Part shown: in pieces, positions 1 through 64,000 of the stretch
Layout of the letters: every line of letters begins with the position of its first letter
Numbering within the stretch: position 1 is the stretch's first letter
Assembly (NCBI GenBank): GCA_017535925.1
Contig: JAFXTD010000047.1
Span: 1 to 64,000 of the forward strand
Source: Selenomonadaceae bacterium
GTDB lineage: Bacteria > Bacillota > Negativicutes > Selenomonadales > Selenomonadaceae
DNA: 64,000 bases
Reading direction: 5' to 3'
The notes under the pieces: generated by a model
The model's input: only the letters and a program-made list of their open reading frames with translations
Told to the model about the DNA's origin: nothing
The model's database searches: none
Program-made: the position numbers and the translations under genes

Positions 1-141
1 AGGATGTTCATCCGCCGGAGAATCGCCCTTTTCTTTTGCTACTTTTCTTTTGGGCGCAGCAAAAGAAAAGTAGATTTAATACAAAAAAGTTATTGAAACG
101 TTTAATCGAAGCCGCCGATTGAATTTACCAACAACCCCTAG
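1..141. repeat. Intergenic repeat, family 1 (cut by window edge)
   Basis: This is the right half of a dispersed intergenic element. It has a pyrimidine/purine inverted repeat (TTTTCTTTTGCTACTTTTC, then its near complement after GGGCGC). It ends in the terminal motif GAATTTACCAACA followed by CCCCTAG. The same modules recur at 17.9, 20.7, 29.7 and 48.1 kb. No coding potential is seen. Confidence 0.75.
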
Positions 142-147
142 TAAATA

Positions 148-212
148 GGAACTGGGAACTAGTAGGGACTAGGGATAAGAAACTAGTTCCCAGTTCCCAG
201 TTCCTAATTCCT
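148..212. repeat. Near-perfect inverted repeat between two family-1 copies
   Basis: GGAACTGGGAACTAG on the left faces CTAGTTCCCAGTTCC on the right across a loop of about 20 bases, and the right arm carries an extra CAGTTCC unit. Short words of this kind (AATTCCCAATTCC) also occur near 25.4, 46.96 and 50.85 kb. It could form a strong hairpin. No gene lies within it. Confidence 0.7.
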
Positions 213-465
213 ACAAGAAAAGGGCGTTGACCGCTATAAAACCTTCCGGGTTTTAAGTCGCGGCGGCCGCACATCCGTGTGCGGCCGGGTTTTCACTCAC
301 CGCTGCTTTTGAATTTACCAACAGCCCCTAGGAAGTCGTCCTGAAAGCTGACAGCTAATTTTTGACGTCATTTAATTTACCAACATGCCCTAGTGGTTAG
401 GGTTTTTAATGACGGCCGGGCACTCACCAACCGTTGCTTTTTAATTTACCGACACACTCTGCTGC
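213..465. repeat. Three degenerate family-1 repeat fragments
   Basis: Three consecutive fragments each end in AATTTACC(A/G)ACA, near 331, 393 and 455; the first two continue into CCCTAG. The first also contains a GGCCGCACATCCGTGTGCGGCC palindrome-like block near 265-288. Nested decay of several insertions is the likely explanation. From 466 to 660 nothing recognisable was found. Confidence 0.6.
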
Positions 466-662
466 CTGCTAACCTTTCAAAGGATTTGATTTCAAATGTT
501 TCCGTAAACGTCACAATCGTGAAAGAGCCGCCGCTTGAAATGAAAAAATTTTTTCCTGCGACGGGCGAGGCTGTTAAAAATTGTCTTTGCCCCGTGCGGA
601 CATTGTTTAAAATCTTTCGCCCGTTCGGAAGGATTTTTGAACGCGGGAAGAGCCGTTCCCTA

Positions 663-690
663 TTGAAATTTATAAAAAGTATGTTATCAT
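663..690 (+). promoter_or_regulatory. Candidate sigma-A/70 promoter for ndh-fsa
   Basis: TTGAAA at 663-668 and TATCAT at 685-690 are separated by 16 bases. It would give a leader of about 125 bases before ndh. The leader contains a short CGGG-AATTAT-CCCG hairpin near 749-762. Confidence 0.5.
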
Positions 691-821
691 ACGCGAAGAC
701 AACGGGTTAGGGGGTTGTGGTAAGGAGCAGTTCAAAAACAGACAGAGACGGGAATTATCCCGAAATATTTTTAGCCCGTTAAGTTAAAATTTTCACTACA
801 AGTTTCAGGAGGTCTTTTGAA

Positions 822-2093
822 ATGAAAAACGGCAAGCCCCATATAGTAATCGTAGGCGGCGGTTTCGGAGGCATCAAAATCGGTCAGCTCTTCGCCAAAG
901 AAAACGTCGAAGTTACTCTTATCGACCGTCACAATTTCCATTTGTTCCAACCGCTCTTGTATCAAGTTTCGACTGCGGTTTTGGAGACGGGCGAGGTTGC
1001 CTATCCGATTCGTTCTTTCTTCCGCAACAACAAAAACGTCAACCTCTACATGGCGAAAGTTCAGGGCGTCGACCAAGAGCGCGACGTTGTCATAACGAAT
1101 CACGGCGAAATTCACTACGATTATTTGGTTCTTGCGGCGGGCGCGACGACTAACTTTTTCGGGATGAAAAGTGTCGAGGAAAATTCTTTCGGCATGAAGA
1201 CTTTGCAAGAGGCGGTTCACATTCGCAACCACGTCATTCACGAATTTGAACGCGCAGAGAAACCCTATCGCACACCCGAAGACCGCAAAAAGCGTATGAC
1301 TTTCGTGGTGGTCGGCGGCGGTCCAACCGGCGTCGAAGAGGCGGGCGCGATTGCCGAATTGATTGCCACGCAGAAAAAAGAATTCCATTTGCTCGACTTC
1401 AACGACGTGAGCATAAAATTAATTGAGGCGACGCCGCGACTTCTGCCTATGGTCTCGGAAGATTTGCAAAAACACACCGTCAAAGTCTTGGAGAAAAAAG
1501 GCGTCGAAGTCATGCTCAATACTCAAGTCGTCGATTATGACGGTCATGTTCTCAAACTCAAAAACGGCGTGGAAATTCCTACAACGACTGTTATTTGGGC
1601 AGCGGGCGTCAGAGCTGTCGACATGATGAAAAATTGCGGCGGCGAATGTGCTCGTGACGGTCGCATTTGGATTGAAGAAGATTTGATGGTTCGCGGCGCG
1701 GTTCATAAAAATGTTTTCGCTATCGGTGACTGCGCGGCGTTCATGCACGGCGATATGAAACGCCCCTTGCCGACGGTCGCGCCCGTTGCCACTCAACAGG
1801 CGAAGGTTGCTCACAAAAATATCATGACGCTTATCAAAGGCGGCAGCAAGCTTGAAAAATTTGTCTACAAAGATTTGGGAGCAATGGCGACAATCGGCAA
1901 AGGCGAGGCTGTCGTCAACAAACCGAAGATGACCGGTTTTCTTGCTTGGTGTGCTTGGATGCTTGTTCACTTGATGAGGCTTGCGGGAATTTATACGAAC
2001 ATGACGGTTACTTTCAAATGGGCATTGAATTTCTTGACAAGTGCCCGGCTTGGAAGAATTATTACGAATATAAGTCTCGACCCGTTTAAGTGA
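822..2093 (+). CDS. ndh: Type 2 NADH dehydrogenase (NDH-2)
   Basis: A single-subunit, non-proton-pumping NADH:quinone oxidoreductase of 423 residues, acting at the inner face of the cytoplasmic membrane. It has two Rossmann folds: an N-terminal FAD-binding IVGGGFGG at about residues 10-17, and an NAD-binding VVGGGPTG in the middle. The FAD-contacting AIGDCA motif and the following VAPVATQQA segment are typical of the family. The C-terminus is rich in Trp, Leu and Met (WCAWMLVHLMRLAG), consistent with membrane anchoring. The start has AGGAGG about 6 bases upstream. It is followed after 15 bases by fsa. It can pass electrons to quinone for the nitrite reductase encoded at 53-55 kb (inference). 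Confidence 0.93.
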   Translation: MKNGKPHIVIVGGGFGGIKIGQLFAKENVEVTLIDRHNFHLFQPLLYQVSTAVLETGEVAYPIRSFFRNNKNVNLYMAKVQGVDQERDVVITNHGEIHYDYLVLAAGATTNFFGMKSVEENSFGMKTLQEAVHIRNHVIHEFERAEKPYRTPEDRKKRMTFVVVGGGPTGVEEAGAIAELIATQKKEFHLLDFNDVSIKLIEATPRLLPMVSEDLQKHTVKVLEKKGVEVMLNTQVVDYDGHVLKLKNGVEIPTTTVIWAAGVRAVDMMKNCGGECARDGRIWIEEDLMVRGAVHKNVFAIGDCAAFMHGDMKRPLPTVAPVATQQAKVAHKNIMTLIKGGSKLEKFVYKDLGAMATIGKGEAVVNKPKMTGFLAWCAWMLVHLMRLAGIYTNMTVTFKWALNFLTSARLGRIITNISLDPFK

Positions 2094-2108
2094 TTCGGGG
2101 TGGTTCAA

Positions 2109-2792
2109 ATGAAACTTTTGATTGACGACGCACGCCTCGACGAGATTAAAAAAATTTATGAATTCTTCCCTGTCAGCGGCGTGACAACAAATCCCACAAT
2201 CCTTTCCAAAGTCGGAGGCAATCCCTTCGACACGCTGAAAAAAATTCGCGGCTTTATCGGTGAGGAAGCAGACCTTCACGTTCAAGCCGTCAATCGCCGC
2301 GCAGAAAAAATCGTCGACGAGGCAAAACATATTGTCGAAGTTTTGGGCGCGAACACTTACGTAAAAATTCCTGCCGTTCCCGAAGGCTTCAAGGCAATGA
2401 AAATTTTGGTTGAGACGAGCGAAATTTTAATCACTGCGACGGCGATTTATACACCCATGCAAGCTTTTATCGCGGGGCAATGCGGCGCAAGTTACGCGGC
2501 TCCTTACGTCAACCGAATCGACAACATGGGCTTTAACGGCTTGACGGTTGCCAAAGAGATTCAACAAATTTTTTCAAGCAATCGTATGGAGACCGAAGTT
2601 ATCGCGGCGAGTTTCAAAAATTCTCAACAGGTTTTGGAGCTTTGCAAGTGCGGAATAAGCGCGGCGACCATTGCCCCCGAAATTTTCTTCGCACTGATAA
2701 AAAATTCCGCGATTAATGATGCCGTCGAAAATTTTATCGCAGACTTTGAATCCTTCGCGGGCAAAGATAAATCCATGCTTGACTTCAAATAA
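2109..2792 (+). CDS. fsa: Fructose-6-phosphate aldolase / transaldolase-like protein
   Basis: A small class I aldolase of the transaldolase B/FSA (MipB/TalC) family, 227 residues, the usual length for the FSA type. TTNPTIL near residue 26, YVKIP with the Schiff-base Lys at about residue 86, and a C-terminal half resembling FSA (AAPYVNRIDNMG) support this. The reaction is reversible aldol chemistry between dihydroxyacetone or glyceraldehyde-3-phosphate and sugars; whether it acts as FSA or as a true transaldolase cannot be decided here. An in-frame GTG at 2100 exists, but GGGGTGG spacing favours ATG 2109. It is probably co-transcribed with ndh and ends just before a terminator. Confidence 0.85.
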   Translation: MKLLIDDARLDEIKKIYEFFPVSGVTTNPTILSKVGGNPFDTLKKIRGFIGEEADLHVQAVNRRAEKIVDEAKHIVEVLGANTYVKIPAVPEGFKAMKILVETSEILITATAIYTPMQAFIAGQCGASYAAPYVNRIDNMGFNGLTVAKEIQQIFSSNRMETEVIAASFKNSQQVLELCKCGISAATIAPEIFFALIKNSAINDAVENFIADFESFAGKDKSMLDFK

Positions 2793-2810
2793 TCATAACG
2801 AATAAAAAAA

Positions 2811-2844
2811 ATCCCCTTCCGATTTCGGAGGGGGAAATTTTTTT
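2811..2844. terminator. Bidirectional intrinsic terminator
   Basis: The stem is CCCCTTCCG / CGGAGGGG with an ATTT loop. It is followed by a T-run on the plus strand and preceded by an A-run that serves the minus strand. It separates convergent fsa and the Tad-domain gene. Confidence 0.85.
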
Positions 2845-2857
2845 GCGTTGCTTTATC

Positions 2858-5500
2858 TTACTTCCAATCGTCCGTGTTGGGAACATTCAATGCGTCGGTC
2901 TTGGTCAACAAGAATTCTTTTTCGTTACGAATACCTTCCGCCACTTTGTCCAGCGTGAAGACTGTATATGTCCCGGTCAACTTAACATAATCTTCGCAGA
3001 AATAAACGGGGTTGCCTGCCTCGTCGTAGAGCGGAGCCGGATTGCCGTCCGAATCAAGGCGAACCGTTCTTATCGAGTTGATTTGTTGGGGTATCTCATT
3101 TCTGGTAGCGAAGTCGCCGCTGTCATAGAGTTTTACGTCTGCCCAGTTGGTGACGCGAATCTGATTGCCCGCCTCGTCAAGTTTATACAGCGGAATTAAA
3201 TCTTTGGAGAGGTCGCCATATTCGTGGAAAGGTGTTTCGTCCAGCGTTTTGTTGTTGTCGTAGAAGACATACATAAATTTGACGTTGGTATCTGTCTTAA
3301 ACGTTCTGAACTTCGAGCTGCTGCTCAAGTGGAATTTGCTTGTGTCGGTTCCGTTGTTGTTATAAAGCTCAAGCGCATTACTGCCCGTTGCCTTTGTGGT
3401 TTGGATATTATTCTTGTCGTCGACGAGAGGAATTGTAATTGTCTTCGTGCTCCATCCCGATTTAACTGTAACTCTCTTCGAAAATTCCTTCGTGTGGGAC
3501 GAATTGCCGCTTGTGGAAAGATAGCGATATTCTTTGGCAACAATAAAGCCCTCGAAGGTGTGACCGTTGCCGTTAATCACGACGGGGATATCGGGCATCC
3601 ACAGCACGCCTTTAAAGTCCGTGTTGAGATTCAAGATAAGCGGTTGCGGCTCGCGGTCTTCCAAAGGTCCGTCGTAGTAGAAAAACAGCGGGCGTTTTGA
3701 ATCAGCCGTGTTGTCCTTGTTTATGTTGATGATGATTTGTTGAGGAGAATTGCCTTGAGCACCGCCTTGTGCATTATGCGCCGGCTCGCTCTCAATTCGG
3801 ATATACAACGGGTCGTCATTTTTTCCGGCGCGAACATCATACGCCGCTTTAACTTTTATCAGCGCATGGTGTCTTGTTGATGGATTAAGAAGCTGTGTGG
3901 AATTCTCACTACTGACATGAAAATCAAGGAACAATCGGTCTATATCCTTAATGTTTTTGCCTTTGTCGGTCGCTGTGTTTATCTCTAAAGATTTTTCAGC
4001 TACATTGCTGAATTGAATGTAGTCCGGAGCGGTTGTATATTTTTGGGTTGAAACAGACCAGTCGCCGTCGTAGACGTATTTGGCGATAAGGTACTGCATT
4101 TGCTCCCAAAGCGTCTTGTTGTTGTGAGGCTTAACCTCTTCTTCCCACACGGCGTACAAAGTGACGGAGGTGTTGTCGCCGAAGAGATTGATAACTTCAG
4201 TTTTGGTTAATTGTTTGCCGTCGGGAATGTAGTTGGCTACCAGAGAATTTGCATCTGCATTTTTATCCGTGCTCCAGCCGTAAAATTCATAGCCTTCGCG
4301 GGTCGGCTTGCCTTTGTTCGGAGTTATGGGGTCTGTTGTCTCGGAGTCTTCCATTTCTTTCGGATTTTTAATTTGTTTTGAATCGGTGGAGGTTGTGCCG
4401 TCGCTGAAAGAGCCGCCGTTCGGGTCGAAAACCAGATTAACGGGTTGCTGTTTGACTTTTACCCATTGAGCATACAAAACAATTGAACCGTTTTTCCAGT
4501 CGTAATCGTCATTATCTTGAGCGGCGGGGTCATACGTCTTAAAGAACTCTTCGATATTATCCGCCGTCAGCACCGTGCCGTAGGGAACGATTAAGCCGTT
4601 TTCGTTCGTCCAATATCTCAAGAATTCATATTCTTCACGTTCGGGCGTCGAAGAATAACCGTCGGGAACAATCACGGCTGCCGAGCCGGATTCTTTTATC
4701 GCTTTATTTATATCGCCTATTGACAGACGTGCGGTCGTGGTTGTGCCGTCGTTCGGATTGACAAACTTTCCGCCGTTCGGGTCGAATACAATTTGAGCAT
4801 TGCCGGAGGAGGTGGAGGAGGTTTCTTTGGAAATTTTGGCAACGGCAATGACGGGCGCGTCCATCGGGTCGAACCAGCCGGGCATGAATAAATGTTGAAT
4901 ATCTTCTTGCAACTGAACGACGTAATAAAAATCATCGCCGTCTTTATAAATTTGTGGAGAGTCCATTTTGATTTCGTTGTATCTGTTTTTGCGCGCCCAA
5001 CTGTCTTCCATAGAATATGCTTCGTCGGTCTCGGCGGCTTCGGCTACGGAAAAGAAACTTTGCGAAGAGGAACTTACATTGTTGGAGGAAAGATTTTTCC
5101 GCGCGTATTGAACAGCAGCTTTGTCGGCCGTCGATTTAATTGCGGCTGTAATGTCTGTCGCGTCGGCGGTTGTGCTTTTGGTTGAGCTTTTGGTTAAGCT
5201 TGAGACTGTATAAAGATTACTTTCGTCAGGGTGTTGATAAACGAGCGCGACCTTGTAGCTTTTATAATTGCTGCTATTATCCTGCAGTTGTTTAAGCAAC
5301 GATTTCGCGCCCGCGAGGACTGCCGCATCCGCCGCGTTTTGCAGGCGTGATACATTCAGATAGTACCAGCCCAAATCGATTCCCATTCCCGCGAAAAGAA
5401 ACAGCAACGGAACAAATAACGCGAACAAGAGCATAACTTGTCCGCGCTGTCTAAAAAAATTTTTTGAAGGGGTGCCCTTGACGAAAGGTTCGTGATTCAT
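2858..5500 (-). CDS. Tad/TadG-like secreted protein with two InlB-type B-repeats
   Basis: An 880-residue surface or envelope protein. Residues about 17-64 are a Tad-like N-terminus: basic RQRGQ, one hydrophobic helix, then GIDLGWYYLNVSRLQNAADA, the hallmark of TadE/TadG-like pseudopilin-associated proteins. Two Listeria-Bacteroides (InlB B/Flg_new) repeats follow at about 236-347 and 355-453, each running from (V/I)VFDPNGG(K/S)F to a closing LYA(Q/V)W. The remaining 420 residues are not recognised; they include a segment at about 630-670 with WMPDIPVVING resembling proteins with an N-terminal Tad domain. No other tad or flp genes lie in the window, so this is a solitary Tad protein. The RBS AAGGAAG lies rather far (about 10-14 bases) from the ATG. 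Role inferred as surface adhesion or assembly. Confidence 0.75.
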   Translation of the reverse strand: MNHEPFVKGTPSKNFFRQRGQVMLLFALFVPLLFLFAGMGIDLGWYYLNVSRLQNAADAAVLAGAKSLLKQLQDNSSNYKSYKVALVYQHPDESNLYTVSSLTKSSTKSTTADATDITAAIKSTADKAAVQYARKNLSSNNVSSSSQSFFSVAEAAETDEAYSMEDSWARKNRYNEIKMDSPQIYKDGDDFYYVVQLQEDIQHLFMPGWFDPMDAPVIAVAKISKETSSTSSGNAQIVFDPNGGKFVNPNDGTTTTARLSIGDINKAIKESGSAAVIVPDGYSSTPEREEYEFLRYWTNENGLIVPYGTVLTADNIEEFFKTYDPAAQDNDDYDWKNGSIVLYAQWVKVKQQPVNLVFDPNGGSFSDGTTSTDSKQIKNPKEMEDSETTDPITPNKGKPTREGYEFYGWSTDKNADANSLVANYIPDGKQLTKTEVINLFGDNTSVTLYAVWEEEVKPHNNKTLWEQMQYLIAKYVYDGDWSVSTQKYTTAPDYIQFSNVAEKSLEINTATDKGKNIKDIDRLFLDFHVSSENSTQLLNPSTRHHALIKVKAAYDVRAGKNDDPLYIRIESEPAHNAQGGAQGNSPQQIIININKDNTADSKRPLFFYYDGPLEDREPQPLILNLNTDFKGVLWMPDIPVVINGNGHTFEGFIVAKEYRYLSTSGNSSHTKEFSKRVTVKSGWSTKTITIPLVDDKNNIQTTKATGSNALELYNNNGTDTSKFHLSSSSKFRTFKTDTNVKFMYVFYDNNKTLDETPFHEYGDLSKDLIPLYKLDEAGNQIRVTNWADVKLYDSGDFATRNEIPQQINSIRTVRLDSDGNPAPLYDEAGNPVYFCEDYVKLTGTYTVFTLDKVAEGIRNEKEFLLTKTDALNVPNTDDWK

Positions 5501-5551
5501 GATTTACTTGACACTTCCTTTAATGAAACTTTATTGAATGATTGGAATCAG

Positions 5552-5580
5552 ATAGTATCAGAAAGGCTGTTTTTTTTCAA
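5552..5580 (-). promoter_or_regulatory. Promoter of the Tad/InlB-repeat gene
   Basis: On the minus strand TTGAAA (5575-5580) and TACTAT (5552-5557) are separated by exactly 17 bases. The expected transcript start lies near 5545, giving a leader of about 45 bases. Confidence 0.65.
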
Positions 5581-5606
5581 GTAAAAAATTCGTTAAAAGG
5601 AATAGT

Positions 5607-6959
5607 TCAAGCTCGCGCCGGCTTGAGGCGTTTCATGTGATAAGAATATGCCGCGATTAAAAATATCGTCGTGATAAACCAACTTATCGGATAGACCGCC
5701 ATGAGCGTTGAGTAAGTCGGAATATTTCTGAACGCCGTAAAAACCCAGATGACACGAGTGCCGCAAACGCAGATTAAAGTTATCACGGCGGGCGTCAATG
5801 AAATTCCGTAGCCGCGCAAAGCACCCGATATGCTTTCCATCAAAACGTTAATCAATTCGGGGAGGACAATGTACCAAAGACGAATCACGCCGAGCCGTAT
5901 GACTTCGGGGTCGCTGTTGAAAAGATACAAAACTTCTTCGGCGAAGAATAAAATAAAAAAGCAAAGCGTCTGCATGAAAATTGCGCTCAAGCCCATTGAA
6001 ACCCACATTGCCCGCTTGCAACGCCGTAAATTTCCCGCGCCGTAATTCTGACCGACGAAGGTCGTTGCCGCCTGCCCGAAGCCGTTCACGAAACAAAAGA
6101 CGTTAATCTCAATCGTGAACGCCGCAGCCGAAGCCGCCATTGCATCCGCGCCGAGTGAGTTTATCGCCGCTTGAATTAAAAGATTCGACAGCGAAAAGAC
6201 CATGCCTTGAATGCCCGCTGGCAATCCGATTCGGACAATCTCAAAGAGTTCTTCCTTGTCGACGATTAAAGCGTTGAGGTTGAGTTTTATGACGCCTTCA
6301 GCTTTCAGAAGTTCAAAGAATAAAATTATCGCGCTGACGAAATTTGCAATGACGGTCGCCGCCGCCACGCCCGCGATTCCAAAATCGAATTGCAAAACAA
6401 AAAGCAAGTTCAGAAAAATATTTACGACGCTTGCAATCGCCAAAGCAATCAGAGGCGTTCGGGTATCGCCTTTGCTTCGGAAAATCGCCGCTTGAAAATT
6501 GTAAAGACTTATCGCGGGAAGAGAGAGCAAAAAAATTCGCAGATAAATTTCCGCCATGTCGACGACGCTTGACGGAACCTCAAGGAAATAAAAAATCGGC
6601 GCGACCAAAAATTCCGCGATTATGCAGAAAAAAAATCCCGCCGCCATTGCCAAAACAAAGACCGTGTTCACTGCCGCGTGAGCACGGTCAATTCTTTTTG
6701 CTCCGATATTTTGAGCAATGACGACGTTCGCGCCGAGACTCAAGCCCATCATCAAGCTTACGATAAGCCCGACCATTGAAATATTGTTTCCGACTGCCGC
6801 CATTGCATTTTTGCCGACGAACTTTCCAAGCGTGAAAACGTCCGCCGAATTTAAAAGTTGTTGCATGACGCCCGTCAACGCCAGAGGCAACGCGAATAAA
6901 ATTATTTTGTCCCACAGCGAGCCGTGCAACATATCAATATCGCGCGTGTTGAATTTCAT
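5607..6959 (-). CDS. MATE family multidrug/cation efflux transporter
   Basis: A 450-residue inner-membrane antiporter with about 12 hydrophobic segments in two related halves, the normal MATE size. The N-terminal half contains LPLALTGVMQQLLNSADVF and the phase (V/N)GLIVSLMMGLSLGANVVIAQ typical of the family. The second half repeats the pattern (GLPAGIQGMVFSLSNLLIQ). MATE proteins export organic cations, drugs or flavins using Na+ or H+; the substrate cannot be told. The ATG overlaps the birA stop by four bases (ATGA), so translation is coupled to birA. Confidence 0.9.
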   Translation of the reverse strand: MKFNTRDIDMLHGSLWDKIILFALPLALTGVMQQLLNSADVFTLGKFVGKNAMAAVGNNISMVGLIVSLMMGLSLGANVVIAQNIGAKRIDRAHAAVNTVFVLAMAAGFFFCIIAEFLVAPIFYFLEVPSSVVDMAEIYLRIFLLSLPAISLYNFQAAIFRSKGDTRTPLIALAIASVVNIFLNLLFVLQFDFGIAGVAAATVIANFVSAIILFFELLKAEGVIKLNLNALIVDKEELFEIVRIGLPAGIQGMVFSLSNLLIQAAINSLGADAMAASAAAFTIEINVFCFVNGFGQAATTFVGQNYGAGNLRRCKRAMWVSMGLSAIFMQTLCFFILFFAEEVLYLFNSDPEVIRLGVIRLWYIVLPELINVLMESISGALRGYGISLTPAVITLICVCGTRVIWVFTAFRNIPTYSTLMAVYPISWFITTIFLIAAYSYHMKRLKPARA

Positions 6960-7927
6960 CTTATCGAGACATCTCCCGCGTAGACAGTCCGAAGCCCTTG
7001 TTCCGTTTCGACGATAAGCGCGCCTTCCTTGTCCAAGTCAATCGCCTTGCCCGTGAAAGTTTCGCCGCCGTCGCCCGCCGAAATCACACGAATATTTTTT
7101 CCGAGCGTTATGTTGTATTTCTTCCAAAGCGTAAAGATTTTTTCGAAGCCCGATTCGTTGACTTCACGATAGAGCTTGTCGAATTCCTCAAGCACTGCAC
7201 GAAAAAATTCCACGCGGGAAATTTCTCCGCCGTTCATTTCGGATAAGGAAGTTGCAACGCTGCGAAGATCTTCGGGAAATTCCTCGCGGCTTATGTTGAC
7301 GTTAATGCCCAAGCCGACGACGATATAAGTTATCTTGCCTATTTCGGCGGTTATCTCCGTCAATATGCCGACGAGTTTTCGCCCGTCGAACATAATATCG
7401 TTCGGCCATTTGATTTCGGCTTTGAGGTTGAAACGATTCATTGCTTCGGCAACGGCAACCGCTGCCATCAAGGTGCACTTGGGCGCGTTGTGCGGCAAAA
7501 ATTTCGGGCGAAGAATAATCGAAAACCAAATGCCCTTGCCTCGCGGCGAATAATAATTTCTTTCGAGGCGACCCTTGCCGCTTTCCTGTTCCTCTGCCAC
7601 GACGATAGTTCCGTCTTCCGCCCCGTGATATGCCAGAGCTTTTGCAACACGGTTTGTCGAATCGACGGAAGGATAATATTCCATTTGCTTGCCGATAATT
7701 TCCGTTTTGAGTTCGACTTGAATTTCACTCGGCAAGAGGAGGTCGGGCGCGTCTTTGAGTTTGTAGCCGCGACGCTCACGACTTAGAATCAGATAACCGC
7801 TCTCACGAAGTTTTTGAATATGTTTCCAGACAGCCGTGCGGGAAATTCCCAAATCACCGGCGATGCTCTCGCCCGAAATGAAATTATCACCCGACTTCTT
7901 CAACATTTCAACGATTGTCTTACGCAT
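6956..7927 (-). CDS. birA: Bifunctional biotin-protein ligase / biotin operon repressor BirA
   Basis: Attaches biotin to carboxylase carrier domains and represses biotin genes when loaded with biotinyl-AMP. An N-terminal winged helix-turn-helix (SGESIAGDLGISRTAVWKHI) is followed by the ligase core: SGKGRLER biotinyl-adenylate loop, KWPNDI, and a C-terminal SH3-like domain. The protein is about 323 residues, the size of group II (DNA-binding) BirA. An upstream ATG at 7931-7933 sits only one base from GAGGTG, whereas ATG 7925-7927 has ideal spacing, so that start was chosen. It forms an operon with the MATE gene. Confidence 0.92.
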   Translation of the reverse strand: MRKTIVEMLKKSGDNFISGESIAGDLGISRTAVWKHIQKLRESGYLILSRERRGYKLKDAPDLLLPSEIQVELKTEIIGKQMEYYPSVDSTNRVAKALAYHGAEDGTIVVAEEQESGKGRLERNYYSPRGKGIWFSIILRPKFLPHNAPKCTLMAAVAVAEAMNRFNLKAEIKWPNDIMFDGRKLVGILTEITAEIGKITYIVVGLGINVNISREEFPEDLRSVATSLSEMNGGEISRVEFFRAVLEEFDKLYREVNESGFEKIFTLWKKYNITLGKNIRVISAGDGGETFTGKAIDLDKEGALIVETEQGLRTVYAGDVSIR

Positions 7928-7947
7928 ATTCATTCACCTCGCATAAA

Positions 7948-7976
7948 AGCTTAACATACTCCGATTAACATTTCAA
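7948..7976 (-). promoter_or_regulatory. Candidate promoter of birA-MATE operon
   Basis: Minus strand: TTGAAA at 7971-7976, 17-base spacer, TAAGCT at 7948-7953. A BirA operator was searched by eye but not convincingly found. Confidence 0.4.
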
Positions 7977-7999
7977 ATGAAATTTACCCCATAAACGAA

Positions 8000-8026
8000 A
8001 ATAACCGCCTGTAGCGGAAATTATTT
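8000..8026 (-). terminator. Possible terminator of tRNA-Ala
   Basis: Minus strand: AATAA...CCGC-TACAG-GCGG-TTATT followed by TTCGTTT, directly after the tRNA CCA end. The stem is short and the T-run imperfect. Confidence 0.45.
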
Positions 8027-8029
8027 GTT

Positions 8030-8105
<76 letters not shown>

Positions 8106-8116
8106 ACAGCGCGGTT

Positions 8117-8145
8117 ATATTAAATCATTTCACGCCCGTTGTCAA
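8117..8145 (-). promoter_or_regulatory. Strong promoter of tRNA-Ala
   Basis: Minus strand: consensus TTGACA (8140-8145), 17-base spacer, TAATAT (8117-8122), about 11 bases before the mature tRNA 5' end. Confidence 0.85.
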
Positions 8146-8200
8146 GGATTTTCTTATTTCTTTGTCGACGTCATCCGTGACGGCTCCTTAAATTTGTTGC

Positions 8201-8230
8201 AAAAAAATTACCCGCCGATAATCGACGGGC
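8201..8230 (-). terminator. Terminator of the PTS gene
   Basis: Minus strand: CCCGTCGATTATCGGCGGG stem-loop followed by TAATTTTTTT. A lone copy of the GTCATCCRTGACGGC palindrome found in the repeat families lies just beyond it (8169-8185). Confidence 0.85.
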
Positions 8231-8281
8231 TCAATTTTAAGGAAGAATATTATTCACTCGAAATTTTGAAATGTAAGCGGC

Positions 8282-10480
8282 TCAACCGAGAACTTCAAGC
8301 AAGTCGTCGGTGCCGGCTTTGACGTCGCCTGTCTTGAGCGGACGAACTGTGCCGTAAGCCGAAGAGTTGGTGACGATAAGCGGAGTGGTGACGGGGTAGC
8401 CCGCTTTGTGGATGGCGTCGATGTCGAACGTGACGAGCAAATCGCCGCGCTTGACTTCTTGACCGTCGGTGACGTGAACTTCAAAGTGTTGACCGTCAAG
8501 CTTAACGGTATCGATACCGATATGCATGAGGAGTTCCGCGCCTTCGGGTGTGACCATGCCGATTGCGTGTTTGGTCGGGAAGATAAGAGTGATTGTGCCG
8601 TCGGCAGGAGCAACCAATTTGCCTTCGGTCGGTTCCACTGCAACGCCGTCGCCCATTGCACGAGAGGCAAAGCCGTCGTCGGGAACTTCATTCATGAGCA
8701 TCATACGACCGGTGAGGTGTGCGCCAAAGGTTGCGTCTTGCATCTTGGGTTTCTCTTCTTCAGCTGCCGCAGCACCGCCGCCGCCGGAAGCACCTTCAAG
8801 AATCGAACGGTCAATCTTGCCTGCGCGAATATCTTCGACGAATTCCTCGAAGTTGGCTTTGACGATAGTGACGGAAGGTCCGTAAATGACTTGGATAGCG
8901 TTGCCTTTGATAACGACGCCGCCCGCGCCTGTGGATTTGAGGACAGCCTCATTGACTTTCGAGCCGTCGACCAAAGTCAAGCGGAGACGAGTTGCGCAGC
9001 AGTCAATTTCAGTGACGTTATCGACGCCGCCGACACCGCCGAGAATGACGGCAGATTTTTGCTGATCGGGAGTGAGGTTTGCAAGAGCCGCACCGCCTGC
9101 GCCGCCGCCTGCGACACCAACGCCCGTAGCTTTGCGGTATTCGTCTTTGGACATCATCTTGACTTCCTCGTCGTCAGCTTCGCGACCGGGAGTCTTCAAA
9201 TCCCATTTCATAATGAAGAATTTAAACGTAATGAAGTAAACGACAGCCACCACAGCGAACAGCGGCAACATCATCATCCAGTTGGATTTTGCTTGACCGG
9301 GCAGGACGCCGTAAAGGATAAAGTCAATCAAACCGTCGGAGAATGTTGTACCCATTGCAATGCCGAGAATATGGCAAGCCGCAAAACAGCAACCTGCGTA
9401 GAAAACGTGAATTGCAAAAAGTTCTTTCGCAAGGAAGAGGAATGTAAATTCGATAGGCTCTGTGATACCCGTCAAGAACGAAGTCAAACCGACCGAGAAC
9501 AAAAGCGAGCCGGCAGCTTTTTTCTTTTCGGGGCGAGCGCAAGTGTACATTGCATAAGCCGCAGCAGGAAGACCCGCCATCATGAAGGGGAATTTACCCA
9601 TCAAGAAACGGCAAGCGTCAACCGAGAAATGTTCGGTGTTCGGCGAGGCGAGTTCAGCGAAGAAAATATTCTGCGCGCCCATGACGGTTTGTCCGTCGAT
9701 AACGGCAGTGCCGCCGAGACCCGTCTGCCAGAAAGGCAGGTAGAAGATATGATGCAAGCCGAAAGGAATTAATGCACGTTCACAGCAACCAAAGAAGAAG
9801 GTGCCGAAATAACCTGCCGCTTGAACTATGCCGCCGAGTGCGAAGATACCGCTTTGAATGAACGGCCAAACGAAATACATAATGACGCCGACAATAATGC
9901 CGAAAATCATACAAACAATCGGGACGAAACGAGTGCCGCCGAAGAATGAAAACGCGGGCGGCAGTTGCATTTTGTAGTAGCGATTACAAAGTTCCGCCGC
10001 AACGAGACCCGTAACGATACCTGCGAAAACACCCATCTGCAAAGTGACGATACCGAGCACGGAAGTTATCGCGCCTTCACGAACGCTGGGGTCAATCGAG
10101 CCGTCAGCGTGAATCGAGCCGTCGAGACCCAAGAAGACGTGAATCGTCGTGAGCATAACAAGATAAAAAATTGCTGCGCCAAGAACGGCGATACCTTTTT
10201 CTTTTTTCGCCATGCCGAGAGCAACCGCCAACGCGAATATCAACGGCAAGTTGCCAAAGATTGCTCCGCCGACGTTTGAAAGAATAACCATGAAGCTGAA
10301 AATGACACTGCCGGGGTGAAGCGTACCTTCCAAGCCGTAAGCCGCGATTGTCGTCGGGTTAGAGAACGAGGCACCGATACCCAAGAGAACGCCCGCGAAC
10401 GGCAAAACGGCAATCGGCAGGAACAACGACTTACCGATCTGTTGCGCTACGGCAAATGCCGAACTTCCTCCTTCACTCAT
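8282..10480 (-). CDS. PTS system glucose-family IICBA component
   Basis: A 732-residue sugar permease/phosphotransferase in one chain. EIIC (about 1-430) is multi-spanning and carries GITEPIEF at 338-345. EIIB (about 470-550) has the phosphorylatable Cys495 in CATRLR, preceded by an extra Cys494. A Gly/Ala-rich linker leads to EIIA (about 590-732), with His638 (PTKHAIG) and active-site His653 (LLMHIGIDT). Domain order and size match glucose/N-acetylglucosamine permeases such as PtsG, GlcB and NagE. Glucose is the best guess, but GlcNAc cannot be excluded. The AAGGAGG to ATG spacing is 7 bases. Expression probably depends on the hairpin-rich leader upstream. No ptsH or ptsI is in the window. 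Confidence 0.9.
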   Translation of the reverse strand: MSEGGSSAFAVAQQIGKSLFLPIAVLPFAGVLLGIGASFSNPTTIAAYGLEGTLHPGSVIFSFMVILSNVGGAIFGNLPLIFALAVALGMAKKEKGIAVLGAAIFYLVMLTTIHVFLGLDGSIHADGSIDPSVREGAITSVLGIVTLQMGVFAGIVTGLVAAELCNRYYKMQLPPAFSFFGGTRFVPIVCMIFGIIVGVIMYFVWPFIQSGIFALGGIVQAAGYFGTFFFGCCERALIPFGLHHIFYLPFWQTGLGGTAVIDGQTVMGAQNIFFAELASPNTEHFSVDACRFLMGKFPFMMAGLPAAAYAMYTCARPEKKKAAGSLLFSVGLTSFLTGITEPIEFTFLFLAKELFAIHVFYAGCCFAACHILGIAMGTTFSDGLIDFILYGVLPGQAKSNWMMMLPLFAVVAVVYFITFKFFIMKWDLKTPGREADDEEVKMMSKDEYRKATGVGVAGGGAGGAALANLTPDQQKSAVILGGVGGVDNVTEIDCCATRLRLTLVDGSKVNEAVLKSTGAGGVVIKGNAIQVIYGPSVTIVKANFEEFVEDIRAGKIDRSILEGASGGGGAAAAEEEKPKMQDATFGAHLTGRMMLMNEVPDDGFASRAMGDGVAVEPTEGKLVAPADGTITLIFPTKHAIGMVTPEGAELLMHIGIDTVKLDGQHFEVHVTDGQEVKRGDLLVTFDIDAIHKAGYPVTTPLIVTNSSAYGTVRPLKTGDVKAGTDDLLEVLG

Positions 10481-10645
10481 TTTAAAACCTCCTTACACGA
10501 AAAAAAATGAAAACAAATTTCCGAGCGAAAAAATATCCTCCTTCCCACTATATTTTTCTATACTTAGAGCCTGAACCGAATGGCTCCTCTTGCAAAAGGA
10601 GGATGCCCTTCAAACGAGCCTCCTCCTCTTGCAAGATATTTTTAA
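10481..10645 (-). promoter_or_regulatory. Structured 5' leader of the PTS gene
   Basis: On the minus strand the leader holds GAGGAGG and CATCCTCC blocks, two TTGCAAGAGGAG copies, and a GAGCC-ATTCGGTTCA-GGCTC hairpin. The first two can pair, but CCTCC can also pair with the next GAGG, giving mutually exclusive folds. Glucose-type PTS genes in Firmicutes are often controlled by RNA antitermination (GlcT/LicT type). A classical RAT sequence was not recognised, and no clear U-tract terminator is present, so another mechanism is possible. Confidence 0.4.
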
Positions 10646-10646
10646 A

Positions 10647-10675
10647 ATTATAAACGACACTTTATCTTTTGTCTA
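10647..10675 (-). promoter_or_regulatory. Promoter of the PTS gene
   Basis: Minus strand: TAGACA (10670-10675), 17-base spacer, perfect TATAAT (10647-10652). It lies about 165 bases upstream of the start codon, so the leader is long. Confidence 0.75.
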
Positions 10676-10723
10676 CAGATTAACGCCAAAAAAATTTCGG
10701 AACAATTTTCTGAAAAGTCGAAG

Positions 10724-11662
10724 TCAATCTTTGCAACGATAAGCAAAATTTTTTCCGACCTTCTTGACTTCGTAAAGCTTCGGGAAGGCGGAAACGAATT
10801 TGCTCAACGTGCTGTGCCCCAAACCTTTTATACTTAAATTTTTTTCGTGAAGACTTTGCCCCGCGCTTGTCAAATCGACAAAACCTTTTTCGTCGCCTTG
10901 AGCCGAAGCCGTCTCGTGTAAGACGCCGTGAATTTTCCGAAGAATATCGGGAGCCTTCGTCGTCTTCGTTCGGCAACGATAATAAAGATTTTTCTTGGTT
11001 TTGTGAAGTTCATAGAGATTCGGGAATGCGGAAACAAAATCTTTCAACGAGCTGTGCCCGAAATTTTTTACGCTGAAATTTTTTTGAGCGATGGCATTGC
11101 CGGCATGAGAGAGGTTGGTGAAGCCGTTGAAGTCGTCGTGAGCCTTTGCGGTTTCGCGCAAAAGATTATGCAGTTGCTGAAGTTTTCTTTCGTCTATCGA
11201 TACGACTTTCGGTTTGACGACGGCTTGAATTTTTTTGGAAACTTCCAAGTCGATAAACTCGTTGCAGGCGTTGCGAAAAGCTGACGAGGCATTTTCGTTG
11301 CCCATGCCGATTACGTTTATGCCGCCCTCGCGGAGTCGGATAACCAGCGGAGTAAAGTCGCTGTCATTTGAGATAAGCGCAAAAATTTCTGCCTTGCCGC
11401 CGTAGAGCACGTCCATTGCGTCAATCGCCAAAGACATATCGGTTGCGTTCTTGCCCGAAACAAAATCGGGTTGCTGAACCGCGCGAAGTGAAAAATTTAA
11501 AATGCAATCGTTCCAGCCGTGCAGAGAAAGTTTTTCCCAGTTGCCGTAAATGCGGCGGATAAAAATTTCCCCGCGGCTTTCCAACGTGTCGATAATCTGC
11601 TTGCCGAATTTTGAGGAGATGTTGTCCGCGTCGATGAAGAGCGCGATTTTTTTTTGAGACAT
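10724..11662 (-). CDS. NYN-domain ribonuclease-like protein with two OST-HTH/LOTUS domains
   Basis: A 312-residue protein. Residues 1-150 are a NYN (PIN-like, LabA/DUF88) fold with acidic metal-site motifs FIDADN (Asp11, Asp13), a middle ATDMSLAIDAMD and ISNDSDF, all present, so nuclease activity is plausible. Residues about 160-235 and 238-312 are two tandem copies of an OST-HTH/LOTUS module, each with NFSVKNFGHSSLKDFVSAFP or a close variant and ending in YYRC or AYRC; LOTUS domains bind RNA or proteins. It starts nine bases after a 91-residue partner gene. RNA processing or silencing is the inferred role; the target is unknown. Confidence 0.85.
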   Translation of the reverse strand: MSQKKIALFIDADNISSKFGKQIIDTLESRGEIFIRRIYGNWEKLSLHGWNDCILNFSLRAVQQPDFVSGKNATDMSLAIDAMDVLYGGKAEIFALISNDSDFTPLVIRLREGGINVIGMGNENASSAFRNACNEFIDLEVSKKIQAVVKPKVVSIDERKLQQLHNLLRETAKAHDDFNGFTNLSHAGNAIAQKNFSVKNFGHSSLKDFVSAFPNLYELHKTKKNLYYRCRTKTTKAPDILRKIHGVLHETASAQGDEKGFVDLTSAGQSLHEKNLSIKGLGHSTLSKFVSAFPKLYEVKKVGKNFAYRCKD

Positions 11663-11671
11663 TCAAAAACC

Positions 11672-11947
11672 TCAATAGCACTCAAAAGCACGAATCGCAC
11701 CGAATTGGATGAAGTTGCTTGCCTCGACGGGGTCGCCCTCGGTTATCGCCAGCTCGACGGCTTGAAGATTTTCCGCCGCAATTTGAATTCGTTCCGCGCC
11801 GTATTCTTCCTTGACTTTCTTCCAAAGATTTTTCCGCGAAGTTTTCGTATCTTTATAAACGACTCGATTGTAGAAGACATTCATGGACGCTTCGCTTTTG
11901 TCGGCGTCGCAGTTGAAAAAGATAAAGGCTTTACCTGCTTTTGCCAT
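11672..11947 (-). CDS. Small conserved-looking protein upstream of the NYN-LOTUS gene
   Basis: A 91-residue soluble protein that I do not recognise. AAGGGAG sits 9 bases before the ATG. It begins AKAGKAFIFFNCDADKSE, has a basic middle (TSRKNLWKKVKEEYG) and ends FGAIRAFECY. The nine-base gap to the NYN gene implies one transcript. A TATAAT-like box lies at 11987-11992 on the minus strand. It may be a partner or regulator of the nuclease (inference). Confidence 0.65.
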   Translation of the reverse strand: MAKAGKAFIFFNCDADKSEASMNVFYNRVVYKDTKTSRKNLWKKVKEEYGAERIQIAAENLQAVELAITEGDPVEASNFIQFGAIRAFECY

Positions 11948-12032
11948 GAAGTAAAACTCCCTTCAAAAAATTTTTGATACCGCCGCATTATAACCAATTA
12001 TCGCCGCAATGAAAAGCAGAAATTTTTTCGCG

Positions 12033-12061
12033 TTGACTTGGAGCGGGATTTATGATTTATT
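12033..12061 (+). promoter_or_regulatory. Candidate promoter for larB-AKR
   Basis: TTGACT (12033-12038), 17-base spacer, TTTATT (12056-12061). It would give a very short leader ending at the GAGGTG ribosome binding site. Confidence 0.45.
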
Positions 12062-12082
12062 TTATTCGGCGAGGTGAACATC

Positions 12083-12847
12083 ATGACAGAAAAAAATTTG
12101 CTTGAACTTTTGCGCGATTACAAGTCGGGATTAATCGCGGAGGAAAAAATTTTATCCGAGCTGAAAAATTTTTCATTGGCGACGGAAAGTTTCGGATTCG
12201 CTACGATTGATCACGGGCGCGAGCTTCGGCAAGGTTTTCCGGAAGTTGTATATTCGCCCGGCAAAACCAAAGAGCAACTCAAAATTATTTTTAAAAATCT
12301 TTACGAACGCAGCAACGGAAATTTAATCGCAAGCCGTGCAAGCCGCGAGCAATTTGAATTTTTGCGTGAAGAAATTCCCGCCGCCGTCTATGACGAGACC
12401 GCCCGCATGATTTACGTTGACCGCGACAAAACTTTGACACGCGACGAGCAGAAAAAAATTTTAATCGTGACTGCGGGCACGAGTGATGTTCCCGTTGCCG
12501 AAGAGGCGAGGCTCACGGCTTATCTTTGGGGAAATTCGGTCGGCACTTGCTACGATTGCGGCGTTGCAGGAATTCATCGGCTCTTCGCTCACATGAACGA
12601 AATTACTTCCGCGAACGTGATAATCGTCGTGGCAGGCATGGAAGGTGCTTTGGCGAGTGTCGTCGGCGGCTTGACAAATCGTCCCGTCATTGCCGTGCCC
12701 ACAAGCGTCGGCTACGGTGCTTCCTTTCAAGGACTTGCCGCACTTTTGGCAATGCTAAACACTTGCGCGGCGGGCGTCGGCGTCGTCAATATCGATAACG
12801 GATTCGGAGCGGGTGTGCTTGCCTCGAAAATTAATCGCATGAGGTGA
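12083..12847 (+). CDS. larB: LarB-like nickel-pincer cofactor biosynthesis protein
   Basis: A 254-residue protein of the PurE/LarB carboxylase family. LarB carboxylates and hydrolyses nicotinic acid adenine dinucleotide, the first step to the NPN cofactor of lactate racemase-type enzymes. The C-terminal half carries the PurE-like core (VTAGTSDVPVAEEA, YDCGVAGIHR, VVAGMEGALASVVGG, VPTSVGYG). The N-terminal 90 residues match the LarB extension. Start ATG 12083 follows GAGGTG; the in-frame GTG at 12074 is part of that site. LarC and LarE are not in the window, so larB stands apart from its pathway. It is followed after three bases by the aldo/keto reductase. Confidence 0.88.
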   Translation: MTEKNLLELLRDYKSGLIAEEKILSELKNFSLATESFGFATIDHGRELRQGFPEVVYSPGKTKEQLKIIFKNLYERSNGNLIASRASREQFEFLREEIPAAVYDETARMIYVDRDKTLTRDEQKKILIVTAGTSDVPVAEEARLTAYLWGNSVGTCYDCGVAGIHRLFAHMNEITSANVIIVVAGMEGALASVVGGLTNRPVIAVPTSVGYGASFQGLAALLAMLNTCAAGVGVVNIDNGFGAGVLASKINRMR

Positions 12848-12850
12848 ATC

Positions 12851-13771
12851 ATGGTTAAAAAATTTTTTACGGTCATAATCTGCGCGGCGTTCGTGAATTT
12901 GTTCGGCGCGTGCACTGCTCAAAAGGAGGTTCCTCAAATGACGAGTGAAAGTTTTTTTGCCGAAAGCGTTGCTTTGAACAGCGGATATAACATGCCGATT
13001 ATCGGGCTGGGAACTTGGACGCTTAACGACGACGAGGCAGAGGATTGCGTTTACTTCGCGCTCAAGGTCGGCTATCGATTGATTGACACGGCGAGATATT
13101 ACGGCAACGAGGTCGGTGTCGGCAGAGGAATTCGGCGGGCGATTCAAGACGGCATTGCCTCCCGCGAAGAAATTTTCGTCACGTCGAAGATTATGCCCGG
13201 CAATTACAATCAACCCGATTCCGCCATTGACGCCTCGTTGAAGTCGCTCGGCTTGGATTACGTCGACTTGATGTTGATTCATCAGCCCGGCTACAACGAC
13301 GAGGAAGTTTACAGAGCTTTGGAGCGCGGTGTCAAGGCGGGCAAGATTCGTTCAATCGGCATTTCAAATTATTACACCCCGCGTGACTTCGACAGGATTA
13401 AAAATATCGCCTCGATTGTTCCCGCCGTCATTCAAAACGAAAATCATCTCTTCTATCAGAATACCGAACTTCAAGCTTACGTAAAAAAATTCGGCACCGT
13501 CGTCGAGGCTTGGTATCCTTTCGGCGGCAGAGGCAACACTCAAAAAATTTTCGGCAACGAAATTGTTCAAAGCCTCGCGAAAAAATATTCCAAGTCGCCC
13601 GCGCAGATTGTCCTCCGTTGGCAAATTCAATCGGGCTATATCGCGATACCCGGCTCCTCGAATAAAAATCACATTGCCGAAAATTTTAACGTCTTCGATT
13701 TCCGATTGAGCGTCGAGGATATGAAACTCCTTCGCGGCTTGAATAAAGGTCAACGTTTTGAAAATTGGTGA
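12851..13771 (+). CDS. Aldo/keto reductase with an optional lipoprotein-like N-terminus
   Basis: An NADPH-dependent carbonyl reductase, 306 residues from the first start. The catalytic tetrad is visible: Asp and Tyr in IDTARYYGNE, Lys in VTSKI, His in LMLIHQP; SIGISNY and the C-terminal IPGSSNKNHI belong to the cofactor site. Residues 1-28 look like an export signal (KKFF, hydrophobic run, LFGAC at 17-21). At codon 30 there is a second ATG (12938) with a perfect AAGGAGG seven bases before it, producing a normal cytoplasmic enzyme of 277 residues. The first ATG has GAGGTG four bases upstream. Both products may be made. It is coupled to larB. Confidence 0.85.
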   Translation: MVKKFFTVIICAAFVNLFGACTAQKEVPQMTSESFFAESVALNSGYNMPIIGLGTWTLNDDEAEDCVYFALKVGYRLIDTARYYGNEVGVGRGIRRAIQDGIASREEIFVTSKIMPGNYNQPDSAIDASLKSLGLDYVDLMLIHQPGYNDEEVYRALERGVKAGKIRSIGISNYYTPRDFDRIKNIASIVPAVIQNENHLFYQNTELQAYVKKFGTVVEAWYPFGGRGNTQKIFGNEIVQSLAKKYSKSPAQIVLRWQIQSGYIAIPGSSNKNHIAENFNVFDFRLSVEDMKLLRGLNKGQRFENW

Positions 13772-13797
13772 GGCTTAAAAATCCCGATGCATAAAGC

Positions 13798-13826
13798 TTG
13801 CAATATTAATCGGCGTGTGTTAGGTT
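13798..13826 (+). promoter_or_regulatory. Candidate promoter of pheST
   Basis: TTGCAA (13798-13803), 17-base spacer, TAGGTT (13821-13826). Only 79 bases separate pheS from the previous gene; there is no room for, and no sign of, a T-box leader. Confidence 0.35.
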
Positions 13827-13850
13827 AAGCGTTGCAAAGGAGGATTGTTA

Positions 13851-14894
13851 ATGGAACAAAAAATATTGATGGAGCAAAAGATAAAAGACCTGCGCGAGCG
13901 GGCGGGCGGCGCGATAAAATCTGCGTCGACGCTGAAGACACTCGACGAGGTGCGCGTGAAGTTCTTGGGCAAGAAAGGCGAACTTACCACTTTGCTGCGC
14001 GGCATGAGTCAACTTTCGGCAGAAGAGCGTCCGATTGTCGGCAAGCTTGTCAACGAGGCACGCGAGGATATTGAACAGCTTCTGACAGAAAAAAATTCGT
14101 CACTCAAGGCGGCGGAACTTCAAGCAAAATTGGCTTCGGAAAAAATCGACGTGACTTTACCGGGTCGACGCGTCCACGAAGGTCATCTTCATCCGCTGAC
14201 GTTGACGCTCAACCGCGTGAAAGAAATTTTCGTGAACATGGGTTACACCGTCGAGGAAGGTCCCGAAGTCGAAACGGATTACTACAACTTCGAGGCACTC
14301 AACTTGCCCAAAGACCACCCCGCCCGCGATATGCAAGATTCTTTTTATATCACGGAAGACATTTTGTTGAGGACGCAGACTTCGCCGGTGCAGGCGCGGA
14401 CAATGGAACGCTACAAGAACAACGAGCCGATAAGAATGATTGCGCCGGGCAGAGTCTATCGCCGCGATGACTACGACGCCTCACATTCGCCGATGTTCAC
14501 GCAAGTCGAGGGGCTTGTTATCGACAAGGGCATTTCGTTTGCAGACTTGAAAGGCACGCTTGAGGACTTCAGCAAAAAAATTTTCGGCGAGAAAACCAAA
14601 ATCAGATTGCGTCCGAGTTTCTTCCCTTTCACGGAGCCGAGCGCGGAAGTCGATGTTTCTTGCGTCATGTGTCACGGCGAAGGCTGCAAAGTTTGTCAAG
14701 GAACGGGCTGGCTTGAAATTTTGGGCGCGGGCATGGTTCATCCCGACGTTTTGAAGATGAGCGGCTACGACCCTTCGCAAGTGAGCGGCTTTGCTTTCGG
14801 CATGGGCATTGAACGCATTGCGATGTTGAGCTACGGGCTTGACGATATGCGTTTGCTTTACGATAACGACGTGCGGTTCCTCAAGCAATTTTAA
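13851..14894 (+). CDS. pheS: Phenylalanyl-tRNA synthetase alpha subunit
   Basis: Catalytic subunit of the alpha2-beta2 enzyme that charges tRNA-Phe. It is 347 residues: an N-terminal coiled-coil of about 90 residues for tRNA contact, then the class II core with [13 protein letters not shown], motif 2 around [20 protein letters not shown], and motif 3 [15 protein letters not shown] Cys-rich loop ([17 protein letters not shown]) is present, as in many Firmicutes enzymes. AAGGAGG at 13837-13843 fixes the ATG at 13851; an upstream TTG is unlikely. pheT follows after 12 bases. Confidence 0.97.
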
Positions 14895-14906
14895 GGCGGT
14901 GATTTT

Positions 14907-17576
14907 GTGCAGGTTTCTACCAAATGGCTGAAAGATTACATTGACATAGACTTGACGGCGGACGAGTTGGCGGAAAAATTTACGCTGGCAGGCATCCCCG
15001 TCGAAAACGTGATTCATGCCGGCGCAGGGCTTGAAAAAGTCGTGACCGGTCGAATCGAAGAGCTTAAGGCTCACCCCGACAGCGACCACCTTTTGATTTG
15101 TCAAATGAACGTCGGCGAGGAAAATCTTTTGCAAATCGTGACGGGTGCACAAAACGTCAAAGAGGGGCAAATTGTTCCCGTTGCACTCGTCGGAGCGAAC
15201 TTACCTTGCGGCAAAAAAATTTCCAAAGGCAAAATGCGCGGTGTTGCCTCGAACGGCATGCTCTGTTCTGCAAATGAAATGAACATTGAGGGCGACTCAA
15301 GCGGAATTTACATCTTGCCCGAAGATACGCCGATTGGAATTCCCGCCGCAGAAGTTTTGGGACTCGACGACGACATTTTGGAATTTGAGTTGACGGCGAA
15401 TCGCGGCGATTGTTTCAGCGTTATCGGTCTCGTTCGCGAATTGGCTGTCCTCACGAAAAAAACTCCTCGCTTCCCCGAAATTAAAGTCGACGAAAACGAC
15501 AACGCAGAGGCTTCCGCTCTTGTCAAGATTGGTATCGACGCGCCCGACCTTTGCGGCAGATTTTCTTCGCGGGTTTTGACGAACGTCAAGCTTGCACCTT
15601 CGCCCGATTGGATTGTCAAACGTTTGGAAGGCGCGGGCATGAGGGCGATTAACAATGTCGTTGACGTGACGAATTTTGTAATGCTGGAAATGGGACAACC
15701 TCTCCACGCTTACGACTTCGACAAGGTAAAAGGTCACGAACTCACTGCGCGGCGTGCGATTGAGGGCGAACCTCTTCACACGCTCGACGACACAAACAGA
15801 CTTGCCAAAGGCGGCGAACTTGTCATTGCCGACGCCGAAAAAGCTGCGGGCTTGGCGGGAATCATGGGCGGTTTCGAAAGTGAAATCACCGAAAAAACTT
15901 CGACCGTCATTTTGGAGGCGGCAAGTTTCAATTCCGCTTCGATTCGCAGGACTTCCCGCGCAGTCGGCATTCACTCGGAGGCAAGCGGCAGATTTGAACG
16001 CGGCACAAACATTAACGGAACTGTCGCCGCCCTCGACCGTGTCGCTCAACTTTTGCAGGAGATGGGGGCTTGCAGAGTTTGCAAAGGTGTCGTCGACGTT
16101 TACCCGAATCCAAAACCCGAAGTCAAAATCAAATTCACTTCCGCGCAAATTAATCAGAGGCTCGGAACAAATTTCAGCGATGAGGAAATTGTTGACGTGT
16201 TGGAGGCTCTCGGCTTTAAGATTGACCCGATAAACAAAGTCGAAGAGATGACCGATGAAGTCGTCGATAAATTTGCCGCCGCAACAAAAAATATCGGCAA
16301 GGCGGCTCGTGAACTCGGCAAGAAACAAAACGTCGAAAACCTTATGAGCAATCTCGGCTCGGCGTTCGGCAACATTTTCAAGAAGGCTGACGAAAAAATT
16401 TCCGATAAGACCAAAGATAACGTCGAAGAATTAATGAGCACACTCGGCGGGAAGTTCGGCGACTTGGTTAAGAGCGTCGACATGAAAATTTCTTCGGCTT
16501 TCGAGGCGACCGTTCCCGATTGGCGAAACGATGTCACTTTGCCCGAAGATTTATCGGAGGAAGTTGCGAGGATTTTCGGCTTTGATAAAATTCCTTCGAC
16601 GCTCCCCAAAGGCAATCAGCAAGGGCATCAATCCGCCGCGCAAAACTTTATCGACAAAATTAAATCTGTCCTCTCAAGCTTGGGCATGTGCGAGGAACTT
16701 TCCTTTGCGTTCACGAGCGAGGCGATGTTCGACAAAATGCAAATCCCTGCCGACAGCGAATTGAGAAAAGCCGTCCCGATAATGAATCCGTTGACCGACG
16801 AGGCACCGCTCCTTCGGACGACGTTGCTTGCCTCAATCTTCGAGAACGCCGCAAGAAATTTCAGCCGCAAAAATGAGGACGTTCGCCTGTTCGAGGTCGC
16901 GCCCGTATTTTATCCGAAGGAATTGCCCGTGACCGTTCAGCCGCTTGAAAAACAAAAGCTTGCCGGACTTTTAATGGGTCGCCGCGAGCCCAAAGGTTGG
17001 TCTCAAGACGCCGCGCAGATTGACTTCTACGACGCAAAAGGAATCGTCGAGGAACTTTTGGCGGGCTTGTCGATTGGAAATTATTTCGTCGAGGCGGGCG
17101 AGCATTACGCACTTCATCCCGGCAAAACCGCCGTCTTCAAAAAAGGTCGTGATGCTTTGGTGACGGTCGGCGAAGTTCATCCTGCAGTGGCTGAAGCTTT
17201 GGGCATTCGGAAAAAAATTTACGTCTTCGAGGCTGACGTTGAGACTTTGCAAAAATTCGCCGCGAAGAAATTTTCCTTCGAGAGCCTGCCCAAATATCCC
17301 TCAATCAGCCGCGACTTGGCAATTTTGGTTGAGCATGACACTGCGGCGGGCGACGTTGAAAAAGTTATCGCGAAAAACGGCGGGACATTCCTCAAGGGCG
17401 TGACTTTGTTTGACGTGTACACCGGCGAGCGCATTGCCTCCGATAAAAAGTCTTTGGCGTTCGCGATAGAGTTCCGTTCCAACGAGCGCACACTCAAGGA
17501 CGAGGAAGCGGACGAGGCTTTCAAAAATATTTTGGCGGCGGTTGAAAAGGAATTCGGCGCGACATTGAGGAGTTGA
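14907..17576 (+). CDS. pheT: Phenylalanyl-tRNA synthetase beta subunit with an extra B5 insertion
   Basis: Structural and editing subunit, 889 residues against a usual 790-810. GTG start behind AAGGCGGTGA. The order is: tRNA-binding OB domain (about 40-150), B3/B4 editing domain (about 210-390), B5 (about 405-565), core-like domain and C-terminal anticodon-binding FDX-ACB (about 795-889, FESLPKYPSISRDLAI). Inside B5, between LEALGFKID (432-440) and TVPDWRNDV (about 535), there are roughly 90 extra residues, very rich in Lys, Asp and Ala, containing two 30-residue near repeats that begin at Asn475 and Asn505. The rest of B5 continues normally, so the gene is intact. The insert is predicted helical. 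Confidence 0.96.
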   Translation: MQVSTKWLKDYIDIDLTADELAEKFTLAGIPVENVIHAGAGLEKVVTGRIEELKAHPDSDHLLICQMNVGEENLLQIVTGAQNVKEGQIVPVALVGANLPCGKKISKGKMRGVASNGMLCSANEMNIEGDSSGIYILPEDTPIGIPAAEVLGLDDDILEFELTANRGDCFSVIGLVRELAVLTKKTPRFPEIKVDENDNAEASALVKIGIDAPDLCGRFSSRVLTNVKLAPSPDWIVKRLEGAGMRAINNVVDVTNFVMLEMGQPLHAYDFDKVKGHELTARRAIEGEPLHTLDDTNRLAKGGELVIADAEKAAGLAGIMGGFESEITEKTSTVILEAASFNSASIRRTSRAVGIHSEASGRFERGTNINGTVAALDRVAQLLQEMGACRVCKGVVDVYPNPKPEVKIKFTSAQINQRLGTNFSDEEIVDVLEALGFKIDPINKVEEMTDEVVDKFAAATKNIGKAARELGKKQNVENLMSNLGSAFGNIFKKADEKISDKTKDNVEELMSTLGGKFGDLVKSVDMKISSAFEATVPDWRNDVTLPEDLSEEVARIFGFDKIPSTLPKGNQQGHQSAAQNFIDKIKSVLSSLGMCEELSFAFTSEAMFDKMQIPADSELRKAVPIMNPLTDEAPLLRTTLLASIFENAARNFSRKNEDVRLFEVAPVFYPKELPVTVQPLEKQKLAGLLMGRREPKGWSQDAAQIDFYDAKGIVEELLAGLSIGNYFVEAGEHYALHPGKTAVFKKGRDALVTVGEVHPAVAEALGIRKKIYVFEADVETLQKFAAKKFSFESLPKYPSISRDLAILVEHDTAAGDVEKVIAKNGGTFLKGVTLFDVYTGERIASDKKSLAFAIEFRSNERTLKDEEADEAFKNILAAVEKEFGATLRS

Positions 17577-17580
17577 TGTT

Positions 17581-17853
17581 ATGGCGTTGAAGGACGATAA
17601 ACCCATCGGCGAAATGCGGCGTGTCGAGGTCGAAATCTTCGGTGAAGTTTACCGCTTGCGCACCGAAGATCCCGACGGCTTGGCAAAACTCGTGCGCATG
17701 GTCGATTCAACGATGAAATCCATTTCGCAGAGCACGCGGACTTTTGCCGGCAGCCGCATTGCAGTTTTGGCGGCACTGAAAATCGCAGAGGACTATCAGC
17801 AACTCAAAAAAGACTACGACGAACTTTTACAACTCCTCGACGAAAACAAGTGA
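17581..17853 (+). CDS. zapA: Cell division protein ZapA
   Basis: A 90-residue cytoplasmic protein that promotes FtsZ bundling at the division site. It shows the ZapA head (RRVEVEIFGEVYRLRTEDPDGLAKLVRMVD) followed by a coiled coil ending EDYQQLKKDYDELLQLLDENK. It lies four bases after pheT with GAGGAG upstream; pheT-zapA adjacency is common in Firmicutes. The stop codon TGA is the first base triplet of the flanking TGATTAGTGGTTAG repeat. Confidence 0.9.
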   Translation: MALKDDKPIGEMRRVEVEIFGEVYRLRTEDPDGLAKLVRMVDSTMKSISQSTRTFAGSRIAVLAALKIAEDYQQLKKDYDELLQLLDENK

Positions 17854-18095
17854 TTAGTGGTTAGTGATTAGTGGTTAGTGTTTGTTGGTAAAGTCAAAAG
17901 TAGCGGTTGGCGAAAGCCCTGCCGTCACGGATGACGGTCGCCGCGACTATTTTGCGTGATGCAAAATACAGCGGTTAAAGCGTCTTTCTTTTTGCTACTT
18001 TTTCTTTGACGCTCACAAAGAAAAAGTAGATTTAAAAATAAAAGTCATTGAAACGCTTAATCGCAACTGCCGATTGAATTTACCAACACGCTCTA
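17850..18095. repeat. Family-1 intergenic element with terminal inverted repeats
   Basis: It begins with tandem GATTAGTGGTTAGT words, then TGTTGGTAAAGTCAAAAG (about 17882). The modules that follow are GCCGTCACGGATGACGGTC, a TTTGCGTGATGCAAAA palindrome, and the CTTTTTGCTACTTTTTC / GAAAAAGTAG inverted repeat. It ends GCCGATTGAATTTACCAACA...CTCTA. The two ends are inverted repeats of each other. It is about 216 bp and non-coding. recA follows at once, so a recA promoter would have to lie inside it; no SOS box was recognised. Confidence 0.75.
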
Positions 18096-18116
18096 AGATG
18101 ACAAAGGAGCAAAACT

Positions 18117-19166
18117 ATGACGAAGCAAGAAGCACTGGCAGAGGCAATGAAGAAAATCGAAAAGCAATTCGGCAAAGGCTCAATCATGCGTTTGGGCGAT
18201 GACACGACGCGAAAAGATGTTCAAGTTGTCTCGACGGGAATTTTGCCGTTGGATGTTGCGTTGGGAATCGGCGGACTTCCTCGCGGCAGGATAACCGAAA
18301 TTTACGGACCCGAAGCCGGCGGCAAGACGACGGTCAGTCTGCACATGATAGCTGAAGTGCAACGTCAGGGAGGCACGGCAGCTTTCATAGACGCGGAACA
18401 CGCTCTCGACCCTGCCTATGCCGGTAAACTCGGCGTCGACGTGGACAATCTTCTCCTTTCACAACCCGACACCGGCGAACAAGGGCTTGACATTGCAGAG
18501 GCTCTGATTCGCAGCTCGGCTGTCGATATAGTCGTTATCGATTCGGTTGCCGCGCTCGTTCCCAAAGCCGAAATCGACGGCGAAATGGGCGATGCAAATG
18601 TCGGACTTCACGCACGAATGATGAGTAAGGCAATGCGCAAGTTGACGGCGGTTATCGGCAGGACGGATACCATTGCCGTTTTTATCAACCAAGTTCGTGA
18701 AAAAGTCGGCGTCTTGTTTGGCAGCCCCGAAATTACGACGGGCGGTCGTGCTTTGAAATTTTATTCGTCGATTCGGCTTGAGGTTCGCAGAGGCGAGCCG
18801 ATTAAGCAAGGTTCGGAAGTCATAGGCAATCGCGTCAAAATTAAAGTTGCAAAAAATAAAGTTGCTCCGCCTTTCCGCACAGCCGAATTCGATTTGATTT
18901 ACGGCGAGGGTTATTCGCGCGAAGGTTGCATTGTCGATATGGGAGTCTTCTTCGAAATCCTCACCAAGGCGGGCTCGTACATTTCCTACAACGGTGAACG
19001 AATCGGGCGCGGCAGAGACAGTGCCAAAGCTTTCTTGAGCGAAAATCCCGAAATGGCAGCGGAAATTGAAAATAAAATTCGCGACGCTTTAATGAAATCA
19101 ATTACGCCGACCACCTCGACCGCGATTGAAGAAGAGGAAGAAGAACCGGAGACTTTTGATGATTAA
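18117..19166 (+). CDS. recA: Recombinase RecA
   Basis: DNA strand-exchange ATPase for recombinational repair and SOS signalling, 349 residues. The Walker A is GPEAGGKTT (64-72), a variant of the usual GPESSGKTT. Also visible are the MAW-type start MRLGDD, Walker [15 protein letters not shown], loop L1/L2 regions around [19 protein letters not shown] and [21 protein letters not shown], and an acidic C-terminal tail ([12 protein letters not shown]). AAGGAG lies 8 bases before the ATG. It overlaps recX by eight bases. Confidence 0.98.
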
Positions 19167-19608
19167 AAAAAAGACCGCGCTTCAAAAGGCGGCTGACTTG
19201 TTGGCGAATCAGGAACAAAGTTCTTCGATTTTGCGGCAGAAGTTGTTGCTTCGAAATTATGACGCGGCTCAAGTCGACGAGGCAATCGAAAAGCTCAAGA
19301 AACATAATTATCTGGACGACGAGGAGGCTTGTCGGCACCAATTTGAAAATCTTTACGTGGAAGGCAGGTTGAGTGTTCGGCAGATTGTCGTTAAGTTAAT
19401 TCGGCGCGGCTTCGACAAAAATTTTATCGAACAACTTATCCCGAACGACTGCGACGAACACGAACGACTTGCGGCGGAAAAATTGCTTGCAAAAAAATTT
19501 TCCCGCGATGAAAATTTCGACAGAGGCAAGGCTTGGCAATTCTTGGCGGCTCGCGGCTTCGACGGAGAAATTATTTCCTCGACGATTGAAAACTTTGGTC
19601 ACGAATAA
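19159..19608 (+). CDS. recX: Regulatory protein RecX
   Basis: Modulates RecA filament stability by binding in its groove. It is 149 residues of three-helix RecX repeats ([22 protein letters not shown] is a typical repeat end). The start ATG lies within the recA stop region, with CCGGAG upstream; a longer in-frame reading from 19126 would run through recA codons and is unlikely. The overlap implies coupled translation. Confidence 0.9.
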
Positions 19609-19613
19609 AAAAA

Positions 19614-19640
19614 TTCCCTCTCCAAAATCGGATGAGGGAT
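19614..19640. terminator. Bidirectional terminator between recX and asparaginase
   Basis: TCCCTC / GAGGGA stem with a 13-base loop, A-run before and T-run after; it serves both convergent genes. Confidence 0.8.
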
Positions 19641-19662
19641 TTTTGTTTTCGCTTGCCAAATT

Positions 19663-20658
19663 TTAAAAGACAGCTTCAATCGTGCCGATAACTTCGCCGC
19701 GATGATTTTTCAACACGGGCGGAAAAAGTTTATCAAGCTCGGCCGCCTCGTCTTTGGTAAGCAAGTCCAAATGTTTCAGCACGGCAATTGTCATGGGCGT
19801 GACTGCCGAAAAATCTCCGTCCTCAATCTTGAACGTAATGCCCAAGTCGCCGTCCTTGACCGCCAAGCAATAGACCGCGTCGCTCCCGATTTTGGCAATG
19901 ATTCTTCCGCCCGTGACTTGAGAGACCGCCAAATCAATTCGCCCGTTGCCCGAAAGCACTTGAGGATATTTGCTCATGGCGTCACGAATTTTTTTCGCCG
20001 CGTCTTCGTATTCGCCCCAGTCGCCTTTGTCGGGCGTGGAAAGTCTTGCATAGGCGAGCGACATGTTGTAAATCGGAAGATAGAAGACGGGCACGCCGCA
20101 GCCGTCAATTCCGATTTCCAATTTGTCTTCGGGCATGCGCGAGGCAAAAGCCACATGCTTGAAAATAATTTTTTGCGCCTCGTGCGAGGGGCGAATGTAA
20201 CCTTCGTAGGGAATGCCGAGCATCATAGACAACGCGATTATCTGCGAATGTTTTCCGGAGCAGGGATTGTGTACGGGCAAAACTTTTTCGCCCGCCGCGA
20301 TAATTTTTTTGAACGCCTTGCCGCTCATGGGTCGAACGACGCCGCAATCCAAAACAGATTCATCAAGACCGAGCTTTGATAAAATTCCTCTGACAAGCGC
20401 AACATGATTTTCCTCGCCGCTGTGACTTGAGACCAACAAGGCAAGTTCCTCTTCGGTTATCGAATATTTTTCAAGCCCGCCGTTTTTCACGAAGGGCAGA
20501 GCCTGAAAAGGTTTCGCCGCCGAACGCCAAAACATCGGCAAATGCGCATTGCCGATTGACGAGACGACCTCGCCTTTGCAATTCACCGCCGCCATATCTC
20601 CGCGATGAATATTTTCGACGTGACCGGCGCGGGTGTAATGCAATACGACTTCACTCAT
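19663..20658 (-). CDS. L-asparaginase II family protein (Rhizobium etli type)
   Basis: Hydrolyses L-asparagine to aspartate and ammonia; 331 residues. It belongs to the asparaginase class related to Rhizobium AnsA-type enzymes, not to the E. coli type. The family's two Ser-Lys pairs and metal site are present: Ser46-x-x-Lys49 in WRSAAKPFQ, SSHSGE at 77-82, Cys133 and Lys136 in NPCSGKHS, and Cys187 in GIDGCGVP. There is no signal peptide, so it is cytoplasmic. AAGGAGG precedes the ATG at good spacing; the RBS abuts a family-1 repeat. Confidence 0.88.
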   Translation of the reverse strand: MSEVVLHYTRAGHVENIHRGDMAAVNCKGEVVSSIGNAHLPMFWRSAAKPFQALPFVKNGGLEKYSITEEELALLVSSHSGEENHVALVRGILSKLGLDESVLDCGVVRPMSGKAFKKIIAAGEKVLPVHNPCSGKHSQIIALSMMLGIPYEGYIRPSHEAQKIIFKHVAFASRMPEDKLEIGIDGCGVPVFYLPIYNMSLAYARLSTPDKGDWGEYEDAAKKIRDAMSKYPQVLSGNGRIDLAVSQVTGGRIIAKIGSDAVYCLAVKDGDLGITFKIEDGDFSAVTPMTIAVLKHLDLLTKDEAAELDKLFPPVLKNHRGEVIGTIEAVF

Positions 20659-20673
20659 AAAAATTCCTCCTTA

Positions 20674-20870
20674 GGACGTGTTGTTAAATCGAAAAGCAGC
20701 GGGTGGTTTGAACCCGGCCGTCACGGATGACGGCCACCGGCGTTAAAAACATGGATGTTTTTACAGCCGGAGAAACGCCCTTTCTTTTTGCTACTTTTTC
20801 TTTGGGCGTGCAAAGAAAAAGTAGAAGAAACTTTTAAAATTATTAAACGACTTATCGCGTCCGTTGTTCC
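20674..20870. repeat. Family-1 intergenic element
   Basis: It starts with GTGTTGTTAAATCGAAAAGCAGCGGG. It contains a CCGGCCGTCACGGATGACGGCC palindrome near 20717-20738, an AAAAACAT/ATGTTTTTA inverted repeat, and the CTTTTTGCTACTTTTTC / GAAAAAGTAG pair. Its right end is degenerate (CGTCCGTTGTTCC). It lies between two minus-strand genes. Confidence 0.65.
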
Positions 20871-20877
20871 TCCGCAT

Positions 20878-21162
20878 TTAAAGCGGGTCGAAAATGATTT
20901 CACCATCCTCACGGGCGATTTCCCAAATGAGCGGGCTGTTTCTTTCGACGAAGCGCCGCAACTTATATTCCTCGTCTTCGGTGAAGCCCATGCACTTTTT
21001 GCAATAGCACACAGGCAAAACGTATTCGGCAATGTCAAAGCCGTTATCGTTCGGGCGTTCGAGGTGGACGGTTATGCTCTCGCCTTGCCGCTTGGAAAAG
21101 TGAATGTCAGTGAACGTGACGGTTATATTTTCCGGGACAAGTTTCAAATATTCGTGCCGCAA
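20878..21162 (-). CDS. Small protein with a CxCxxC motif, unknown
   Basis: A 94-residue protein, not recognised. TTG start with GGAGG eight bases upstream. It reads as a beta-rich start (KLVPENITVTFTDIHFSKR), then VLPVCYCKKCMGFTEDEEYKLRRFVERNSP, and ends DGEIIFDPL. The Cys cluster could hold a metal. It stands between a repeat and the ftsH terminator, so it is probably a single-gene transcript. Confidence 0.6.
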   Translation of the reverse strand: MRHEYLKLVPENITVTFTDIHFSKRQGESITVHLERPNDNGFDIAEYVLPVCYCKKCMGFTEDEEYKLRRFVERNSPLIWEIAREDGEIIFDPL

Positions 21163-21180
21163 AAAAATTCCTCCTCAAAA

Positions 21181-21207
21181 AAAATTAAGACCGAGTCGAG
21201 CTCGGTC
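21181..21207 (-). terminator. Terminator of the ftsH operon
   Basis: Minus strand: GACCGAG-CTCGA-CTCGGTC stem followed by TTAATTTTTTTT. Confidence 0.85.
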
Positions 21208-21224
21208 ACTTCCTCAAAAAATTT

Positions 21225-23138
21225 TTAAACGGGCGTCGGCGTCGAGCTGTCGGGAAGTTTTGTTTGTTCGACTTCCTCCGATTTTGTCAATTCGACGGTC
21301 ACGGGCGGCGGCTCTTTGATAAACGGCTTTTCAAATTCGGTTTGCTCTTCGCCGAAAACAATATCTTTGAGCTCCTGCGCCGTGAGTGTCTCTTTGTCAA
21401 TCAACGCCTTTGCAATTTCATCCAACTTGTCGCGGTTTTCATTGATAATCGTGCGGCAAGCCTCGTAAGCTTCTTCCATGTACTTGTGAATTTCTTTATC
21501 GATTTCGCCGGCAACTTCTTCCGAATAATTTTTCTGCGGCTGTCCGAAATAATATTGTTGCGCGGGGTCGCCGCCGTATGACACAAAGCCTAAAGTTTCG
21601 CTCATGCCGTATTGCATAATCATTGCGCGAACGATTTGGCTTGCCTGTTGAATATCCTGCGAGGCACCGGTCGAAATTTCGTTGAGGACAATTTCTTCGG
21701 CAACGCGCCCGCCCATTGCAACTTTCAAACGGTCAATCAATTCGGAACGCGTGGCATAACTTCTGTCCTCTTTGGGAAGCATGAGGGTATAACCGCCCGC
21801 TCTGCCGCGAGGAATTATCGTGACTTTGTGGACGGGGTCGGCGTGCTTGAGCATCATACCTACAAGCGCATGCCCGCCTTCGTGATAAGCCGTCAACTTC
21901 TTTTCGTCTTCGCTCATGACTTTGGATTTTCTTTCGGGACCTGCCATGACACGTTCGATAGATTCTTCAAGCTCAATCATGTTAATTTCGTGCTTGTTTC
22001 TTCGCGCCGCGAGGAGTGCCGCCTCGTTGACAAGGTTAGCCAAGTCCGCGCCGGTGAAGCCGGGAGTTCGTCTCGCCAAAATATCCAAGTCGGCATCTTT
22101 GGCAATCGGTTTGCCTTTCGTGTGAACTTTCAAAATCGCGACGCGCCCTTGAACATCGGGCTTGTCAACGACAATCTGTCTGTCGAAACGGCCGGGGCGC
22201 AAGAGAGCTCTGTCGAGGATATCGGGGCGGTTGGTTGCCGCGATTATGATAATGCCCTCGTTAGGCGCGAAGCCGTCCATTTCGACAAGCAACTGATTCA
22301 AAGTTTGTTCGCGTTCGTCGTGACCGCCGCCGACATTTGCTCCGCGTTGACGACCGACCGCGTCAATCTCGTCGATAAAAATTATGCACGGGGAATTTTT
22401 CTTTGCCTGCGCGAACAGATCACGAACTCTGGAGGCACCGACGCCGACGAACATTTCCACAAAGTCCGAGCCGCTTATCGAGAAGAAAGCAACGCCCGCC
22501 TCACCCGCGACCGCTTTTGCCAAAAGAGTTTTACCGGTGCCGGGCGGTCCGAAAAGTAAAACGCCTTTGGGAATTCGCGCGCCCAAGTCGTTAAATTTTT
22601 TCGGGTGCTTGAGGAATTCGACGACCTCCTCAAGTTCTTCCTTAGCCTCGTCCGCGCCTGCCACGTCAGAAAATTTAACTTTGACTTTGTCGCCGCCCAT
22701 GAGTTTTGCACGGCTCTTGCCGAAGGAAAAAACTTTGCCGCCGCCGCCTTGAGCTTGACTTATCATGAAATACCAAAAAGCCACCAACAACGCAATCGGC
22801 AACAAAGACGTAAGGAGCGTCATCCACCACGGCGGGTCTTTGGGATTCTGCGCAGTTATCTCCACGCCTTTGGCTGCGAGTTTTCCGACAAGGTCGTTGT
22901 CGCCAACCGGCTCGTCGGGTGCTATCGTCGAAAACTCGTTGCCGTCTTTTTTAGTGGCTTGTATCGAATTTTTTACCAGTGTGACTTTTGTTACCTCGCC
23001 TTGTTCGACCAGCTGAAGGAATTGCGAATAACTTACTTCCTCAACCGGCTTGGGCTTGACCGACATGTAATCGTAGGCGGTTATCGCAATAAAAATCACC
23101 AGCAAATAAAATCCGACATTGCGCAAGAAACTGTTCAA
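21225..23138 (-). CDS. ftsH: ATP-dependent zinc metalloprotease FtsH
   Basis: Membrane AAA+ protease that degrades misfolded and regulatory membrane proteins; 637 residues. Two transmembrane helices (about 7-25 and 107-127) flank a periplasmic domain. The AAA module has Walker A GPPGTGKT (197-204), Walker [10 protein letters not shown] and the ATNRPDILD region. The protease domain has zinc site HEGGH (419-423). The C-terminus is acidic and Pro-rich. It is last in the divIC-S1-tilS-hpt cluster. Confidence 0.98.
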
Positions 23139-23163
23139 TCAAAACGCTCCTTTGCTTTGAAAA

Positions 23164-23799
23164 TTAACCTTGCATTGCCTCGCGGATTTTTGCTGCGTCT
23201 TTTTCAATTTCCTGTAAACCTTTATTGAGAGCTTTTTCAAGTGCATGAGTGGAAGAGCCGTTGCCGCGCCCGAAGATGCCGACATTAACCGTTTGCGAAG
23301 AGCCTTGAGTCGTGGCGCGTTTCATGTAGGAAAAATCTTGTTTGCTGTTCGACCAAACGCGGAAATCGGTTACGACGTTCATTTTCTGCCCGCTGGTAAA
23401 AACGCCGGAAGAATGTTTCGGGGCGGTGCTCGTGACACGAACATAAATCACGTAGTTACCGCCGAAGTGGTTGCAGATATTGTTAATGTCGCTTTTCTTG
23501 AGCCACTTTTCCTCGTGCTGACCTTCGTCCGCGCCGGTGGACATAATCATATCGTTTTCTTCGCGATAAATCTGAACGTAATTTTCCGTGTCCATCGCCG
23601 GCAGAATTTCATACTCCGAAGAGTTTTGTAAAATCTTTCCCAAAGAAGTTTCGACCATGCTGTAAACTTTTTCGGGCTCGGTGAAAGTTCCCGTCGGGGC
23701 GTCGAGGATGATGGCGACTTTTGCCGCGAATGCTTGAGAGTGTGCCGCGAACAAAATCACTGCCGCCATGCACAGTACCGAAAAAATTTTTTTGACCAT
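23164..23799 (-). CDS. Secreted protein of unknown function between hpt and ftsH
   Basis: A 211-residue protein with a clear signal peptide (KKIFSVLCMAAVILFAAHSQAFA, cleavage after AFA at about 25). The mature part begins KVAIILDAPTGTF and has a predicted alpha/beta character (GGNYVIYVRVTSTAPKHSSG). No family recognised. AAGGAGG precedes the start. It is inserted in an otherwise conserved Firmicutes order in which hpt is followed directly by ftsH, so an envelope role connected to FtsH quality control is conceivable but unproven. Confidence 0.7.
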   Translation of the reverse strand: MVKKIFSVLCMAAVILFAAHSQAFAAKVAIILDAPTGTFTEPEKVYSMVETSLGKILQNSSEYEILPAMDTENYVQIYREENDMIMSTGADEGQHEEKWLKKSDINNICNHFGGNYVIYVRVTSTAPKHSSGVFTSGQKMNVVTDFRVWSNSKQDFSYMKRATTQGSSQTVNVGIFGRGNGSSTHALEKALNKGLQEIEKDAAKIREAMQG

Positions 23800-23813
23800 T
23801 GAGGATACCCTCC

Positions 23814-24371
23814 TTACTTGCCGCCGTAAACACTGCGATTCAAAATGCCGAGGTAGGGCAGGTTGCGATAATGTTGCGCGAAGTCAAGCCCGTAGCCGAC
23901 AATGAACTCGTCGGGAACTTCAAAGCCGCAGTAATCAATTTTAACGTCGACTTTGCGGCGGCTCGGCTTGTTGAGAAGCGTGCAAATTTTTACGCTGTTT
24001 GCCTTCTTGTCCATGAAGTAATCGATTAAGAAATTCATTGTCGTGCCCGAATCGATAATGTCTTCGATGAGCAGGATGTCGCGACCTTTGGGGTCGTTGT
24101 CGAGGTTTTTGAGAATGTTGACTTTGCCGCTGGTGTGGCTGTTGGCGTCGTAGCTTGAGGCGATAAGAAAATCAAATTGGACGGGAATGGTCAGCCGCCG
24201 CACAACGTCCGTGTAAAACATGACTGCGCCGTTGAGAATGCCGACCGTCAAAAGGGGTTTGGCGATGTCTTTGTAGTCCTCGCTGATTTGCGCGCTGATC
24301 TCCTTGGCGCGGGCGGCGATCTCCTCCTCGGTGTACAGCACGCGTTCGATGTAATCTTCTTTACTCTTCAA
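23814..24371 (-). CDS. hpt: Hypoxanthine phosphoribosyltransferase
   Basis: Purine salvage: converts hypoxanthine or guanine plus PRPP to IMP or GMP. The PRPP-binding motif LLIEDIIDSGTTMN is complete, and the C-terminal VGYGLDFAQHYRNLPYLG is typical. Several in-frame TTG codons could start it. TTG 24371 is nine bases after AAAGGA and aligns with the usual family N-terminus (185 residues); TTG 24389 would give 191 residues but includes the RBS. It is in the tilS-hpt-ftsH cluster. Confidence 0.93.
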   Translation of the reverse strand: MKSKEDYIERVLYTEEEIAARAKEISAQISEDYKDIAKPLLTVGILNGAVMFYTDVVRRLTIPVQFDFLIASSYDANSHTSGKVNILKNLDNDPKGRDILLIEDIIDSGTTMNFLIDYFMDKKANSVKICTLLNKPSRRKVDVKIDYCGFEVPDEFIVGYGLDFAQHYRNLPYLGILNRSVYGGK

Positions 24372-24385
24372 AGCAATCAATCCTT

Positions 24386-25351
24386 TCAATAAAAATTTTT
24401 CGTTACGGTTAGTCTTCCTCGTTTTAAATTTGCGCGAAAATTTTTCGGCAACTCGACGCCCGCCAAGCCGTTGATTAAAACTTTTCGGACGCCCTCGAAA
24501 TGCACAAAGCCAAAGTCTTTAACAGAACCCGTGACTTGTGCAAGAAATTTTTTTATGACGACGCGTTGAAGTGCGCCGTGAAGTTTCAGAAATTCAGCGC
24601 GGATAATTGAGTTGTCTTTGACGACGGCGGGAAAAATTTTTTCTGCTTGCGCGTCGAGGAATTCTGTCTCTTCCGCCGTGACTTCACCGAATCTGCAGAG
24701 CGTTTCGACAAGCGCGGGATTGAATTCCTCAAGCGTCGGGATAAGCTCCAGCCGAATTTTATTGCGCGTTGCCTCCGTTTCATAATTCGTCGAATCGAGG
24801 CGCGGCGATAAATTTTTTTCGCGGCAGAAATTTTCAAGCTCGGCTTTTCTGAATCTCAACAGCGGGCGAATCAACAAGCCGTAATCTTTTGAAAACGTTC
24901 GAAACTTCATCGCCGATAAACCTGATGAAGTCGCGCCGCGCAAAAGTCTCATCAAAATCGTTTCGGCTTGGTCGTCGGCGTGGTGAGCCAAAGCTGTCGC
25001 GTCGAAATTCAACTTGCTTAAAAATTCGTAGCGCAAAATTCTTGCTGCCGTTTCGACGGAAATTTTATTCTTCGCCGCGAAAGTTTTAACGTCGCCGTGT
25101 CCGCCGATAAATTTTATCCCGCGTTCTTCAGAAAATTCTTTTACAAAAGCCGCGTCGTCGAGTGAGGCTTGTCCGCGCAAACCGTGTTCGAAATGCGCAA
25201 TGCAAAGTTCCAGATTAAAACGTTGCCGCGAATTTATCATGAGTTCCGCCAAAGCAAGAGAATCCGCGCCGCCGGAAACCGCTATTAAAACTTTGTGCAC
25301 GCCTTCGAAAATTTTTTCTGCCGCGCAAAGGTCAATGAACTTTTTTAACAT
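24386..25351 (-). CDS. tilS: tRNA(Ile)-lysidine synthase TilS
   Basis: Modifies the wobble cytidine of tRNA-Ile(CAU) to lysidine. The N-type PP-loop ATPase motif SGGADS is at 26-31, followed by HFEHGLRG, ALAHHADDQAET and LLRG, all signature positions. At 321 residues it is shorter than many TilS proteins (about 420-470) and seems to have a reduced C-terminal domain, as in compact forms. It sits in the conserved divIC-S1-tilS-hpt-ftsH order. Confidence 0.93.
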   Translation of the reverse strand: MLKKFIDLCAAEKIFEGVHKVLIAVSGGADSLALAELMINSRQRFNLELCIAHFEHGLRGQASLDDAAFVKEFSEERGIKFIGGHGDVKTFAAKNKISVETAARILRYEFLSKLNFDATALAHHADDQAETILMRLLRGATSSGLSAMKFRTFSKDYGLLIRPLLRFRKAELENFCREKNLSPRLDSTNYETEATRNKIRLELIPTLEEFNPALVETLCRFGEVTAEETEFLDAQAEKIFPAVVKDNSIIRAEFLKLHGALQRVVIKKFLAQVTGSVKDFGFVHFEGVRKVLINGLAGVELPKNFRANLKRGRLTVTKNFY

Positions 25352-25362
25352 GAAAAAAATTT

Positions 25363-25397
25363 TAATTGCGCATTACGCATTGCGCATTCCTAATTGC
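25363..25397. repeat. Short word repeat between tilS and the S1-domain gene
   Basis: Iterated GCGCATTACGCATTGCGC followed by ATTCCTAATTGC. The final words are shared with repeats at 46.96 and 50.85 kb. It interrupts the otherwise compact operon without breaking a gene. Confidence 0.6.
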
Positions 25398-25401
25398 TTT
25401 T

Positions 25402-25824
25402 TCAGTCTCGACGTGAGCCGCGCCCGCCGCGCTTTGAATCCGTCTTGCGTTTGAGGTCTGTCAAGCGTTCGTCGCTGTCTTTGAGGAATTTCGACAGCTT
25501 ATCTTCAAATGAGGCTGACAGCTGCCTTTGTTGTGGTCTGCGAAAGTCTGTGCGCCTTTGCTTGAAAGATTGCCCGTCGCTCTCCGGTGGTTTGGTCTTT
25601 GCCTGCTTCAAGGACAGGGCGATTTTGTTGCCGTCGACATTTACGACTTTGACTTGAACCGTGTCGCCCTCGTTCAAAAAATCATGCACATCGTTGACGT
25701 AAACGTCGGCGATTTCGGAAATGTGAATCAATCCGACTTTGCCTTCCGCCAATTCCACGAAGGCTCCAAAGTTTGTGATTCGCGTGACTTTGCCTTCCAC
25801 AATGCTGCCTGCTTCCATTGCCAA
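25402..25824 (-). CDS. S1 RNA-binding domain protein (YabR-like)
   Basis: A 140-residue protein with one S1/OB domain (about 5-75: VEGKVTRITNFGAFVEL, GLIHISEIA, VKVVNVDGNKIALSLKQA). The second half is a basic, Arg/Lys/Gln-rich tail ending GGRGSRRD. It is related to the general stress/YabR S1 proteins found beside divIC in Firmicutes; likely an RNA or ribosome binder. The TTG start has GGGAGG eight bases upstream; an ATG two codons later is the alternative. Confidence 0.88.
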   Translation of the reverse strand: MAMEAGSIVEGKVTRITNFGAFVELAEGKVGLIHISEIADVYVNDVHDFLNEGDTVQVKVVNVDGNKIALSLKQAKTKPPESDGQSFKQRRTDFRRPQQRQLSASFEDKLSKFLKDSDERLTDLKRKTDSKRGGRGSRRD

Positions 25825-25855
25825 AATTTTGTCCTCCCAAAAAATTTTTTAATTC

Positions 25856-26134
25856 TTACGGGCGCGCTGCCTGATAGGGCATTTCGCCTTCTTTGGCAAG
25901 CCCCAAATCTTCACGCGCCAGTTTTTCAATGTTGTTGATGTCTTGAAGTGCGGCAAGTTCTCTGCGCAGTTTTTCGTTGGTTGCCTTTGCCTTCTCCAAT
26001 CTCTTGTCGGCTATTCGTTGACTTTCGCTGACGTGCGCCAAGTGAACTTGTTGAGAAATTAAAACCGTCGAGAAGTAAGCAATCATCGCGAACATCACCA
26101 ACGCAAACCAGTTAAAATTACTTCTTTTTCGCAT
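25856..26134 (-). CDS. Septum formation initiator, DivIC/FtsB family
   Basis: A 92-residue bitopic membrane protein of the divisome: basic N-terminus, one transmembrane helix (about 9-27), then a coiled coil (SQRIADKRLEKAKATNEKLRREL) and the NIEKLAREDLGLAKEGE end typical of FtsB/DivIC. It bridges FtsL and FtsQ/DivIB in septal peptidoglycan synthesis. It is the first cell-division gene of the cluster. Confidence 0.88.
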   Translation of the reverse strand: MRKRSNFNWFALVMFAMIAYFSTVLISQQVHLAHVSESQRIADKRLEKAKATNEKLRRELAALQDINNIEKLAREDLGLAKEGEMPYQAARP

Positions 26135-26191
26135 TGCGCTGCCTCCTCAGCTTTTTTATATAATAACAGCTGGGCTGTTCTTTCGCAAGTT

Positions 26192-27298
26192 TCAGTTTTC
26201 GGCGTAGAGGACACCCTTCCTGAAATCCGCCGTCTTGAAAATATCGGAGTCGTAAATGAAAACCATGTAGCCCGCGCTTGTCGAAATTTTGTAGCCGTAA
26301 TTTTGGAAGATGCCTTTCACGCGGACAAGGTCGTCGGCTTTGTGATAAGTGCAAACGGACGCTTTGACTTTGTTGCTTGTGAGGATTTTCTTCGCGCCGC
26401 GCAAGGCAAGAGGTTCGAAACCTTCGATATCCATCTTGAGAAAAATATTTTCGCCGTGAAAGTCGGGTAAGACGTCGTCAATCGTAATGTTTTTATCGTC
26501 CGTTTTATCGGAAAGGAATTTCGGAATAATTTCTACCTTGTCAAGATAATCTTTGAAAGTTTGACGAAGCGGCTCTTGCCATTTTTCCTCCGGCTCGAAC
26601 AAATACATCTTGGAGCAAATGTCGACGTACCTCAAAGCAAAATTTCCTTCGCAAACGCCCGCATCAATGACAATGTCGCCGGGATTTATTTTGTGCTTGC
26701 CTTTTGTGTAGAGGTGCGGCGAAGTCGGGTGTTGCTCCCACAAAATATTCGGAACAAATTTTTGGTCTTTTACTATTTGGAAAGTATAATCGTTCGGGAA
26801 ATACATTCTGCGCGATTCGCCGTCAACGGTTTTGAAATTAATGTAAGGCAAGTCGCAAGCCTCGTCGAAGTAAACTTTATCAAGTGTATCAGGTGCTTTG
26901 ATGTGCTGATTGAAAACGGAAATCTCGTGCGTCTTCCAATATTTTATCGTCGCTTGAATCGCGGGGTCGTTGAAGTCCTCGTATTTTTTTATCATTGTTT
27001 GTTGCAGAAGCCACTGAATATTTTTGAATTGGTCGTCCCTTCCCATTTGCAAACGGATAAGGCGCGGGCGAATGGTTTCAAAATCTTCTTCGTCATAAGC
27101 ATAAACCGCAACGTCCCAAGATAAATCATAAATCTGCATCATTTCGTAGACGGGATAGCCGTTGATTGAAGTCAATTTTTCATCTTTATCGAAGGAAACG
27201 AAACCCTCAATATCGTAGCCCAGTCGCTCCGCCATAAGACAAATAAGACCGCTCAACGAAGGATCAATCTTCGGAAAACGCATTATGATGATTCTCAT
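26192..27298 (-). CDS. FkbM-family methyltransferase
   Basis: A 368-residue SAM-dependent methyltransferase. The C-terminal half (about 200-350) has motif I VIDAGVCEGNFALRY, the LFEPE acidic turn, and FLKMDIEGFEPLALRGA, the FkbM signature. The N-terminal 190 residues resemble a short dinucleotide-fold region (GYPVYEMMQIYD, VAVYAYDEEDFETI) seen in sugar-modifying versions. FkbM proteins O-methylate sugars or natural products, so a cell-surface polysaccharide role is likely. AAGGCGG sits 8 bases upstream. It precedes divIC by 57 bases on the same strand. Confidence 0.82.
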   Translation of the reverse strand: MRIIIMRFPKIDPSLSGLICLMAERLGYDIEGFVSFDKDEKLTSINGYPVYEMMQIYDLSWDVAVYAYDEEDFETIRPRLIRLQMGRDDQFKNIQWLLQQTMIKKYEDFNDPAIQATIKYWKTHEISVFNQHIKAPDTLDKVYFDEACDLPYINFKTVDGESRRMYFPNDYTFQIVKDQKFVPNILWEQHPTSPHLYTKGKHKINPGDIVIDAGVCEGNFALRYVDICSKMYLFEPEEKWQEPLRQTFKDYLDKVEIIPKFLSDKTDDKNITIDDVLPDFHGENIFLKMDIEGFEPLALRGAKKILTSNKVKASVCTYHKADDLVRVKGIFQNYGYKISTSAGYMVFIYDSDIFKTADFRKGVLYAEN

Positions 27299-27366
27299 TT
27301 TTCATGCCGCCTTGCACAAAAAAATTTTTCAGTGATATTTCAACGAGGTTTGATATATTTCCTGCC

Positions 27367-27395
27367 TTGACAAATAAAATCATCAAGCTTATTAT
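27367..27395 (+). promoter_or_regulatory. Strong promoter of the secreted-protein gene at 27.4 kb
   Basis: Consensus TTGACA (27367-27372), 17-base spacer, TATTAT (27390-27395), about 30 bases before the coding start. Confidence 0.85.
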
Positions 27396-27424
27396 GACAA
27401 AAAATTTTTATGGAGGATAATGTA

Positions 27425-28399
27425 ATGAGTTTTATCAAAAAGATTAACCTTCGTCGAATTGCGGCAGTCGTTGCGGTGAGCGGCACAGTTTTTTTCGGAG
27501 GCAATGCCTTAGTCAACGCGGCACCTGCAAATGACGGCGTGTGGGCTTTCCGCGAGGCTTACACCGCTCAAAAACCCGACACTCGTGTTTTCGAACAAGA
27601 CATGACACTCATAACCACAAATTTCCATCTCGACGTAGACTCTAAGGCGCAAATCCTCAAAGACGGTTCCTTCAGAATGGGCGGGCAATTCAACTGCACC
27701 TACACCAACCTCAAAAAGAATTACTCGACGAACAACACGATTCCTTTTTACATTGAGCAAATCGATAATGAAATGACGCTTTACGTTCAGCGGCGCGGCA
27801 AGTGGAGCAAAATGCTTCTGCCTGGTCTGCCGGCGGGGATTGCCTTTCTTTGGAAGACGACCGACCCCGTAACTGCCAACGGAGTCATGAACGCCGTTAA
27901 AAATGTTGAAGTCCTCAAGGATACACCCGACGTCAGAATTTTGAACGTGACTTTGGACGGCGCGAAGCTCGCGGATATTTTGGAAAAAGACAGTCAAGCA
28001 ACGTTCGCAAATCTTTCGGGCGAGGCTCTTGCCGAACAGAAAACAATGTTCCAAAGATGGCTTGCGGCATTTAAAGCAAACGATATAACTTTCGCTTGGA
28101 CAATCAACAAGCCGAGTTGGACGACCGCAACCGCCTCCTTTGACCTCACGCCGATTATTCGCTCTTATGCCCGCTACGTCCTCGACGAATCCGCAGCCGG
28201 CAAAGTTGTCCTCACTGACGAGGAACGCGACCTCCTCGACGCCATGGGCTACTACAGCGAATTGAAATCCTACTCCACCGAAATTCCGCCGGAAAAAAGT
28301 GAATTCATCAATGCGCCGGCGAACTTGGAAGCGATTCCCGAAAACGACAACGCACTCAATGATGTTTTCTATGAAATCACAACCACCGTCAAAAAATAA
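27425..28399 (+). CDS. Secreted protein of unknown function
   Basis: A 324-residue exported protein, highly expressible to judge from its near-consensus promoter and GGAGG. Signal peptide residues about 1-32 (IAAVVAVSGTVFFGGNALVNAAP). The mature part has lipoprotein-carrier-like features: beta-type strands such as FEQDMTLITTNFHLDVDSKAQILKDG, then KWSKMLLPG. The C-terminal third is helical. A LolA/DUF-type lipid-binding fold is possible but I cannot assign a family. It ends before two tandem hairpins. Confidence 0.7.
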   Translation: MSFIKKINLRRIAAVVAVSGTVFFGGNALVNAAPANDGVWAFREAYTAQKPDTRVFEQDMTLITTNFHLDVDSKAQILKDGSFRMGGQFNCTYTNLKKNYSTNNTIPFYIEQIDNEMTLYVQRRGKWSKMLLPGLPAGIAFLWKTTDPVTANGVMNAVKNVEVLKDTPDVRILNVTLDGAKLADILEKDSQATFANLSGEALAEQKTMFQRWLAAFKANDITFAWTINKPSWTTATASFDLTPIIRSYARYVLDESAAGKVVLTDEERDLLDAMGYYSELKSYSTEIPPEKSEFINAPANLEAIPENDNALNDVFYEITTTVKK

Positions 28400-28418
28400 T
28401 TCAACCGATAAATAATTT

Positions 28419-28518
28419 GCGAGCGTCGTCGCCGGATGACGTTCGCGAGGCATTCAAATGAACTGCAGGCAAAGGCTTGAGCCTCGGAAAGTTCATTTCG
28501 AGTGCCTTATTTTTTTTG
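28419..28518 (+). terminator. Tandem hairpins, the second a terminator
   Basis: Hairpin 1 (28419-28446) is a perfect 12-pair stem (with G-T pairs) closed by a GCCG loop. Hairpin 2 (28448-28508) pairs GGCATTC and AAATGAACT with AGTTCATTT and GAGTGCC, contains an inner AGGC/GCCT helix, and runs into TTATTTTTTTT. The T-run abuts the RBS of the next gene, so it could be a terminator of the secreted protein gene, a leader attenuator of the transporter, or both. Confidence 0.7.
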
Positions 28519-28529
28519 GAGGGATTGCA

Positions 28530-28952
28530 ATGATTTTTTTCCCGATAATGATTGCCGTGGCAGCCAACGTCTTTTATCACGTGGCAAGCAAATCAATTCC
28601 CGCCGAGCAAAATGCTTTCATGGGTTTGGTCGTGAATTACGCGACGGCACTTTTTGTAAGCGCGATTTTATTTTTCCTGACCCCGCACGAAAAAATTTTG
28701 GTCGAGGCGGCACGGAGCAATTGGGCTTGCATATTAATGGGCTTGTCGATAACGGGAGTCGAAGTCGGATTTATCATGATTTATCGGGCGGGCGGCGAGC
28801 TGTCGACGGCGTCATTAATCGTGAACATTTTATTTGCGTTGGCGATGCTTTTCGTCGGAGGATTTTTTTATCACGAACAAATTTCTCTGCGGAAAATTTT
28901 TGGAGCGATACTTTGCATGGCGGGCGTGGCGTTGTTGTCGTTGAAGGAATAA
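28530..28952 (+). CDS. EamA-like small membrane transporter (half-size DMT)
   Basis: A 140-residue protein with four to five transmembrane helices, matching a single EamA/DMT half: it ends with the characteristic FFYHEQISLRKIFGAILCMAGVALLSLKE. Such proteins act as dimers to move small metabolites or cations. GGAGG lies seven bases before ATG 28530; an upstream reading frame start at 28458 lies inside the hairpin and is rejected. Confidence 0.78.
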   Translation: MIFFPIMIAVAANVFYHVASKSIPAEQNAFMGLVVNYATALFVSAILFFLTPHEKILVEAARSNWACILMGLSITGVEVGFIMIYRAGGELSTASLIVNILFALAMLFVGGFFYHEQISLRKIFGAILCMAGVALLSLKE

Positions 28953-29001
28953 TCATGCGGCGCGGCGAAGTATTCAAAAAATTTTCAAGGGAGCGATTGA
29001 A

Positions 29002-29247
29002 ATGAAATACATAAACGTTATCGACGCAAAAGAACAATTTGCCGATTTGGTGAATTTGCTCAATCAAAATCCAAAGGAAGAAATTTTTCTGACCTTCGGC
29101 GGCAAACCGATTATCAAAATGAGCCGTATCGAAGAAGTTCCTGTTGAAAATCGAATCGGCATTGCCAAAGGCAAATTTACAATCCCCGCCGACTTTGATA
29201 AATGGGACGAGGAAATTGCCGAGATGTTTGGAGGATTTGCAAAATGA
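29002..29247 (+). CDS. Phd/YefM-type antitoxin
   Basis: An 81-residue protein. The N-terminal KYINVIDAKEQFADLVNLLNQNPKEEIFLTFGGKPIIKMSRI is the Phd/YefM fold used for DNA binding and self-repression. The C-terminal 30 residues, rich in Asp, Glu and Trp, should wrap the toxin. It overlaps the PIN toxin by four bases (ATGA), a typical antitoxin-toxin arrangement. Confidence 0.85.
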   Translation: MKYINVIDAKEQFADLVNLLNQNPKEEIFLTFGGKPIIKMSRIEEVPVENRIGIAKGKFTIPADFDKWDEEIAEMFGGFAK

Positions 29248-29651
29248 AAACTCTTTTGCTCGACACGCATATTTTGCTTTGGGCACTTCTCGACGACGCT
29301 CTGCTCAAGGACGAAGTCAAAACTATGATTAAAGACAAGGATACCACCGTCTATTACAGCACGCTCTCAATTTTGGAAGTGGAAATAAAAATTATGAAAC
29401 ATCCCGACCAAATGCCGTTGACAGGCGAGCGGCTGATTAATCATTGCGAGCGCGCAGGTTTTTGGCGATTGGATTTAACGACGAATCACATTCTTGAACT
29501 GAAAAAGCTCCTTCGCAAAGAAAACACACCGCCGCATAAAGACCCTTTTGATAAACTCATGCTTTGTCAGGCGATTGTCGAGGGAATGACTTTCATAACG
29601 CACGACGAACGAATTGCGGAATACGTGGCAGATGTGATTTACAAAATCTAG
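29244..29651 (+). CDS. PIN-domain toxin (VapC-like)
   Basis: A 135-residue ribonuclease toxin of the PIN family. Acidic residues of the active site are visible: LLDTHILLWAL, ILEVEIK, KDPFDKLMLCQA and ITHDERI. The partner is the Phd-type antitoxin upstream, the combination usual for this VapC subgroup. The TAG stop codon is formed by the first bases (CTAG) of the adjoining family-1 repeat, so that insertion may have fixed the present C-terminus. Confidence 0.87.
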   Translation: MKTLLLDTHILLWALLDDALLKDEVKTMIKDKDTTVYYSTLSILEVEIKIMKHPDQMPLTGERLINHCERAGFWRLDLTTNHILELKKLLRKENTPPHKDPFDKLMLCQAIVEGMTFITHDERIAEYVADVIYKI

Positions 29652-29864
29652 GGGCTTTTGGTAAATTACTTTTTGTATTTTAAATCTACTTTTCTTTTGA
29701 AAGTTTCTTCTACTTTTCTTTTGTTGCGCCCAAAAGAAAAGTAGCAAAAGAAAAGGGCGTTGACCCCGCTATAAAAACATCCTGTTTTTAACGCGGGCGG
29801 CCGTCATCCGTGGCGGCCGGATGTTCGCTACCCGCGACTTTTCAAATTTAAAAACATTCTCTAA
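29648..29864. repeat. Family-1 intergenic element
   Basis: The left end CTAGGGGCTTTTGGTAAATT and right end (reverse) TTTAGAGAATGTTTTTAAATTT are degenerate terminal inverted repeats. Inside are the TACTTTTCTTTTG / CAAAAGAAAAGTAG inverted repeat, AAAAACATCCTGTTTTT, and a GCGGCCGTCATCCGTGGCGGCC palindrome. About 217 bp, non-coding. Confidence 0.72.
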
Positions 29865-29878
29865 AAGAGGTGAACGCA

Positions 29879-31801
29879 TTGACCGAACGAAAAGAGATGA
29901 CGGCAGAAGAAGTTTTAAAGAAGTACGACGCCGAATCCAACACGATGGAATACACGGGCGTCATGGCAAAAATAATTTCGGCAATCGCGATAAGTTTTTC
30001 CGTCTTCCAAATTTACACGGCGAGCTTCGGGCTCCTCGACGCGCAACTTCAACGGGCAATTCATTTGGGCTTCGGACTTTGCTTATCGTTTTTGCTTTAC
30101 CCCACAAGAAAATCTTGGCGGCGTGACAAACTTCATCCGCTCGATTTAATTTTGGCAATCTTGGGCGCGGCGGCTCCCGCTTATATCGTAATGAATTATA
30201 ATGAACTCATTTTGCGGGCGGCTCTTCCCACTTCGACGGACGTTTTTATCGGCGCACTCGGAATCATTTTGGTAATTGAAGCGGCGCGACGTGTCGTCGG
30301 CATCCCGATGGTCTGCGTCGTATTATTTTTTATCGGCTATGCGTTCGCGGGTCCTTACATGCCGGGACTTTTGGCTCACAGAGGCTTGACGATTGATTAT
30401 TTTGTCAGCCACGTTTTCTTCACGACCGAAGGCATTTTCGGAATCCCGCTCGGTGTCTCGTCGACGTTTATCTTTCTGTTTATTTTGTTCGGCGCGTATT
30501 TGGAAGGCACGGGGCTCGGAAAATTTTTTATCGACGTGGCAAATGCTGTGGCAGGTTGGGCGAGCGGCGGCCCTGCAAAAGTTGCGGTCTTGTCCAGCGG
30601 CTTAATGGGAACTGTCAGCGGCTCTTCCGTTGCGAACGTCGTCGGCACCGGTTCGCTTACAATCCCGATGATGAAAAAGCTCGGCTATCATAAAGATTTC
30701 GCGGGCGCAGTCGAGGCGGCGGCTTCCACCGGCGGACAACTTATGCCTCCCGTCATGGGCGCGGCGGCTTTTTTAATGGCGGAATTCGTCGGCGTCCCCT
30801 ACGTCGAAATCGTCAAGGCGGCTGTCATTCCTGCGGCGTTGTATTTTATCGGCGTGTGGCTCGGCGTGCACTTCGAGGCTCAACGAAATAATTTGAAAGG
30901 CTTGCCTCGTTCCGAACTCCCGAAACTTAACGACCTCTTGAAAACGCGAGGACACTTGGCAATCCCGCTGATTGTAATCGTTTGGCTTTTGGTCAGCGGC
31001 TACACTCCGATGCGTGCGGCTCTTGTGGCAATAATCTTATCAATCGTCGTGAGCGGCATAAAAAAATCAACGCGCATGTCTCTCGCCGCGATTGTCAAAG
31101 GCTTGGAAACGGGTGCGCGAAATGTTTTGGGCGTATTGGTTGCCTGCGCGGCTGCCGGAATTATAATCGGTGTCGTGACGAAAACGGGCGTCGGTTTGAA
31201 ATTGGCTTCGGCTCTTTTGGATTTATCGGGCGGCTTGATTTTGCCGAGCATGTTCTTGACAATGATAACCGCAATAATTTTGGGAATGGGCGTGCCGACG
31301 ACAGCGAATTACGTCATAACCTCGACGATAGCCGCTCCCGCGTTGATTCAAATGGGCGTGCCGATGTTGGCGGCTCACATGTTCGTTTTCTATTTCGGAA
31401 TAATCGCTGACGTGACACCTCCCGTTGCACTTGCGGCTTATGCAGGTTCGGGCATTTCGGGCGGCAATGCATTAAGAACAGGAGTCAACGCCTCGAAATT
31501 GGCAATCGCGGCTTTCATAATCCCTTACATGTTCGTCTTGAATCCCGAACTTTTATTAATCAACGGATTGACGGCGGGCTTGGGCTTGGCATTGTTGACG
31601 GCGTTAATCGGAATGGTCGCGTTGAGTTCGTCGCTTATCGGATACCTCGCCGCACCTCTGAAAATTTTTGAACGTGTAATTTTGGGCGCAGGCGGTCTCT
31701 TGATGATTAAGCCCGGACTTTTAACGGACATTGTCGGTGTTGCGATTTTCGCGGCGATTTTATTTTTCCAACTCCGAAAAAAAATTTCTCCCGATGTGTA
31801 A
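29879..31801 (+). CDS. TRAP transporter fused permease (DctQM type)
   Basis: About 640 residues with some 16-18 membrane helices. The N-terminal four-helix DctQ-like part (about 30-110) is fused to the DctM large permease; this 4TM-12TM form normally works with TAXI-type receptors. Family motifs include SGSSVANVVGTGSLTIPMM, AAASTGGQLMPPVMGAAAFLMAE, ILGMGVPTTANYVI and FGIIADVTPPVALAAYAGSGI. It imports organic acids using Na+ gradients. Start TTG 29879 follows GAGGTG; ATG 29897 is possible. No receptor is adjacent; the only TAXI gene here is at 50.9 kb. Confidence 0.92.
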   Translation: MTERKEMTAEEVLKKYDAESNTMEYTGVMAKIISAIAISFSVFQIYTASFGLLDAQLQRAIHLGFGLCLSFLLYPTRKSWRRDKLHPLDLILAILGAAAPAYIVMNYNELILRAALPTSTDVFIGALGIILVIEAARRVVGIPMVCVVLFFIGYAFAGPYMPGLLAHRGLTIDYFVSHVFFTTEGIFGIPLGVSSTFIFLFILFGAYLEGTGLGKFFIDVANAVAGWASGGPAKVAVLSSGLMGTVSGSSVANVVGTGSLTIPMMKKLGYHKDFAGAVEAAASTGGQLMPPVMGAAAFLMAEFVGVPYVEIVKAAVIPAALYFIGVWLGVHFEAQRNNLKGLPRSELPKLNDLLKTRGHLAIPLIVIVWLLVSGYTPMRAALVAIILSIVVSGIKKSTRMSLAAIVKGLETGARNVLGVLVACAAAGIIIGVVTKTGVGLKLASALLDLSGGLILPSMFLTMITAIILGMGVPTTANYVITSTIAAPALIQMGVPMLAAHMFVFYFGIIADVTPPVALAAYAGSGISGGNALRTGVNASKLAIAAFIIPYMFVLNPELLLINGLTAGLGLALLTALIGMVALSSSLIGYLAAPLKIFERVILGAGGLLMIKPGLLTDIVGVAIFAAILFFQLRKKISPDV

Positions 31802-31817
31802 CAAAGGAGGAGTTATC

Positions 31818-32378
31818 ATGAAAAAGTTTTTAACGGCAATCATGTGCATCTGCATTGCGGTGATGTTTACCGCTTGCTCCACCGAAACTTCCTACAAATC
31901 CGAAACAACGGTCTCCGTCTCGACAAACACTCTTCAAGATTTAATGGATAAGGGCGATAAAAATTTCGACGCGGGAAAACTTGACGAGGCGATAAAAAAT
32001 TACACCGAGGCAATCGACATGGACAATGACTTCCCCGACGCTTACAACTCTCGCGGCTTTGCCTACTGCCAAAAGGGCGAATACGATAAGGCAATCGCTG
32101 ACTTCAGCCAAGTGATAAAACTTGACCCGAAAAATGCAATGGGCTACAGCAATCGCGGGCAAGCCTACTCCGATAAAGGCGAAACGGACAAAGCTCTGCC
32201 TGACTTGAAAAAAGCAATCGAACTCGACCCGAAATATGCTGACGCTTACAACAATCTCGGTGTGCTTTACGCCAAAACCGGCGACAATGAAAAAGCAATC
32301 GAAAACTTCAAGAAAGCTCTTGCCGCCGACCCGAATCATCAAAACGCCGCCAACAACCTCAAAGAAATTTCCAAATAA
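31818..32378 (+). CDS. TPR-repeat lipoprotein
   Basis: A 186-residue exported protein. Lipoprotein signal: KKFLTAIMCICIAVMFTAC, with acylated Cys at about residue 20. Four tetratricopeptide repeats follow (about 45-180), each with the AIKNYTEAIDMD / DAYNSRGFAYCQKGEYDKA pattern. It should act as a protein-protein scaffold in the envelope. AAGGAGG precedes ATG 31818. It follows the TRAP permease by 16 bases and may be co-transcribed with it. Confidence 0.85.
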   Translation: MKKFLTAIMCICIAVMFTACSTETSYKSETTVSVSTNTLQDLMDKGDKNFDAGKLDEAIKNYTEAIDMDNDFPDAYNSRGFAYCQKGEYDKAIADFSQVIKLDPKNAMGYSNRGQAYSDKGETDKALPDLKKAIELDPKYADAYNNLGVLYAKTGDNEKAIENFKKALAADPNHQNAANNLKEISK

Positions 32379-32398
32379 AAATTCCGAAATCAAAAAAG

Positions 32399-32423
32399 CC
32401 TCGACTGCGTGTCGAGGTTTTTT
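32399..32423. terminator. Bidirectional terminator between TPR gene and mnmG
   Basis: CCTCGAC-TGCGT-GTCGAGG stem, A-run before, T-run after. Confidence 0.87.
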
Positions 32424-32443
32424 CTTTGTGAAGGAAAAATTTT

Positions 32444-34309
32444 TCAATTGCGAAGTGTTTCAAGCCACACAAGCAAAACTGAAATATCGGCGGGCGACAC
32501 TCCCGAAATCCTCGACGCCTGACCGATTGAACGCGGACGAATTTCCGAAAGTTTTTCTCTTGCCTCGACGCGCAGATTTTTCATGGCGTGATAATTAATC
32601 GTGTCGGGAATAATTTTATTTTCGAGGCGGTCAAGCTTTTCGGCAAGCTCCGCCTGTTTTTTTATGTAGCCCTCGTAGAAAAAAGCAATCTCAACTTGCG
32701 CGGCGGCTTCCGAAGAAATTTCCGGCAAGTCAAATGCGGCTTGAAGTTTTTCATACGTGACGGAAGGTCGGCGCAAGAGTTCGGCAAGCGGCATCGCGTT
32801 ATGAATTTCTCCGAAGCCAAGCTCGGAAAGTTTTTGATTTATCTGCGTGCTCGGCGTCAATTTTATTTCGTTCAGACGTTGCATTGCCGATAAAATTTCT
32901 GCGCGCTTTGTTTCGAAAAGTTTTTTGCGTTCGGGCGAGGCAAGTCCGATTCTTATCGCGTGAGGCGTCAAGCGCAAGTCGGCGTTGTCTTGTCGAAGCA
33001 GCAATCGATATTCCGCCCGCGAAGTCATCATGCGGTAAGGTTCGTTCGTGCCCTTCGTGACGAGGTCGTCAATCAACACGCCGATATATGCCTCCGAACG
33101 TTTCAAAATCAGAGGCTCAAAATTTTTCACGTAAGCCGCCGCGTTTATCCCCGCGATTAATCCTTGAGCCGCCGCCTCCTCGTAGCCCGAAGTGCCGTTT
33201 GATTGTCCTGCCGAAAAAAATCCCGCGATTGTTTTAAATTCCAAAGTCGGTTTGAGTTGCAGAGGGTCGAGGCAGTCGTATTCAATCGCGTAGCCCGCCC
33301 GCATGATTTTCGCCCGCTCAAGTCCCGGTATCGTGTGCAAAAATTCTATCTGAACGTCCATAGGCATTGAAGTCGACATGCCTTGAACGTAATATTCCTG
33401 CGTGTTCAATCCTTCCGGCTCAAGGAAAAGTTGGTGGCGTTCCTTGTCGGGGAAGCGAATTATTTTTGATTCGATTGACGGACAATAGCGCGGCCCGATT
33501 CCTTCAATGATTCCGTTCGCCATCGGTGCTCGGTGGAGGTTGCGGCGTAAAATTTCGTGCGTGCGTTCGTTCGTGTAAGTCAAATAGCAATTCACCAAAT
33601 TTTTTACGGGCTTGCGTGTCATGAAAGAAAAATTTTGCGGTGGTTCGTCGCCGCGTTGAATTTCCATTTTGTCAAAGTCCAAAGTCCTTGCGTCGACTCG
33701 CGCAGGTGTTCCCGTCTTGAATCGCATTAACTTGACGCCCAAATTTTTCAGCGCGGAAGAAAGTTTAATCGCTGCCCGTTGACCGTTGGGGCCGCCGTCA
33801 AAAATGCTTTCGCCGATAATGATTCGCCCGCTCAAGTAAGTGCCGCTCGCCAAGACAACCGCACTCGCCAAAAAAGTTTCGCCCGTCTCCGCCTCGACAC
33901 CGACAACTTTTTTTCCTTCGACCAAAATATTTTCTATCAGCAGTTGTTTCAAGTCCAAGCCGTCGACGTTCTCGCAAAAATTTTTCATGACCGCCTGATA
34001 AATTTTTTTATCGGCTTGAGCTCTCAACGCTTGAACCGCAAAACCTTTGCCCGTGTTTAGCGTGCGGAATTGAATGCAAGTTTCGTCGGCGGCAATTCCC
34101 ATTTGTCCTCCAAGCGCGTCAAGCTCTCTTACCAAATGTCCTTTCGCAGGTCCGCCGATTGACGGGTTGCAAGGCATCATCGCCAAATTTTCCAATGATA
34201 ATGTCGTCAATAAAGTTTTGCAACCGAGCCGAGCCGCTGCCAACGCCGCCTCTATTCCCGCATGTCCCGCTCCGATTATTATCACGTCGTATTTGTCAGC
34301 GATAAACAA
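32444..34309 (-). CDS. mnmG: tRNA uridine-5-carboxymethylaminomethyl modification enzyme MnmG
   Basis: FAD enzyme that, with MnmE, modifies U34 of several tRNAs; 621 residues, the normal size. [22 protein letters not shown] is the FAD motif; [21 protein letters not shown] and [11 protein letters not shown] are MnmG signatures. The C-terminal domain carries [18 protein letters not shown]. The proper start is TTG 34309, eight bases after AAGGAGG; a longer reading frame upstream is spurious. MnmE is not in the window. Confidence 0.96.
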
Positions 34310-34392
34310 TTTATCATCCTCCTTAAACTTTTTCGACAAAAAAATTTTTATCTTATTCAATGATATATTATAATGCGCTTGAGGTGATTCTC

Positions 34393-34707
34393 TTGCAAAC
34401 GGAAATCGGCGGGCGGCGCGTCGAGTGGGACGATAACAAAGCCGCAATAAATTTTGTAAAACATGGTTTAAAATTTGCCACTGCCGCAAAAGTTTTTCTC
34501 GATGAAAATCGTTATACCGAAATCGATTACGAGCACAGTGAGGAAGAGCTTCGTTATAAAACTATCGGCATGGTAGACAATGTTTTAACCGTCATTCACA
34601 CCGAACACGGCGAATCTACTCGACTCATTTCAGCGCGAAAAGCTACCAAAAAAGAAAGGATGATTTATTATGGGCAGCATTTTTATTTATCCGGGTATGA
34701 AGATTGA
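34393..34707 (+). CDS. brnT: BrnT-type ribonuclease toxin
   Basis: About 104 residues of the BrnT family (RelE-like ribonuclease fold): [29 protein letters not shown], a central [13 protein letters not shown], and the [13 protein letters not shown](M)YY end are all family positions. Start TTG 34393 follows GAGGTG by six bases. The toxin gene precedes and overlaps the antitoxin, as usual for brnTA. A TATAAT box lies at 34369-34374. Confidence 0.87.
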
Positions 34708-34936
34708 ACGGACGCCCGAAGACCTCGCAGAAATTGAGGCTTTGCGAAACATGAAAGACGAGGACATTGACCTAAGCGATATTCCCGAAATCACCGACGA
34801 AGAATGGAAAAGATTTTATCGCGAAAATCCTCGCACGCCCGAAGAGTGGGAACAATTTTATCGTTGGAATCCCAAAGTTAATCCCGAACTTCGACGCAAG
34901 CTTGAGGCAAAAAAATTTCCGTCGGTTGAAATTTAG
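34670..34936 (+). CDS. brnA: BrnA-like antitoxin
   Basis: An 88-residue acidic protein overlapping brnT by 38 bases. It contains EIEALRNMKDEDIDLSDIPEITDEEWKRF, the segment typical of BrnA-type antitoxins. AAAGGA precedes its ATG. The usual C-terminal ribbon-helix-helix is not obvious; instead an RxPEEWEQFYRWNPK repeat echoes the preceding residues, so DNA binding may be altered. Predicted neutraliser and autorepressor of BrnT. Confidence 0.7.
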   Translation: MGSIFIYPGMKIERTPEDLAEIEALRNMKDEDIDLSDIPEITDEEWKRFYRENPRTPEEWEQFYRWNPKVNPELRRKLEAKKFPSVEI

Positions 34937-34939
34937 CGG

Positions 34940-37894
34940 TTAGCCGTCGATATATTCCAAGTACTTCCGATATTTTTTCGCGACCAAATTTTTTACATAA
35001 GCCTCCATGTATTCAAAGTCAGGTGCGCCCGCCTCGTTCACAGGCAACTGAATTTTTTCTTTACGTAAGCGCAAGAGCCGACGCTTGTAATTGTAACTGT
35101 ATTTGCCGCGAACTTTATCGGCAACCGTCGTGATAAACAAGCCGACAAATTCATTTAAAAAATTTGCGTAGCCGAAGATTATGTTCGTTGTGGCAATGCA
35201 ATCTTCAGCTTTGTAGAATGAGTAGCCCATTGAGCCTTCGCCGTCGCAAACAAAAGCAATCGCGTTGCCTCGACTGATAAATTTTTCTTCGGGTTCCACA
35301 AAATCTAACACGCCGTTATTTCGATTCGTCGCTCCAATGTATGGAATGCCATCGACGGATTTTTGAAGTTGGTTAGCTTGACTGCATTTGCCCGTTTCCA
35401 ATTTGAACAGCTCGCCGATAACGAACGCCCGCCAAATTTTTTCAGTGAGCGGAGGAACCTGCGCGGCGTCCACAGCTTGCACGAAGTCGCGATAACGTTG
35501 CAAGATTTTTTCCTCGACGAATCGAACGTAATTTTCCATGTAAGCATAATCGGGCGCGCCCGCGTCATTCACAGGCAGAAGAATTTTTTGCCGCCGCATT
35601 CGTGTTTCATTGAACTTGTAGCCGTAATTGTATTTGCTTTTCTGCTGAAGGATTGATGCTTTCAAAAAAAGATACACGAACTCGTTGCCGTCGAAATTTT
35701 TCAAACGGAAGCGTTTCACGTCGTCAGAAAAAATAGAGCGATAAGGATGATAAAAATTTTCCGCGACGCTGCCGTTATAATTGACGCCGAGAACATTTTC
35801 ATCAGCCGAATCATTTTCGTTGCCGATAAAAGCAGTCACGCCGTTGTTTGAATCGCTTGCGCCGATAAACGGAGTGTTGCCCGCAATCATTTCAACTTTG
35901 GTTAAACGTTTTCCGGCTTTAATCTCGAAAACATCTTCGATAAAAAATTCCTTCCAACGTTTTGAAGTGAGCGGGGGCGGTTCAGTCAGCGGCGGAAGTT
36001 TTTTTTTGCGCGGGAAGAGGTATTCGCGCCCGTGAGCAATCATGTTGAATTCGAAAGTAAGATAATCGGCGACGGAGTTATCAATTTCGTTATCGGTCGG
36101 CAATTCGTCGTTGTAGTAGTAGAAAGAGTGGAGCCACTCGTCGGCGGGCTCAATGGTCGTCTCAACCATGAACTTGGAGGGCGCGTCTTTAATCTTTCCA
36201 CGCCAACAATCGAGGAGATAAAATTTTTTGTCTTTGGCGCGTTCTGTTTCAACAAGCCCGACATGTTTCTTGACTTCGAAGCCGTCGTCCTCGAAGTTGA
36301 TGAACTTGACGATTTTATTTTTGGGATGAGGTTCGCCCGCCGTGAAGACCGCAATGCAAGGAACGGTTCCGATACGATAAAAAGTATTTTTGTTGAGGCT
36401 GATGACGCCTTCGAGGGTGTGGCTGCGGAGGATATCGCCCTTGATAATTTTATCGTCGCGGGTCTTGCCAATCATTGCGGAAACGGGAACGATAACGGCA
36501 ACGCGCCCGCCTTGAGTGATTGATTCGAGGAGATGAAGTACGAAACGCAATTCGGACAAGTGAGCGGTCGCAGAATTTTTCGCTTGAGAGTACGGCGGAT
36601 TCATGAAGCCTACAGTCAAGCCGTGCAGTTGAAGTTCGTCGGCTTTCTTTGCAAAAAAATCTTCGCAAGTCAAATTGCTTTTGCCGTCGCCGCGCAGAAT
36701 CATATTGGTCGTTGCGGTCGAGAACATATCGGGTCGCAATTCGATACCGTAAAGCTGATTTTGTTTGATACTTTTTTTTCGGAAGTCGTCGGCGTCTTTG
36801 AGCATGTGATTCATTGCGGCGATGAGGAAGCCCGCCGTCCCACAGCACGGGTCGAAAACAATATCGTCTTGCTTGAGGTCGACGAGTTCGCAAAAAAGTT
36901 CGGCGATGTGTCTTGGCGTGAGGACGACACCCAAAGTTTGACCGTCGCCGCCGCTGTAGCTGATGAATTCGCCGTAAAATCTTCCGAGATAATCTTCCGC
37001 CGAATTGTTCACGACGGCGTCGAAAATATTTTTCTCAATGAACTCCGTAAAAAATTTGAGCGGTGTCTTGCCGAGATTTTTGTGGACGGCGTTAAGGGCG
37101 GGACTTGTCTTAATCAAACTGAATTGTTCGAGGACTTGGTCGCGTTTGACTTCGGGTCTGACGTTCGCCCGCTTGAGGTGAGCCTCGACTCTTGAAAAAA
37201 TTTTCATGCCGTCATTTTCGACGCTGTCGCCGGTGAGCTGATTGATGTTGAAACCGTGTTTGCGTTCCGCCAAAGCAAGAAGAATCGCCGAGACGACACG
37301 CGGCTTTTCCGTTTCGCCGAGTGCTCCGTAATTTCTAAGGTGTTCGTGCAAAGTTTCAGCCTGCCGAAGAATTTTTTTGAGTTCAATCTCCGCCTCCGAT
37401 TCTTCGCCCAAAACCATGCGCCGATAATAAGATTCAATGTTCTCCGCCGTAAAATTTTTGAAGGTGTCGACTTCGGGCAGCTCCGTGATATTTTTGTCGC
37501 CGTCAATGAAAATCGGTTTGAGGATGTGATGTTTGCTGTCGCCGACGTTTCCGAAGGCGAAAATTTTTTTGTAGCGTGTGGCGTCGAGGATTTTGAGCGC
37601 GTAGAAGAGTGCGCCGTTGATTGCGTAGTTGGTCGTGGCGTCGAGGCTTTGAGAAATTTCTCCGCCGTCGCGCAGGACGAGTTTCAAGCGGTCGGATTTA
37701 TCTTCCATGACCAAAACAAAATCTTCGACAAGCGCGATGTGGTCGGGGTAGCCCGCCTTGCCCGTCTGATTCTTCGAGGCGGTCTTGAGTGCCGCGTCAA
37801 GTTCAACGTTGCGAGTGCTTTGCGTCTCTGAAAAAATTTCCACTGCCGCCAAACGATTTTGAATGTAATTTGTAAAATCGGCTTCGAGTCTCAT
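34940..37894 (-). CDS. Single-chain restriction-modification enzyme (type IIG/BcgI-like: nuclease, N6-methylase, two TRDs)
   Basis: A 984-residue protein. The N-terminal region holds a PD-(D/E)xK-like GYPDHI...VLVMEDK (Asp51, Glu64, Lys66). A HsdM-like adenine methylase core follows: motif I FDPCCGTAG (347-355) and catalytic NPPY (432-435). The rest is two tandem specificity modules (about 640-810 and 815-984), each opening PPLT..W..F.I...F and closing LPVN(D/E)AGAPD(Y/F).YME, like HsdS target-recognition domains. It therefore combines R, M and S functions in one chain. Start ATG 37894 with GGGAGG; an upstream ATG at 37963 has no RBS. No companion subunit lies beside it. Confidence 0.82.
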   Translation of the reverse strand: MRLEADFTNYIQNRLAAVEIFSETQSTRNVELDAALKTASKNQTGKAGYPDHIALVEDFVLVMEDKSDRLKLVLRDGGEISQSLDATTNYAINGALFYALKILDATRYKKIFAFGNVGDSKHHILKPIFIDGDKNITELPEVDTFKNFTAENIESYYRRMVLGEESEAEIELKKILRQAETLHEHLRNYGALGETEKPRVVSAILLALAERKHGFNINQLTGDSVENDGMKIFSRVEAHLKRANVRPEVKRDQVLEQFSLIKTSPALNAVHKNLGKTPLKFFTEFIEKNIFDAVVNNSAEDYLGRFYGEFISYSGGDGQTLGVVLTPRHIAELFCELVDLKQDDIVFDPCCGTAGFLIAAMNHMLKDADDFRKKSIKQNQLYGIELRPDMFSTATTNMILRGDGKSNLTCEDFFAKKADELQLHGLTVGFMNPPYSQAKNSATAHLSELRFVLHLLESITQGGRVAVIVPVSAMIGKTRDDKIIKGDILRSHTLEGVISLNKNTFYRIGTVPCIAVFTAGEPHPKNKIVKFINFEDDGFEVKKHVGLVETERAKDKKFYLLDCWRGKIKDAPSKFMVETTIEPADEWLHSFYYYNDELPTDNEIDNSVADYLTFEFNMIAHGREYLFPRKKKLPPLTEPPPLTSKRWKEFFIEDVFEIKAGKRLTKVEMIAGNTPFIGASDSNNGVTAFIGNENDSADENVLGVNYNGSVAENFYHPYRSIFSDDVKRFRLKNFDGNEFVYLFLKASILQQKSKYNYGYKFNETRMRRQKILLPVNDAGAPDYAYMENYVRFVEEKILQRYRDFVQAVDAAQVPPLTEKIWRAFVIGELFKLETGKCSQANQLQKSVDGIPYIGATNRNNGVLDFVEPEEKFISRGNAIAFVCDGEGSMGYSFYKAEDCIATTNIIFGYANFLNEFVGLFITTVADKVRGKYSYNYKRRLLRLRKEKIQLPVNEAGAPDFEYMEAYVKNLVAKKYRKYLEYIDG

Positions 37895-37950
37895 AAGAAA
37901 ACCTCCCGCGCCGATTGTAAAAAAATTTTTTCGAGGCGTCAATTTTCTGT

Positions 37951-37956
37951 TATAAT
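37951..37956 (+). promoter_or_regulatory. Extended -10 promoter of the 5'-nucleotidase gene
   Basis: TGT-TATAAT, with no good -35 box; about 30 bases before the start codon. Confidence 0.5.
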
Positions 37957-37984
37957 TTTTCAAAATCTTTTGGGAGGTGTCCTC

Positions 37985-39517
37985 ATGATAAAAAAATTTT
38001 TCGGCGCGTTGATTGCCGTGTTGCTTCTGAACATGTCAATCTGCGCGGCGGCGGAAGTGATTATCTTCCACACGAACGACATGCACGCCCGTGTTCAAGA
38101 CACCGACGACAACGGCAAGAGTATCGGGCTGGCAGAAATGGCAGCGGCGGTTAAGACAGTCAAAGCAAAAAATTCCGCGACGCTTTGACTTGACGCCGGC
38201 GACACTTTTCACGGCATGCCTATGATAACAATCAGCAAGGGCGAAAATCTTGTGCCGCTCCTCAATTCGGCGGGACTGGACGCAATGACTGCCGGCAATC
38301 ACGATTTCAATTACGGCTCCGCGCAGTTGGAAAAGCTCGCCAAGCAACTCAAGTTCCCTCTGCTGGATGCAAACGTCATACGCAAAAGCAACGGCAAGCT
38401 TCTTTTCAAGCCGTACAAAATTTTCAAGCTCAACGGAATTAAAATCGGCGTGTTCGGATTGTCGACGCCCGAAACCGCTTTCAAGACGAATCCCAAAAAC
38501 GTCAAGACGGTTGAGTTTTTGAATCCCGTTGAAGTGTCGAAGGAAATGATTAAGCAGCTCCGCCCGAAGTGCGACGTGCTGATTGCCGTCATGCACATGG
38601 GCGTTGACGCAAGCAGCGAATTCACCAGCGAACGCATTGCCCGCGAGACCGACGGCATAGATTTAATCGTCGACGGTCACAGCCACACTGCCCTCACCGA
38701 AGGCTTGCGCATCAAGGATACTCTGATTGTTCAAACGGGTTGGCACGAATACAGATTGGGCAAGGCGACGATTGAAGTTGAGAATCACAAAATCATTTCC
38801 AAGCGCGCCGAACTCCTCGACGCCGAAGAAGTCAAAGCGATTTGTCCGAAGCCCGATAAAAAAATTTTGGAGGAACTTGCCCAAGCAAATGATAAAGCTC
38901 AAAAACTTTTGGATGTTGTCGTTGCTCACAGCGATAAAAAACTTTCAAGCGAACGTTTGCTTGTCAGGCGCAACGAATCCGAACTCGGAAACCTCGCGGC
39001 GGATGCTTTTCGTTGGGCGGCGAAGTCTGATATTGCAATCGTAAACGGCGGCGGTCTTCGCGCAGACTTGCCCGAAGGCGATGTCAAAAAGCGTGATACC
39101 ATGTCTATCTTCCCGTTCGGAAATACATTGCGCGTTGCCGAAATTAAAGGCTCGACGATTCGCGAAATGTTGGAGCATTCGGTTGAATATTATCCCGCGT
39201 CGTTCGGAGGCTTCCTCGACGTGAGCGGCATGACTTTCAGTTACGACCCCTCCAAGCCCGCCAAGCACCGTGTCGAAAAAATTTTTGTCGGAGGACAACC
39301 GCTCGACGAAAACAAAACTTACACGATTGCCCTTGCCGATTTCCAAACAGCGGGCGGCGACGATTACACGATGTTGACCGGCTTAAAGATTGTCGGTGAG
39401 CTTGGCACCTTCGACGAAATTCTTGCGGACTATCTTAATCAAGTCGGCATGAGCGGCATTGAAGTCGGAAGAATCACGCGCCTCAAGGAAGTTCCCGTTC
39501 CCGATGAAAAAAACTAA
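37985..39517 (+). pseudogene. 5'-nucleotidase/UshA-family gene with an in-frame TGA
   Basis: Periplasmic metallophosphoesterase that removes phosphate from nucleotides. The reading frame would give about 510 residues: a signal peptide (MIKKFFGALIAVLLLNMSICAAA), metal motif IFHTNDMHARV, then a TGA at 38186-38188, then LDAGDTFHGMPM, AGNHDFNYG, VDGHSH and a normal C-terminal domain (NGGGLRADLPEG, GGDDYTML). Everything except the one codon is intact and in frame; family members normally have a hydrophobic residue there. The gene is therefore either recently inactivated, read through, or mis-sequenced. A restart at ATG 38216 would lack the signal and first metal ligands. Strong GGGAGGTG RBS. Confidence 0.85.
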
Positions 39518-39570
39518 AGACGAATAAATTTTCGCCGGCAGAAATTTGGTTTGACGTTGCAAAGAAAAAA

Positions 39571-39604
39571 GACGAGTTCGAAATTGAATTCGTCCTTTTT
39601 TTTT
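39571..39604 (+). terminator. Terminator after the 5'-nucleotidase gene
   Basis: GACGAGTTC / GAATTCGTC stem with one G-T pair, followed by nine T residues. Confidence 0.75.
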
Positions 39605-39672
39605 ACACGTGCTCAACGTCGACTGTCGATTCGGAAAAATTTATCGCCTGCGGAAAAAAATCAATGCCGTTG

Positions 39673-39681
39673 TGTTATAAT
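39673..39681 (+). promoter_or_regulatory. Extended -10 promoter of the YbaK-family gene
   Basis: TGT-TATAAT about 33 bases before the TTG start; no clear -35. Confidence 0.45.
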
Positions 39682-39713
39682 CAGCGGGAAATTTATTTGA
39701 GGAGGAAAAAATT

Positions 39714-40181
39714 TTGGCTATCGAAAAAGTCAGGAAATATTTTGCGGAGCTGGGCGAACCCGAACGCGTGATTGAGTTTGAACAATCGACGGCAACAAGT
39801 GAGCTTGCCGCGCAGGCACTCGGTTGCGAAGTCGGACGCATTGCCAAAACCATTTCGGTCTTCGTCGACAAAAAGCCCGTGTTGATTTTGATGTCGGGCG
39901 ATATGAAACTTGACAACAAAAAATTCAAAGCGCAATTCAACTGCCGCCCGCATATGATTCCCGTTGACGAGGTCGAAGGCTTAATCGGTCACGCGGTCGG
40001 GGGAGTTTGTCCGTTTGCCGTCAACGAGGGCATTCCGATTTATCTTGATGCCTCGCTGAAACGTTTCGACGTGATTTATCCCGCTGCCGGCAACGACAAA
40101 AGTTGTGCGCGTTTCAAACTTGACGAACTCGAACGATACATTAACAATGCAGGTTGGGTAGACGTTGCAAAGCTAAAATAA
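39714..40181 (+). CDS. YbaK/EbsC-family aminoacyl-tRNA deacylase
   Basis: A 155-residue protein of the YbaK/ProX fold, which hydrolyses mischarged tRNAs (for example Cys- or Ala-tRNA-Pro). Typical features are EFEQSTATSELAAQALGCEVGRIAKTI, the Lys in SGDMKLDNKKFKAQF, and GGVCPFAV, which surrounds the active site. TTG start with GGAGG eight bases before. It stands alone between two terminators or promoters. Confidence 0.88.
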   Translation: MAIEKVRKYFAELGEPERVIEFEQSTATSELAAQALGCEVGRIAKTISVFVDKKPVLILMSGDMKLDNKKFKAQFNCRPHMIPVDEVEGLIGHAVGGVCPFAVNEGIPIYLDASLKRFDVIYPAAGNDKSCARFKLDELERYINNAGWVDVAKLK

Positions 40182-40214
40182 ATTCGATATAATCTTCGCG
40201 AAAGGATGAACGAC

Positions 40215-40838
40215 ATGAAGCTGAAAAAATTATTCGCGGGGATTTTGTCGGCGGTGATGATTTTTTCGACGAGCCCGGCTTTTGCGGAAGATAACGGCGA
40301 AATAATAACTGAAGTGCCGACGGAAATTTATATGTGGGTGCAGTCGACGCCGCGAGGAAATTATTGGTTCAATCATCAAGCGGCGGGCTATAAGATTCGA
40401 CCCGACGGCACGCTTGATTTAAATACGCTGATGGTTCCGACGATTTGCATTTACGACAACATTCAGATTGAAGACGTAATTCAAAAGCGGCGTTGGAAAA
40501 AACTTTCCACCAAAGGCTACGACAGACTTGCCGGCCGCGCAGATTATCTGAAATTCGATTTGCTCAACGGCACGGTTCAAGTCGTCGAGCGCGTCGACTT
40601 GGACGACACTTGGGCGGCACTGGACAAAGACACTTCCGGCGAGCCGATTGATTTAAAAACTCTGCCGAGCAAAGACGTGCGCTACAATTTTTATCGGACG
40701 ATTTTGGAATGGGCAAGAGATCACAACGAATTGATAATCGGTCGTTCGAAAGGGCGATTGAGCGACGAGGACGGCGACCTCCCTTTGAACGAGGTGCCGA
40801 TAAACAAGATTTTCATTCCGCCTGCAGTCAACGATTAA
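40215..40838 (+). CDS. Secreted protein of unknown function
   Basis: A 207-residue exported protein. Signal peptide residues about 1-25 (LKKLFAGILSAVMIFSTSPAFA). The mature part is beta-rich with several aromatic residues (EIYMWVQSTPRGNYWFNHQAAGYKI, then TICIYDNIQIEDV). No family recognised. ATG 40215 is better spaced from AAAGG than ATG 40206. The next element, a promoter for tRNA-Ser, begins eight bases after its stop. Confidence 0.65.
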   Translation: MKLKKLFAGILSAVMIFSTSPAFAEDNGEIITEVPTEIYMWVQSTPRGNYWFNHQAAGYKIRPDGTLDLNTLMVPTICIYDNIQIEDVIQKRRWKKLSTKGYDRLAGRADYLKFDLLNGTVQVVERVDLDDTWAALDKDTSGEPIDLKTLPSKDVRYNFYRTILEWARDHNELIIGRSKGRLSDEDGDLPLNEVPINKIFIPPAVND

Positions 40839-40845
40839 AAAATTC

Positions 40846-40874
40846 TTGACAGTTGATAATTGGAATGGTAAACT
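40846..40874 (+). promoter_or_regulatory. Promoter of tRNA-Ser and the following RNA
   Basis: Consensus TTGACA (40846-40851), 17-base spacer, TAAACT (40869-40874), 13 bases before the mature tRNA. Confidence 0.8.
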
Positions 40875-40886
40875 GCGCCTTAACGC

Positions 40887-40978
40887 GGAGAGTTGTCCGA
40901 GCGGCTTAAGGAGCACGACTGGAAATCGTGTGTTGCGTTGATAGCGCACCGAGGGTTCAAATCCCTCACTCTCCGCCA
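40887..40978 (+). tRNA. tRNA-Ser (GGA anticodon)
   Basis: A 92-base class II tRNA. Acceptor GGAGAGT/ACTCTCC, anticodon stem CACGA/TCGTG with loop CTGGAAA (anticodon GGA), a long variable arm (TGTTGCGTTGATAGCGCA), T-arm GAGGG-TTCAAAT-CCCTC, G73 and encoded CCA. Confidence 0.97.
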
Positions 40979-40994
40979 TAAATCTTGAAACATT

Positions 40995-41138
40995 TTTCAG
41001 CTGTGAACGCAGAGACTTGGTTTCGCCGAACGTAAACTGTACTGACAATCCGGCCAGGGCATACGCAGCAACCGGAGGTTATTGTAGCGCAGCTTCGGAT
41101 TGAAGTCGGGTCTTTGCGTTGACAGCTGAAATTTTTTT
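40995..41138 (+). ncRNA. Rod-shaped structured RNA after tRNA-Ser; candidate divergent SRP RNA
   Basis: The ends pair almost perfectly over 22 bases (40995-41016 with 41110-41131: 20 Watson-Crick pairs, one G-T and one G-G). Inward the helix continues with CCGAA/TTCGG, CTG/CAG, ACAA/TTGT and TCCGG/CCGGA, then an apical region GGCCAGG-GCATACGC-AGCAACC. A T-run follows the closing stem. The position (tRNA-Ser upstream, dnaX operon downstream), length and rod shape fit bacterial SRP RNA. The CAGG/AGCA symmetric loop also matches. However, the near-universal GGAA tetraloop on a three-pair stem is replaced by AUAC on two pairs, so the identity is uncertain. It is probably processed from the tRNA transcript. 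Confidence 0.6.
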
Positions 41139-41159
41139 CTGCACGGAAGGAGAATTTTT

Positions 41160-42149
41160 ATGGCGTACGAAGAATTTATGATGTACAAAGAAATTGAGCC
41201 TGAAGTTAGGCAAAAATATTTTGAAAAATATTTTGAAAAAATTTTCCAAGCCGCGCAAATCGATTTCGTTGAAGCGATGACCGAAGTTGCAGAATCCTAT
41301 TGGGAAGCTCAAGGCGTTGAACAAAACATTGCAGAATCTGTAAAATGGTTTCAAAAAGCAGTTGAAGCAGGCGATATTTCAGCCGCTTTTATTTTGGGAA
41401 AAATTTACCGCGAGAGTGATATTGAAAAGTCCGTTTATTATCTCTCAAGGGCGGCGGATAAAAATCATATCGGAGCGATAGAACGGCTCGCGAAAGTTCA
41501 TGAAGCTCAAAAAGATTTTGATAAAATGTTTGAATGGTATCAAAGAGGAGCGTATCTCGGCAACAGCGAATGCATCAGACAAGTTGCTGATTGTTATCTT
41601 AACGGGCGCGGAGTTCAACAAGACGATTTAAAAGCTTTGGAATGGTACATTAAAGCGATTGAACTTTATTATCGCGGCAAATCTGACAAGTATAATCAAG
41701 ACGTTAATTTACTCACAAAAATTTATAACAGGCACTTTAAATTCAGTGACAAAAGGCTTGTGAATTATTACTACATCACAACCGAAAAACACGGAAAACT
41801 TAATGCCGCATTCGGAATAGCCGCTGAACTTTATAAAACAGATAAATATCGCGCTTTGAAATGGTATAAGCTGGCGGAAGACATGGGCGACCTTGATGCG
41901 GCACTTGCGGTTTCACGTATCGCCAAAGAGTTGGAAATTCCAAATCCCACCAATCATTATTATGACGCTCTCGAATGGTATGAAAAAGCTGCCGGATTTG
42001 GTGACATTAACGCCGCTAAAAATTTATTCCTGATGTATCGTGACGGTCACAGCGGTTCGGGCGGAGGTTTTTTTCCAAATATTGAAAAAAGCACATATTG
42101 GTTGGAAAAAATTTTGGAGTTGTCGAAGAGAGATAATATTCATGAATGA
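41160..42149 (+). CDS. Sel1-like repeat protein
   Basis: A 329-residue cytoplasmic protein (no signal peptide) built of about seven Sel1/TPR-like helical hairpins (for example AESVKWFQKAVEAGDISAAFILGKIY, DDLKALEWYIKAIEL and YYDALEWYEKAAGFGDINAAKNL). Such solenoids bind protein partners. GAAGGAG precedes the ATG. It overlaps the following nuclease-like gene by eight bases, so the two probably act together. Both genes are more AT-rich than dnaX and interrupt the tRNA-Ser/RNA/dnaX neighbourhood, suggesting acquisition. Confidence 0.82.
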   Translation: MAYEEFMMYKEIEPEVRQKYFEKYFEKIFQAAQIDFVEAMTEVAESYWEAQGVEQNIAESVKWFQKAVEAGDISAAFILGKIYRESDIEKSVYYLSRAADKNHIGAIERLAKVHEAQKDFDKMFEWYQRGAYLGNSECIRQVADCYLNGRGVQQDDLKALEWYIKAIELYYRGKSDKYNQDVNLLTKIYNRHFKFSDKRLVNYYYITTEKHGKLNAAFGIAAELYKTDKYRALKWYKLAEDMGDLDAALAVSRIAKELEIPNPTNHYYDALEWYEKAAGFGDINAAKNLFLMYRDGHSGSGGGFFPNIEKSTYWLEKILELSKRDNIHE

Positions 42150-43134
42150 TACAAATCTGTTTGGTTATGCGACAAGTGAACTTTCGCAAGACGCTTTCAT
42201 TTGTTGGTTGTTGTCTCATGCAAAAACCAATAATCAAAATAAAAATCCCGCAATTACTCAATGTGCACTTGATGTTATTCACGAAATTCCTCAACTAAGC
42301 AAAGCGACCGATATTTCGGATATTTGGCGGCAGTTCAGCACAGGAAATGTGCGCATTGACATTTTATTGAAAATTGACAATTACAAAGTCATCATTGAAG
42401 ATAAAATCGGCAGTGCGGCAACCGACTCTCAAATTCAATCTCAAAAGAATGCTCTTATTGCTTCGGGCGTTCCTGCCAATCAAATTATCTGCGTCTTTTA
42501 TAAAACTGTTCCGCAATGTTATCGACCCAAAACAGCAGACAAAATTTTTAATCGTGCAGATTTGCTCAAGATTTTCAATAAGTACAAAACGATTATTCAC
42601 AGCGACATTTTTATTGACTATGTGGAGTATCTTGAAAACTTTGATCACGAAGAAAATTTGTATAAGACTTTGCCTGTTTCTCAATGGTGGGGGGCACCTT
42701 ACATGGGATTTTTTGAACATCTCATAAAGACAGGGCTTGTCTCCAAGCAAAATTGGTGGGGATATGTTCCAAATCCAAACGGCGGATTTATGTGCTTGTC
42801 TTGGCATCCTTTGTCTTACAATGAACTTGACAACATAGGTTTAACGGAAGAATATTGTGATGAATTTAAACTTCAGATTGAGAATGATAAAATTGCCGTT
42901 AAAATAAGTGCCGATTTCGGGAAATGTGACAAAGCTAAAGTTATTCGCGCACGTCAAGCGATTTTCGACTATTTTCAAAAGTGCATACCCTATTTTAAAA
43001 AACCTCAACGTCGGGTGTTCGCTAATTGGATGACCGTAGGTTATATCCGCTATGACGAAAACAATTACGCAAATCAAATAAAATTGATGAACGCCACATT
43101 TATTCAGATGAAAACAAATTTTAAGTTCCCTTGA
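42142..43134 (+). CDS. PD-(D/E)xK nuclease superfamily protein
   Basis: A 330-residue protein. The N-terminus LFGYATSELSQDAFICWLLSHA and the motif RIDILLKIDNYKVIIEDKIGSAATDSQI form the catalytic Asp...Glu-x-Lys core typical of the PDDEXK_4 family. The C-terminal part is unrecognised. It is translationally coupled to the Sel1-repeat gene (ATG within that gene's end; no strong RBS). Similar nucleases are found as accessory or defence genes; the DNA target is unknown. Confidence 0.75.
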   Translation: MNDTNLFGYATSELSQDAFICWLLSHAKTNNQNKNPAITQCALDVIHEIPQLSKATDISDIWRQFSTGNVRIDILLKIDNYKVIIEDKIGSAATDSQIQSQKNALIASGVPANQIICVFYKTVPQCYRPKTADKIFNRADLLKIFNKYKTIIHSDIFIDYVEYLENFDHEENLYKTLPVSQWWGAPYMGFFEHLIKTGLVSKQNWWGYVPNPNGGFMCLSWHPLSYNELDNIGLTEEYCDEFKLQIENDKIAVKISADFGKCDKAKVIRARQAIFDYFQKCIPYFKKPQRRVFANWMTVGYIRYDENNYANQIKLMNATFIQMKTNFKFP

Positions 43135-43180
43135 AGGAATCGGGCAGGAGTCGTTTACAATCTGTTGGAGGAAAATTTTT

Positions 43181-44623
43181 ATGGCATACGAGGCACTTTA
43201 TACACGCGGTCGCCCGAAAACTTTATCGCAACTAATCGGGCAAGAGCATATCTCAAACGCTTTGGCACGAGCAATTTCCAACAAGCGATTGTCCCATGCC
43301 TATCTTTTGGTCGGCACGCGAGGCACGGGCAAAACTTCAACGGCGCGTCTCTTATCCAAGGCGATGAATTGCGAAAGAGTTCACGCGGCGCAAGAGGAAG
43401 GGCGACCTTTGGAGAGAAAAGAAATTCCCTGCAACAAATGCGATTCATGTCGAAACTTTGATTCTTCGCCGGACAATGTGGAATTCGACGCGGCATCCAA
43501 TCGTTCGGTCGAGGAGGTCAAACGCCTTTTATCTTCGGCTTATCTCGCGCCGCTTCGGGCTCGTGTCAAAACTTTCATAATCGACGAGGTGCACATGCTT
43601 TCGTTCGAGGCGGTCAATTCGATTTTGAAATTGATAGAGGAGCCGCCGCCGAACGTGGCATTTTTTTTGGCGACGACGGAGCTTAACAAAGTCCCGATGA
43701 CAATTCGTTCGCGTTGCCAAGTTTTGAACTTCCGATTGATTCCGCAGACAACAATCGCGCCGTATCTTTTGACTTTGGCACGACGCTTGAACGTGACTTT
43801 GCAGGAAGAGGCGGCAAAAAAAATCGCTCGGCTTGCTGAAGGTTCAATGCGCGATGCCCTCACTTACCTCGACCAGTGCTACGCCATGTCGGACAAAGAA
43901 ATTACTTTGAACGACGTGAACGAAACGCTGGGACTTATCTCCGATGAAAACCTCGACGATGTAATTGCTGCGGTCAAGTCCAAGGACAGGGCGGCGGTCG
44001 GCAACGCGATAACGCGAGCATTTCGTTCGGGCTTGTCGGCGAATGTGATAGCCGAATCTTTAATCACTCGGCTAAGAGACATGGAATTTGAAATGCTCAA
44101 TCGCGACGAAAAAAATTTTTCCGAACCGGACAGAATAATCGACGCCTTACGCTCGGCGACGGGTGAAATGTACGGCTCCGGCATTCCCGATATTATTTTG
44201 GAAATGGCGTTGATGAAACTCACTGCGCCTTCACAAAATTTTATCGCAATGCCCGTTCAAGCTCCGACAACCGAAAAACTTGACGAGGGAAAAAAATTTT
44301 TCTATGATGTTGTAAATTCGTTGAGCGCGGAAGACATGAGATTAGCGGCGGCAACCGATAATGCATTCGTCACGGGTTTTTCGAACGACACTTTGACTGT
44401 AAGTTTCAAGGCAGAGTCTATGGCAAGATTGTTTAAAAATCACATAGCGAACTGCGAACGGGAACTTTCAAAAAAGGCGGGGCGTGCGATAAAAATTTCC
44501 GTCGTCATTGATGAGAAATTGCCTTCGTCTTCTTCGAGGGGCATGTCCGAAATTGCCCGCGCCAATCTGGATAATGCGAAGATAGTTTTCAATGCTACCG
44601 GCGAAACAAAATTTAATGATTAA
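43181..44623 (+). CDS. dnaX: DNA polymerase III subunit gamma/tau
   Basis: Clamp-loader ATPase, 480 residues. MAYEALYTRGRPKTLSQLIGQEHI start, Walker A GTRGTGKT (45-52), a Cys cluster (MNCE..., CNKCDSC) for zinc, Walker B FIIDEVHML, and sensor motifs NVAFFLATTELNKVPMTIRSRCQ. The C-terminal tau-like part is short. GGAGG precedes the ATG. It begins the dnaX-ybaB-recR cluster. Confidence 0.96.
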   Translation: MAYEALYTRGRPKTLSQLIGQEHISNALARAISNKRLSHAYLLVGTRGTGKTSTARLLSKAMNCERVHAAQEEGRPLERKEIPCNKCDSCRNFDSSPDNVEFDAASNRSVEEVKRLLSSAYLAPLRARVKTFIIDEVHMLSFEAVNSILKLIEEPPPNVAFFLATTELNKVPMTIRSRCQVLNFRLIPQTTIAPYLLTLARRLNVTLQEEAAKKIARLAEGSMRDALTYLDQCYAMSDKEITLNDVNETLGLISDENLDDVIAAVKSKDRAAVGNAITRAFRSGLSANVIAESLITRLRDMEFEMLNRDEKNFSEPDRIIDALRSATGEMYGSGIPDIILEMALMKLTAPSQNFIAMPVQAPTTEKLDEGKKFFYDVVNSLSAEDMRLAAATDNAFVTGFSNDTLTVSFKAESMARLFKNHIANCERELSKKAGRAIKISVVIDEKLPSSSSRGMSEIARANLDNAKIVFNATGETKFND

Positions 44624-44636
44624 GGAGAGATTTCAA

Positions 44637-45011
44637 ATGGCACAACAGGGATTCGACTTGAACGCGATACTTAAGCAGGCTCAAGCTTTGCAACAGAGTT
44701 TCGAGGAAAATAAAGCTCGGCTCAAAAAAGAAACGGCAACGGCTCAAGTGGGCGGCGGCATGGTCAGTGCGACGGTCGACGGTGAAAAAGTTGTCAAGGA
44801 AATAAAAATCGCGCCCGAACTCGTGCAAGAAGGCGATGTAAATGCGATTGAAGATTTGGTCGTCAGCGCGGTCAATGCTGCCAACGTCGAGATTGACAAA
44901 AAAATTTCGGCGAACATGTCGGCATTCGCGGGCAATGCTCTCGGCGGCTTGGGCGGCTTGGGCAACATGAACGATTTGATTGGAAAATTCTTGGGCGGCG
45001 GCAAGGCGTAA
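44637..45011 (+). CDS. YbaB/EbfC-family nucleoid-associated protein
   Basis: A 124-residue DNA-binding protein. Central features AILKQAQALQQSFEENKARLKKETATAQVGGGMVSATVDGEK and EIKIAPELVQEGD are the family core. The C-terminus is Gly-rich (NALGGLGGLGNMNDLIGKFLGGG). AAGGAGA precedes the ATG. It is conserved between dnaX and recR. Confidence 0.93.
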   Translation: MAQQGFDLNAILKQAQALQQSFEENKARLKKETATAQVGGGMVSATVDGEKVVKEIKIAPELVQEGDVNAIEDLVVSAVNAANVEIDKKISANMSAFAGNALGGLGGLGNMNDLIGKFLGGGKA

Positions 45012-45012
45012 T

Positions 45013-45284
45013 TTTCTTTCCCCCGTCTTTGCCAAAGAGTGGGCACGCAGAATCGCTGTCGTGATTCGGAGTTTGTTTCTTCGATTGAACGTTTAATGAG
45101 TTTTAGTTTTTTGAAAAACTTTTTCTTTGCTTGCCCAAAGAAAAAGTTACAAAAAGAAAGGGCACCTCGCAGGGGCGTCAGTCGTTCGTAGGTCGGAGGT
45201 TGAGATTACCCGCAATGTAGAGTGCCGCTGTATTTCGCATCACGCGAAATGGTCGCGGCGAGGCCGTCATCCATGACGGCCTCA
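45013..45284. repeat. Family-2 intergenic element (copy 1)
   Basis: It begins TTTTCTTTCCCCCGTCTTTG, continues with GCCAAAGAGTGGGCACGCAGAA, then a CTTTTTCTTTGC / CCCAAAGAAAAAGT inverted repeat. After GGGCACCTCGCAGGGGCG there is a second inverted repeat (ATTTCGCATCACGCGAAAT). It ends in the palindrome GGCCGTCATCCATGACGGCC. A second copy lies at 55.35 kb in front of nrfH. Together with the following bases it fills the gap before recR. Confidence 0.75.
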
Positions 45285-45326
45285 AGTTTCGTTATCTTGT
45301 AAAATTTTTTTCACGGGAAATTTTTT

Positions 45327-45926
45327 ATGAGTTCAAAAGCAATGGCGGCTCTGGTCGAGTCGCTTACAAAATTGCCGGGCGTCGGTACAAAAACGGCAGC
45401 TCGGCTCGCTTATCATATCGCGGCAATGAAAACCGACGACGTGGAAAATTTGGCGGCGGCGATTCGTTCCGTCAAAGTCGACACTCACGCCTGCGAAATT
45501 TGTTTCAATACCATTGACGCCGATAAAATTATTTGCGACATTTGCGCCTCCGAAAGACGCGACGGAAAAATTATTTGCGTCGTCAAGGATGCCAAAGACC
45601 TCGACGCCATAGAACGGGCGGGCACTTTCGACGGTAAATATCACGTGACGGGCGGCTTGATTTCTCCGCTGGCAGGCGTTTCGCAAAATGATATTCGTCT
45701 GCGCGAACTGATAAAGCGTGTCGACGATGATAAAGTTGAAGAAGTGATTATCGCGTTCGAGCCGACGGTCGAAGGAGACGCAACGTCTCTTTTTATTTCG
45801 CGGCTGTTAAATCCTTTGGGCGTCAAGGTCACGAAACTTGCACGAGGCTTGGCGGTCGGCGCGGACTTCGCGGGAACGGACAGCTTGACTCTTGCCAAAG
45901 CCATAGAAAATCGCGTACCGGTTTAG
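45327..45926 (+). CDS. recR: Recombination protein RecR
   Basis: A 199-residue DNA-binding ring protein that works with RecFO to load RecA at gaps. Helix-hairpin-helix (LTKLPGVGTKTAARLAYHI), a C4 zinc finger (CEICFNTIDADKIICDIC), and a Toprim domain (ICVVKDAKDLDAIERAGTF, then AFEPTVEGDATSLF). The usual dnaX-ybaB-recR order is kept, but a family-2 repeat separates it from ybaB. The RBS is weak (CGGGAAA). Confidence 0.96.
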   Translation: MSSKAMAALVESLTKLPGVGTKTAARLAYHIAAMKTDDVENLAAAIRSVKVDTHACEICFNTIDADKIICDICASERRDGKIICVVKDAKDLDAIERAGTFDGKYHVTGGLISPLAGVSQNDIRLRELIKRVDDDKVEEVIIAFEPTVEGDATSLFISRLLNPLGVKVTKLARGLAVGADFAGTDSLTLAKAIENRVPV

Positions 45927-45998
45927 CTGTTGGCTGTTAGCGGTTAGCTGTTAGAAAAATTTTTCTGAAAGCTGAAAGCTAAAAGCTGACAGCTTTTT
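45927..45998. repeat. Tandem GTTAGC/AAAGCT words with a terminator-like hairpin
   Basis: It contains GCTGTTGGCTGTTAGCGGTTAGC words, then CTGAAAGCTGAAAGCTAAAAGC. The end AAAAGCT-GAC-AGCTTTT followed by Ts (45981-45999) can terminate recR transcription. Similar words flank the repeats at 340-355, 17.85 and 48.07 kb. Confidence 0.6.
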
Positions 45999-46027
45999 TT
46001 GCACGAACGGGCTTTATCTGGTATGAT
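45999..46027 (+). promoter_or_regulatory. Promoter of galU
   Basis: TTGCAC (45999-46004), 17-base spacer, TATGAT (46022-46027) with an extended TGG just before it. Confidence 0.7.
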
Positions 46028-46054
46028 TAAAAAAAATTTCAAGGAGTGGTTTTT

Positions 46055-46945
46055 ATGAAAGTCAGAAAAGCAGTCATACCCGCCGCAGGATTGGGCACGC
46101 GCTTTTTGCCCGCGACGAAGTCTCAACCGAAAGAAATGTTGCCGATTGTCGACAAGCCGACGATTCAATACATAATTGAGGAGGCGGCAGCGGCGGGCGT
46201 CGAAGATATTATCGTTGTGACAGGGCGCAATAAACGTTCGATTGAAGATCACTTCGACCGCTCGATTGAATTGGAACTTGAACTTGAACGCACGGGCAAG
46301 CAGGAACTTTTGCAGATGGTCAAAGAAATTCCCTCCATTGCCAACATTCATTTTATTCGCCAAAAGCAGCCGCTCGGTTTGGGTCACGCCGTCTTGACTG
46401 CCAGCCACTTTATCGGCGAAGAACCTTTTGCCGTTTTGCTCGGCGATGATGTTGTCGTTTCAAAAAAGCCCGTCCTTCAACAGATGGTCGAGGTCTTCAA
46501 CGAATACAGGACTTCGATTCTCGGCGTGCAGGAAGTCGCGGAAGAAGTCGTTCACAAATACGGCATTGTCGATTGCAAGCCTGTCGACGACAACATTTTC
46601 AAAGTTAAAGATTTGGTTGAGAAGCCTGCGCGGGAAGTTGCACCGAGTCACATTGCGATTTTGGGCAGATACATTTTGACGCCGACGATTTTTTCTTACC
46701 TCGAAACTCAAGAGCCGGGCGCGGGCGGCGAAATTCAGTTGACCGACGGACTCAAACGCCTTGCCAAGAACGAGGCAATGTACGCTTACATTTTCAAGGG
46801 GCACCGCTACGACGTGGGAACCAAGATGGGTTTCCTTCAGGCGAACATTGAATTTGCCTTGCGCAACCCCGAAACTGCCAATGACTTGAAAAATTATCTT
46901 ACCGCCCTCCACGAAAACATGGAGGCAATGCTTGACTATGATTGA
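46055..46945 (+). CDS. galU: UTP-glucose-1-phosphate uridylyltransferase
   Basis: Makes UDP-glucose for envelope polysaccharides; 296 residues. Nucleotidyl-transferase motif AVIPAAGLGTRFLPATKSQPKEMLPIVDKP, LGLGHAVL, the LLGDDVV metal site and VEKP are complete. ATG 46055 is eight bases after AAGGAG; a GTG nine bases earlier is the RBS region. It overlaps dpaL by 14 bases. Confidence 0.95.
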   Translation: MKVRKAVIPAAGLGTRFLPATKSQPKEMLPIVDKPTIQYIIEEAAAAGVEDIIVVTGRNKRSIEDHFDRSIELELELERTGKQELLQMVKEIPSIANIHFIRQKQPLGLGHAVLTASHFIGEEPFAVLLGDDVVVSKKPVLQQMVEVFNEYRTSILGVQEVAEEVVHKYGIVDCKPVDDNIFKVKDLVEKPAREVAPSHIAILGRYILTPTIFSYLETQEPGAGGEIQLTDGLKRLAKNEAMYAYIFKGHRYDVGTKMGFLQANIEFALRNPETANDLKNYLTALHENMEAMLDYD

Positions 46946-48083
46946 CGTAAAAATAATTCCCAATTCCTCATTCCTCATTCCTAATTGCTCTGTCGACACT
47001 TCGGCTTACTCTTTCGCCGCGACGGAGTCTGTCCGCAAATTGCACACGTCATTGAAAGTTTACAAGGAAACGCCTCTGCTTGAGCTGAAAAATTTTAAAG
47101 GCGTTCGTTCGATTTTTATAAAGGACGAATCTCAACGTTTCGGGCTCAAGGCGTTCAAAGGTCTCGGAGGCATTTGGGCGATTTACAAAGTTATCAGTCA
47201 CGAACTCGGCTTGGACAATCCGACGCTCGAAGAAATTTTTTCTCACCGCGACAAACTTTCCGAAATGACTTTTATCACGACGACCGACGGCAATCACGGC
47301 AAAGGAGTTTCTTGGGCGGCAAAAATTTTCGGTTGCAAGTCGTTCGTCTTCATGCCCAAAGGCACCGTTGAAATTCGGGCGCAGGCAATTCGTGACGCCG
47401 GCTCTGCTCAAGTTCAGATAACCGATTTAACTTACGACGACTGTGTTAAATTTACGGCGCGCCTCGCCGAAGAAAATCATTGGCATTTGATTCAAGACAC
47501 CTCGTGGGCGGGCTACGAAGAAATTCCCGCGCAGATTATGCTAGGCTATTCGACTTTGGCTTACGAGGCTTTGAGGCAAATGAATTATCAGCGACCGACG
47601 CATATTTTTTTGCAAGCGGGTGTAGGTTCAATGGCGGGCGCGATTGCTGCAGTGTTCGCCGAAAATTTCAAAGACAATCCTCCGAGAATCACAATCGTTG
47701 AGCCGAAAGAGGTTGCCTGCTTTTATGAGACAATGCGAATCGGCGACGGACAAATTCATTCGGCGACGGGCAACGGTCAAACGATGATGGCAGGCTTGAA
47801 TTGTGCGACGCCCTGTGAAATTGCTTGGAAGATTTTAAGACGATACGCCGCAGACTCCGCGACAATTTCCGACGACGTTGCCGCCGAAGCCATGAAAGTT
47901 TTGGCGAAAGAAAAAATCATTTCGGGCGAATCGGGCTGCGCGGGTTTTGCCTTAGCCAATGCCGCTCTTGATTCTCCCGAACTTCGACAAGCCCTCGAAC
48001 TCGACGCGAACTCGATTATTTTTTTGATAAACACGGAAGGCGACACCGACCCCGACAACTACGTTAAAGTGATTAGTTGTTAG
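46932..48083 (+). CDS. dpaL: Diaminopropionate ammonia-lyase-like PLP enzyme
   Basis: A 383-residue fold-type II PLP enzyme that splits 2,3-diaminopropionate into pyruvate and ammonia. PLP Lys region FIKDESQRFGLKAFKGLGG, TTDGNHGKGVSWAAK, and the QAGVGSMAGA phosphate-binding loop support the call. TTG 46932 is six bases after GGAGG; ATG 46938 is the alternative. Codons 9-17 (NSSFLIPNC) are encoded by a dispersed AATTCC word repeat, so the N-terminus is lengthened by a repeat. It overlaps galU by 14 bases in another frame. Confidence 0.88.
   Translation: MTMIDVKIIPNSSFLIPNCSVDTSAYSFAATESVRKLHTSLKVYKETPLLELKNFKGVRSIFIKDESQRFGLKAFKGLGGIWAIYKVISHELGLDNPTLEEIFSHRDKLSEMTFITTTDGNHGKGVSWAAKIFGCKSFVFMPKGTVEIRAQAIRDAGSAQVQITDLTYDDCVKFTARLAEENHWHLIQDTSWAGYEEIPAQIMLGYSTLAYEALRQMNYQRPTHIFLQAGVGSMAGAIAAVFAENFKDNPPRITIVEPKEVACFYETMRIGDGQIHSATGNGQTMMAGLNCATPCEIAWKILRRYAADSATISDDVAAEAMKVLAKEKIISGESGCAGFALANAALDSPELRQALELDANSIIFLINTEGDTDPDNYVKVISC
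46955..46988. repeat. AATTCC word repeat inside dpaL
   Basis: Words AATTCCCAATTCCTCATTCC followed by TCATTCCTAATTGC. The same words lie in intergenic DNA at 25.38 and 50.86 kb and, in related form, at 148-212. Confidence 0.6.
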
Positions 48084-48257
48084 CTTTTAGCTGTTAGTGA
48101 TTAGAAACTAGAGCGTGTTGGTAAATTCAAAAGCAACGGGTAGTGAGTGCCCGGCCGTCATGGATGACGGTCGCACAAAAGAAAAGTAGATTTAAAAAAT
48201 TAAACTTAATGATTAGACCAATCGAAGCCGCCGTTTTAATTTACCAACATCTCCTAG
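48066..48257. repeat. Family-1 element, best-defined copy, with CTAG ends
   Basis: Left flank words GATTAGTTGTTAGC; the element itself runs 48108-48257 (150 bp). Left end CTAGAGCGTGTTGGTAAATT and right end (reverse complement) CTAGGAGATGTTGGTAAATT form a terminal inverted repeat of about 20 bases. Interior: CGGCCGTCATGGATGACGGTC and a half CAAAAGAAAAGTAG module only. Non-coding, lies just before the GT2-GH3 gene. Confidence 0.8.
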
Positions 48258-48274
48258 TGGAAAGGAATTAAAGC

Positions 48275-50839
48275 ATGCAATCTTACAAGGTCTCCGTCGT
48301 TACTCCTTTTTGCAATGTCGATATGAAAATGTTTCGGAAGTGTTGCGAATCGGTCAAGCGGCAGACAATCGGCTTTGAAAATATTCAATGGATTGTCGTC
48401 TTGCACAACACGGAGGAAAAATATCACGAGGCAGTTCACGCGCTCCTCGACGGCTTTGAAAATGTTATCGTCAAGAGATTGGATAACGACATACGCAATC
48501 CATCTTCACCGCGAAATTTCGGAATGAAATTTGCGACGGCTCCTTACTTGGGTTTCCTCGACGCCGACGACAGCTACACGCCGCAGTGTTTTGAAAAAGC
48601 TCTCTTCCACCTGCAAAAGACAAATTCTCAAATGGTCGTCTTCCGCCGCCAATACGAATTGGAAAGAGATGACCTTATGGCGTGGACGGAACTTTTTCTT
48701 TTGAACCAGACGCAGGAGGAAATTGTCGTTGACCGCACGCATTGGGACGATAAGAAAATCTTCAGCGGCATTTGGGGCATAATAACCTCGCGCCTCTACG
48801 ACAGAGAATTTTTGACACGAAACAATATCGCTTTCGACGAGACACTAAACTACGGCGAGGGCGTGCATTTCCTTATCGAGGCTTACGGCAAAGCCGACCG
48901 CGTTTGCTACCTGCCGCAATTTATCGGCTACAATTATTTTATCAACAGCGGTTCGATTGTTCAGAGCATGAAGAAAAAATCCGGCGCGATTATTCTTTCC
49001 TATGCTGCAAGCCTCAAAAAAGTTTTCGACGCGGGCTTTCACAACGGAATTTATATGGATTGGACGATTGCCGCGCTGTTGACGATGTATTCAAGCGTTT
49101 TGATTCAGACAAAAAATTTGACACCGACCGAACGCCTTAAGATTAAAGAAATTCTTGAGCCGTATGTCCATATGATTCCGCTCTTGCCTGTCACGAAAAT
49201 TGATTCGGAGGAAGATGTCAAGACTTATTACGAATTGCCCCGCGAAGTAATTTTGCAACCCGAAAATTTTTCAAGCGGCAACCGTGTGCAAAGTCTTTGG
49301 AACGGTCAAAAAGTTTTAAATGAAATTCTTCGCCGCAACCAAAATACGGATTACGGCAAGCGTTATAATTTTTCGGCAGTGCGGACGGCGGAAGGTTATC
49401 AAGCTCGCGTGCCGCTGTCCGATTACTCAACTTATGCGGCGTTCGTCGAACTTCAAACAAAAATCGGAGAAAGTTGCATTTCAACTTCCGAGCCCGTGCC
49501 GTATTATCTTTTGACTTCGGGGACGACGGGTGAGGCGCGCCTTATCCAAACGACGCAAAAACATTTGCAACCGTACCTTGACGCTTTCACGCAAATCGTT
49601 CGCGGCAAGACGACCTTCGCGCTGTTTGAAAGTCTGCCGCTGAAAAAACGCTACAACGACCGCTCGTTCCTCAATTCGGTTTCGGGAATGGTGCTGTCGG
49701 AATTTTTCCGCTACGAACGAAACACACTGGGCAGCGCGGAGGCAAAATTCACTTCGCCCGAAGCTTTGATGTTCCCGAAAGAGGCAATGGACACAATGTA
49801 TTTGCGGTTGCTGTTCGCGCTGAAGGAACGCAACGTTGAGCAAATATTTTCGCCGTTCACTTGGGGCATCGTCGAGGCGTTCGCCTTCCTTGAAAATAAT
49901 TGGGAGGCTCTTTGCAACGACATCGAACTCGGCAAAATAACTTTCGCGCTTGACGTTCCCGAAGAATTTTTGCGCAGAATGAACGGCTTGCTTCTGCCCG
50001 ATAAAGTTCGTGCTCAAGAGTTGCGGGAAATTTTCCGTGAAGGTTTTGATAAGCCCGTTGCTCAACGCATCTGGAAAAATCTTCGTCAAATCATTGCGGC
50101 GGGTTCGGGCAGTTTCAAAATCTACACCGCGCAAATGAAACGCTACACCGGCGACTTGCCTCACTCCAACGGATTTTTTGCCTCGTCAGAAATGTTGGCG
50201 GGCAAAGCAATTGACGACAGCGACGACTACGAACTTATTTCCGATTTGAATTTTTATGAGTTCCTGCCCGTCGACGATACGCGCCCGATTTTTTTGAGTG
50301 AGGTTGAGGTCGGCAAGGATTACGAAATTATTTTGACGAATCAAGCGGGGCTTTATCGCTATCGCACCGAAGATATTATTCACGTCAAGGCTTGCGACGA
50401 CGGCAAATTGATTTTCTCATACGTCGGGCGAAAAAATGATAACCTCAAGCTCGGAGCCGCCGTCATTTCGGAAAATGATATTTACGAAACGATTGACGAG
50501 GTCGGGAAGAAATTTAACTTGGGCATTGTCGATTTTGCTTTCTTCGCCGAAAACGAACGACTGATGATTTTGTTGGAGCCGAAAAAAAATTACAGCGGCG
50601 AAGACTTCACGGAAATTATTTCTGCGATTGATGAAACTCTTTGCAAAAAAAATCTTTCCTACGCCGCCGCCCGAAAAAATAATTTGCCGTGTTGCAAAGT
50701 CGGTTGGAATCAGGTACAAACGCATTTGCTTTATCGCGACGTGGAACGCTTCACCAAAAAGACCGCGCCCGACCAAATCAAACCGACGCACCTTCTGAAC
50801 ACCGCCGATAAGATAAAATTTTTCTTGTCGAATACATAA
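48275..50839 (+). CDS. Glycosyltransferase family 2 fused to a GH3-type acyl-adenylating domain
   Basis: An 854-residue two-domain protein. Residues about 1-250 are a GT-A glycosyltransferase (SVVTPFCNVD, DxD motif in FLDADDS at 94-100, NYGEGVHFL). Residues about 325-854 are a GH3 (plant auxin-responsive, ANL superfamily) domain: NTDYGKRYNF, VPLSDYSTY, P-loop YLLTSGTTGEARLIQTT (about 411-427), QAGLYRYRTEDII and a C-terminal lid. GH3 enzymes adenylate a carboxylate and join it to an amine. A polysaccharide or lipid acylation role is inferred. AAAGGA lies before the ATG. No break or frameshift is seen at the junction, so the fusion is genuine in this sequence. Confidence 0.88.
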   Translation: MQSYKVSVVTPFCNVDMKMFRKCCESVKRQTIGFENIQWIVVLHNTEEKYHEAVHALLDGFENVIVKRLDNDIRNPSSPRNFGMKFATAPYLGFLDADDSYTPQCFEKALFHLQKTNSQMVVFRRQYELERDDLMAWTELFLLNQTQEEIVVDRTHWDDKKIFSGIWGIITSRLYDREFLTRNNIAFDETLNYGEGVHFLIEAYGKADRVCYLPQFIGYNYFINSGSIVQSMKKKSGAIILSYAASLKKVFDAGFHNGIYMDWTIAALLTMYSSVLIQTKNLTPTERLKIKEILEPYVHMIPLLPVTKIDSEEDVKTYYELPREVILQPENFSSGNRVQSLWNGQKVLNEILRRNQNTDYGKRYNFSAVRTAEGYQARVPLSDYSTYAAFVELQTKIGESCISTSEPVPYYLLTSGTTGEARLIQTTQKHLQPYLDAFTQIVRGKTTFALFESLPLKKRYNDRSFLNSVSGMVLSEFFRYERNTLGSAEAKFTSPEALMFPKEAMDTMYLRLLFALKERNVEQIFSPFTWGIVEAFAFLENNWEALCNDIELGKITFALDVPEEFLRRMNGLLLPDKVRAQELREIFREGFDKPVAQRIWKNLRQIIAAGSGSFKIYTAQMKRYTGDLPHSNGFFASSEMLAGKAIDDSDDYELISDLNFYEFLPVDDTRPIFLSEVEVGKDYEIILTNQAGLYRYRTEDIIHVKACDDGKLIFSYVGRKNDNLKLGAAVISENDIYETIDEVGKKFNLGIVDFAFFAENERLMILLEPKKNYSGEDFTEIISAIDETLCKKNLSYAAARKNNLPCCKVGWNQVQTHLLYRDVERFTKKTAPDQIKPTHLLNTADKIKFFLSNT

Positions 50840-50847
50840 CAAGCAGG

Positions 50848-50884
50848 AACTAATTCCCAATTCCCCATTCCAAATTCCCAATTG
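50848..50884. repeat. AATTCC word repeat
   Basis: Words AACTAATTCCCAATTCCCC followed by ATTCCAAATTCCCAATTG, between the GT2-GH3 gene and the TAXI receptor gene. Confidence 0.55.
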
Positions 50885-50903
50885 ATAAAAAGGAGGTTTC
50901 ACA

Positions 50904-51908
50904 ATGAAGATTTTCAAACTCTTGCTTCTTCTGCCGATAATCGCGCTGTGCTTCGGTTGCGGCGGCGAAAATTCCCCGAATCAAGCAATACGTTTCGGGA
51001 CGGGCGGCACGGGCGGCATGTATTACGCTTACGGTTCAGAGTTGGCGAAACTCATTCAAGCCGAAGACAAAAATTATACCTTCGACGTGAAGACGACCGC
51101 AGGCTCCGCAGCCAACCTCAGGCTTTTGAGAGAAAAATTTCTCGACATTGCCATTGTTCAAAGCGACACGCTCTCAAACGCAATTAACGGACGCGGTGTC
51201 TTCGCGGCGGCAGGTCCCGGTGCAGGTTATGCGGCAGTTGCCGGGCTCTACACCGAAGCTTGCCAAATCGTCGTAGCAAAAGATTCAGCGATTATGGAAA
51301 TCGGCGACCTCGTCGGGAAAAAAGTTTCTGTCGGCGAACGCGAATCGGGCGTCCTCCAAAATGCCGAACAAATCCTCATGTCTCACGGCTTGACTTTTGA
51401 AATGATTGAGCCGCAATATCTTTCCTTCTCCGATGCCGCACAAGCCCTCGAACAAAATCAAATCGACGCATTCTTTATCACGGCGGGCGCACCCACTTCT
51501 TCAATCGCAGACCTCGCCGGCAAAAAAGAAATCAGAATTCTTTCAATCGCTCCCGACGTTCAAAACAATATGATGAAACTTTACAAGGGCTACACCCGTT
51601 GCATTATTCCCGCGAATACTTACAAAGGACAAACCGAAGACGTTCAGACTATCGGCGTTAAAGCTGTCTTGGTTGCAAGCACCGACTTGAAAGACGACAA
51701 AGTTTCTTTCCTCACAGAGTTTGTCCTCAAGAACGCAAAGAATCTTCCGCACAATACTTCCAACGCCGATTTAACCGTTGAATACGCTGTTGAAGATATT
51801 CCCGCAAGCTTTCATGCGGGCGCGGCGAAGTTTTACGATTCGCAGGGCGTGAAAGTCAACGTCTACGACGGGAAATCGGGTGAAACTGTCAAAGCAAGTC
51901 AAGATTAA
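50904..51908 (+). CDS. TAXI-family solute receptor, lipoprotein form
   Basis: A 334-residue substrate-binding protein. The lipobox is LCFGCG (acylated Cys about residue 19). The mature part starts IRFGTGGTGGMYYAYGSELAKLI, the TAXI signature; TTAGSAANLRLL, ADIAIVQSD-like DIAIVQSDTL and the C-terminal AKNLPHNTSNADL are also family-like. TAXI receptors bind organic acids such as glutamate or 2-oxoglutarate and normally serve TRAP permeases. Here it is followed, 14 bases later, by gltS rather than a TRAP permease. AAGGAGG precedes its ATG. Confidence 0.9.
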   Translation: MKIFKLLLLLPIIALCFGCGGENSPNQAIRFGTGGTGGMYYAYGSELAKLIQAEDKNYTFDVKTTAGSAANLRLLREKFLDIAIVQSDTLSNAINGRGVFAAAGPGAGYAAVAGLYTEACQIVVAKDSAIMEIGDLVGKKVSVGERESGVLQNAEQILMSHGLTFEMIEPQYLSFSDAAQALEQNQIDAFFITAGAPTSSIADLAGKKEIRILSIAPDVQNNMMKLYKGYTRCIIPANTYKGQTEDVQTIGVKAVLVASTDLKDDKVSFLTEFVLKNAKNLPHNTSNADLTVEYAVEDIPASFHAGAAKFYDSQGVKVNVYDGKSGETVKASQD

Positions 51909-51922
51909 CGGGAGGTGATTTT

Positions 51923-53113
51923 ATGTACACGATTGAATTCAACATGTACCAAACGCTGGCGGTCGCGGTCGTCATGCTTTACGTCGGCACCATGCTCAAA
52001 CGTCGAATCCAATTCCTCGAAACTTTTTGCATACCGTCGCCCGTTGTCGGCGGCTTGCTTTTCGCCATAATCAGTTGCATTCTTTACGTTTCGGGAGTCG
52101 TCGGCTTTGCTTTTGACGAGACGCTCAAGACGGTTTGCATGGTTGCCTTCTTCACGTCGGTCGGCTTTCAAGCAAACATAAAAGTTTTGAAGAGCGGCGG
52201 CACGGCTTTGGTTATTTTTCTCGGCTGTGTCTGCGCGCTGATTGTCTGTCAAAACTTTTTGGCAGTTGCTCTTTCCGGCGTCTTGAATATCAGCCCGTTT
52301 ATCGGTTTGTGCACCGGCTCAATCTCAATGGTCGGCGGTCACGGCACGGCGGGAGCGTTCGGTCCTGTCCTTGAAGACTTGGGACTTGTCGGCGCAACGA
52401 CTCTTTGCACGGCGGCTGCGACTTTCGGTTTGGTTGCAGGTTCATTGATGGGCGGCCCGCTCGGTCGTCGTTTGATTCTCGGCAAAGATTTGCTAAAGAC
52501 AGCTGTTAAAGCCGATGAAACTCCGCTTGTCGAAGAAGAAAAGAAACATGAACGCTCCGTGAGCATGTACGCGCCCGCCGCTTATCAACTGGCTATCGCA
52601 ATGGGCTTGGGCACCGTCGTTTCAATGCTGCTTTCCAAAACCGGCATGACTTTCCCGATTTATATCGGCGCAATGATTGTCGCGGCGATTATGCGCAACT
52701 GGAGCGAATTCACCAATTCTTTCACGGTTCATATCGGCGAAATTAACGACATCGGCGGCATATGCTTATCATTGTTCTTGGGCATTGCAATGATAACTTT
52801 GAAACTTTGGCAACTGGCGGAACTTGCTTTGCCTCTGGTCGTCTTGCTTGTCGGGCAAACGCTGTTAATGTTCCTGTTCGCGTACTTTATAATTTTCAAT
52901 GTACTCGGCAGAGATTACGACGCGGCAATTTTATCGGCGGGCTCTTGCGGCTTCGGCATGGGCGCAACTCCCAACGCTATGGCAAACATGCAAGTTCTCA
53001 CAAGCAAATTCGCGCCCTCCGTCAAAGCTTATATCCTCGTCCCGATTGTCGGTTCCATGTTCGCCGATTTTATCAACAGCTTGACGATTACATTTTTCAT
53101 AAACTTTATTTAA
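51923..53113 (+). CDS. gltS: Sodium/glutamate symporter GltS
   Basis: A 396-residue inner-membrane symporter with about ten helices in two inverted halves. GSISMVGGHGTAGAFGPVLEDLG and GSCGFGMGATPNAMANMQ are the two conserved re-entrant-loop motifs. Central hydrophilic loop ETPLVEEEKKHER. Imports glutamate with Na+. GGGAGGTGA precedes the ATG. Being in a transcription unit with a TAXI receptor is unusual and suggests receptor-assisted uptake. Confidence 0.93.
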   Translation: MYTIEFNMYQTLAVAVVMLYVGTMLKRRIQFLETFCIPSPVVGGLLFAIISCILYVSGVVGFAFDETLKTVCMVAFFTSVGFQANIKVLKSGGTALVIFLGCVCALIVCQNFLAVALSGVLNISPFIGLCTGSISMVGGHGTAGAFGPVLEDLGLVGATTLCTAAATFGLVAGSLMGGPLGRRLILGKDLLKTAVKADETPLVEEEKKHERSVSMYAPAAYQLAIAMGLGTVVSMLLSKTGMTFPIYIGAMIVAAIMRNWSEFTNSFTVHIGEINDIGGICLSLFLGIAMITLKLWQLAELALPLVVLLVGQTLLMFLFAYFIIFNVLGRDYDAAILSAGSCGFGMGATPNAMANMQVLTSKFAPSVKAYILVPIVGSMFADFINSLTITFFINFI

Positions 53114-53131
53114 GGAAGGAAGTCTTACAAA

Positions 53132-53356
53132 TTGTTTGATAGAGGAATTACCAACGCGCAATTTAATTCACACCTTGAGACGATTGCCAAACTTATCGAG
53201 GCGGATGCAAAGACCGTCGAGGAAGCGGCTCAAATCGTTCGCGACGCCAAAATCGATACCGCTAAAGAAGAGCATGTTAATATGGCGTTGAATTTCGCGG
53301 CGGAAAATCTTGCTTTGCCCGAAGTTCACGTCGAGGAAAAACACACGTCCGATTAA
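53132..53356 (+). CDS. Small acidic helical protein downstream of gltS, unknown
   Basis: A 74-residue soluble protein. TTG start after AAGGAAG. It is largely predicted helical (HLETIAKLIEADAKTVEEAAQIVRDAK, then VNMALNFAAENLALPEV) with no membrane segment and no Cys. It ends before a strong terminator, so TAXI-gltS-this gene form one operon. It could be an accessory or regulatory subunit of the transporter (inference). Confidence 0.6.
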   Translation: MFDRGITNAQFNSHLETIAKLIEADAKTVEEAAQIVRDAKIDTAKEEHVNMALNFAAENLALPEVHVEEKHTSD

Positions 53357-53394
53357 CCGACTCAATCGAAATCTTATAAGACGCAAAAAAAAAA

Positions 53395-53420
53395 TCGCCC
53401 CTCAAAATTTTGAGAGGCGA
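53395..53420. terminator. Bidirectional terminator between the gltS operon and nrfA
   Basis: TCGCC-CTCAAAATTTTGAG-GGCGA stem with an A-run before and TAATTTTTTTT after. Confidence 0.9.
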
Positions 53421-53441
53421 TAATTTTTTTTCGTTTAAATT

Positions 53442-54833
53442 TTATTGAGCGGGTGCAGGTTGAGCAGGAGGAGCCATGCCGGGCTTAATCGCGTCGTCGA
53501 ACTTTGTATCCGTGAAAGGTTCCGTCGGCATTGCTTCAATCGCAAGCTGTCCGCCTTTGACTGCGGCGGTTGCAGATTCGATAGCCCTGTGCGCCGCGTC
53601 AATCGAAATTCCCAGAGACTTCATGCACTTATCGGGATTATGGAAGCCCATTGCACTTTCGGCACTGACCCAATCCCAATACCATTGCGCCTCGCGGACG
53701 AGTTGACGAGCTTCGGCAAGTTGTTCGTCGGTCGCGCCTGCAAGGTGAGCGGCTTTGATAACTTTGTGAGCACGAGCCGTCGTCTGTCCTGCCATGCGCA
53801 AAAGTTTGAAAGTGTTGTCGTTAATCGTCTGCACTCGGTGCAACATCGTCTCATAAGATTCGTCGTGGCATTTCGCGCAACCGGTATCGTAATGTTTAAG
53901 CGGATTCGTCATGTAATGCGAAGTATATTTTTGTCCGTCCTTGCGCGTGTAAGGCATGTGGCAATCGACGCAGGTAACGCCGTTGAGCGCGTGAACAGAA
54001 TCCGTCCAAACTTCAAAGTCGGGGTGCTGAACTTTCAACATCGCGGCACCGCTGTCCGGGTGAATCCAGTCGGCGTCAAATTTCGGGTCGTGACCGTCAT
54101 GATAATATTTCCATTCTTCTTCGGGTCCGAGACCGTTTGCGAACGGCATATGAACGCGACCGTCTTCCTTCTTCTTGAAATAATATTCGTTGTGGCATTG
54201 ACCGCAAACATAAGCGCGCATTTCATTGTGAGACGCCTTTGAAACGTCGATACCCAGTTCCGCCATCGATTCGACAAAACCTTGATTGTAAATTCTAAGT
54301 TTCATGGTGTCGGGGTCGTGGCAAGTGGAGCAACCGAACCATTCATCATCTTTAATCGGCGCGGCAATTTCGTCAAACGGCTTGGAGGCAAATTCCCAAC
54401 CGCTTTCCTTGAAGTAAACGTCGTACATGTAGGAGCCTTTGCAGACAATGCAGGAGCCGAGCTGACCGGGGCGGCGTTTCGAATTTAAAATATCTTCGCC
54501 GGCGTACCAGTGCCCTCTGTCGTCGTCGTATTGAATTGAGAATTTGTAGCCTTTGAACAACTCAATCTGTTCGGGCTGTTCGGTTAAGTGGGAATAAGCG
54601 TCCGCGCCGCCGAAACCTGTCGGGCTGGGCGATTTGTCCATTGTCATTTTGTAGGATTCAAATTGCAACGGATAAGCTTTTGCGTAGCCCATGCGCGTTA
54701 ATTTTTGGTCTTCGGGAATTGTCGCCAATTCAAATTTTGTGGCGGGTTTGGCAATGACTCGCGTAAACAGCAAGCCGAAAAATGCCACGCACAAGACCAA
54801 TGCGCCCGCGATACATTTTTGCATCTTACTCAA
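53442..54833 (-). CDS. nrfA: Ammonia-forming cytochrome c nitrite reductase NrfA
   Basis: Pentaheme periplasmic enzyme reducing nitrite to ammonium with six electrons. About 463 residues. The unusual Lys-ligated active-site heme site CIVCK is present, with four normal sites CSTCH, CGQCH, CVDCH and CAKCH. An N-terminal signal-anchor (KCIAGALVLCVAFFGLLF) exports it. The C-terminus carries an Ala/Pro-rich tail. TTG 54833 lies eight bases after AAGGAGG and overlaps the nrfH stop by eight bases; the longer reading frame to 54872 is unsupported. Electrons come from NrfH. Confidence 0.96.
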   Translation of the reverse strand: MSKMQKCIAGALVLCVAFFGLLFTRVIAKPATKFELATIPEDQKLTRMGYAKAYPLQFESYKMTMDKSPSPTGFGGADAYSHLTEQPEQIELFKGYKFSIQYDDDRGHWYAGEDILNSKRRPGQLGSCIVCKGSYMYDVYFKESGWEFASKPFDEIAAPIKDDEWFGCSTCHDPDTMKLRIYNQGFVESMAELGIDVSKASHNEMRAYVCGQCHNEYYFKKKEDGRVHMPFANGLGPEEEWKYYHDGHDPKFDADWIHPDSGAAMLKVQHPDFEVWTDSVHALNGVTCVDCHMPYTRKDGQKYTSHYMTNPLKHYDTGCAKCHDESYETMLHRVQTINDNTFKLLRMAGQTTARAHKVIKAAHLAGATDEQLAEARQLVREAQWYWDWVSAESAMGFHNPDKCMKSLGISIDAAHRAIESATAAVKGGQLAIEAMPTEPFTDTKFDDAIKPGMAPPAQPAPAQ

Positions 54834-55305
54834 CTGTAATACCTCCTTCCAAGTGATTCGCGCCGTGCGCAACTTTGCTGTGGCACTTCAAGCAATCGTT
54901 TTGAGTTCCTTCGGGCGCGGTTTCGACATAAGACATTGTTGCTCCGTGGCAACGAACGCAGTTTTCGGCAACCATCTTGCGAGCGTCCGCGTCGAGTTTG
55001 ATTCGTTCGGGGTAGTCGCGCATCATTTCATGATACATATCGACCATACCCGTGCGTCCTTTTTCGAACAGGTAGTGCGCGGTGTTGTCGTGCGGCAAGT
55101 GGCATTCGACGCAATCTTGGTTCCTGTGGACAGACATTTCGAACGTTGCCGCCTCGTGTTTCATTGAGTGGCATTGTCCGCAGAAAGTTTTTGTGCCGCT
55201 CGCGTGCAGTGCGCCCATGCCGACGCCGACTGCCAGCACTCCGACGATAAAGCCGCCCGCCAGACATTTCAGCGTGTGCTTTTCAAGTAAATTTTTTAAA
55301 CACAT
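54826..55305 (-). CDS. nrfH: Tetraheme cytochrome c NrfH
   Basis: Membrane-anchored NapC/NirT-family quinol dehydrogenase that feeds NrfA. 159 residues: basic N-terminus, one membrane helix (LAGGFIVGVLAVGVGMGAL), then four heme motifs CGQCH (followed by SMKH, where NrfH has its Met-ligated heme), CVECH, CVRCH and CLKCH. ATG 55305 follows AAGGAGG; the open frame extends upstream into a repeat, which is not part of the protein. Operon nrfHA. Confidence 0.95.
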   Translation of the reverse strand: MCLKNLLEKHTLKCLAGGFIVGVLAVGVGMGALHASGTKTFCGQCHSMKHEAATFEMSVHRNQDCVECHLPHDNTAHYLFEKGRTGMVDMYHEMMRDYPERIKLDADARKMVAENCVRCHGATMSYVETAPEGTQNDCLKCHSKVAHGANHLEGGITVE

Positions 55306-55344
55306 CTCGTTACCTCCTTTCAAAAATTTTTTATCGCATGTTCC

Positions 55345-55620
55345 GTTTTCTTTCCCCCGTCTTTGCCAAAGAGTGGGCACGCAGAACCGGCTGTCGCAGT
55401 TCGAATTCCTCACTTCGATTGAGCGTTTAATGATTTTTATTTTTTTCTTCTACTTTTTCTTTGCGCACCCAAAGAAAAAGTAGCAAAAAGAAAGGGTGCC
55501 TCGCAGGGGCGTTTATGTCCGCTGATTTTGTTCGTGAATAAATTTTGGTTGGTTGCCGCCGACGGTATTTGCATCACGCAAATGCGTCGGCGGGGGAGCC
55601 GTCATCCATGACGGCTCCCA
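55345..55620. repeat. Family-2 intergenic element (copy 2)
   Basis: Same start as the 45.0 kb copy (TTTTCTTTCCCCCGTCTTTG and GCCAAAGAGTGGGCACGCAGAA). It then has a TACTTTTTCTTTGCG / CCCAAAGAAAAAGTAG inverted repeat, GGGTGCCTCGCAGGGGCG and a GACGGTATTTGCATC / ATGCGTCGGCG inverted repeat. It ends in the perfect palindrome GGGAGCCGTCAT-CC-ATGACGGCTCCC. It separates ccmF from nrfH; any nrfHA promoter would lie in or next to it. Confidence 0.78.
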
Positions 55621-55630
55621 ATTCGTGACT

Positions 55631-57577
55631 TCAAAATTTTTTTATCGATACAAGAGTTCCCAAGCAGATTGTCGTGACGCTCAACCACAAAAGCCAAATG
55701 TAAGGTTTGGTTGAGACAGTCGCGGTTATCGGCATTGAAGAAAGTTTTTCCAGCGTCGGCAAAATTTCAAGGCGTGCTTTTTCCAAGTCGCCCGATATTC
55801 CCGTCAAACGAATGCGCCGCCGTCCGTTGAAGACTTCAATCGCCGTCGAAGAGCCGCCGTCGGGCGTGACGATTATCAGCGGGTGAATTACTTCTTCAAC
55901 TTCGCCGTCGGTTATCGTGATTGCCGCCGTCGCTTGAATCGGATTATTGTTTTCGTCGCGGTCAATGTGCGCGTCCTCGAAAATGTAGCCGAGTTCGCCG
56001 TCCATTGCGAAAAGATTTTTTGTGAGGAGCAATTCTTGAACGCTGTCGATTTTCGGGGCGTGAGGCGCAATGTAAACGTCGCCCGAAAAATTTTTCAAGA
56101 TAGCCGGTTCACGAGCCGCGTCCTCGCCGTTGCCGCGAAGTTTCGTCAAAGCTCTGACCGCCTCGCCGTCGACCGTGTAGACGTAAAATTTTCTGTGCTC
56201 CGCCTCTTGAAAGACTTGCCCCTCGTAAATGACTTCGTGACCTGCGATTGAAACTTTGGCTCGCGGTTGAAATTCTTGTGTGACGGTTTCGCCTTGTGAA
56301 GAAATTACAATCGCCGCCAACATCATAAGAAAGCCGACGTGTGAAATTTTTCCGCCGAGACTTATCATTCGCGAAAATTTTACAAAGACGAAAATCATCA
56401 GCGCGGCTAAAGTCAAAGCAATCGGCGCGGTGCTCTTGACGTAAAAATCTGTGTCGACCGAAGCTGCCTCTCCGAAGAGTTGACTCAACAACGGCATGGA
56501 CATTCCTATCCAGACAATCGCCGCGAGGAAAATTATCAGCAGGCAACTCAACAGGATTATGAACGCCGCCTCGCCGTGAGTGTCGTACATTTTGCCTTGA
56601 GGAAGTTCTTTTGCCTTGACGAAAATTATTGCAAGCCCGCCGATTAATACGAGGGCATTTGCCAACGCGATTGATAAGCCGATATTTGAGCCGGCGAACG
56701 AGTGCACCGAGAAGTCTCCCAAAATTCCCGACCGCGTTAAAAATGTTCCGTAGATGACAAGCGCGTAGGTGAAGGTTGCCGCCACATGAGCCACGCTCAA
56801 CACGGCGGATTTTTTTCGTGCGAGGTTTATCAAGTGCAAGAGGACTGCCGCCAAAAGCCAAGGAACCAACGAAGAATTTTCAACGGGATCCCAACCCCAA
56901 TAGCCGCCCCAGCCCAAAACTTTGTAAGCCCAATAGCCGCCGATAAAAATTCCCGCGCCGAGAAAACTCCATGCGAGGAGCGTCCACTTGCGAGCTTCTT
57001 CAAGCCAAACTTTCGATGATGCCTCCGTCAAAAGACTTCCCAAGCTCAATGCGAACGGCACTGCCAAAAGCGCGTAGCCGACGAAGATTATCGGCGGGTG
57101 AATTGCCATCCAAAAATCTTGCAACAGAGGATTGAGTCCGACGCCTTCAAAAACTTGCGCGGGGTTTTCGGCAAAAGGTGACTTCGCCAAGACGAGCAAG
57201 ACCAACACGCTTTGCAAGAGGAAATAAATTCCCAACGCCGCCGCTTGAGTTCGTCTGAAGGTCAAGACCGCGCCGGCTATCGCGTGAACCAAAAGCCACA
57301 ACAGGAACGAGCCTTGTTGCCCCGCCCAGAACGCCGAAATTTTATACACGGTCGGCATTGTGCTTGAGGAATAAGCTGCGACGTATTCAACGCTGAAATC
57401 GTTTTCAAAGATCAGAATCCACAGCAACAGACTTGCCGCGAGGATAAAGCCGGTCGAGACCGCCGCGCAGATTTTTACGAGCCGAGCCGACGGAATTTTT
57501 TGCGCGAAACAAATTGTCATCACTGCAAGAGCCGCCGTCAGTCCGCCGCCCAAAAATAAATTTCCCGTCAATAACAT
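55631..57577 (-). CDS. ccmF: Cytochrome c heme lyase, CcmF/NrfE family
   Basis: A 648-residue membrane protein with about 15 helices. It carries the heme-handling WWD motif (GWGGYWGWDPVENSSLVPWL at about 225-245), flanked by conserved His (WMAIHPPIIFVGYA), and a large periplasmic C-terminal domain before a last helix. It transfers heme from CcmE to apocytochromes such as NrfH and NrfA encoded downstream on the same strand. ATG 57577 is only one base from the AAGGGGG box; TTG 57571 would be better spaced. Only 11 bases separate it from ccmE. Confidence 0.92.
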   Translation of the reverse strand: MLLTGNLFLGGGLTAALAVMTICFAQKIPSARLVKICAAVSTGFILAASLLLWILIFENDFSVEYVAAYSSSTMPTVYKISAFWAGQQGSFLLWLLVHAIAGAVLTFRRTQAAALGIYFLLQSVLVLLVLAKSPFAENPAQVFEGVGLNPLLQDFWMAIHPPIIFVGYALLAVPFALSLGSLLTEASSKVWLEEARKWTLLAWSFLGAGIFIGGYWAYKVLGWGGYWGWDPVENSSLVPWLLAAVLLHLINLARKKSAVLSVAHVAATFTYALVIYGTFLTRSGILGDFSVHSFAGSNIGLSIALANALVLIGGLAIIFVKAKELPQGKMYDTHGEAAFIILLSCLLIIFLAAIVWIGMSMPLLSQLFGEAASVDTDFYVKSTAPIALTLAALMIFVFVKFSRMISLGGKISHVGFLMMLAAIVISSQGETVTQEFQPRAKVSIAGHEVIYEGQVFQEAEHRKFYVYTVDGEAVRALTKLRGNGEDAAREPAILKNFSGDVYIAPHAPKIDSVQELLLTKNLFAMDGELGYIFEDAHIDRDENNNPIQATAAITITDGEVEEVIHPLIIVTPDGGSSTAIEVFNGRRRIRLTGISGDLEKARLEILPTLEKLSSMPITATVSTKPYIWLLWLSVTTICLGTLVSIKKF

Positions 57578-57588
57578 TCCCCCTTAAA

Positions 57589-57963
57589 TCAAGCTTGGGG
57601 TTTCTGCCCTTCATACTTCGACGGACATTTGATTAAAAGTTTCTTTGCGTGAAAACTTTCGTCAGCCGCCTCGTACTTGCCGATTGCAACGATATGATAC
57701 GCCTCGTCGAATTGGTCGGGCTTGATACCGTCCAACTTGACGCGCATGGTTTCACCCGTCTCCTCGTCTTGGAGGCTGAAAGTGAATTCGTCGCAAGTCT
57801 GTTGAGGGGTAAAATTTTTATCGAGCAGACCTTTGACTTGCACACTTTTTGAAGACGCACGCGCCTCGGCAATCGTGACGTAGGGCGTGACGCTTTCGGC
57901 GAGGTTGAATCCCGCGTAGCCGACAAAGCCGACAAGCAGGACAATCAAAAAAATTTTTCGCAC
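57589..57963 (-). CDS. ccmE: Heme chaperone CcmE, CxxxY type
   Basis: A 124-residue periplasmic heme carrier, GTG start with GGAGG eight bases upstream. An N-terminal anchor (residues 4-20) is followed by an OB-fold domain (SVQVKGLLDKN, FTFSLQDEETGETMRVKLDGIKPDQF, HIVAIGKYEA). At the heme attachment place it has CPSKY (Cys113, Tyr117) instead of the usual HxxxY. CcmE proteins with CxxxY are known in sulfate reducers and archaea and are associated with a modified system I. CcmF follows; other ccm genes are not in the window. Confidence 0.88.
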   Translation of the reverse strand: MRKIFLIVLLVGFVGYAGFNLAESVTPYVTIAEARASSKSVQVKGLLDKNFTPQQTCDEFTFSLQDEETGETMRVKLDGIKPDQFDEAYHIVAIGKYEAADESFHAKKLLIKCPSKYEGQKPQA

Positions 57964-58054
57964 AAGTGCCGCCTCCTCCGATAAATTTTGCTGATTATAT
58001 CATTGAAAATTTTTGCGTGCCGTTGCATGAGCAACGAAGCTTCTGTAAAAAAAT

Positions 58055-58092
58055 TACCGGACATTCAATCACTCGTCCGGTAAAATTTTTTG
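58055..58092. terminator. Strong stem-loop with T-run in the vsr leader
   Basis: TACCGGAC / GTCCGGTA with a 12-base loop, then AAATTTTTTT on the plus strand and an A-run before it. It lies directly in front of the vsr RBS. A smaller CGTTGC-ATGA-GCAACG hairpin is at 58021-58036. It may insulate the island from ccmE, or attenuate it. Confidence 0.65.
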
Positions 58093-58108
58093 CAAAGGAG
58101 CTGATTTT

Positions 58109-58549
58109 ATGGACAGACTTACTCCCGCTCAACGGCGCAAGAACATGCAACACGTTCGCAACAAAGATTCGCAGATTGAATTAAAATTGCGGCGGGCACT
58201 GTGGCAGGCGGGCTTCCGCTATCGAAAAAATGTTCGCAAAGTTTTCGGCTGCCCCGACGTGGTTTTTCTGCGCTTGAAGATTGCCGTTTTCTGCGATTCG
58301 GAATTTTGGCACGGCTACGATTGGGAAAATCGCAAGCACGATTTCAAAAGCCGGCAAGAATTTTGGATACCGAAGATTGAACGCAACATGGCTCGTGACC
58401 GCGAAGTCAACGAACACTTGGCGGCGGAAGGCTGGACGGTTTTGCGTTTCTTCGGCAAGGAAATAAAAAATAACGTCGAGGGTTGCGTTCGGATTATCGC
58501 GGAGACCATCGCTCAAAAAAAATCGGAGGCGGGCAAGTGTACAAGATGA
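58109..58549 (+). CDS. vsr: Very short patch repair endonuclease (Vsr)
   Basis: A 146-residue nicking enzyme that repairs T:G mismatches arising when 5-methylcytosine deaminates. MDRLTPAQRRKNMQHVRNKDSQIELKLRRALW is the Vsr N-terminus; the catalytic core is FGCPDVVFLRLKIAVFCDSEFWHGYDW, which retains the acidic residues of the fold, followed by RNMARDREV. AAGGAG precedes the ATG. It overlaps the cytosine methyltransferase gene by 13 bases, matching its job of repairing that enzyme's by-products. Confidence 0.93.
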   Translation: MDRLTPAQRRKNMQHVRNKDSQIELKLRRALWQAGFRYRKNVRKVFGCPDVVFLRLKIAVFCDSEFWHGYDWENRKHDFKSRQEFWIPKIERNMARDREVNEHLAAEGWTVLRFFGKEIKNNVEGCVRIIAETIAQKKSEAGKCTR

Positions 58550-60645
58550 TTGATTTGTTCGCGGGCATCGGCGGAATTCGGCTCGGCTTTGAACGCGCCT
58601 TTGAGAACGAGGCTGAAACAGTTTTCGTCAGCGAAATTGACAAGTACGCCCGCACGACCTATGCCGAAAATTTTTCCGACGCTTTGAAGATTGAAGGAGA
58701 CATTACAAAAATTCCCGCCGAAAAAATTCCGCCGTTCGATATTTGCCTCGCGGGTTTTCCCTGTCAAGCCTTTTCAATCGCCGGGCACCGCGCAGGCTTC
58801 GACGACGATTATCACGGGACTTGTCGAGGCACGCTCTTTCTTGACGTTGTGAGGATTTGCGATTGGCACAAGCCGAAAATTATTTTTTGCGAAAACGTCA
58901 AAGGGCTCGTCAATCACGACAAGGGGCGCACGTTCAAAATTATTTGCGACGCCTTTGAGCAAATCGGCTACAAAATTTTTCACAAGGTCTTGAACAGCAG
59001 AGACTTCGGGCTTGCGCAAAATCGTGAACGGATTTACATCGTCTGCTTCCGAAATGACATCGCGCCCGAAAATTTTTCTTTCCCCGCGCCGCGTGAGGAA
59101 AGTTATTCGATTCGCGACATCCTCGAATACGCGCCGATTGCCTCGAAATATTATTTGAGTGACGTTTATCTTGAGACGCTTCGCAAGCACAGAAGACGAC
59201 ACGAGGCGGCGGGCAACGGCTTCGGCTACGAGGTCAAAGACTTGGACGGCGTGGCAAATGCTTTGGTCTGCGGCGGCATGGGTCGCGAAAGAAATTTAAT
59301 CGTCGACGAACGCGCTCACTCAACAATCCCGACGACAAAAATCAAAGGCGCGATTAACTTGGAAAATATCCGCAAGCTCACGCCTCGCGAATGGGCAAGA
59401 CTTCAAGGCTTCCCCGACGACTTCCGATTGATTCTGCCCGACACTCAACTTTACAAACAATTCGGCAACACCGTTTCGATTAACGTCGTCGAGGCGATTG
59501 CGCAAGAGATAAGGAGCATGCTTGAACCTATGGCATACAACAAAGGCGAATGGAGCGAACTTTACGCGTTGCTGAAAATTCTTGCCGAAGGAAAGATTGA
59601 CGCGGAGAATCATGCCTTGCCGGTCTTGAAAGTCTTCCGCGAAGATATTTCCGGTTTCAAGTTGGAATTTCGGAGAGAAAAAAATTTCGTCGAACGCTGT
59701 CAAAACGGCGACCGCATTTGGAGAAAATCGGCGACCGAACTTGCAACGATGGCGGAAAAAATTTTGCACGGGATACAATGCGGCAGAGGTCTTTCATTTG
59801 AAATTGACGGCGCGAAAGAAATTATGACGGCAATCGGTTTGACGAAAATAAAATCGCCCGCAACCAAGAAAGCTGATATTTTGCTTGAGATTTACGACGC
59901 GTTGACCGGCTCGAATTTTGTTCGCGGCTATTCGATTAAATCCGACTTGGGCAGCCCGCCGACTTTGTTTAATGCCTCGCAGTCTACGAATTTTCGCTTT
60001 AAAGTCTTTGGTGTCGACGACGCGCTTGCCGAAAAAATTAACTCAATCGAAACGCGCACGAAGATTCACGACCGCCTTGAAAAAATTCCGCGCCTCGAAT
60101 TTGATTCGGTCTGCAAAGAAACTTTCGCCGACAACTTGAGCTTGGTGGATTCGAACATGGAAAAAATTTTGGGTGAGGCTGTCAAGCTTTACTACGTCGA
60201 ACGAATCAGCGATTGCGCGGAGTTGGCTACGGAACTTGAAAAGCGCAACCCTCTGAATGCCCGCGCCGAAAATTATTATCGCCACAAGATAAAAAAATTT
60301 CTCTGTGCGGTTGCGTTGGGCTTGCGACCCGCCGAAGAATGGAACGGTCTCGACGAGGCGAACGGCGGCTATCTTATCGTCAAGAGCAACGGCGAACTTT
60401 CCGTGTTCAATCTTCACAACCGCGACGACTTCGAAACTTATCTGCTCAACAACACGCGCCTCGAAACAGCAAGCTCAAAAAGATTCAATTTCGCAAAAAT
60501 TTCGGGGGGGGGGGGATTTTTACATCGACCTCAACTTACAAATTCGTTTCAAGTAAAAAAATATCGCCTCGACCAAAAAATTTTCGGCGGGCGATTTTTT
60601 TTTGACTTCAATCAATCGAGGAGCTTGAGGATTTTTTCAAGTTGA
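58537..60645 (+). CDS. Fused C5-cytosine methyltransferase and HpaII-type restriction endonuclease (frameshifted end)
   Basis: Residues 1-330 are a complete Dcm-type methylase: DLFAGIGGIRLGFE, catalytic GFPCQAFS, FCENVKGL, QNRERIYIV and QFGNTVSIN. Without a stop the chain continues at MAYNKGEWSELYALLKILAEGKI into a HpaII-family endonuclease (about 335-665), so M and R form one polypeptide; an internal ATG (59530) with AAGGAG 13 bases before could also start R alone. The GTG start at 58537 fits GGAGG; ATG 58546 is possible. At 60504-60515 lies a run of 12 G. In the present frame the end reads a foreign tail to 60645, past a terminator and into the convergent gene; with 11 G it would end DFYIDLNLQIRFK at 60556, a HpaII-like end. 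Target probably CCGG (inference). Confidence 0.85.
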   Translation: MYKMIDLFAGIGGIRLGFERAFENEAETVFVSEIDKYARTTYAENFSDALKIEGDITKIPAEKIPPFDICLAGFPCQAFSIAGHRAGFDDDYHGTCRGTLFLDVVRICDWHKPKIIFCENVKGLVNHDKGRTFKIICDAFEQIGYKIFHKVLNSRDFGLAQNRERIYIVCFRNDIAPENFSFPAPREESYSIRDILEYAPIASKYYLSDVYLETLRKHRRRHEAAGNGFGYEVKDLDGVANALVCGGMGRERNLIVDERAHSTIPTTKIKGAINLENIRKLTPREWARLQGFPDDFRLILPDTQLYKQFGNTVSINVVEAIAQEIRSMLEPMAYNKGEWSELYALLKILAEGKIDAENHALPVLKVFREDISGFKLEFRREKNFVERCQNGDRIWRKSATELATMAEKILHGIQCGRGLSFEIDGAKEIMTAIGLTKIKSPATKKADILLEIYDALTGSNFVRGYSIKSDLGSPPTLFNASQSTNFRFKVFGVDDALAEKINSIETRTKIHDRLEKIPRLEFDSVCKETFADNLSLVDSNMEKILGEAVKLYYVERISDCAELATELEKRNPLNARAENYYRHKIKKFLCAVALGLRPAEEWNGLDEANGGYLIVKSNGELSVFNLHNRDDFETYLLNNTRLETASSKRFNFAKISGGGGFLHRPQLTNSFQVKKYRLDQKIFGGRFFFDFNQSRSLRIFSS
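60504..60515. repeat. Homopolymeric tract of 12 G
   Basis: Twelve consecutive G at 60504-60515, the only such run in the window. The first G ends a Ser codon. Loss of one G restores the HpaII-like C-terminus, so slippage would switch the protein end. Confidence 0.95.
60563..60602. terminator. Terminator after the restriction-modification gene
   Basis: ATCGCC / GGCGAT stem with an A/T-rich loop, A-run before and seven Ts after. It lies only six bases beyond the TAA at 60556, supporting that TAA as the original stop. Confidence 0.7.
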
Positions 60646-61565
60646 GGCTCGGAATTTTTCAGCCCCGTGAAAATTAATATCTCGGGAATTTTCCAACCGT
60701 GCTTGCCTTGCAGAAGATTAACGCCCCACTCGTCACGGAAAATCACAAATTCATTTACGCTGTCCCATTCGCCGTCGAATTCGTCAAACGTCGGTATCTT
60801 TTCGGCTTGATAAAAAAATTTTTTGCCGTCGTCGTAAGCCTTAATTTTTTGAATGGTGTGACTGTCCGCGTACAAAGTCTTGACCTCTTCGCCGAGAAGA
60901 AAATCCAAGTCGCAGAAAACTCTGTCGTGAAAATACCACACGCAATCTTCAATGCCCCTGTCGTCGTTTTCGTTGCGCCTGATTTTGTAAAACCGCTCAA
61001 AAGATAAACGAATCGCCTTATCGTTCGGCAAATTCCAACAAAAAGTTTTGCGCGTCGGAACCCAATCGAAATAAACGACTTCGGGGGCGGCGAGGCGAGT
61101 GAGCCAAAAGTTTTCGTTGTCAGAAAGTTTTATTTCGGGATGCTTGAGCTCGGCGCGAATTTCCATCAAAATTTTTCCGAGCATGTTTTGACCTTCGCCC
61201 GTTTCAGAATCGACGCCCCAAAAAGTATCGTGCCAATTATTGCCTTCGATTAATTTGTTGTCACCGGTTGCAAGCAGGCGTTTGGCAAGTTCGGGGTTCT
61301 GAAAAAATTTCGCGAAGACAACATCCCGCATGACCTCAACTTTGACTTCTTCCCAATCGTCGCGAAGTTCGACCTTGCGCCCCATGCGTTTTGCTTTGCC
61401 CGCATTGTATTTCGTGAACTCGAAAACTTCATCGTCGTCCGTCGACTTTTGCGCCTGATAAGCTGCCTCCGCATTGCCGAAAGACAAGTAGCCGTACTTC
61501 ACGGGGACATTATAAAAGTTGCTTAGAAACTCGTATTCGCCGTCAAAGCTCGTAATGTCACTCAT
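60612..61565 (-). CDS. NADAR-domain protein with an extra C-terminal domain
   Basis: A 317-residue protein. Residues about 1-150 are a NADAR (YbiA-like) domain: SFDGEYEFLSNFY, NAEAAYQAQKS, DDWEEVKVEVM, LLATGDNKLIEGN, WG and GQNMLGKILMEIR. NADAR proteins act on N-glycosidic or ADP-ribosyl bonds. Residues about 155-317, starting SDNENFWLTRL, form an unrecognised domain rich in aromatic and acidic residues. The start ATG at 61563-61565 has GGAGGTG six bases upstream and overlaps the radical SAM stop by eight bases. It lies convergent to the restriction-modification gene. Confidence 0.82.
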   Translation of the reverse strand: MSDITSFDGEYEFLSNFYNVPVKYGYLSFGNAEAAYQAQKSTDDDEVFEFTKYNAGKAKRMGRKVELRDDWEEVKVEVMRDVVFAKFFQNPELAKRLLATGDNKLIEGNNWHDTFWGVDSETGEGQNMLGKILMEIRAELKHPEIKLSDNENFWLTRLAAPEVVYFDWVPTRKTFCWNLPNDKAIRLSFERFYKIRRNENDDRGIEDCVWYFHDRVFCDLDFLLGEEVKTLYADSHTIQKIKAYDDGKKFFYQAEKIPTFDEFDGEWDSVNEFVIFRDEWGVNLLQGKHGWKIPEILIFTGLKNSEPQLEKILKLLD

Positions 61566-62556
61566 AAGGAACACCTCCATTGAAATTGCACCAAGGTTCG
61601 CCGCTCATGAAGTCGCCGTCGTTGTAGCAAGCCGCCCGCGCACGACAGCCGCCGCATTTGTTTTTGTATTTGCAGCCGCCGCAATTCCCGCTGTAGTCAA
61701 GCGTCCGAAGCCGTTGCAAAATTTTATTCGACTTCCAAATTTCATCGAAGGGCGTTTCGCGAACGTCGCCAAGTTCCATGTTCAGATAGGCGCACGGTTG
61801 AACTTTGCCTCGCGGACTGATTATGCAATAGCTCAAGCCCGCCAAGCACCCGCGTTTAAATCGCAACTTCATGCCCAGTTGGTCGGCTATCCTCAAAAAT
61901 TGCGGCGCACATGTCGGCTTGAGTTCGATTGAAACTTCTTGTTGCTTGAGCATGATTCGCGTCAAAACTTTTTCGTAACCTTCGGCGCGCAGAGATTCTT
62001 CTTCAATCGTCTTGGCTCGTCCCGTCGGCACAAGGAAGAAAAAGTGATGCGCCTTTGCTCCGATTTCGACCGCGAAGTCGGTCAACGCCTCCAGCTCGTG
62101 TTGATTCCAATCCATTACCGTCGTGTGAATTTGGAAGGGCAAGCCCGCCGCCAAACAATTTTTCATGCCGTCGACTGCGCCCTGCCATGCTCCCGCGAAC
62201 GAACGAAATTTATCGTGCTTTTGTGCGTCAAGTGAGTCGAGTGATATGCCCATGCCTTTTGCGCCCGCCGCTTTCAAGTCACGTGCCATTTGCGAAGTTA
62301 TCAAGGTTCCGTTCGTGCCGAAGACCGCAATTAATTTCAAGCGCGTTGCGTGTTCGACAAGCTCCAAAATGTCGGGGCGCATCAGAGGTTCGCCGCCGGA
62401 AAAAATCATTATCTTGAAACCTGCGCGGGCAATCTGATTCAAAAGTTCTTTGGCTTCGGCAGTCGAGAGTTCTTCTGCAGCTTTGCAGCCGGCGTCGCGG
62501 TAGCAGTGAGCACAATACATATTACAAGCATTCGTCGTGTTCCATGAAACTATCAA
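61558..62556 (-). CDS. Radical SAM/SPASM protein, NirJ/AhbD-like
   Basis: A 332-residue enzyme. N-terminal CNMYCAHC (CxxxCxxC, cluster for SAM cleavage), then FSGGEPLMRPD, TNGT and SLDS. The C-terminal SPASM-like region has CLAGLSYCIISPRGKVQPC and CGGCKYKNKCGGCRARAAC...PWC, the pattern of the heme-pathway proteins NirJ, AhbC and AhbD. Start is TTG 62556 with GGGAGG. A heme-related job would fit the cytochrome genes nearby, but here the gene is coupled to the NADAR gene rather than heme genes, so the substrate is open. Confidence 0.8.
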   Translation of the reverse strand: MIVSWNTTNACNMYCAHCYRDAGCKAAEELSTAEAKELLNQIARAGFKIMIFSGGEPLMRPDILELVEHATRLKLIAVFGTNGTLITSQMARDLKAAGAKGMGISLDSLDAQKHDKFRSFAGAWQGAVDGMKNCLAAGLPFQIHTTVMDWNQHELEALTDFAVEIGAKAHHFFFLVPTGRAKTIEEESLRAEGYEKVLTRIMLKQQEVSIELKPTCAPQFLRIADQLGMKLRFKRGCLAGLSYCIISPRGKVQPCAYLNMELGDVRETPFDEIWKSNKILQRLRTLDYSGNCGGCKYKNKCGGCRARAACYNDGDFMSGEPWCNFNGGVPYE

Positions 62557-62681
62557 ATTAAATCCCTCCCGTGCCAGTATACTTGCCGCCGAAAAATTTT
62601 ACAAGCCGTAAAAAAAGAACGCCGCATGATTTATAATAGCCTTGCTTGAGGTTTAAGTGTCAAGGGCGTTTTCAAAATCTT

Positions 62682-62831
62682 TTAATCGCCGCCGCCGTCG
62701 CCGCCGTCAAAGTCGTTGTCGTCGTTGTCATCGGAATCAATCCCCTCGCCGCCTTCCGAGTTGTTGCCGAAAAAATTTATCCCGATAACAACAAAAATAA
62801 CTATCACGATTAAAATCAAAAGCAAATCCAT
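62682..62831 (-). CDS. 49-residue membrane peptide with an acidic Gly/Asp tail
   Basis: ATG at 62829-62831 with GGAGGTG about seven bases upstream, stop TAA at 62682-62684. One strongly hydrophobic helix (DLLLILIVIVIFVVIGINFF) is followed by a tail of Gly, Asp and Asn (GGEGIDSDDNDDNDFDGGDG). No homologue recognised. It is on the same strand as, and 125 bases upstream of, the radical SAM gene, with a possible promoter between (TTGACA at 62658-62663). It was found by reading the strand and is too short for ordinary gene calling. Confidence 0.6.
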   Translation of the reverse strand: MDLLLILIVIVIFVVIGINFFGNNSEGGEGIDSDDNDDNDFDGGDGGGD

Positions 62832-62882
62832 TTCGTCACACCTCCGAAAAATTTTTATGTCGTTTCGTTAAAGGAGATTATC

Positions 62883-64000
62883 ATGAACGTTAAAGAATTT
62901 GTCAATCAATGGCGGGCTGTCACGGGCGAACGCGCCAATTATCAAAAATTTTGGCTTGCGTTGATTCGTGACCTCTTCGACATCAACAAGCCCGAAAATT
63001 TTATTCAATTCGAGGTGCCCGTTCAGCTTGCGCACAAAAGTTTTATCGACGGCTACTTCCCCGATTCAAAAGTTATCGTTGAGCAAAAAGCATTCGGCGT
63101 CGATTTGGAAAAGGAAATCACGCAGTCCGACGGCACGAAGCTCACGCCCTACGAACAGGCGAGGCGTTATGTTATCGGCTTGCCCGTCTCTATGCATCCG
63201 AAAAAAATCGTCACGTGTAATTTCCGCGAATTCATGATTTACGACATGGAAACGCTTGAGCCGCCGATTAAAATTTTTTTGGAAGAGCTGCCCGAAAAAT
63301 TTCACGTGCTTGAATTTCTCATTGACCGCAACAAAAATAAATTGCGTGTCGAATTGGAATTGAGTTTGCAGGCGGGCGAAATCGTTGCAAAAATTTATGA
63401 CGCACTTTTGAAACAGTACATCAATCCGAATTCCGCCGAGAGCCTCGCAAGCCTCAACAAGCTTTGCGTCAGATTGGTCTTTTGCCTCTACGCCGAATCT
63501 TCCGGCATTTTCGGCAAGCACAAAATTTTTCGTGACTACCTCGAAGGCGCAAGGAATATTCGCCGCGACCTCCTCGACTTGTTTGAAATTTTAAATACGC
63601 CCGTCAGTGAGCGCGACCCCTACCTCGACGACACGCTCAAAAAATTTCCTTACGTCAACGGCGGCTTGTTCGAGGGCGCAATCGAAATTCCGAACTTCAC
63701 GCCCGAAATCAAGGAGCTTCTTTTGGAAGAGGCTTCAAGCGGTTTTAATTGGAGCGGTATCAGCCCGACAATTTTCGGCGCGGTCTTTGAATCGACTTTG
63801 AATCCCGAAACGCGGCGAATCGGAGGCATGCACTACACCTCGATTGAAAACATTCACAAAGTTATCGACAAGCTTTTCCTCGACGACCTGCACGAAGAAT
63901 TTTCTCAAATCAAAAATAAAAAGCGGCTCGCCGATTTTCACGACAAGCTCGCTGCGATTAAAATTTTTGATCCCGCTTGCGGCAGCGGTAATTTTTTGAC
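62883..64000 (+). CDS. MmeI-like single-chain restriction-methylation enzyme, N-terminal part
   Basis: The frame is open from ATG 62883 (GGAGAT upstream) to the window end, giving 372 residues without a stop. The N-terminus resembles MmeI-type (type IIL) enzymes: NQWRAVTGERANYQKFWLALI, a nuclease-like GYFPDSKVIVEQKAFG, TPYEQARRYVIGLP, then a spacer, and finally methyltransferase motif I FDPACGSGNFL. It should continue with the methylase and target-recognition domains beyond the edge. It is the third restriction-type enzyme in the window. Confidence 0.85.
   Translation, partial: MNVKEFVNQWRAVTGERANYQKFWLALIRDLFDINKPENFIQFEVPVQLAHKSFIDGYFPDSKVIVEQKAFGVDLEKEITQSDGTKLTPYEQARRYVIGLPVSMHPKKIVTCNFREFMIYDMETLEPPIKIFLEELPEKFHVLEFLIDRNKNKLRVELELSLQAGEIVAKIYDALLKQYINPNSAESLASLNKLCVRLVFCLYAESSGIFGKHKIFRDYLEGARNIRRDLLDLFEILNTPVSERDPYLDDTLKKFPYVNGGLFEGAIEIPNFTPEIKELLLEEASSGFNWSGISPTIFGAVFESTLNPETRRIGGMHYTSIENIHKVIDKLFLDDLHEEFSQIKNKKRLADFHDKLAAIKIFDPACGSGNFL

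Follow-up and report, generated by a model that had tools for sequence, protein, structure and literature searches.

Switching a whole restriction–modification (R–M) system off and on is risky, as the cell's own genome is cut if the nuclease comes back while methylation is still incomplete. Phase variation of restriction only and phase variation of protein C-termini have both been published. Helicobacter pylori HsdR HP0464 (C9) and MboIIR HP1366 (G9) are listed as phase-variable restriction genes (PMC4209511), and in Mycoplasma agalactiae hsdR is broken at a poly(A) tract, for which ON/OFF restriction with methylation still possible has been suggested (PMC9465063). In one-polypeptide R–M enzymes, a homopolymer alters the recognition sequence of the type IIG enzyme JHP1272 / HP1353-1354 (PMC3936762), and repeat-driven switching of the type IIG enzyme Cj0031 of Campylobacter jejuni alters methylation as well as restriction, ON cells restricting phage to a relative plating of 0.001–0.2 (PMC4889913). 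C-terminal phase variation has been proposed for eight single genes of Helicobacter canadensis, where 3′-end poly-G tracts, with 8–17 G read ranges in at least some of them, alter the C-terminus only (PMC2823697).

The gene analysed here, a natural fusion of a C5-cytosine methylase to a HpaII-type endonuclease, shares something with each of these systems. As in H. pylori, its homopolymer is restricted to the part that cuts, which could leave modification on; unlike the separate H. pylori genes, and unlike the M. agalactiae hsdR, a separate type I subunit, the fusion is a single polypeptide, and the run falls within the last few percent of it. It resembles JHP1272 / HP1353-1354, where a homopolymer in a one-polypeptide enzyme changes one property, and Cj0031, where such an enzyme is switched by a repeat; however, its run should remove cutting, whereas the former changes recognition and the latter changes both activities. 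The 3′-end poly-G that alters only the C-terminus recalls H. canadensis, but here the lost piece is a conserved nuclease end, belongs to a two-activity protein and is kept across species, and the text of PMC2823697 uses neither the word restriction nor the word endonuclease. No report of a fused methylase–nuclease with a run at its nuclease end was found among titles and abstracts of the open-licence literature; on that basis, what appears to be new is a conserved nuclease-end switch in a natural fusion. Judged from sequence, the fused gene is probably a C-terminal phase-variation switch of its nuclease part that leaves the methylase on.

The window, the whole 64,000-nt stretch of DNA that was analysed, carries the fused ORF, as assembled, at 58537..60645 (+), with GTG at 58537 or ATG at 58546 as start candidates. 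Pfam places a C5-cytosine methyltransferase domain at residues 2–325 (58540..59511, +; PF00145, DNA_methylase, 311.6 bits, cut-off 22) and a HpaII-family endonuclease domain at residues 335–656 (59539..60504, +; PF09561, RE_HpaII, 294.7 bits, cut-off 25). The methylase domain also matches TIGR00675 (322.2 bits against a cut-off of 100.65) and HhaI methylase chains at about 1e-63, and contains GFPCQAFS, which we take to carry the PCQ motif of C5-methyltransferases. By domain content the ORF is a bifunctional, one-polypeptide R–M enzyme with both activities predicted, and we infer that its specificity is CCGG. The Eco29kI methylase is likewise of the C5 kind. When joined by engineering, the Eco29kI nuclease and methylase form a functional fusion (PMC3039593). 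A structure-chain sequence search found no solved structure homologous to the nuclease by sequence; for the HpaII endonuclease family the nearest solved folds are HinP1I and MspI. The start of the fusion is overlapped by a Vsr mismatch endonuclease gene (58109..58549, +; TIGR00632, 145 bits, cut-off 97.85; Pfam Vsr, 6.2e-26), and a Vsr gene lies upstream of the fusion in 13/13 fused loci of the genus in a GTDB scan that kept the best 80 of 272 relatives.

The PF09561 match in the assembled frame covers profile positions 1–343 of 359, and the end of the family profile is therefore absent from that frame, while still encoded at the locus in another one. The profile match ends at a 12-G homopolymer (60504..60515, +), the putative switch, which starts at residue 656 of the 702 assembled. 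The window contains five overlapping 8-G matches against 0.37 expected, a count reached in 0/100 shuffles, and its longest other G run is 6. The earlier note had placed the run about 40 bases before a HpaII-like stop, and the measured distance is 38 bases: with 11 G, or by threes with 8 or 14, the protein ends in DFYIDLNLQIRFK followed by TAA at 60554-60556 (tail and stop, 60515..60556, +), as that note had proposed. Its account of the 12-G frame proved equally accurate, since the unrelated OFF tail (60516..60645, +) crosses a terminator-like hairpin with a T-run (60561..60603, +), which lies past the ON stop and before the OFF one, and ends at 60645 inside the convergent gene at 60612-61580.

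The genus was taken as Quinella (Selenomonadaceae), and the nuclease was matched in 19 of the 66 genus genomes searched, 14 of which encode methylase and nuclease in one ORF and five of which have an unfused form. These homologues include one from a record named Quinella sp. 1Q7 and others from Selenomonadaceae MAGs, mostly from ruminant guts. A G run occupies the equivalent place in each of the 13 fused copies that have a readable 3′ end, and its length, in MAGs representing one genome per species whose homopolymer counts may be off by one, is 7 in G007, 9 in G018 and G004, 10 in G062, G023 and G061, 11 in G011, G052, G056 and G038, 12 in the window and 13 in G063 and G021. The tail is in frame (ON) in five of the 13 (G052, G023, G061, G018 and G021), about the one third expected from free drift of phase, and out of frame (OFF) in eight, among which the two wrong phases are represented three and five times. 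Consistent with this assignment, the PF09561 match reaches position 359 in exactly the five ON genomes and ends at 342–347 in the nine other fused ones, which include G014, whose copy is cut by a contig end. The five unfused genus copies, three of them partial, carry no run (0/5) and read straight into LN(L/I)Q(I/V)RF tails.

The comparison with relatives thus bears out the phase-variable layout that the earlier note had seen at the endonuclease end: tract length varies, between 7 and 13 G in 13 genomes, and the homologues have the HpaII tail in common and not the one ending at 60645. The run is late and only the C-terminus is altered, which is C-terminal phase variation as defined. A homopolymer beyond chance, with lengths in all phases among relatives, is in addition what characterizes a contingency gene, and in these sequence traits the fusion resembles one. 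It is very probable that the G run toggles the nuclease tail. Slippage within populations is presumed.

Runs of this kind invite the objection that the G tracts were misread or misassembled and that the gene is really always ON, all the more as the copies come from MAG assemblies and the G014 assembly breaks at the run. Against this, a long run is present in 13/13 copies, contrary to codon usage, and an off-by-one error could flip single ON/OFF calls but could not erase the run or its 7–13 range, so we regard such an artefact as highly improbable. In G014, contig C55 stops just before the expected run and contig C102 begins 2 bases before a matching tail, and we take the two to be sides of one assembly break. 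A long G run also occurs within ~20 bases of a contig start in G006:C75, G014:C30, G014:C31, G016:C31, G017:C153 and G019:C36, as if assemblies broke at runs of mixed length.

Among the HpaII loci examined more widely, the run is confined to this group. The GTDB scan retained the best 80 of 272 relatives, and the other 192 may include run-bearing fusions; within the 80, a run of at least 7 G near the gene end was found in 12/13 fused genus loci, the thirteenth being the G014 record, and in 0/67 other HpaII loci. Four of the latter are themselves methylase–HpaII fusions (L083, L084, L095 and L099, from Clostridiaceae, an unnamed bacterium, Defluviitaleaceae and Oscillospiraceae). A tree built from 45 nuclease sequences places all 14 fused members of the genus in a single group (support 100/100), adjoining two unfused sequences that also come from this genus; the four run-less fusions stand apart from them, are not all together and require three label changes. 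This single group suggests that the run arose with or after one fusion event and was then kept.

The tail that the run controls is a conserved part of the nuclease. Its Gln and Arg are invariant in 52/52 homologues of an alignment drawn from the 80, from which OFF copies, G014, some near-duplicates and longer or broken ends were left out, and its strands sit within a predicted nuclease model with a mean pLDDT of 94.1. In the eight OFF genomes, pairwise single-base codon differences in the 27-nt tail, read in its own frame, number 80 synonymous and 0 nonsynonymous, compared with 21/85 and 5/101 (synonymous/nonsynonymous) in the shifted frames. The out-of-frame tail of OFF genomes still evolves as protein. 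This bears directly on whether the gene is a pseudogene in decay whose end is gone, as the 8/13 assemblies out of frame might suggest; not only are the tail changes exclusively synonymous, but the 14 fused genus copies have no stop upstream of the run and the methylase frame is intact in 14/14, and the nuclease of the window copy differs from that of its closest relative, both OFF, with pN 0.092 and pS 0.279 (ratio ~0.33). Decay is accordingly hardly credible.

The run itself is also actively kept. GGG makes up 6.8% of Gly codons in 32 window genes, and of the 27 Gly columns conserved in the 14 fused sequences none is all-GGG, the maximum being 7/14. Mean synonymous differences between the fused genes amount to 0.42–0.62 per site, the single closest pair aside. 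A pure G run that persists in one position despite the scarcity of GGG and this divergence is not passively retained.

Long homopolymers are a possible cause of transcriptional slippage. Slippage by RNA polymerase or by the ribosome would let DNA of a single run length yield both protein forms, ON and OFF, in a fixed mix and, if it supplied ON protein, would also explain why the tail is under selection in genomes that are OFF. Such a fixed device should, however, hold one phase, and the run occupies all three among relatives (5, 3 and 5 of 13), which makes this explanation very unlikely.

Under the favoured reading, DNA slippage at a switchable run, slipped-strand mispairing at the poly-G would change the frame of the last ~13 residues only. 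The right count, 11 in the window, would supply the last beta strands with the conserved N-x-Q-x-R and so the cutting form, and other counts would append an unrelated tail, leaving a dead nuclease joined to an intact methylase. In view of the invariant residues and the structural model, the OFF form is in all likelihood nuclease-dead. Methylation would probably persist in that form, to judge from the domain order, the run lying downstream of the whole methylase domain, and from separate HpaII-linked methylases of the same kind. The latter, at unfused or run-less loci between L060 and L095, are 62–72% identical to the window methylase, with L075 (37%) as the exception. With the methylase intact in the OFF form, the cell's own DNA would stay protected and restriction could return without self-cutting. 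Confining the run to the nuclease end of a fusion would thereby combine permanent protection with bet-hedged restriction, and bet-hedged restriction would also bet-hedge openness to new DNA. The 13 species-level genomes that keep the run, most of them from ruminant guts, supply ON and OFF alleles made by nature, with which the limits on horizontal transfer could be studied in a rumen genus that is uncultured.

Transcript ends raise a different prospect, namely that the run switches the whole enzyme: an OFF mRNA without a stop codon would be subject to tmRNA rescue, the entire fusion would be degraded, and restriction and modification would switch together. A standard scan, which permits loops of 3–8 only, found no terminator at the window locus, and a custom script detected the hairpin and T-run after the ON stop; the segment 60550-60610 folds at -19.1 kcal/mol (z -3.8). 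The script predicted a terminator in 6/13 fused loci, where the ON stop precedes it and both OFF frames cross the hairpin. All 12 OFF frames of these six loci are stop-free up to the hairpin end, 5/8 assembled OFF copies are of the hairpin-crossing kind, and the host genome has a tmRNA gene. Because OFF frames pass the hairpin, OFF mRNA may lack a stop, in which case tmRNA could tag the protein and methylation would fall. Several observations nevertheless weigh against a whole-enzyme switch. The script found no terminator in 7/13 fused loci, and one of the two OFF frames meets a stop no more than 19 nt from the run in L034, L036, L042 and L046. Stop-free frames are no commoner than shuffles often give: shuffling the stretch after the ON stop, the only part the test spans (in L035 the T-run end fell short), yielded stop-free OFF frames at 0.55–1.0 per locus, so that there is no sign of selection either way, and selection for nonstop OFF frames was not seen in this test. 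Moreover, a run serving to switch the entire gene should lie near its beginning, and homopolymers are biased to the first fifth of genes, with a smaller excess in the last fifth (cited in PMC2823697). On balance we consider joint loss of both activities unlikely.

A three-state version, in which ON cells cut and protect, early-stop OFF cells only protect and hairpin-crossing OFF cells lose both activities, is decidedly less probable still; if true, one G run would produce restricting, immune-only and naive cells. Long OFF periods, for their part, have left no clear trace in the distances between copies. Nuclease/methylase distance ratios for run-bearing and other pairs were 3.55/2.58, 2.32/1.75, 2.34/2.16 and 2.06/2.27 in four bins matched by distance, with non-independent pairs throughout and a single pair in the first bin. 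This comparison set the 14 fused genus sequences, G014 included, against 31 of the 67 other loci picked as nearer, one picked row being dropped for coverage under 90%. Run-bearing copies had the higher ratio in three bins and the lower one in the fourth, giving no clear sign of relaxed nuclease selection across these bins.

The host genome (2.59 Mb), of which the window is contig 46, holds 19 G runs of 9–15, the fusion run included, and about half of the 18 others lie in glycan-type genes. That other runs occur in genes of surface-glycan type, a pattern familiar from established contingency loci, is a second argument against polymerase or ribosome slippage as the source of the two forms. G-run contingency genes seem to be common in this genome. 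Several of the runs lie in glycosyltransferase, FkbM/TylF-type methyltransferase, WavE and sulfatase genes; at L154 the halves of a glycosyltransferase domain stand in different frames either side of the run, like an OFF contingency gene, and the GT92 match at L160 breaks off at its run. Runs of at least 12 G occur in 34/66 genus genomes, and 12-G matches, with overlaps counted, number 65 in G016, 114 in G019 and 70 in G054. Other run-bearing restriction genes were sought in one frame from 10 of 30 12-G loci, with no restriction-family match. The paper on Quinella genomes (PMC9585023), searched by term, returned no mention of phase variation or phase-variable genes, homopolymers, poly-G or phage.

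The convergent gene into which the OFF frame runs (60612-61580, -) belongs to the NADAR family (TIGR02464, 81.1 bits against 73.7). It matches the NCBIfam anti-phage NADAR model far below cut-off and is possibly a second defence gene beside the fusion. Site usage was counted in the window (1-64000) and in 12–40 kb from each of 21 other genus genomes. Median CCGG depletion was 0.41 with the fused system (n=10) and 0.45 without it (n=9; p 0.60), the three genomes with the unfused form being left out, and CCGG avoidance tied to the HpaII system was thus not seen among the genus genomes tested. CCGG is usually depleted whether the system is present or not, at 0.24–0.78 of expected, G019 standing at 1.11. 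Two other sites are strongly depleted in the window, GGCC at 0.07 and GATC at 0.08 of expected; across the set, GGCC is at or below 0.31 in 22/22 genomes and GATC at or below 0.49 in 21/22, with G019 at 0.90.
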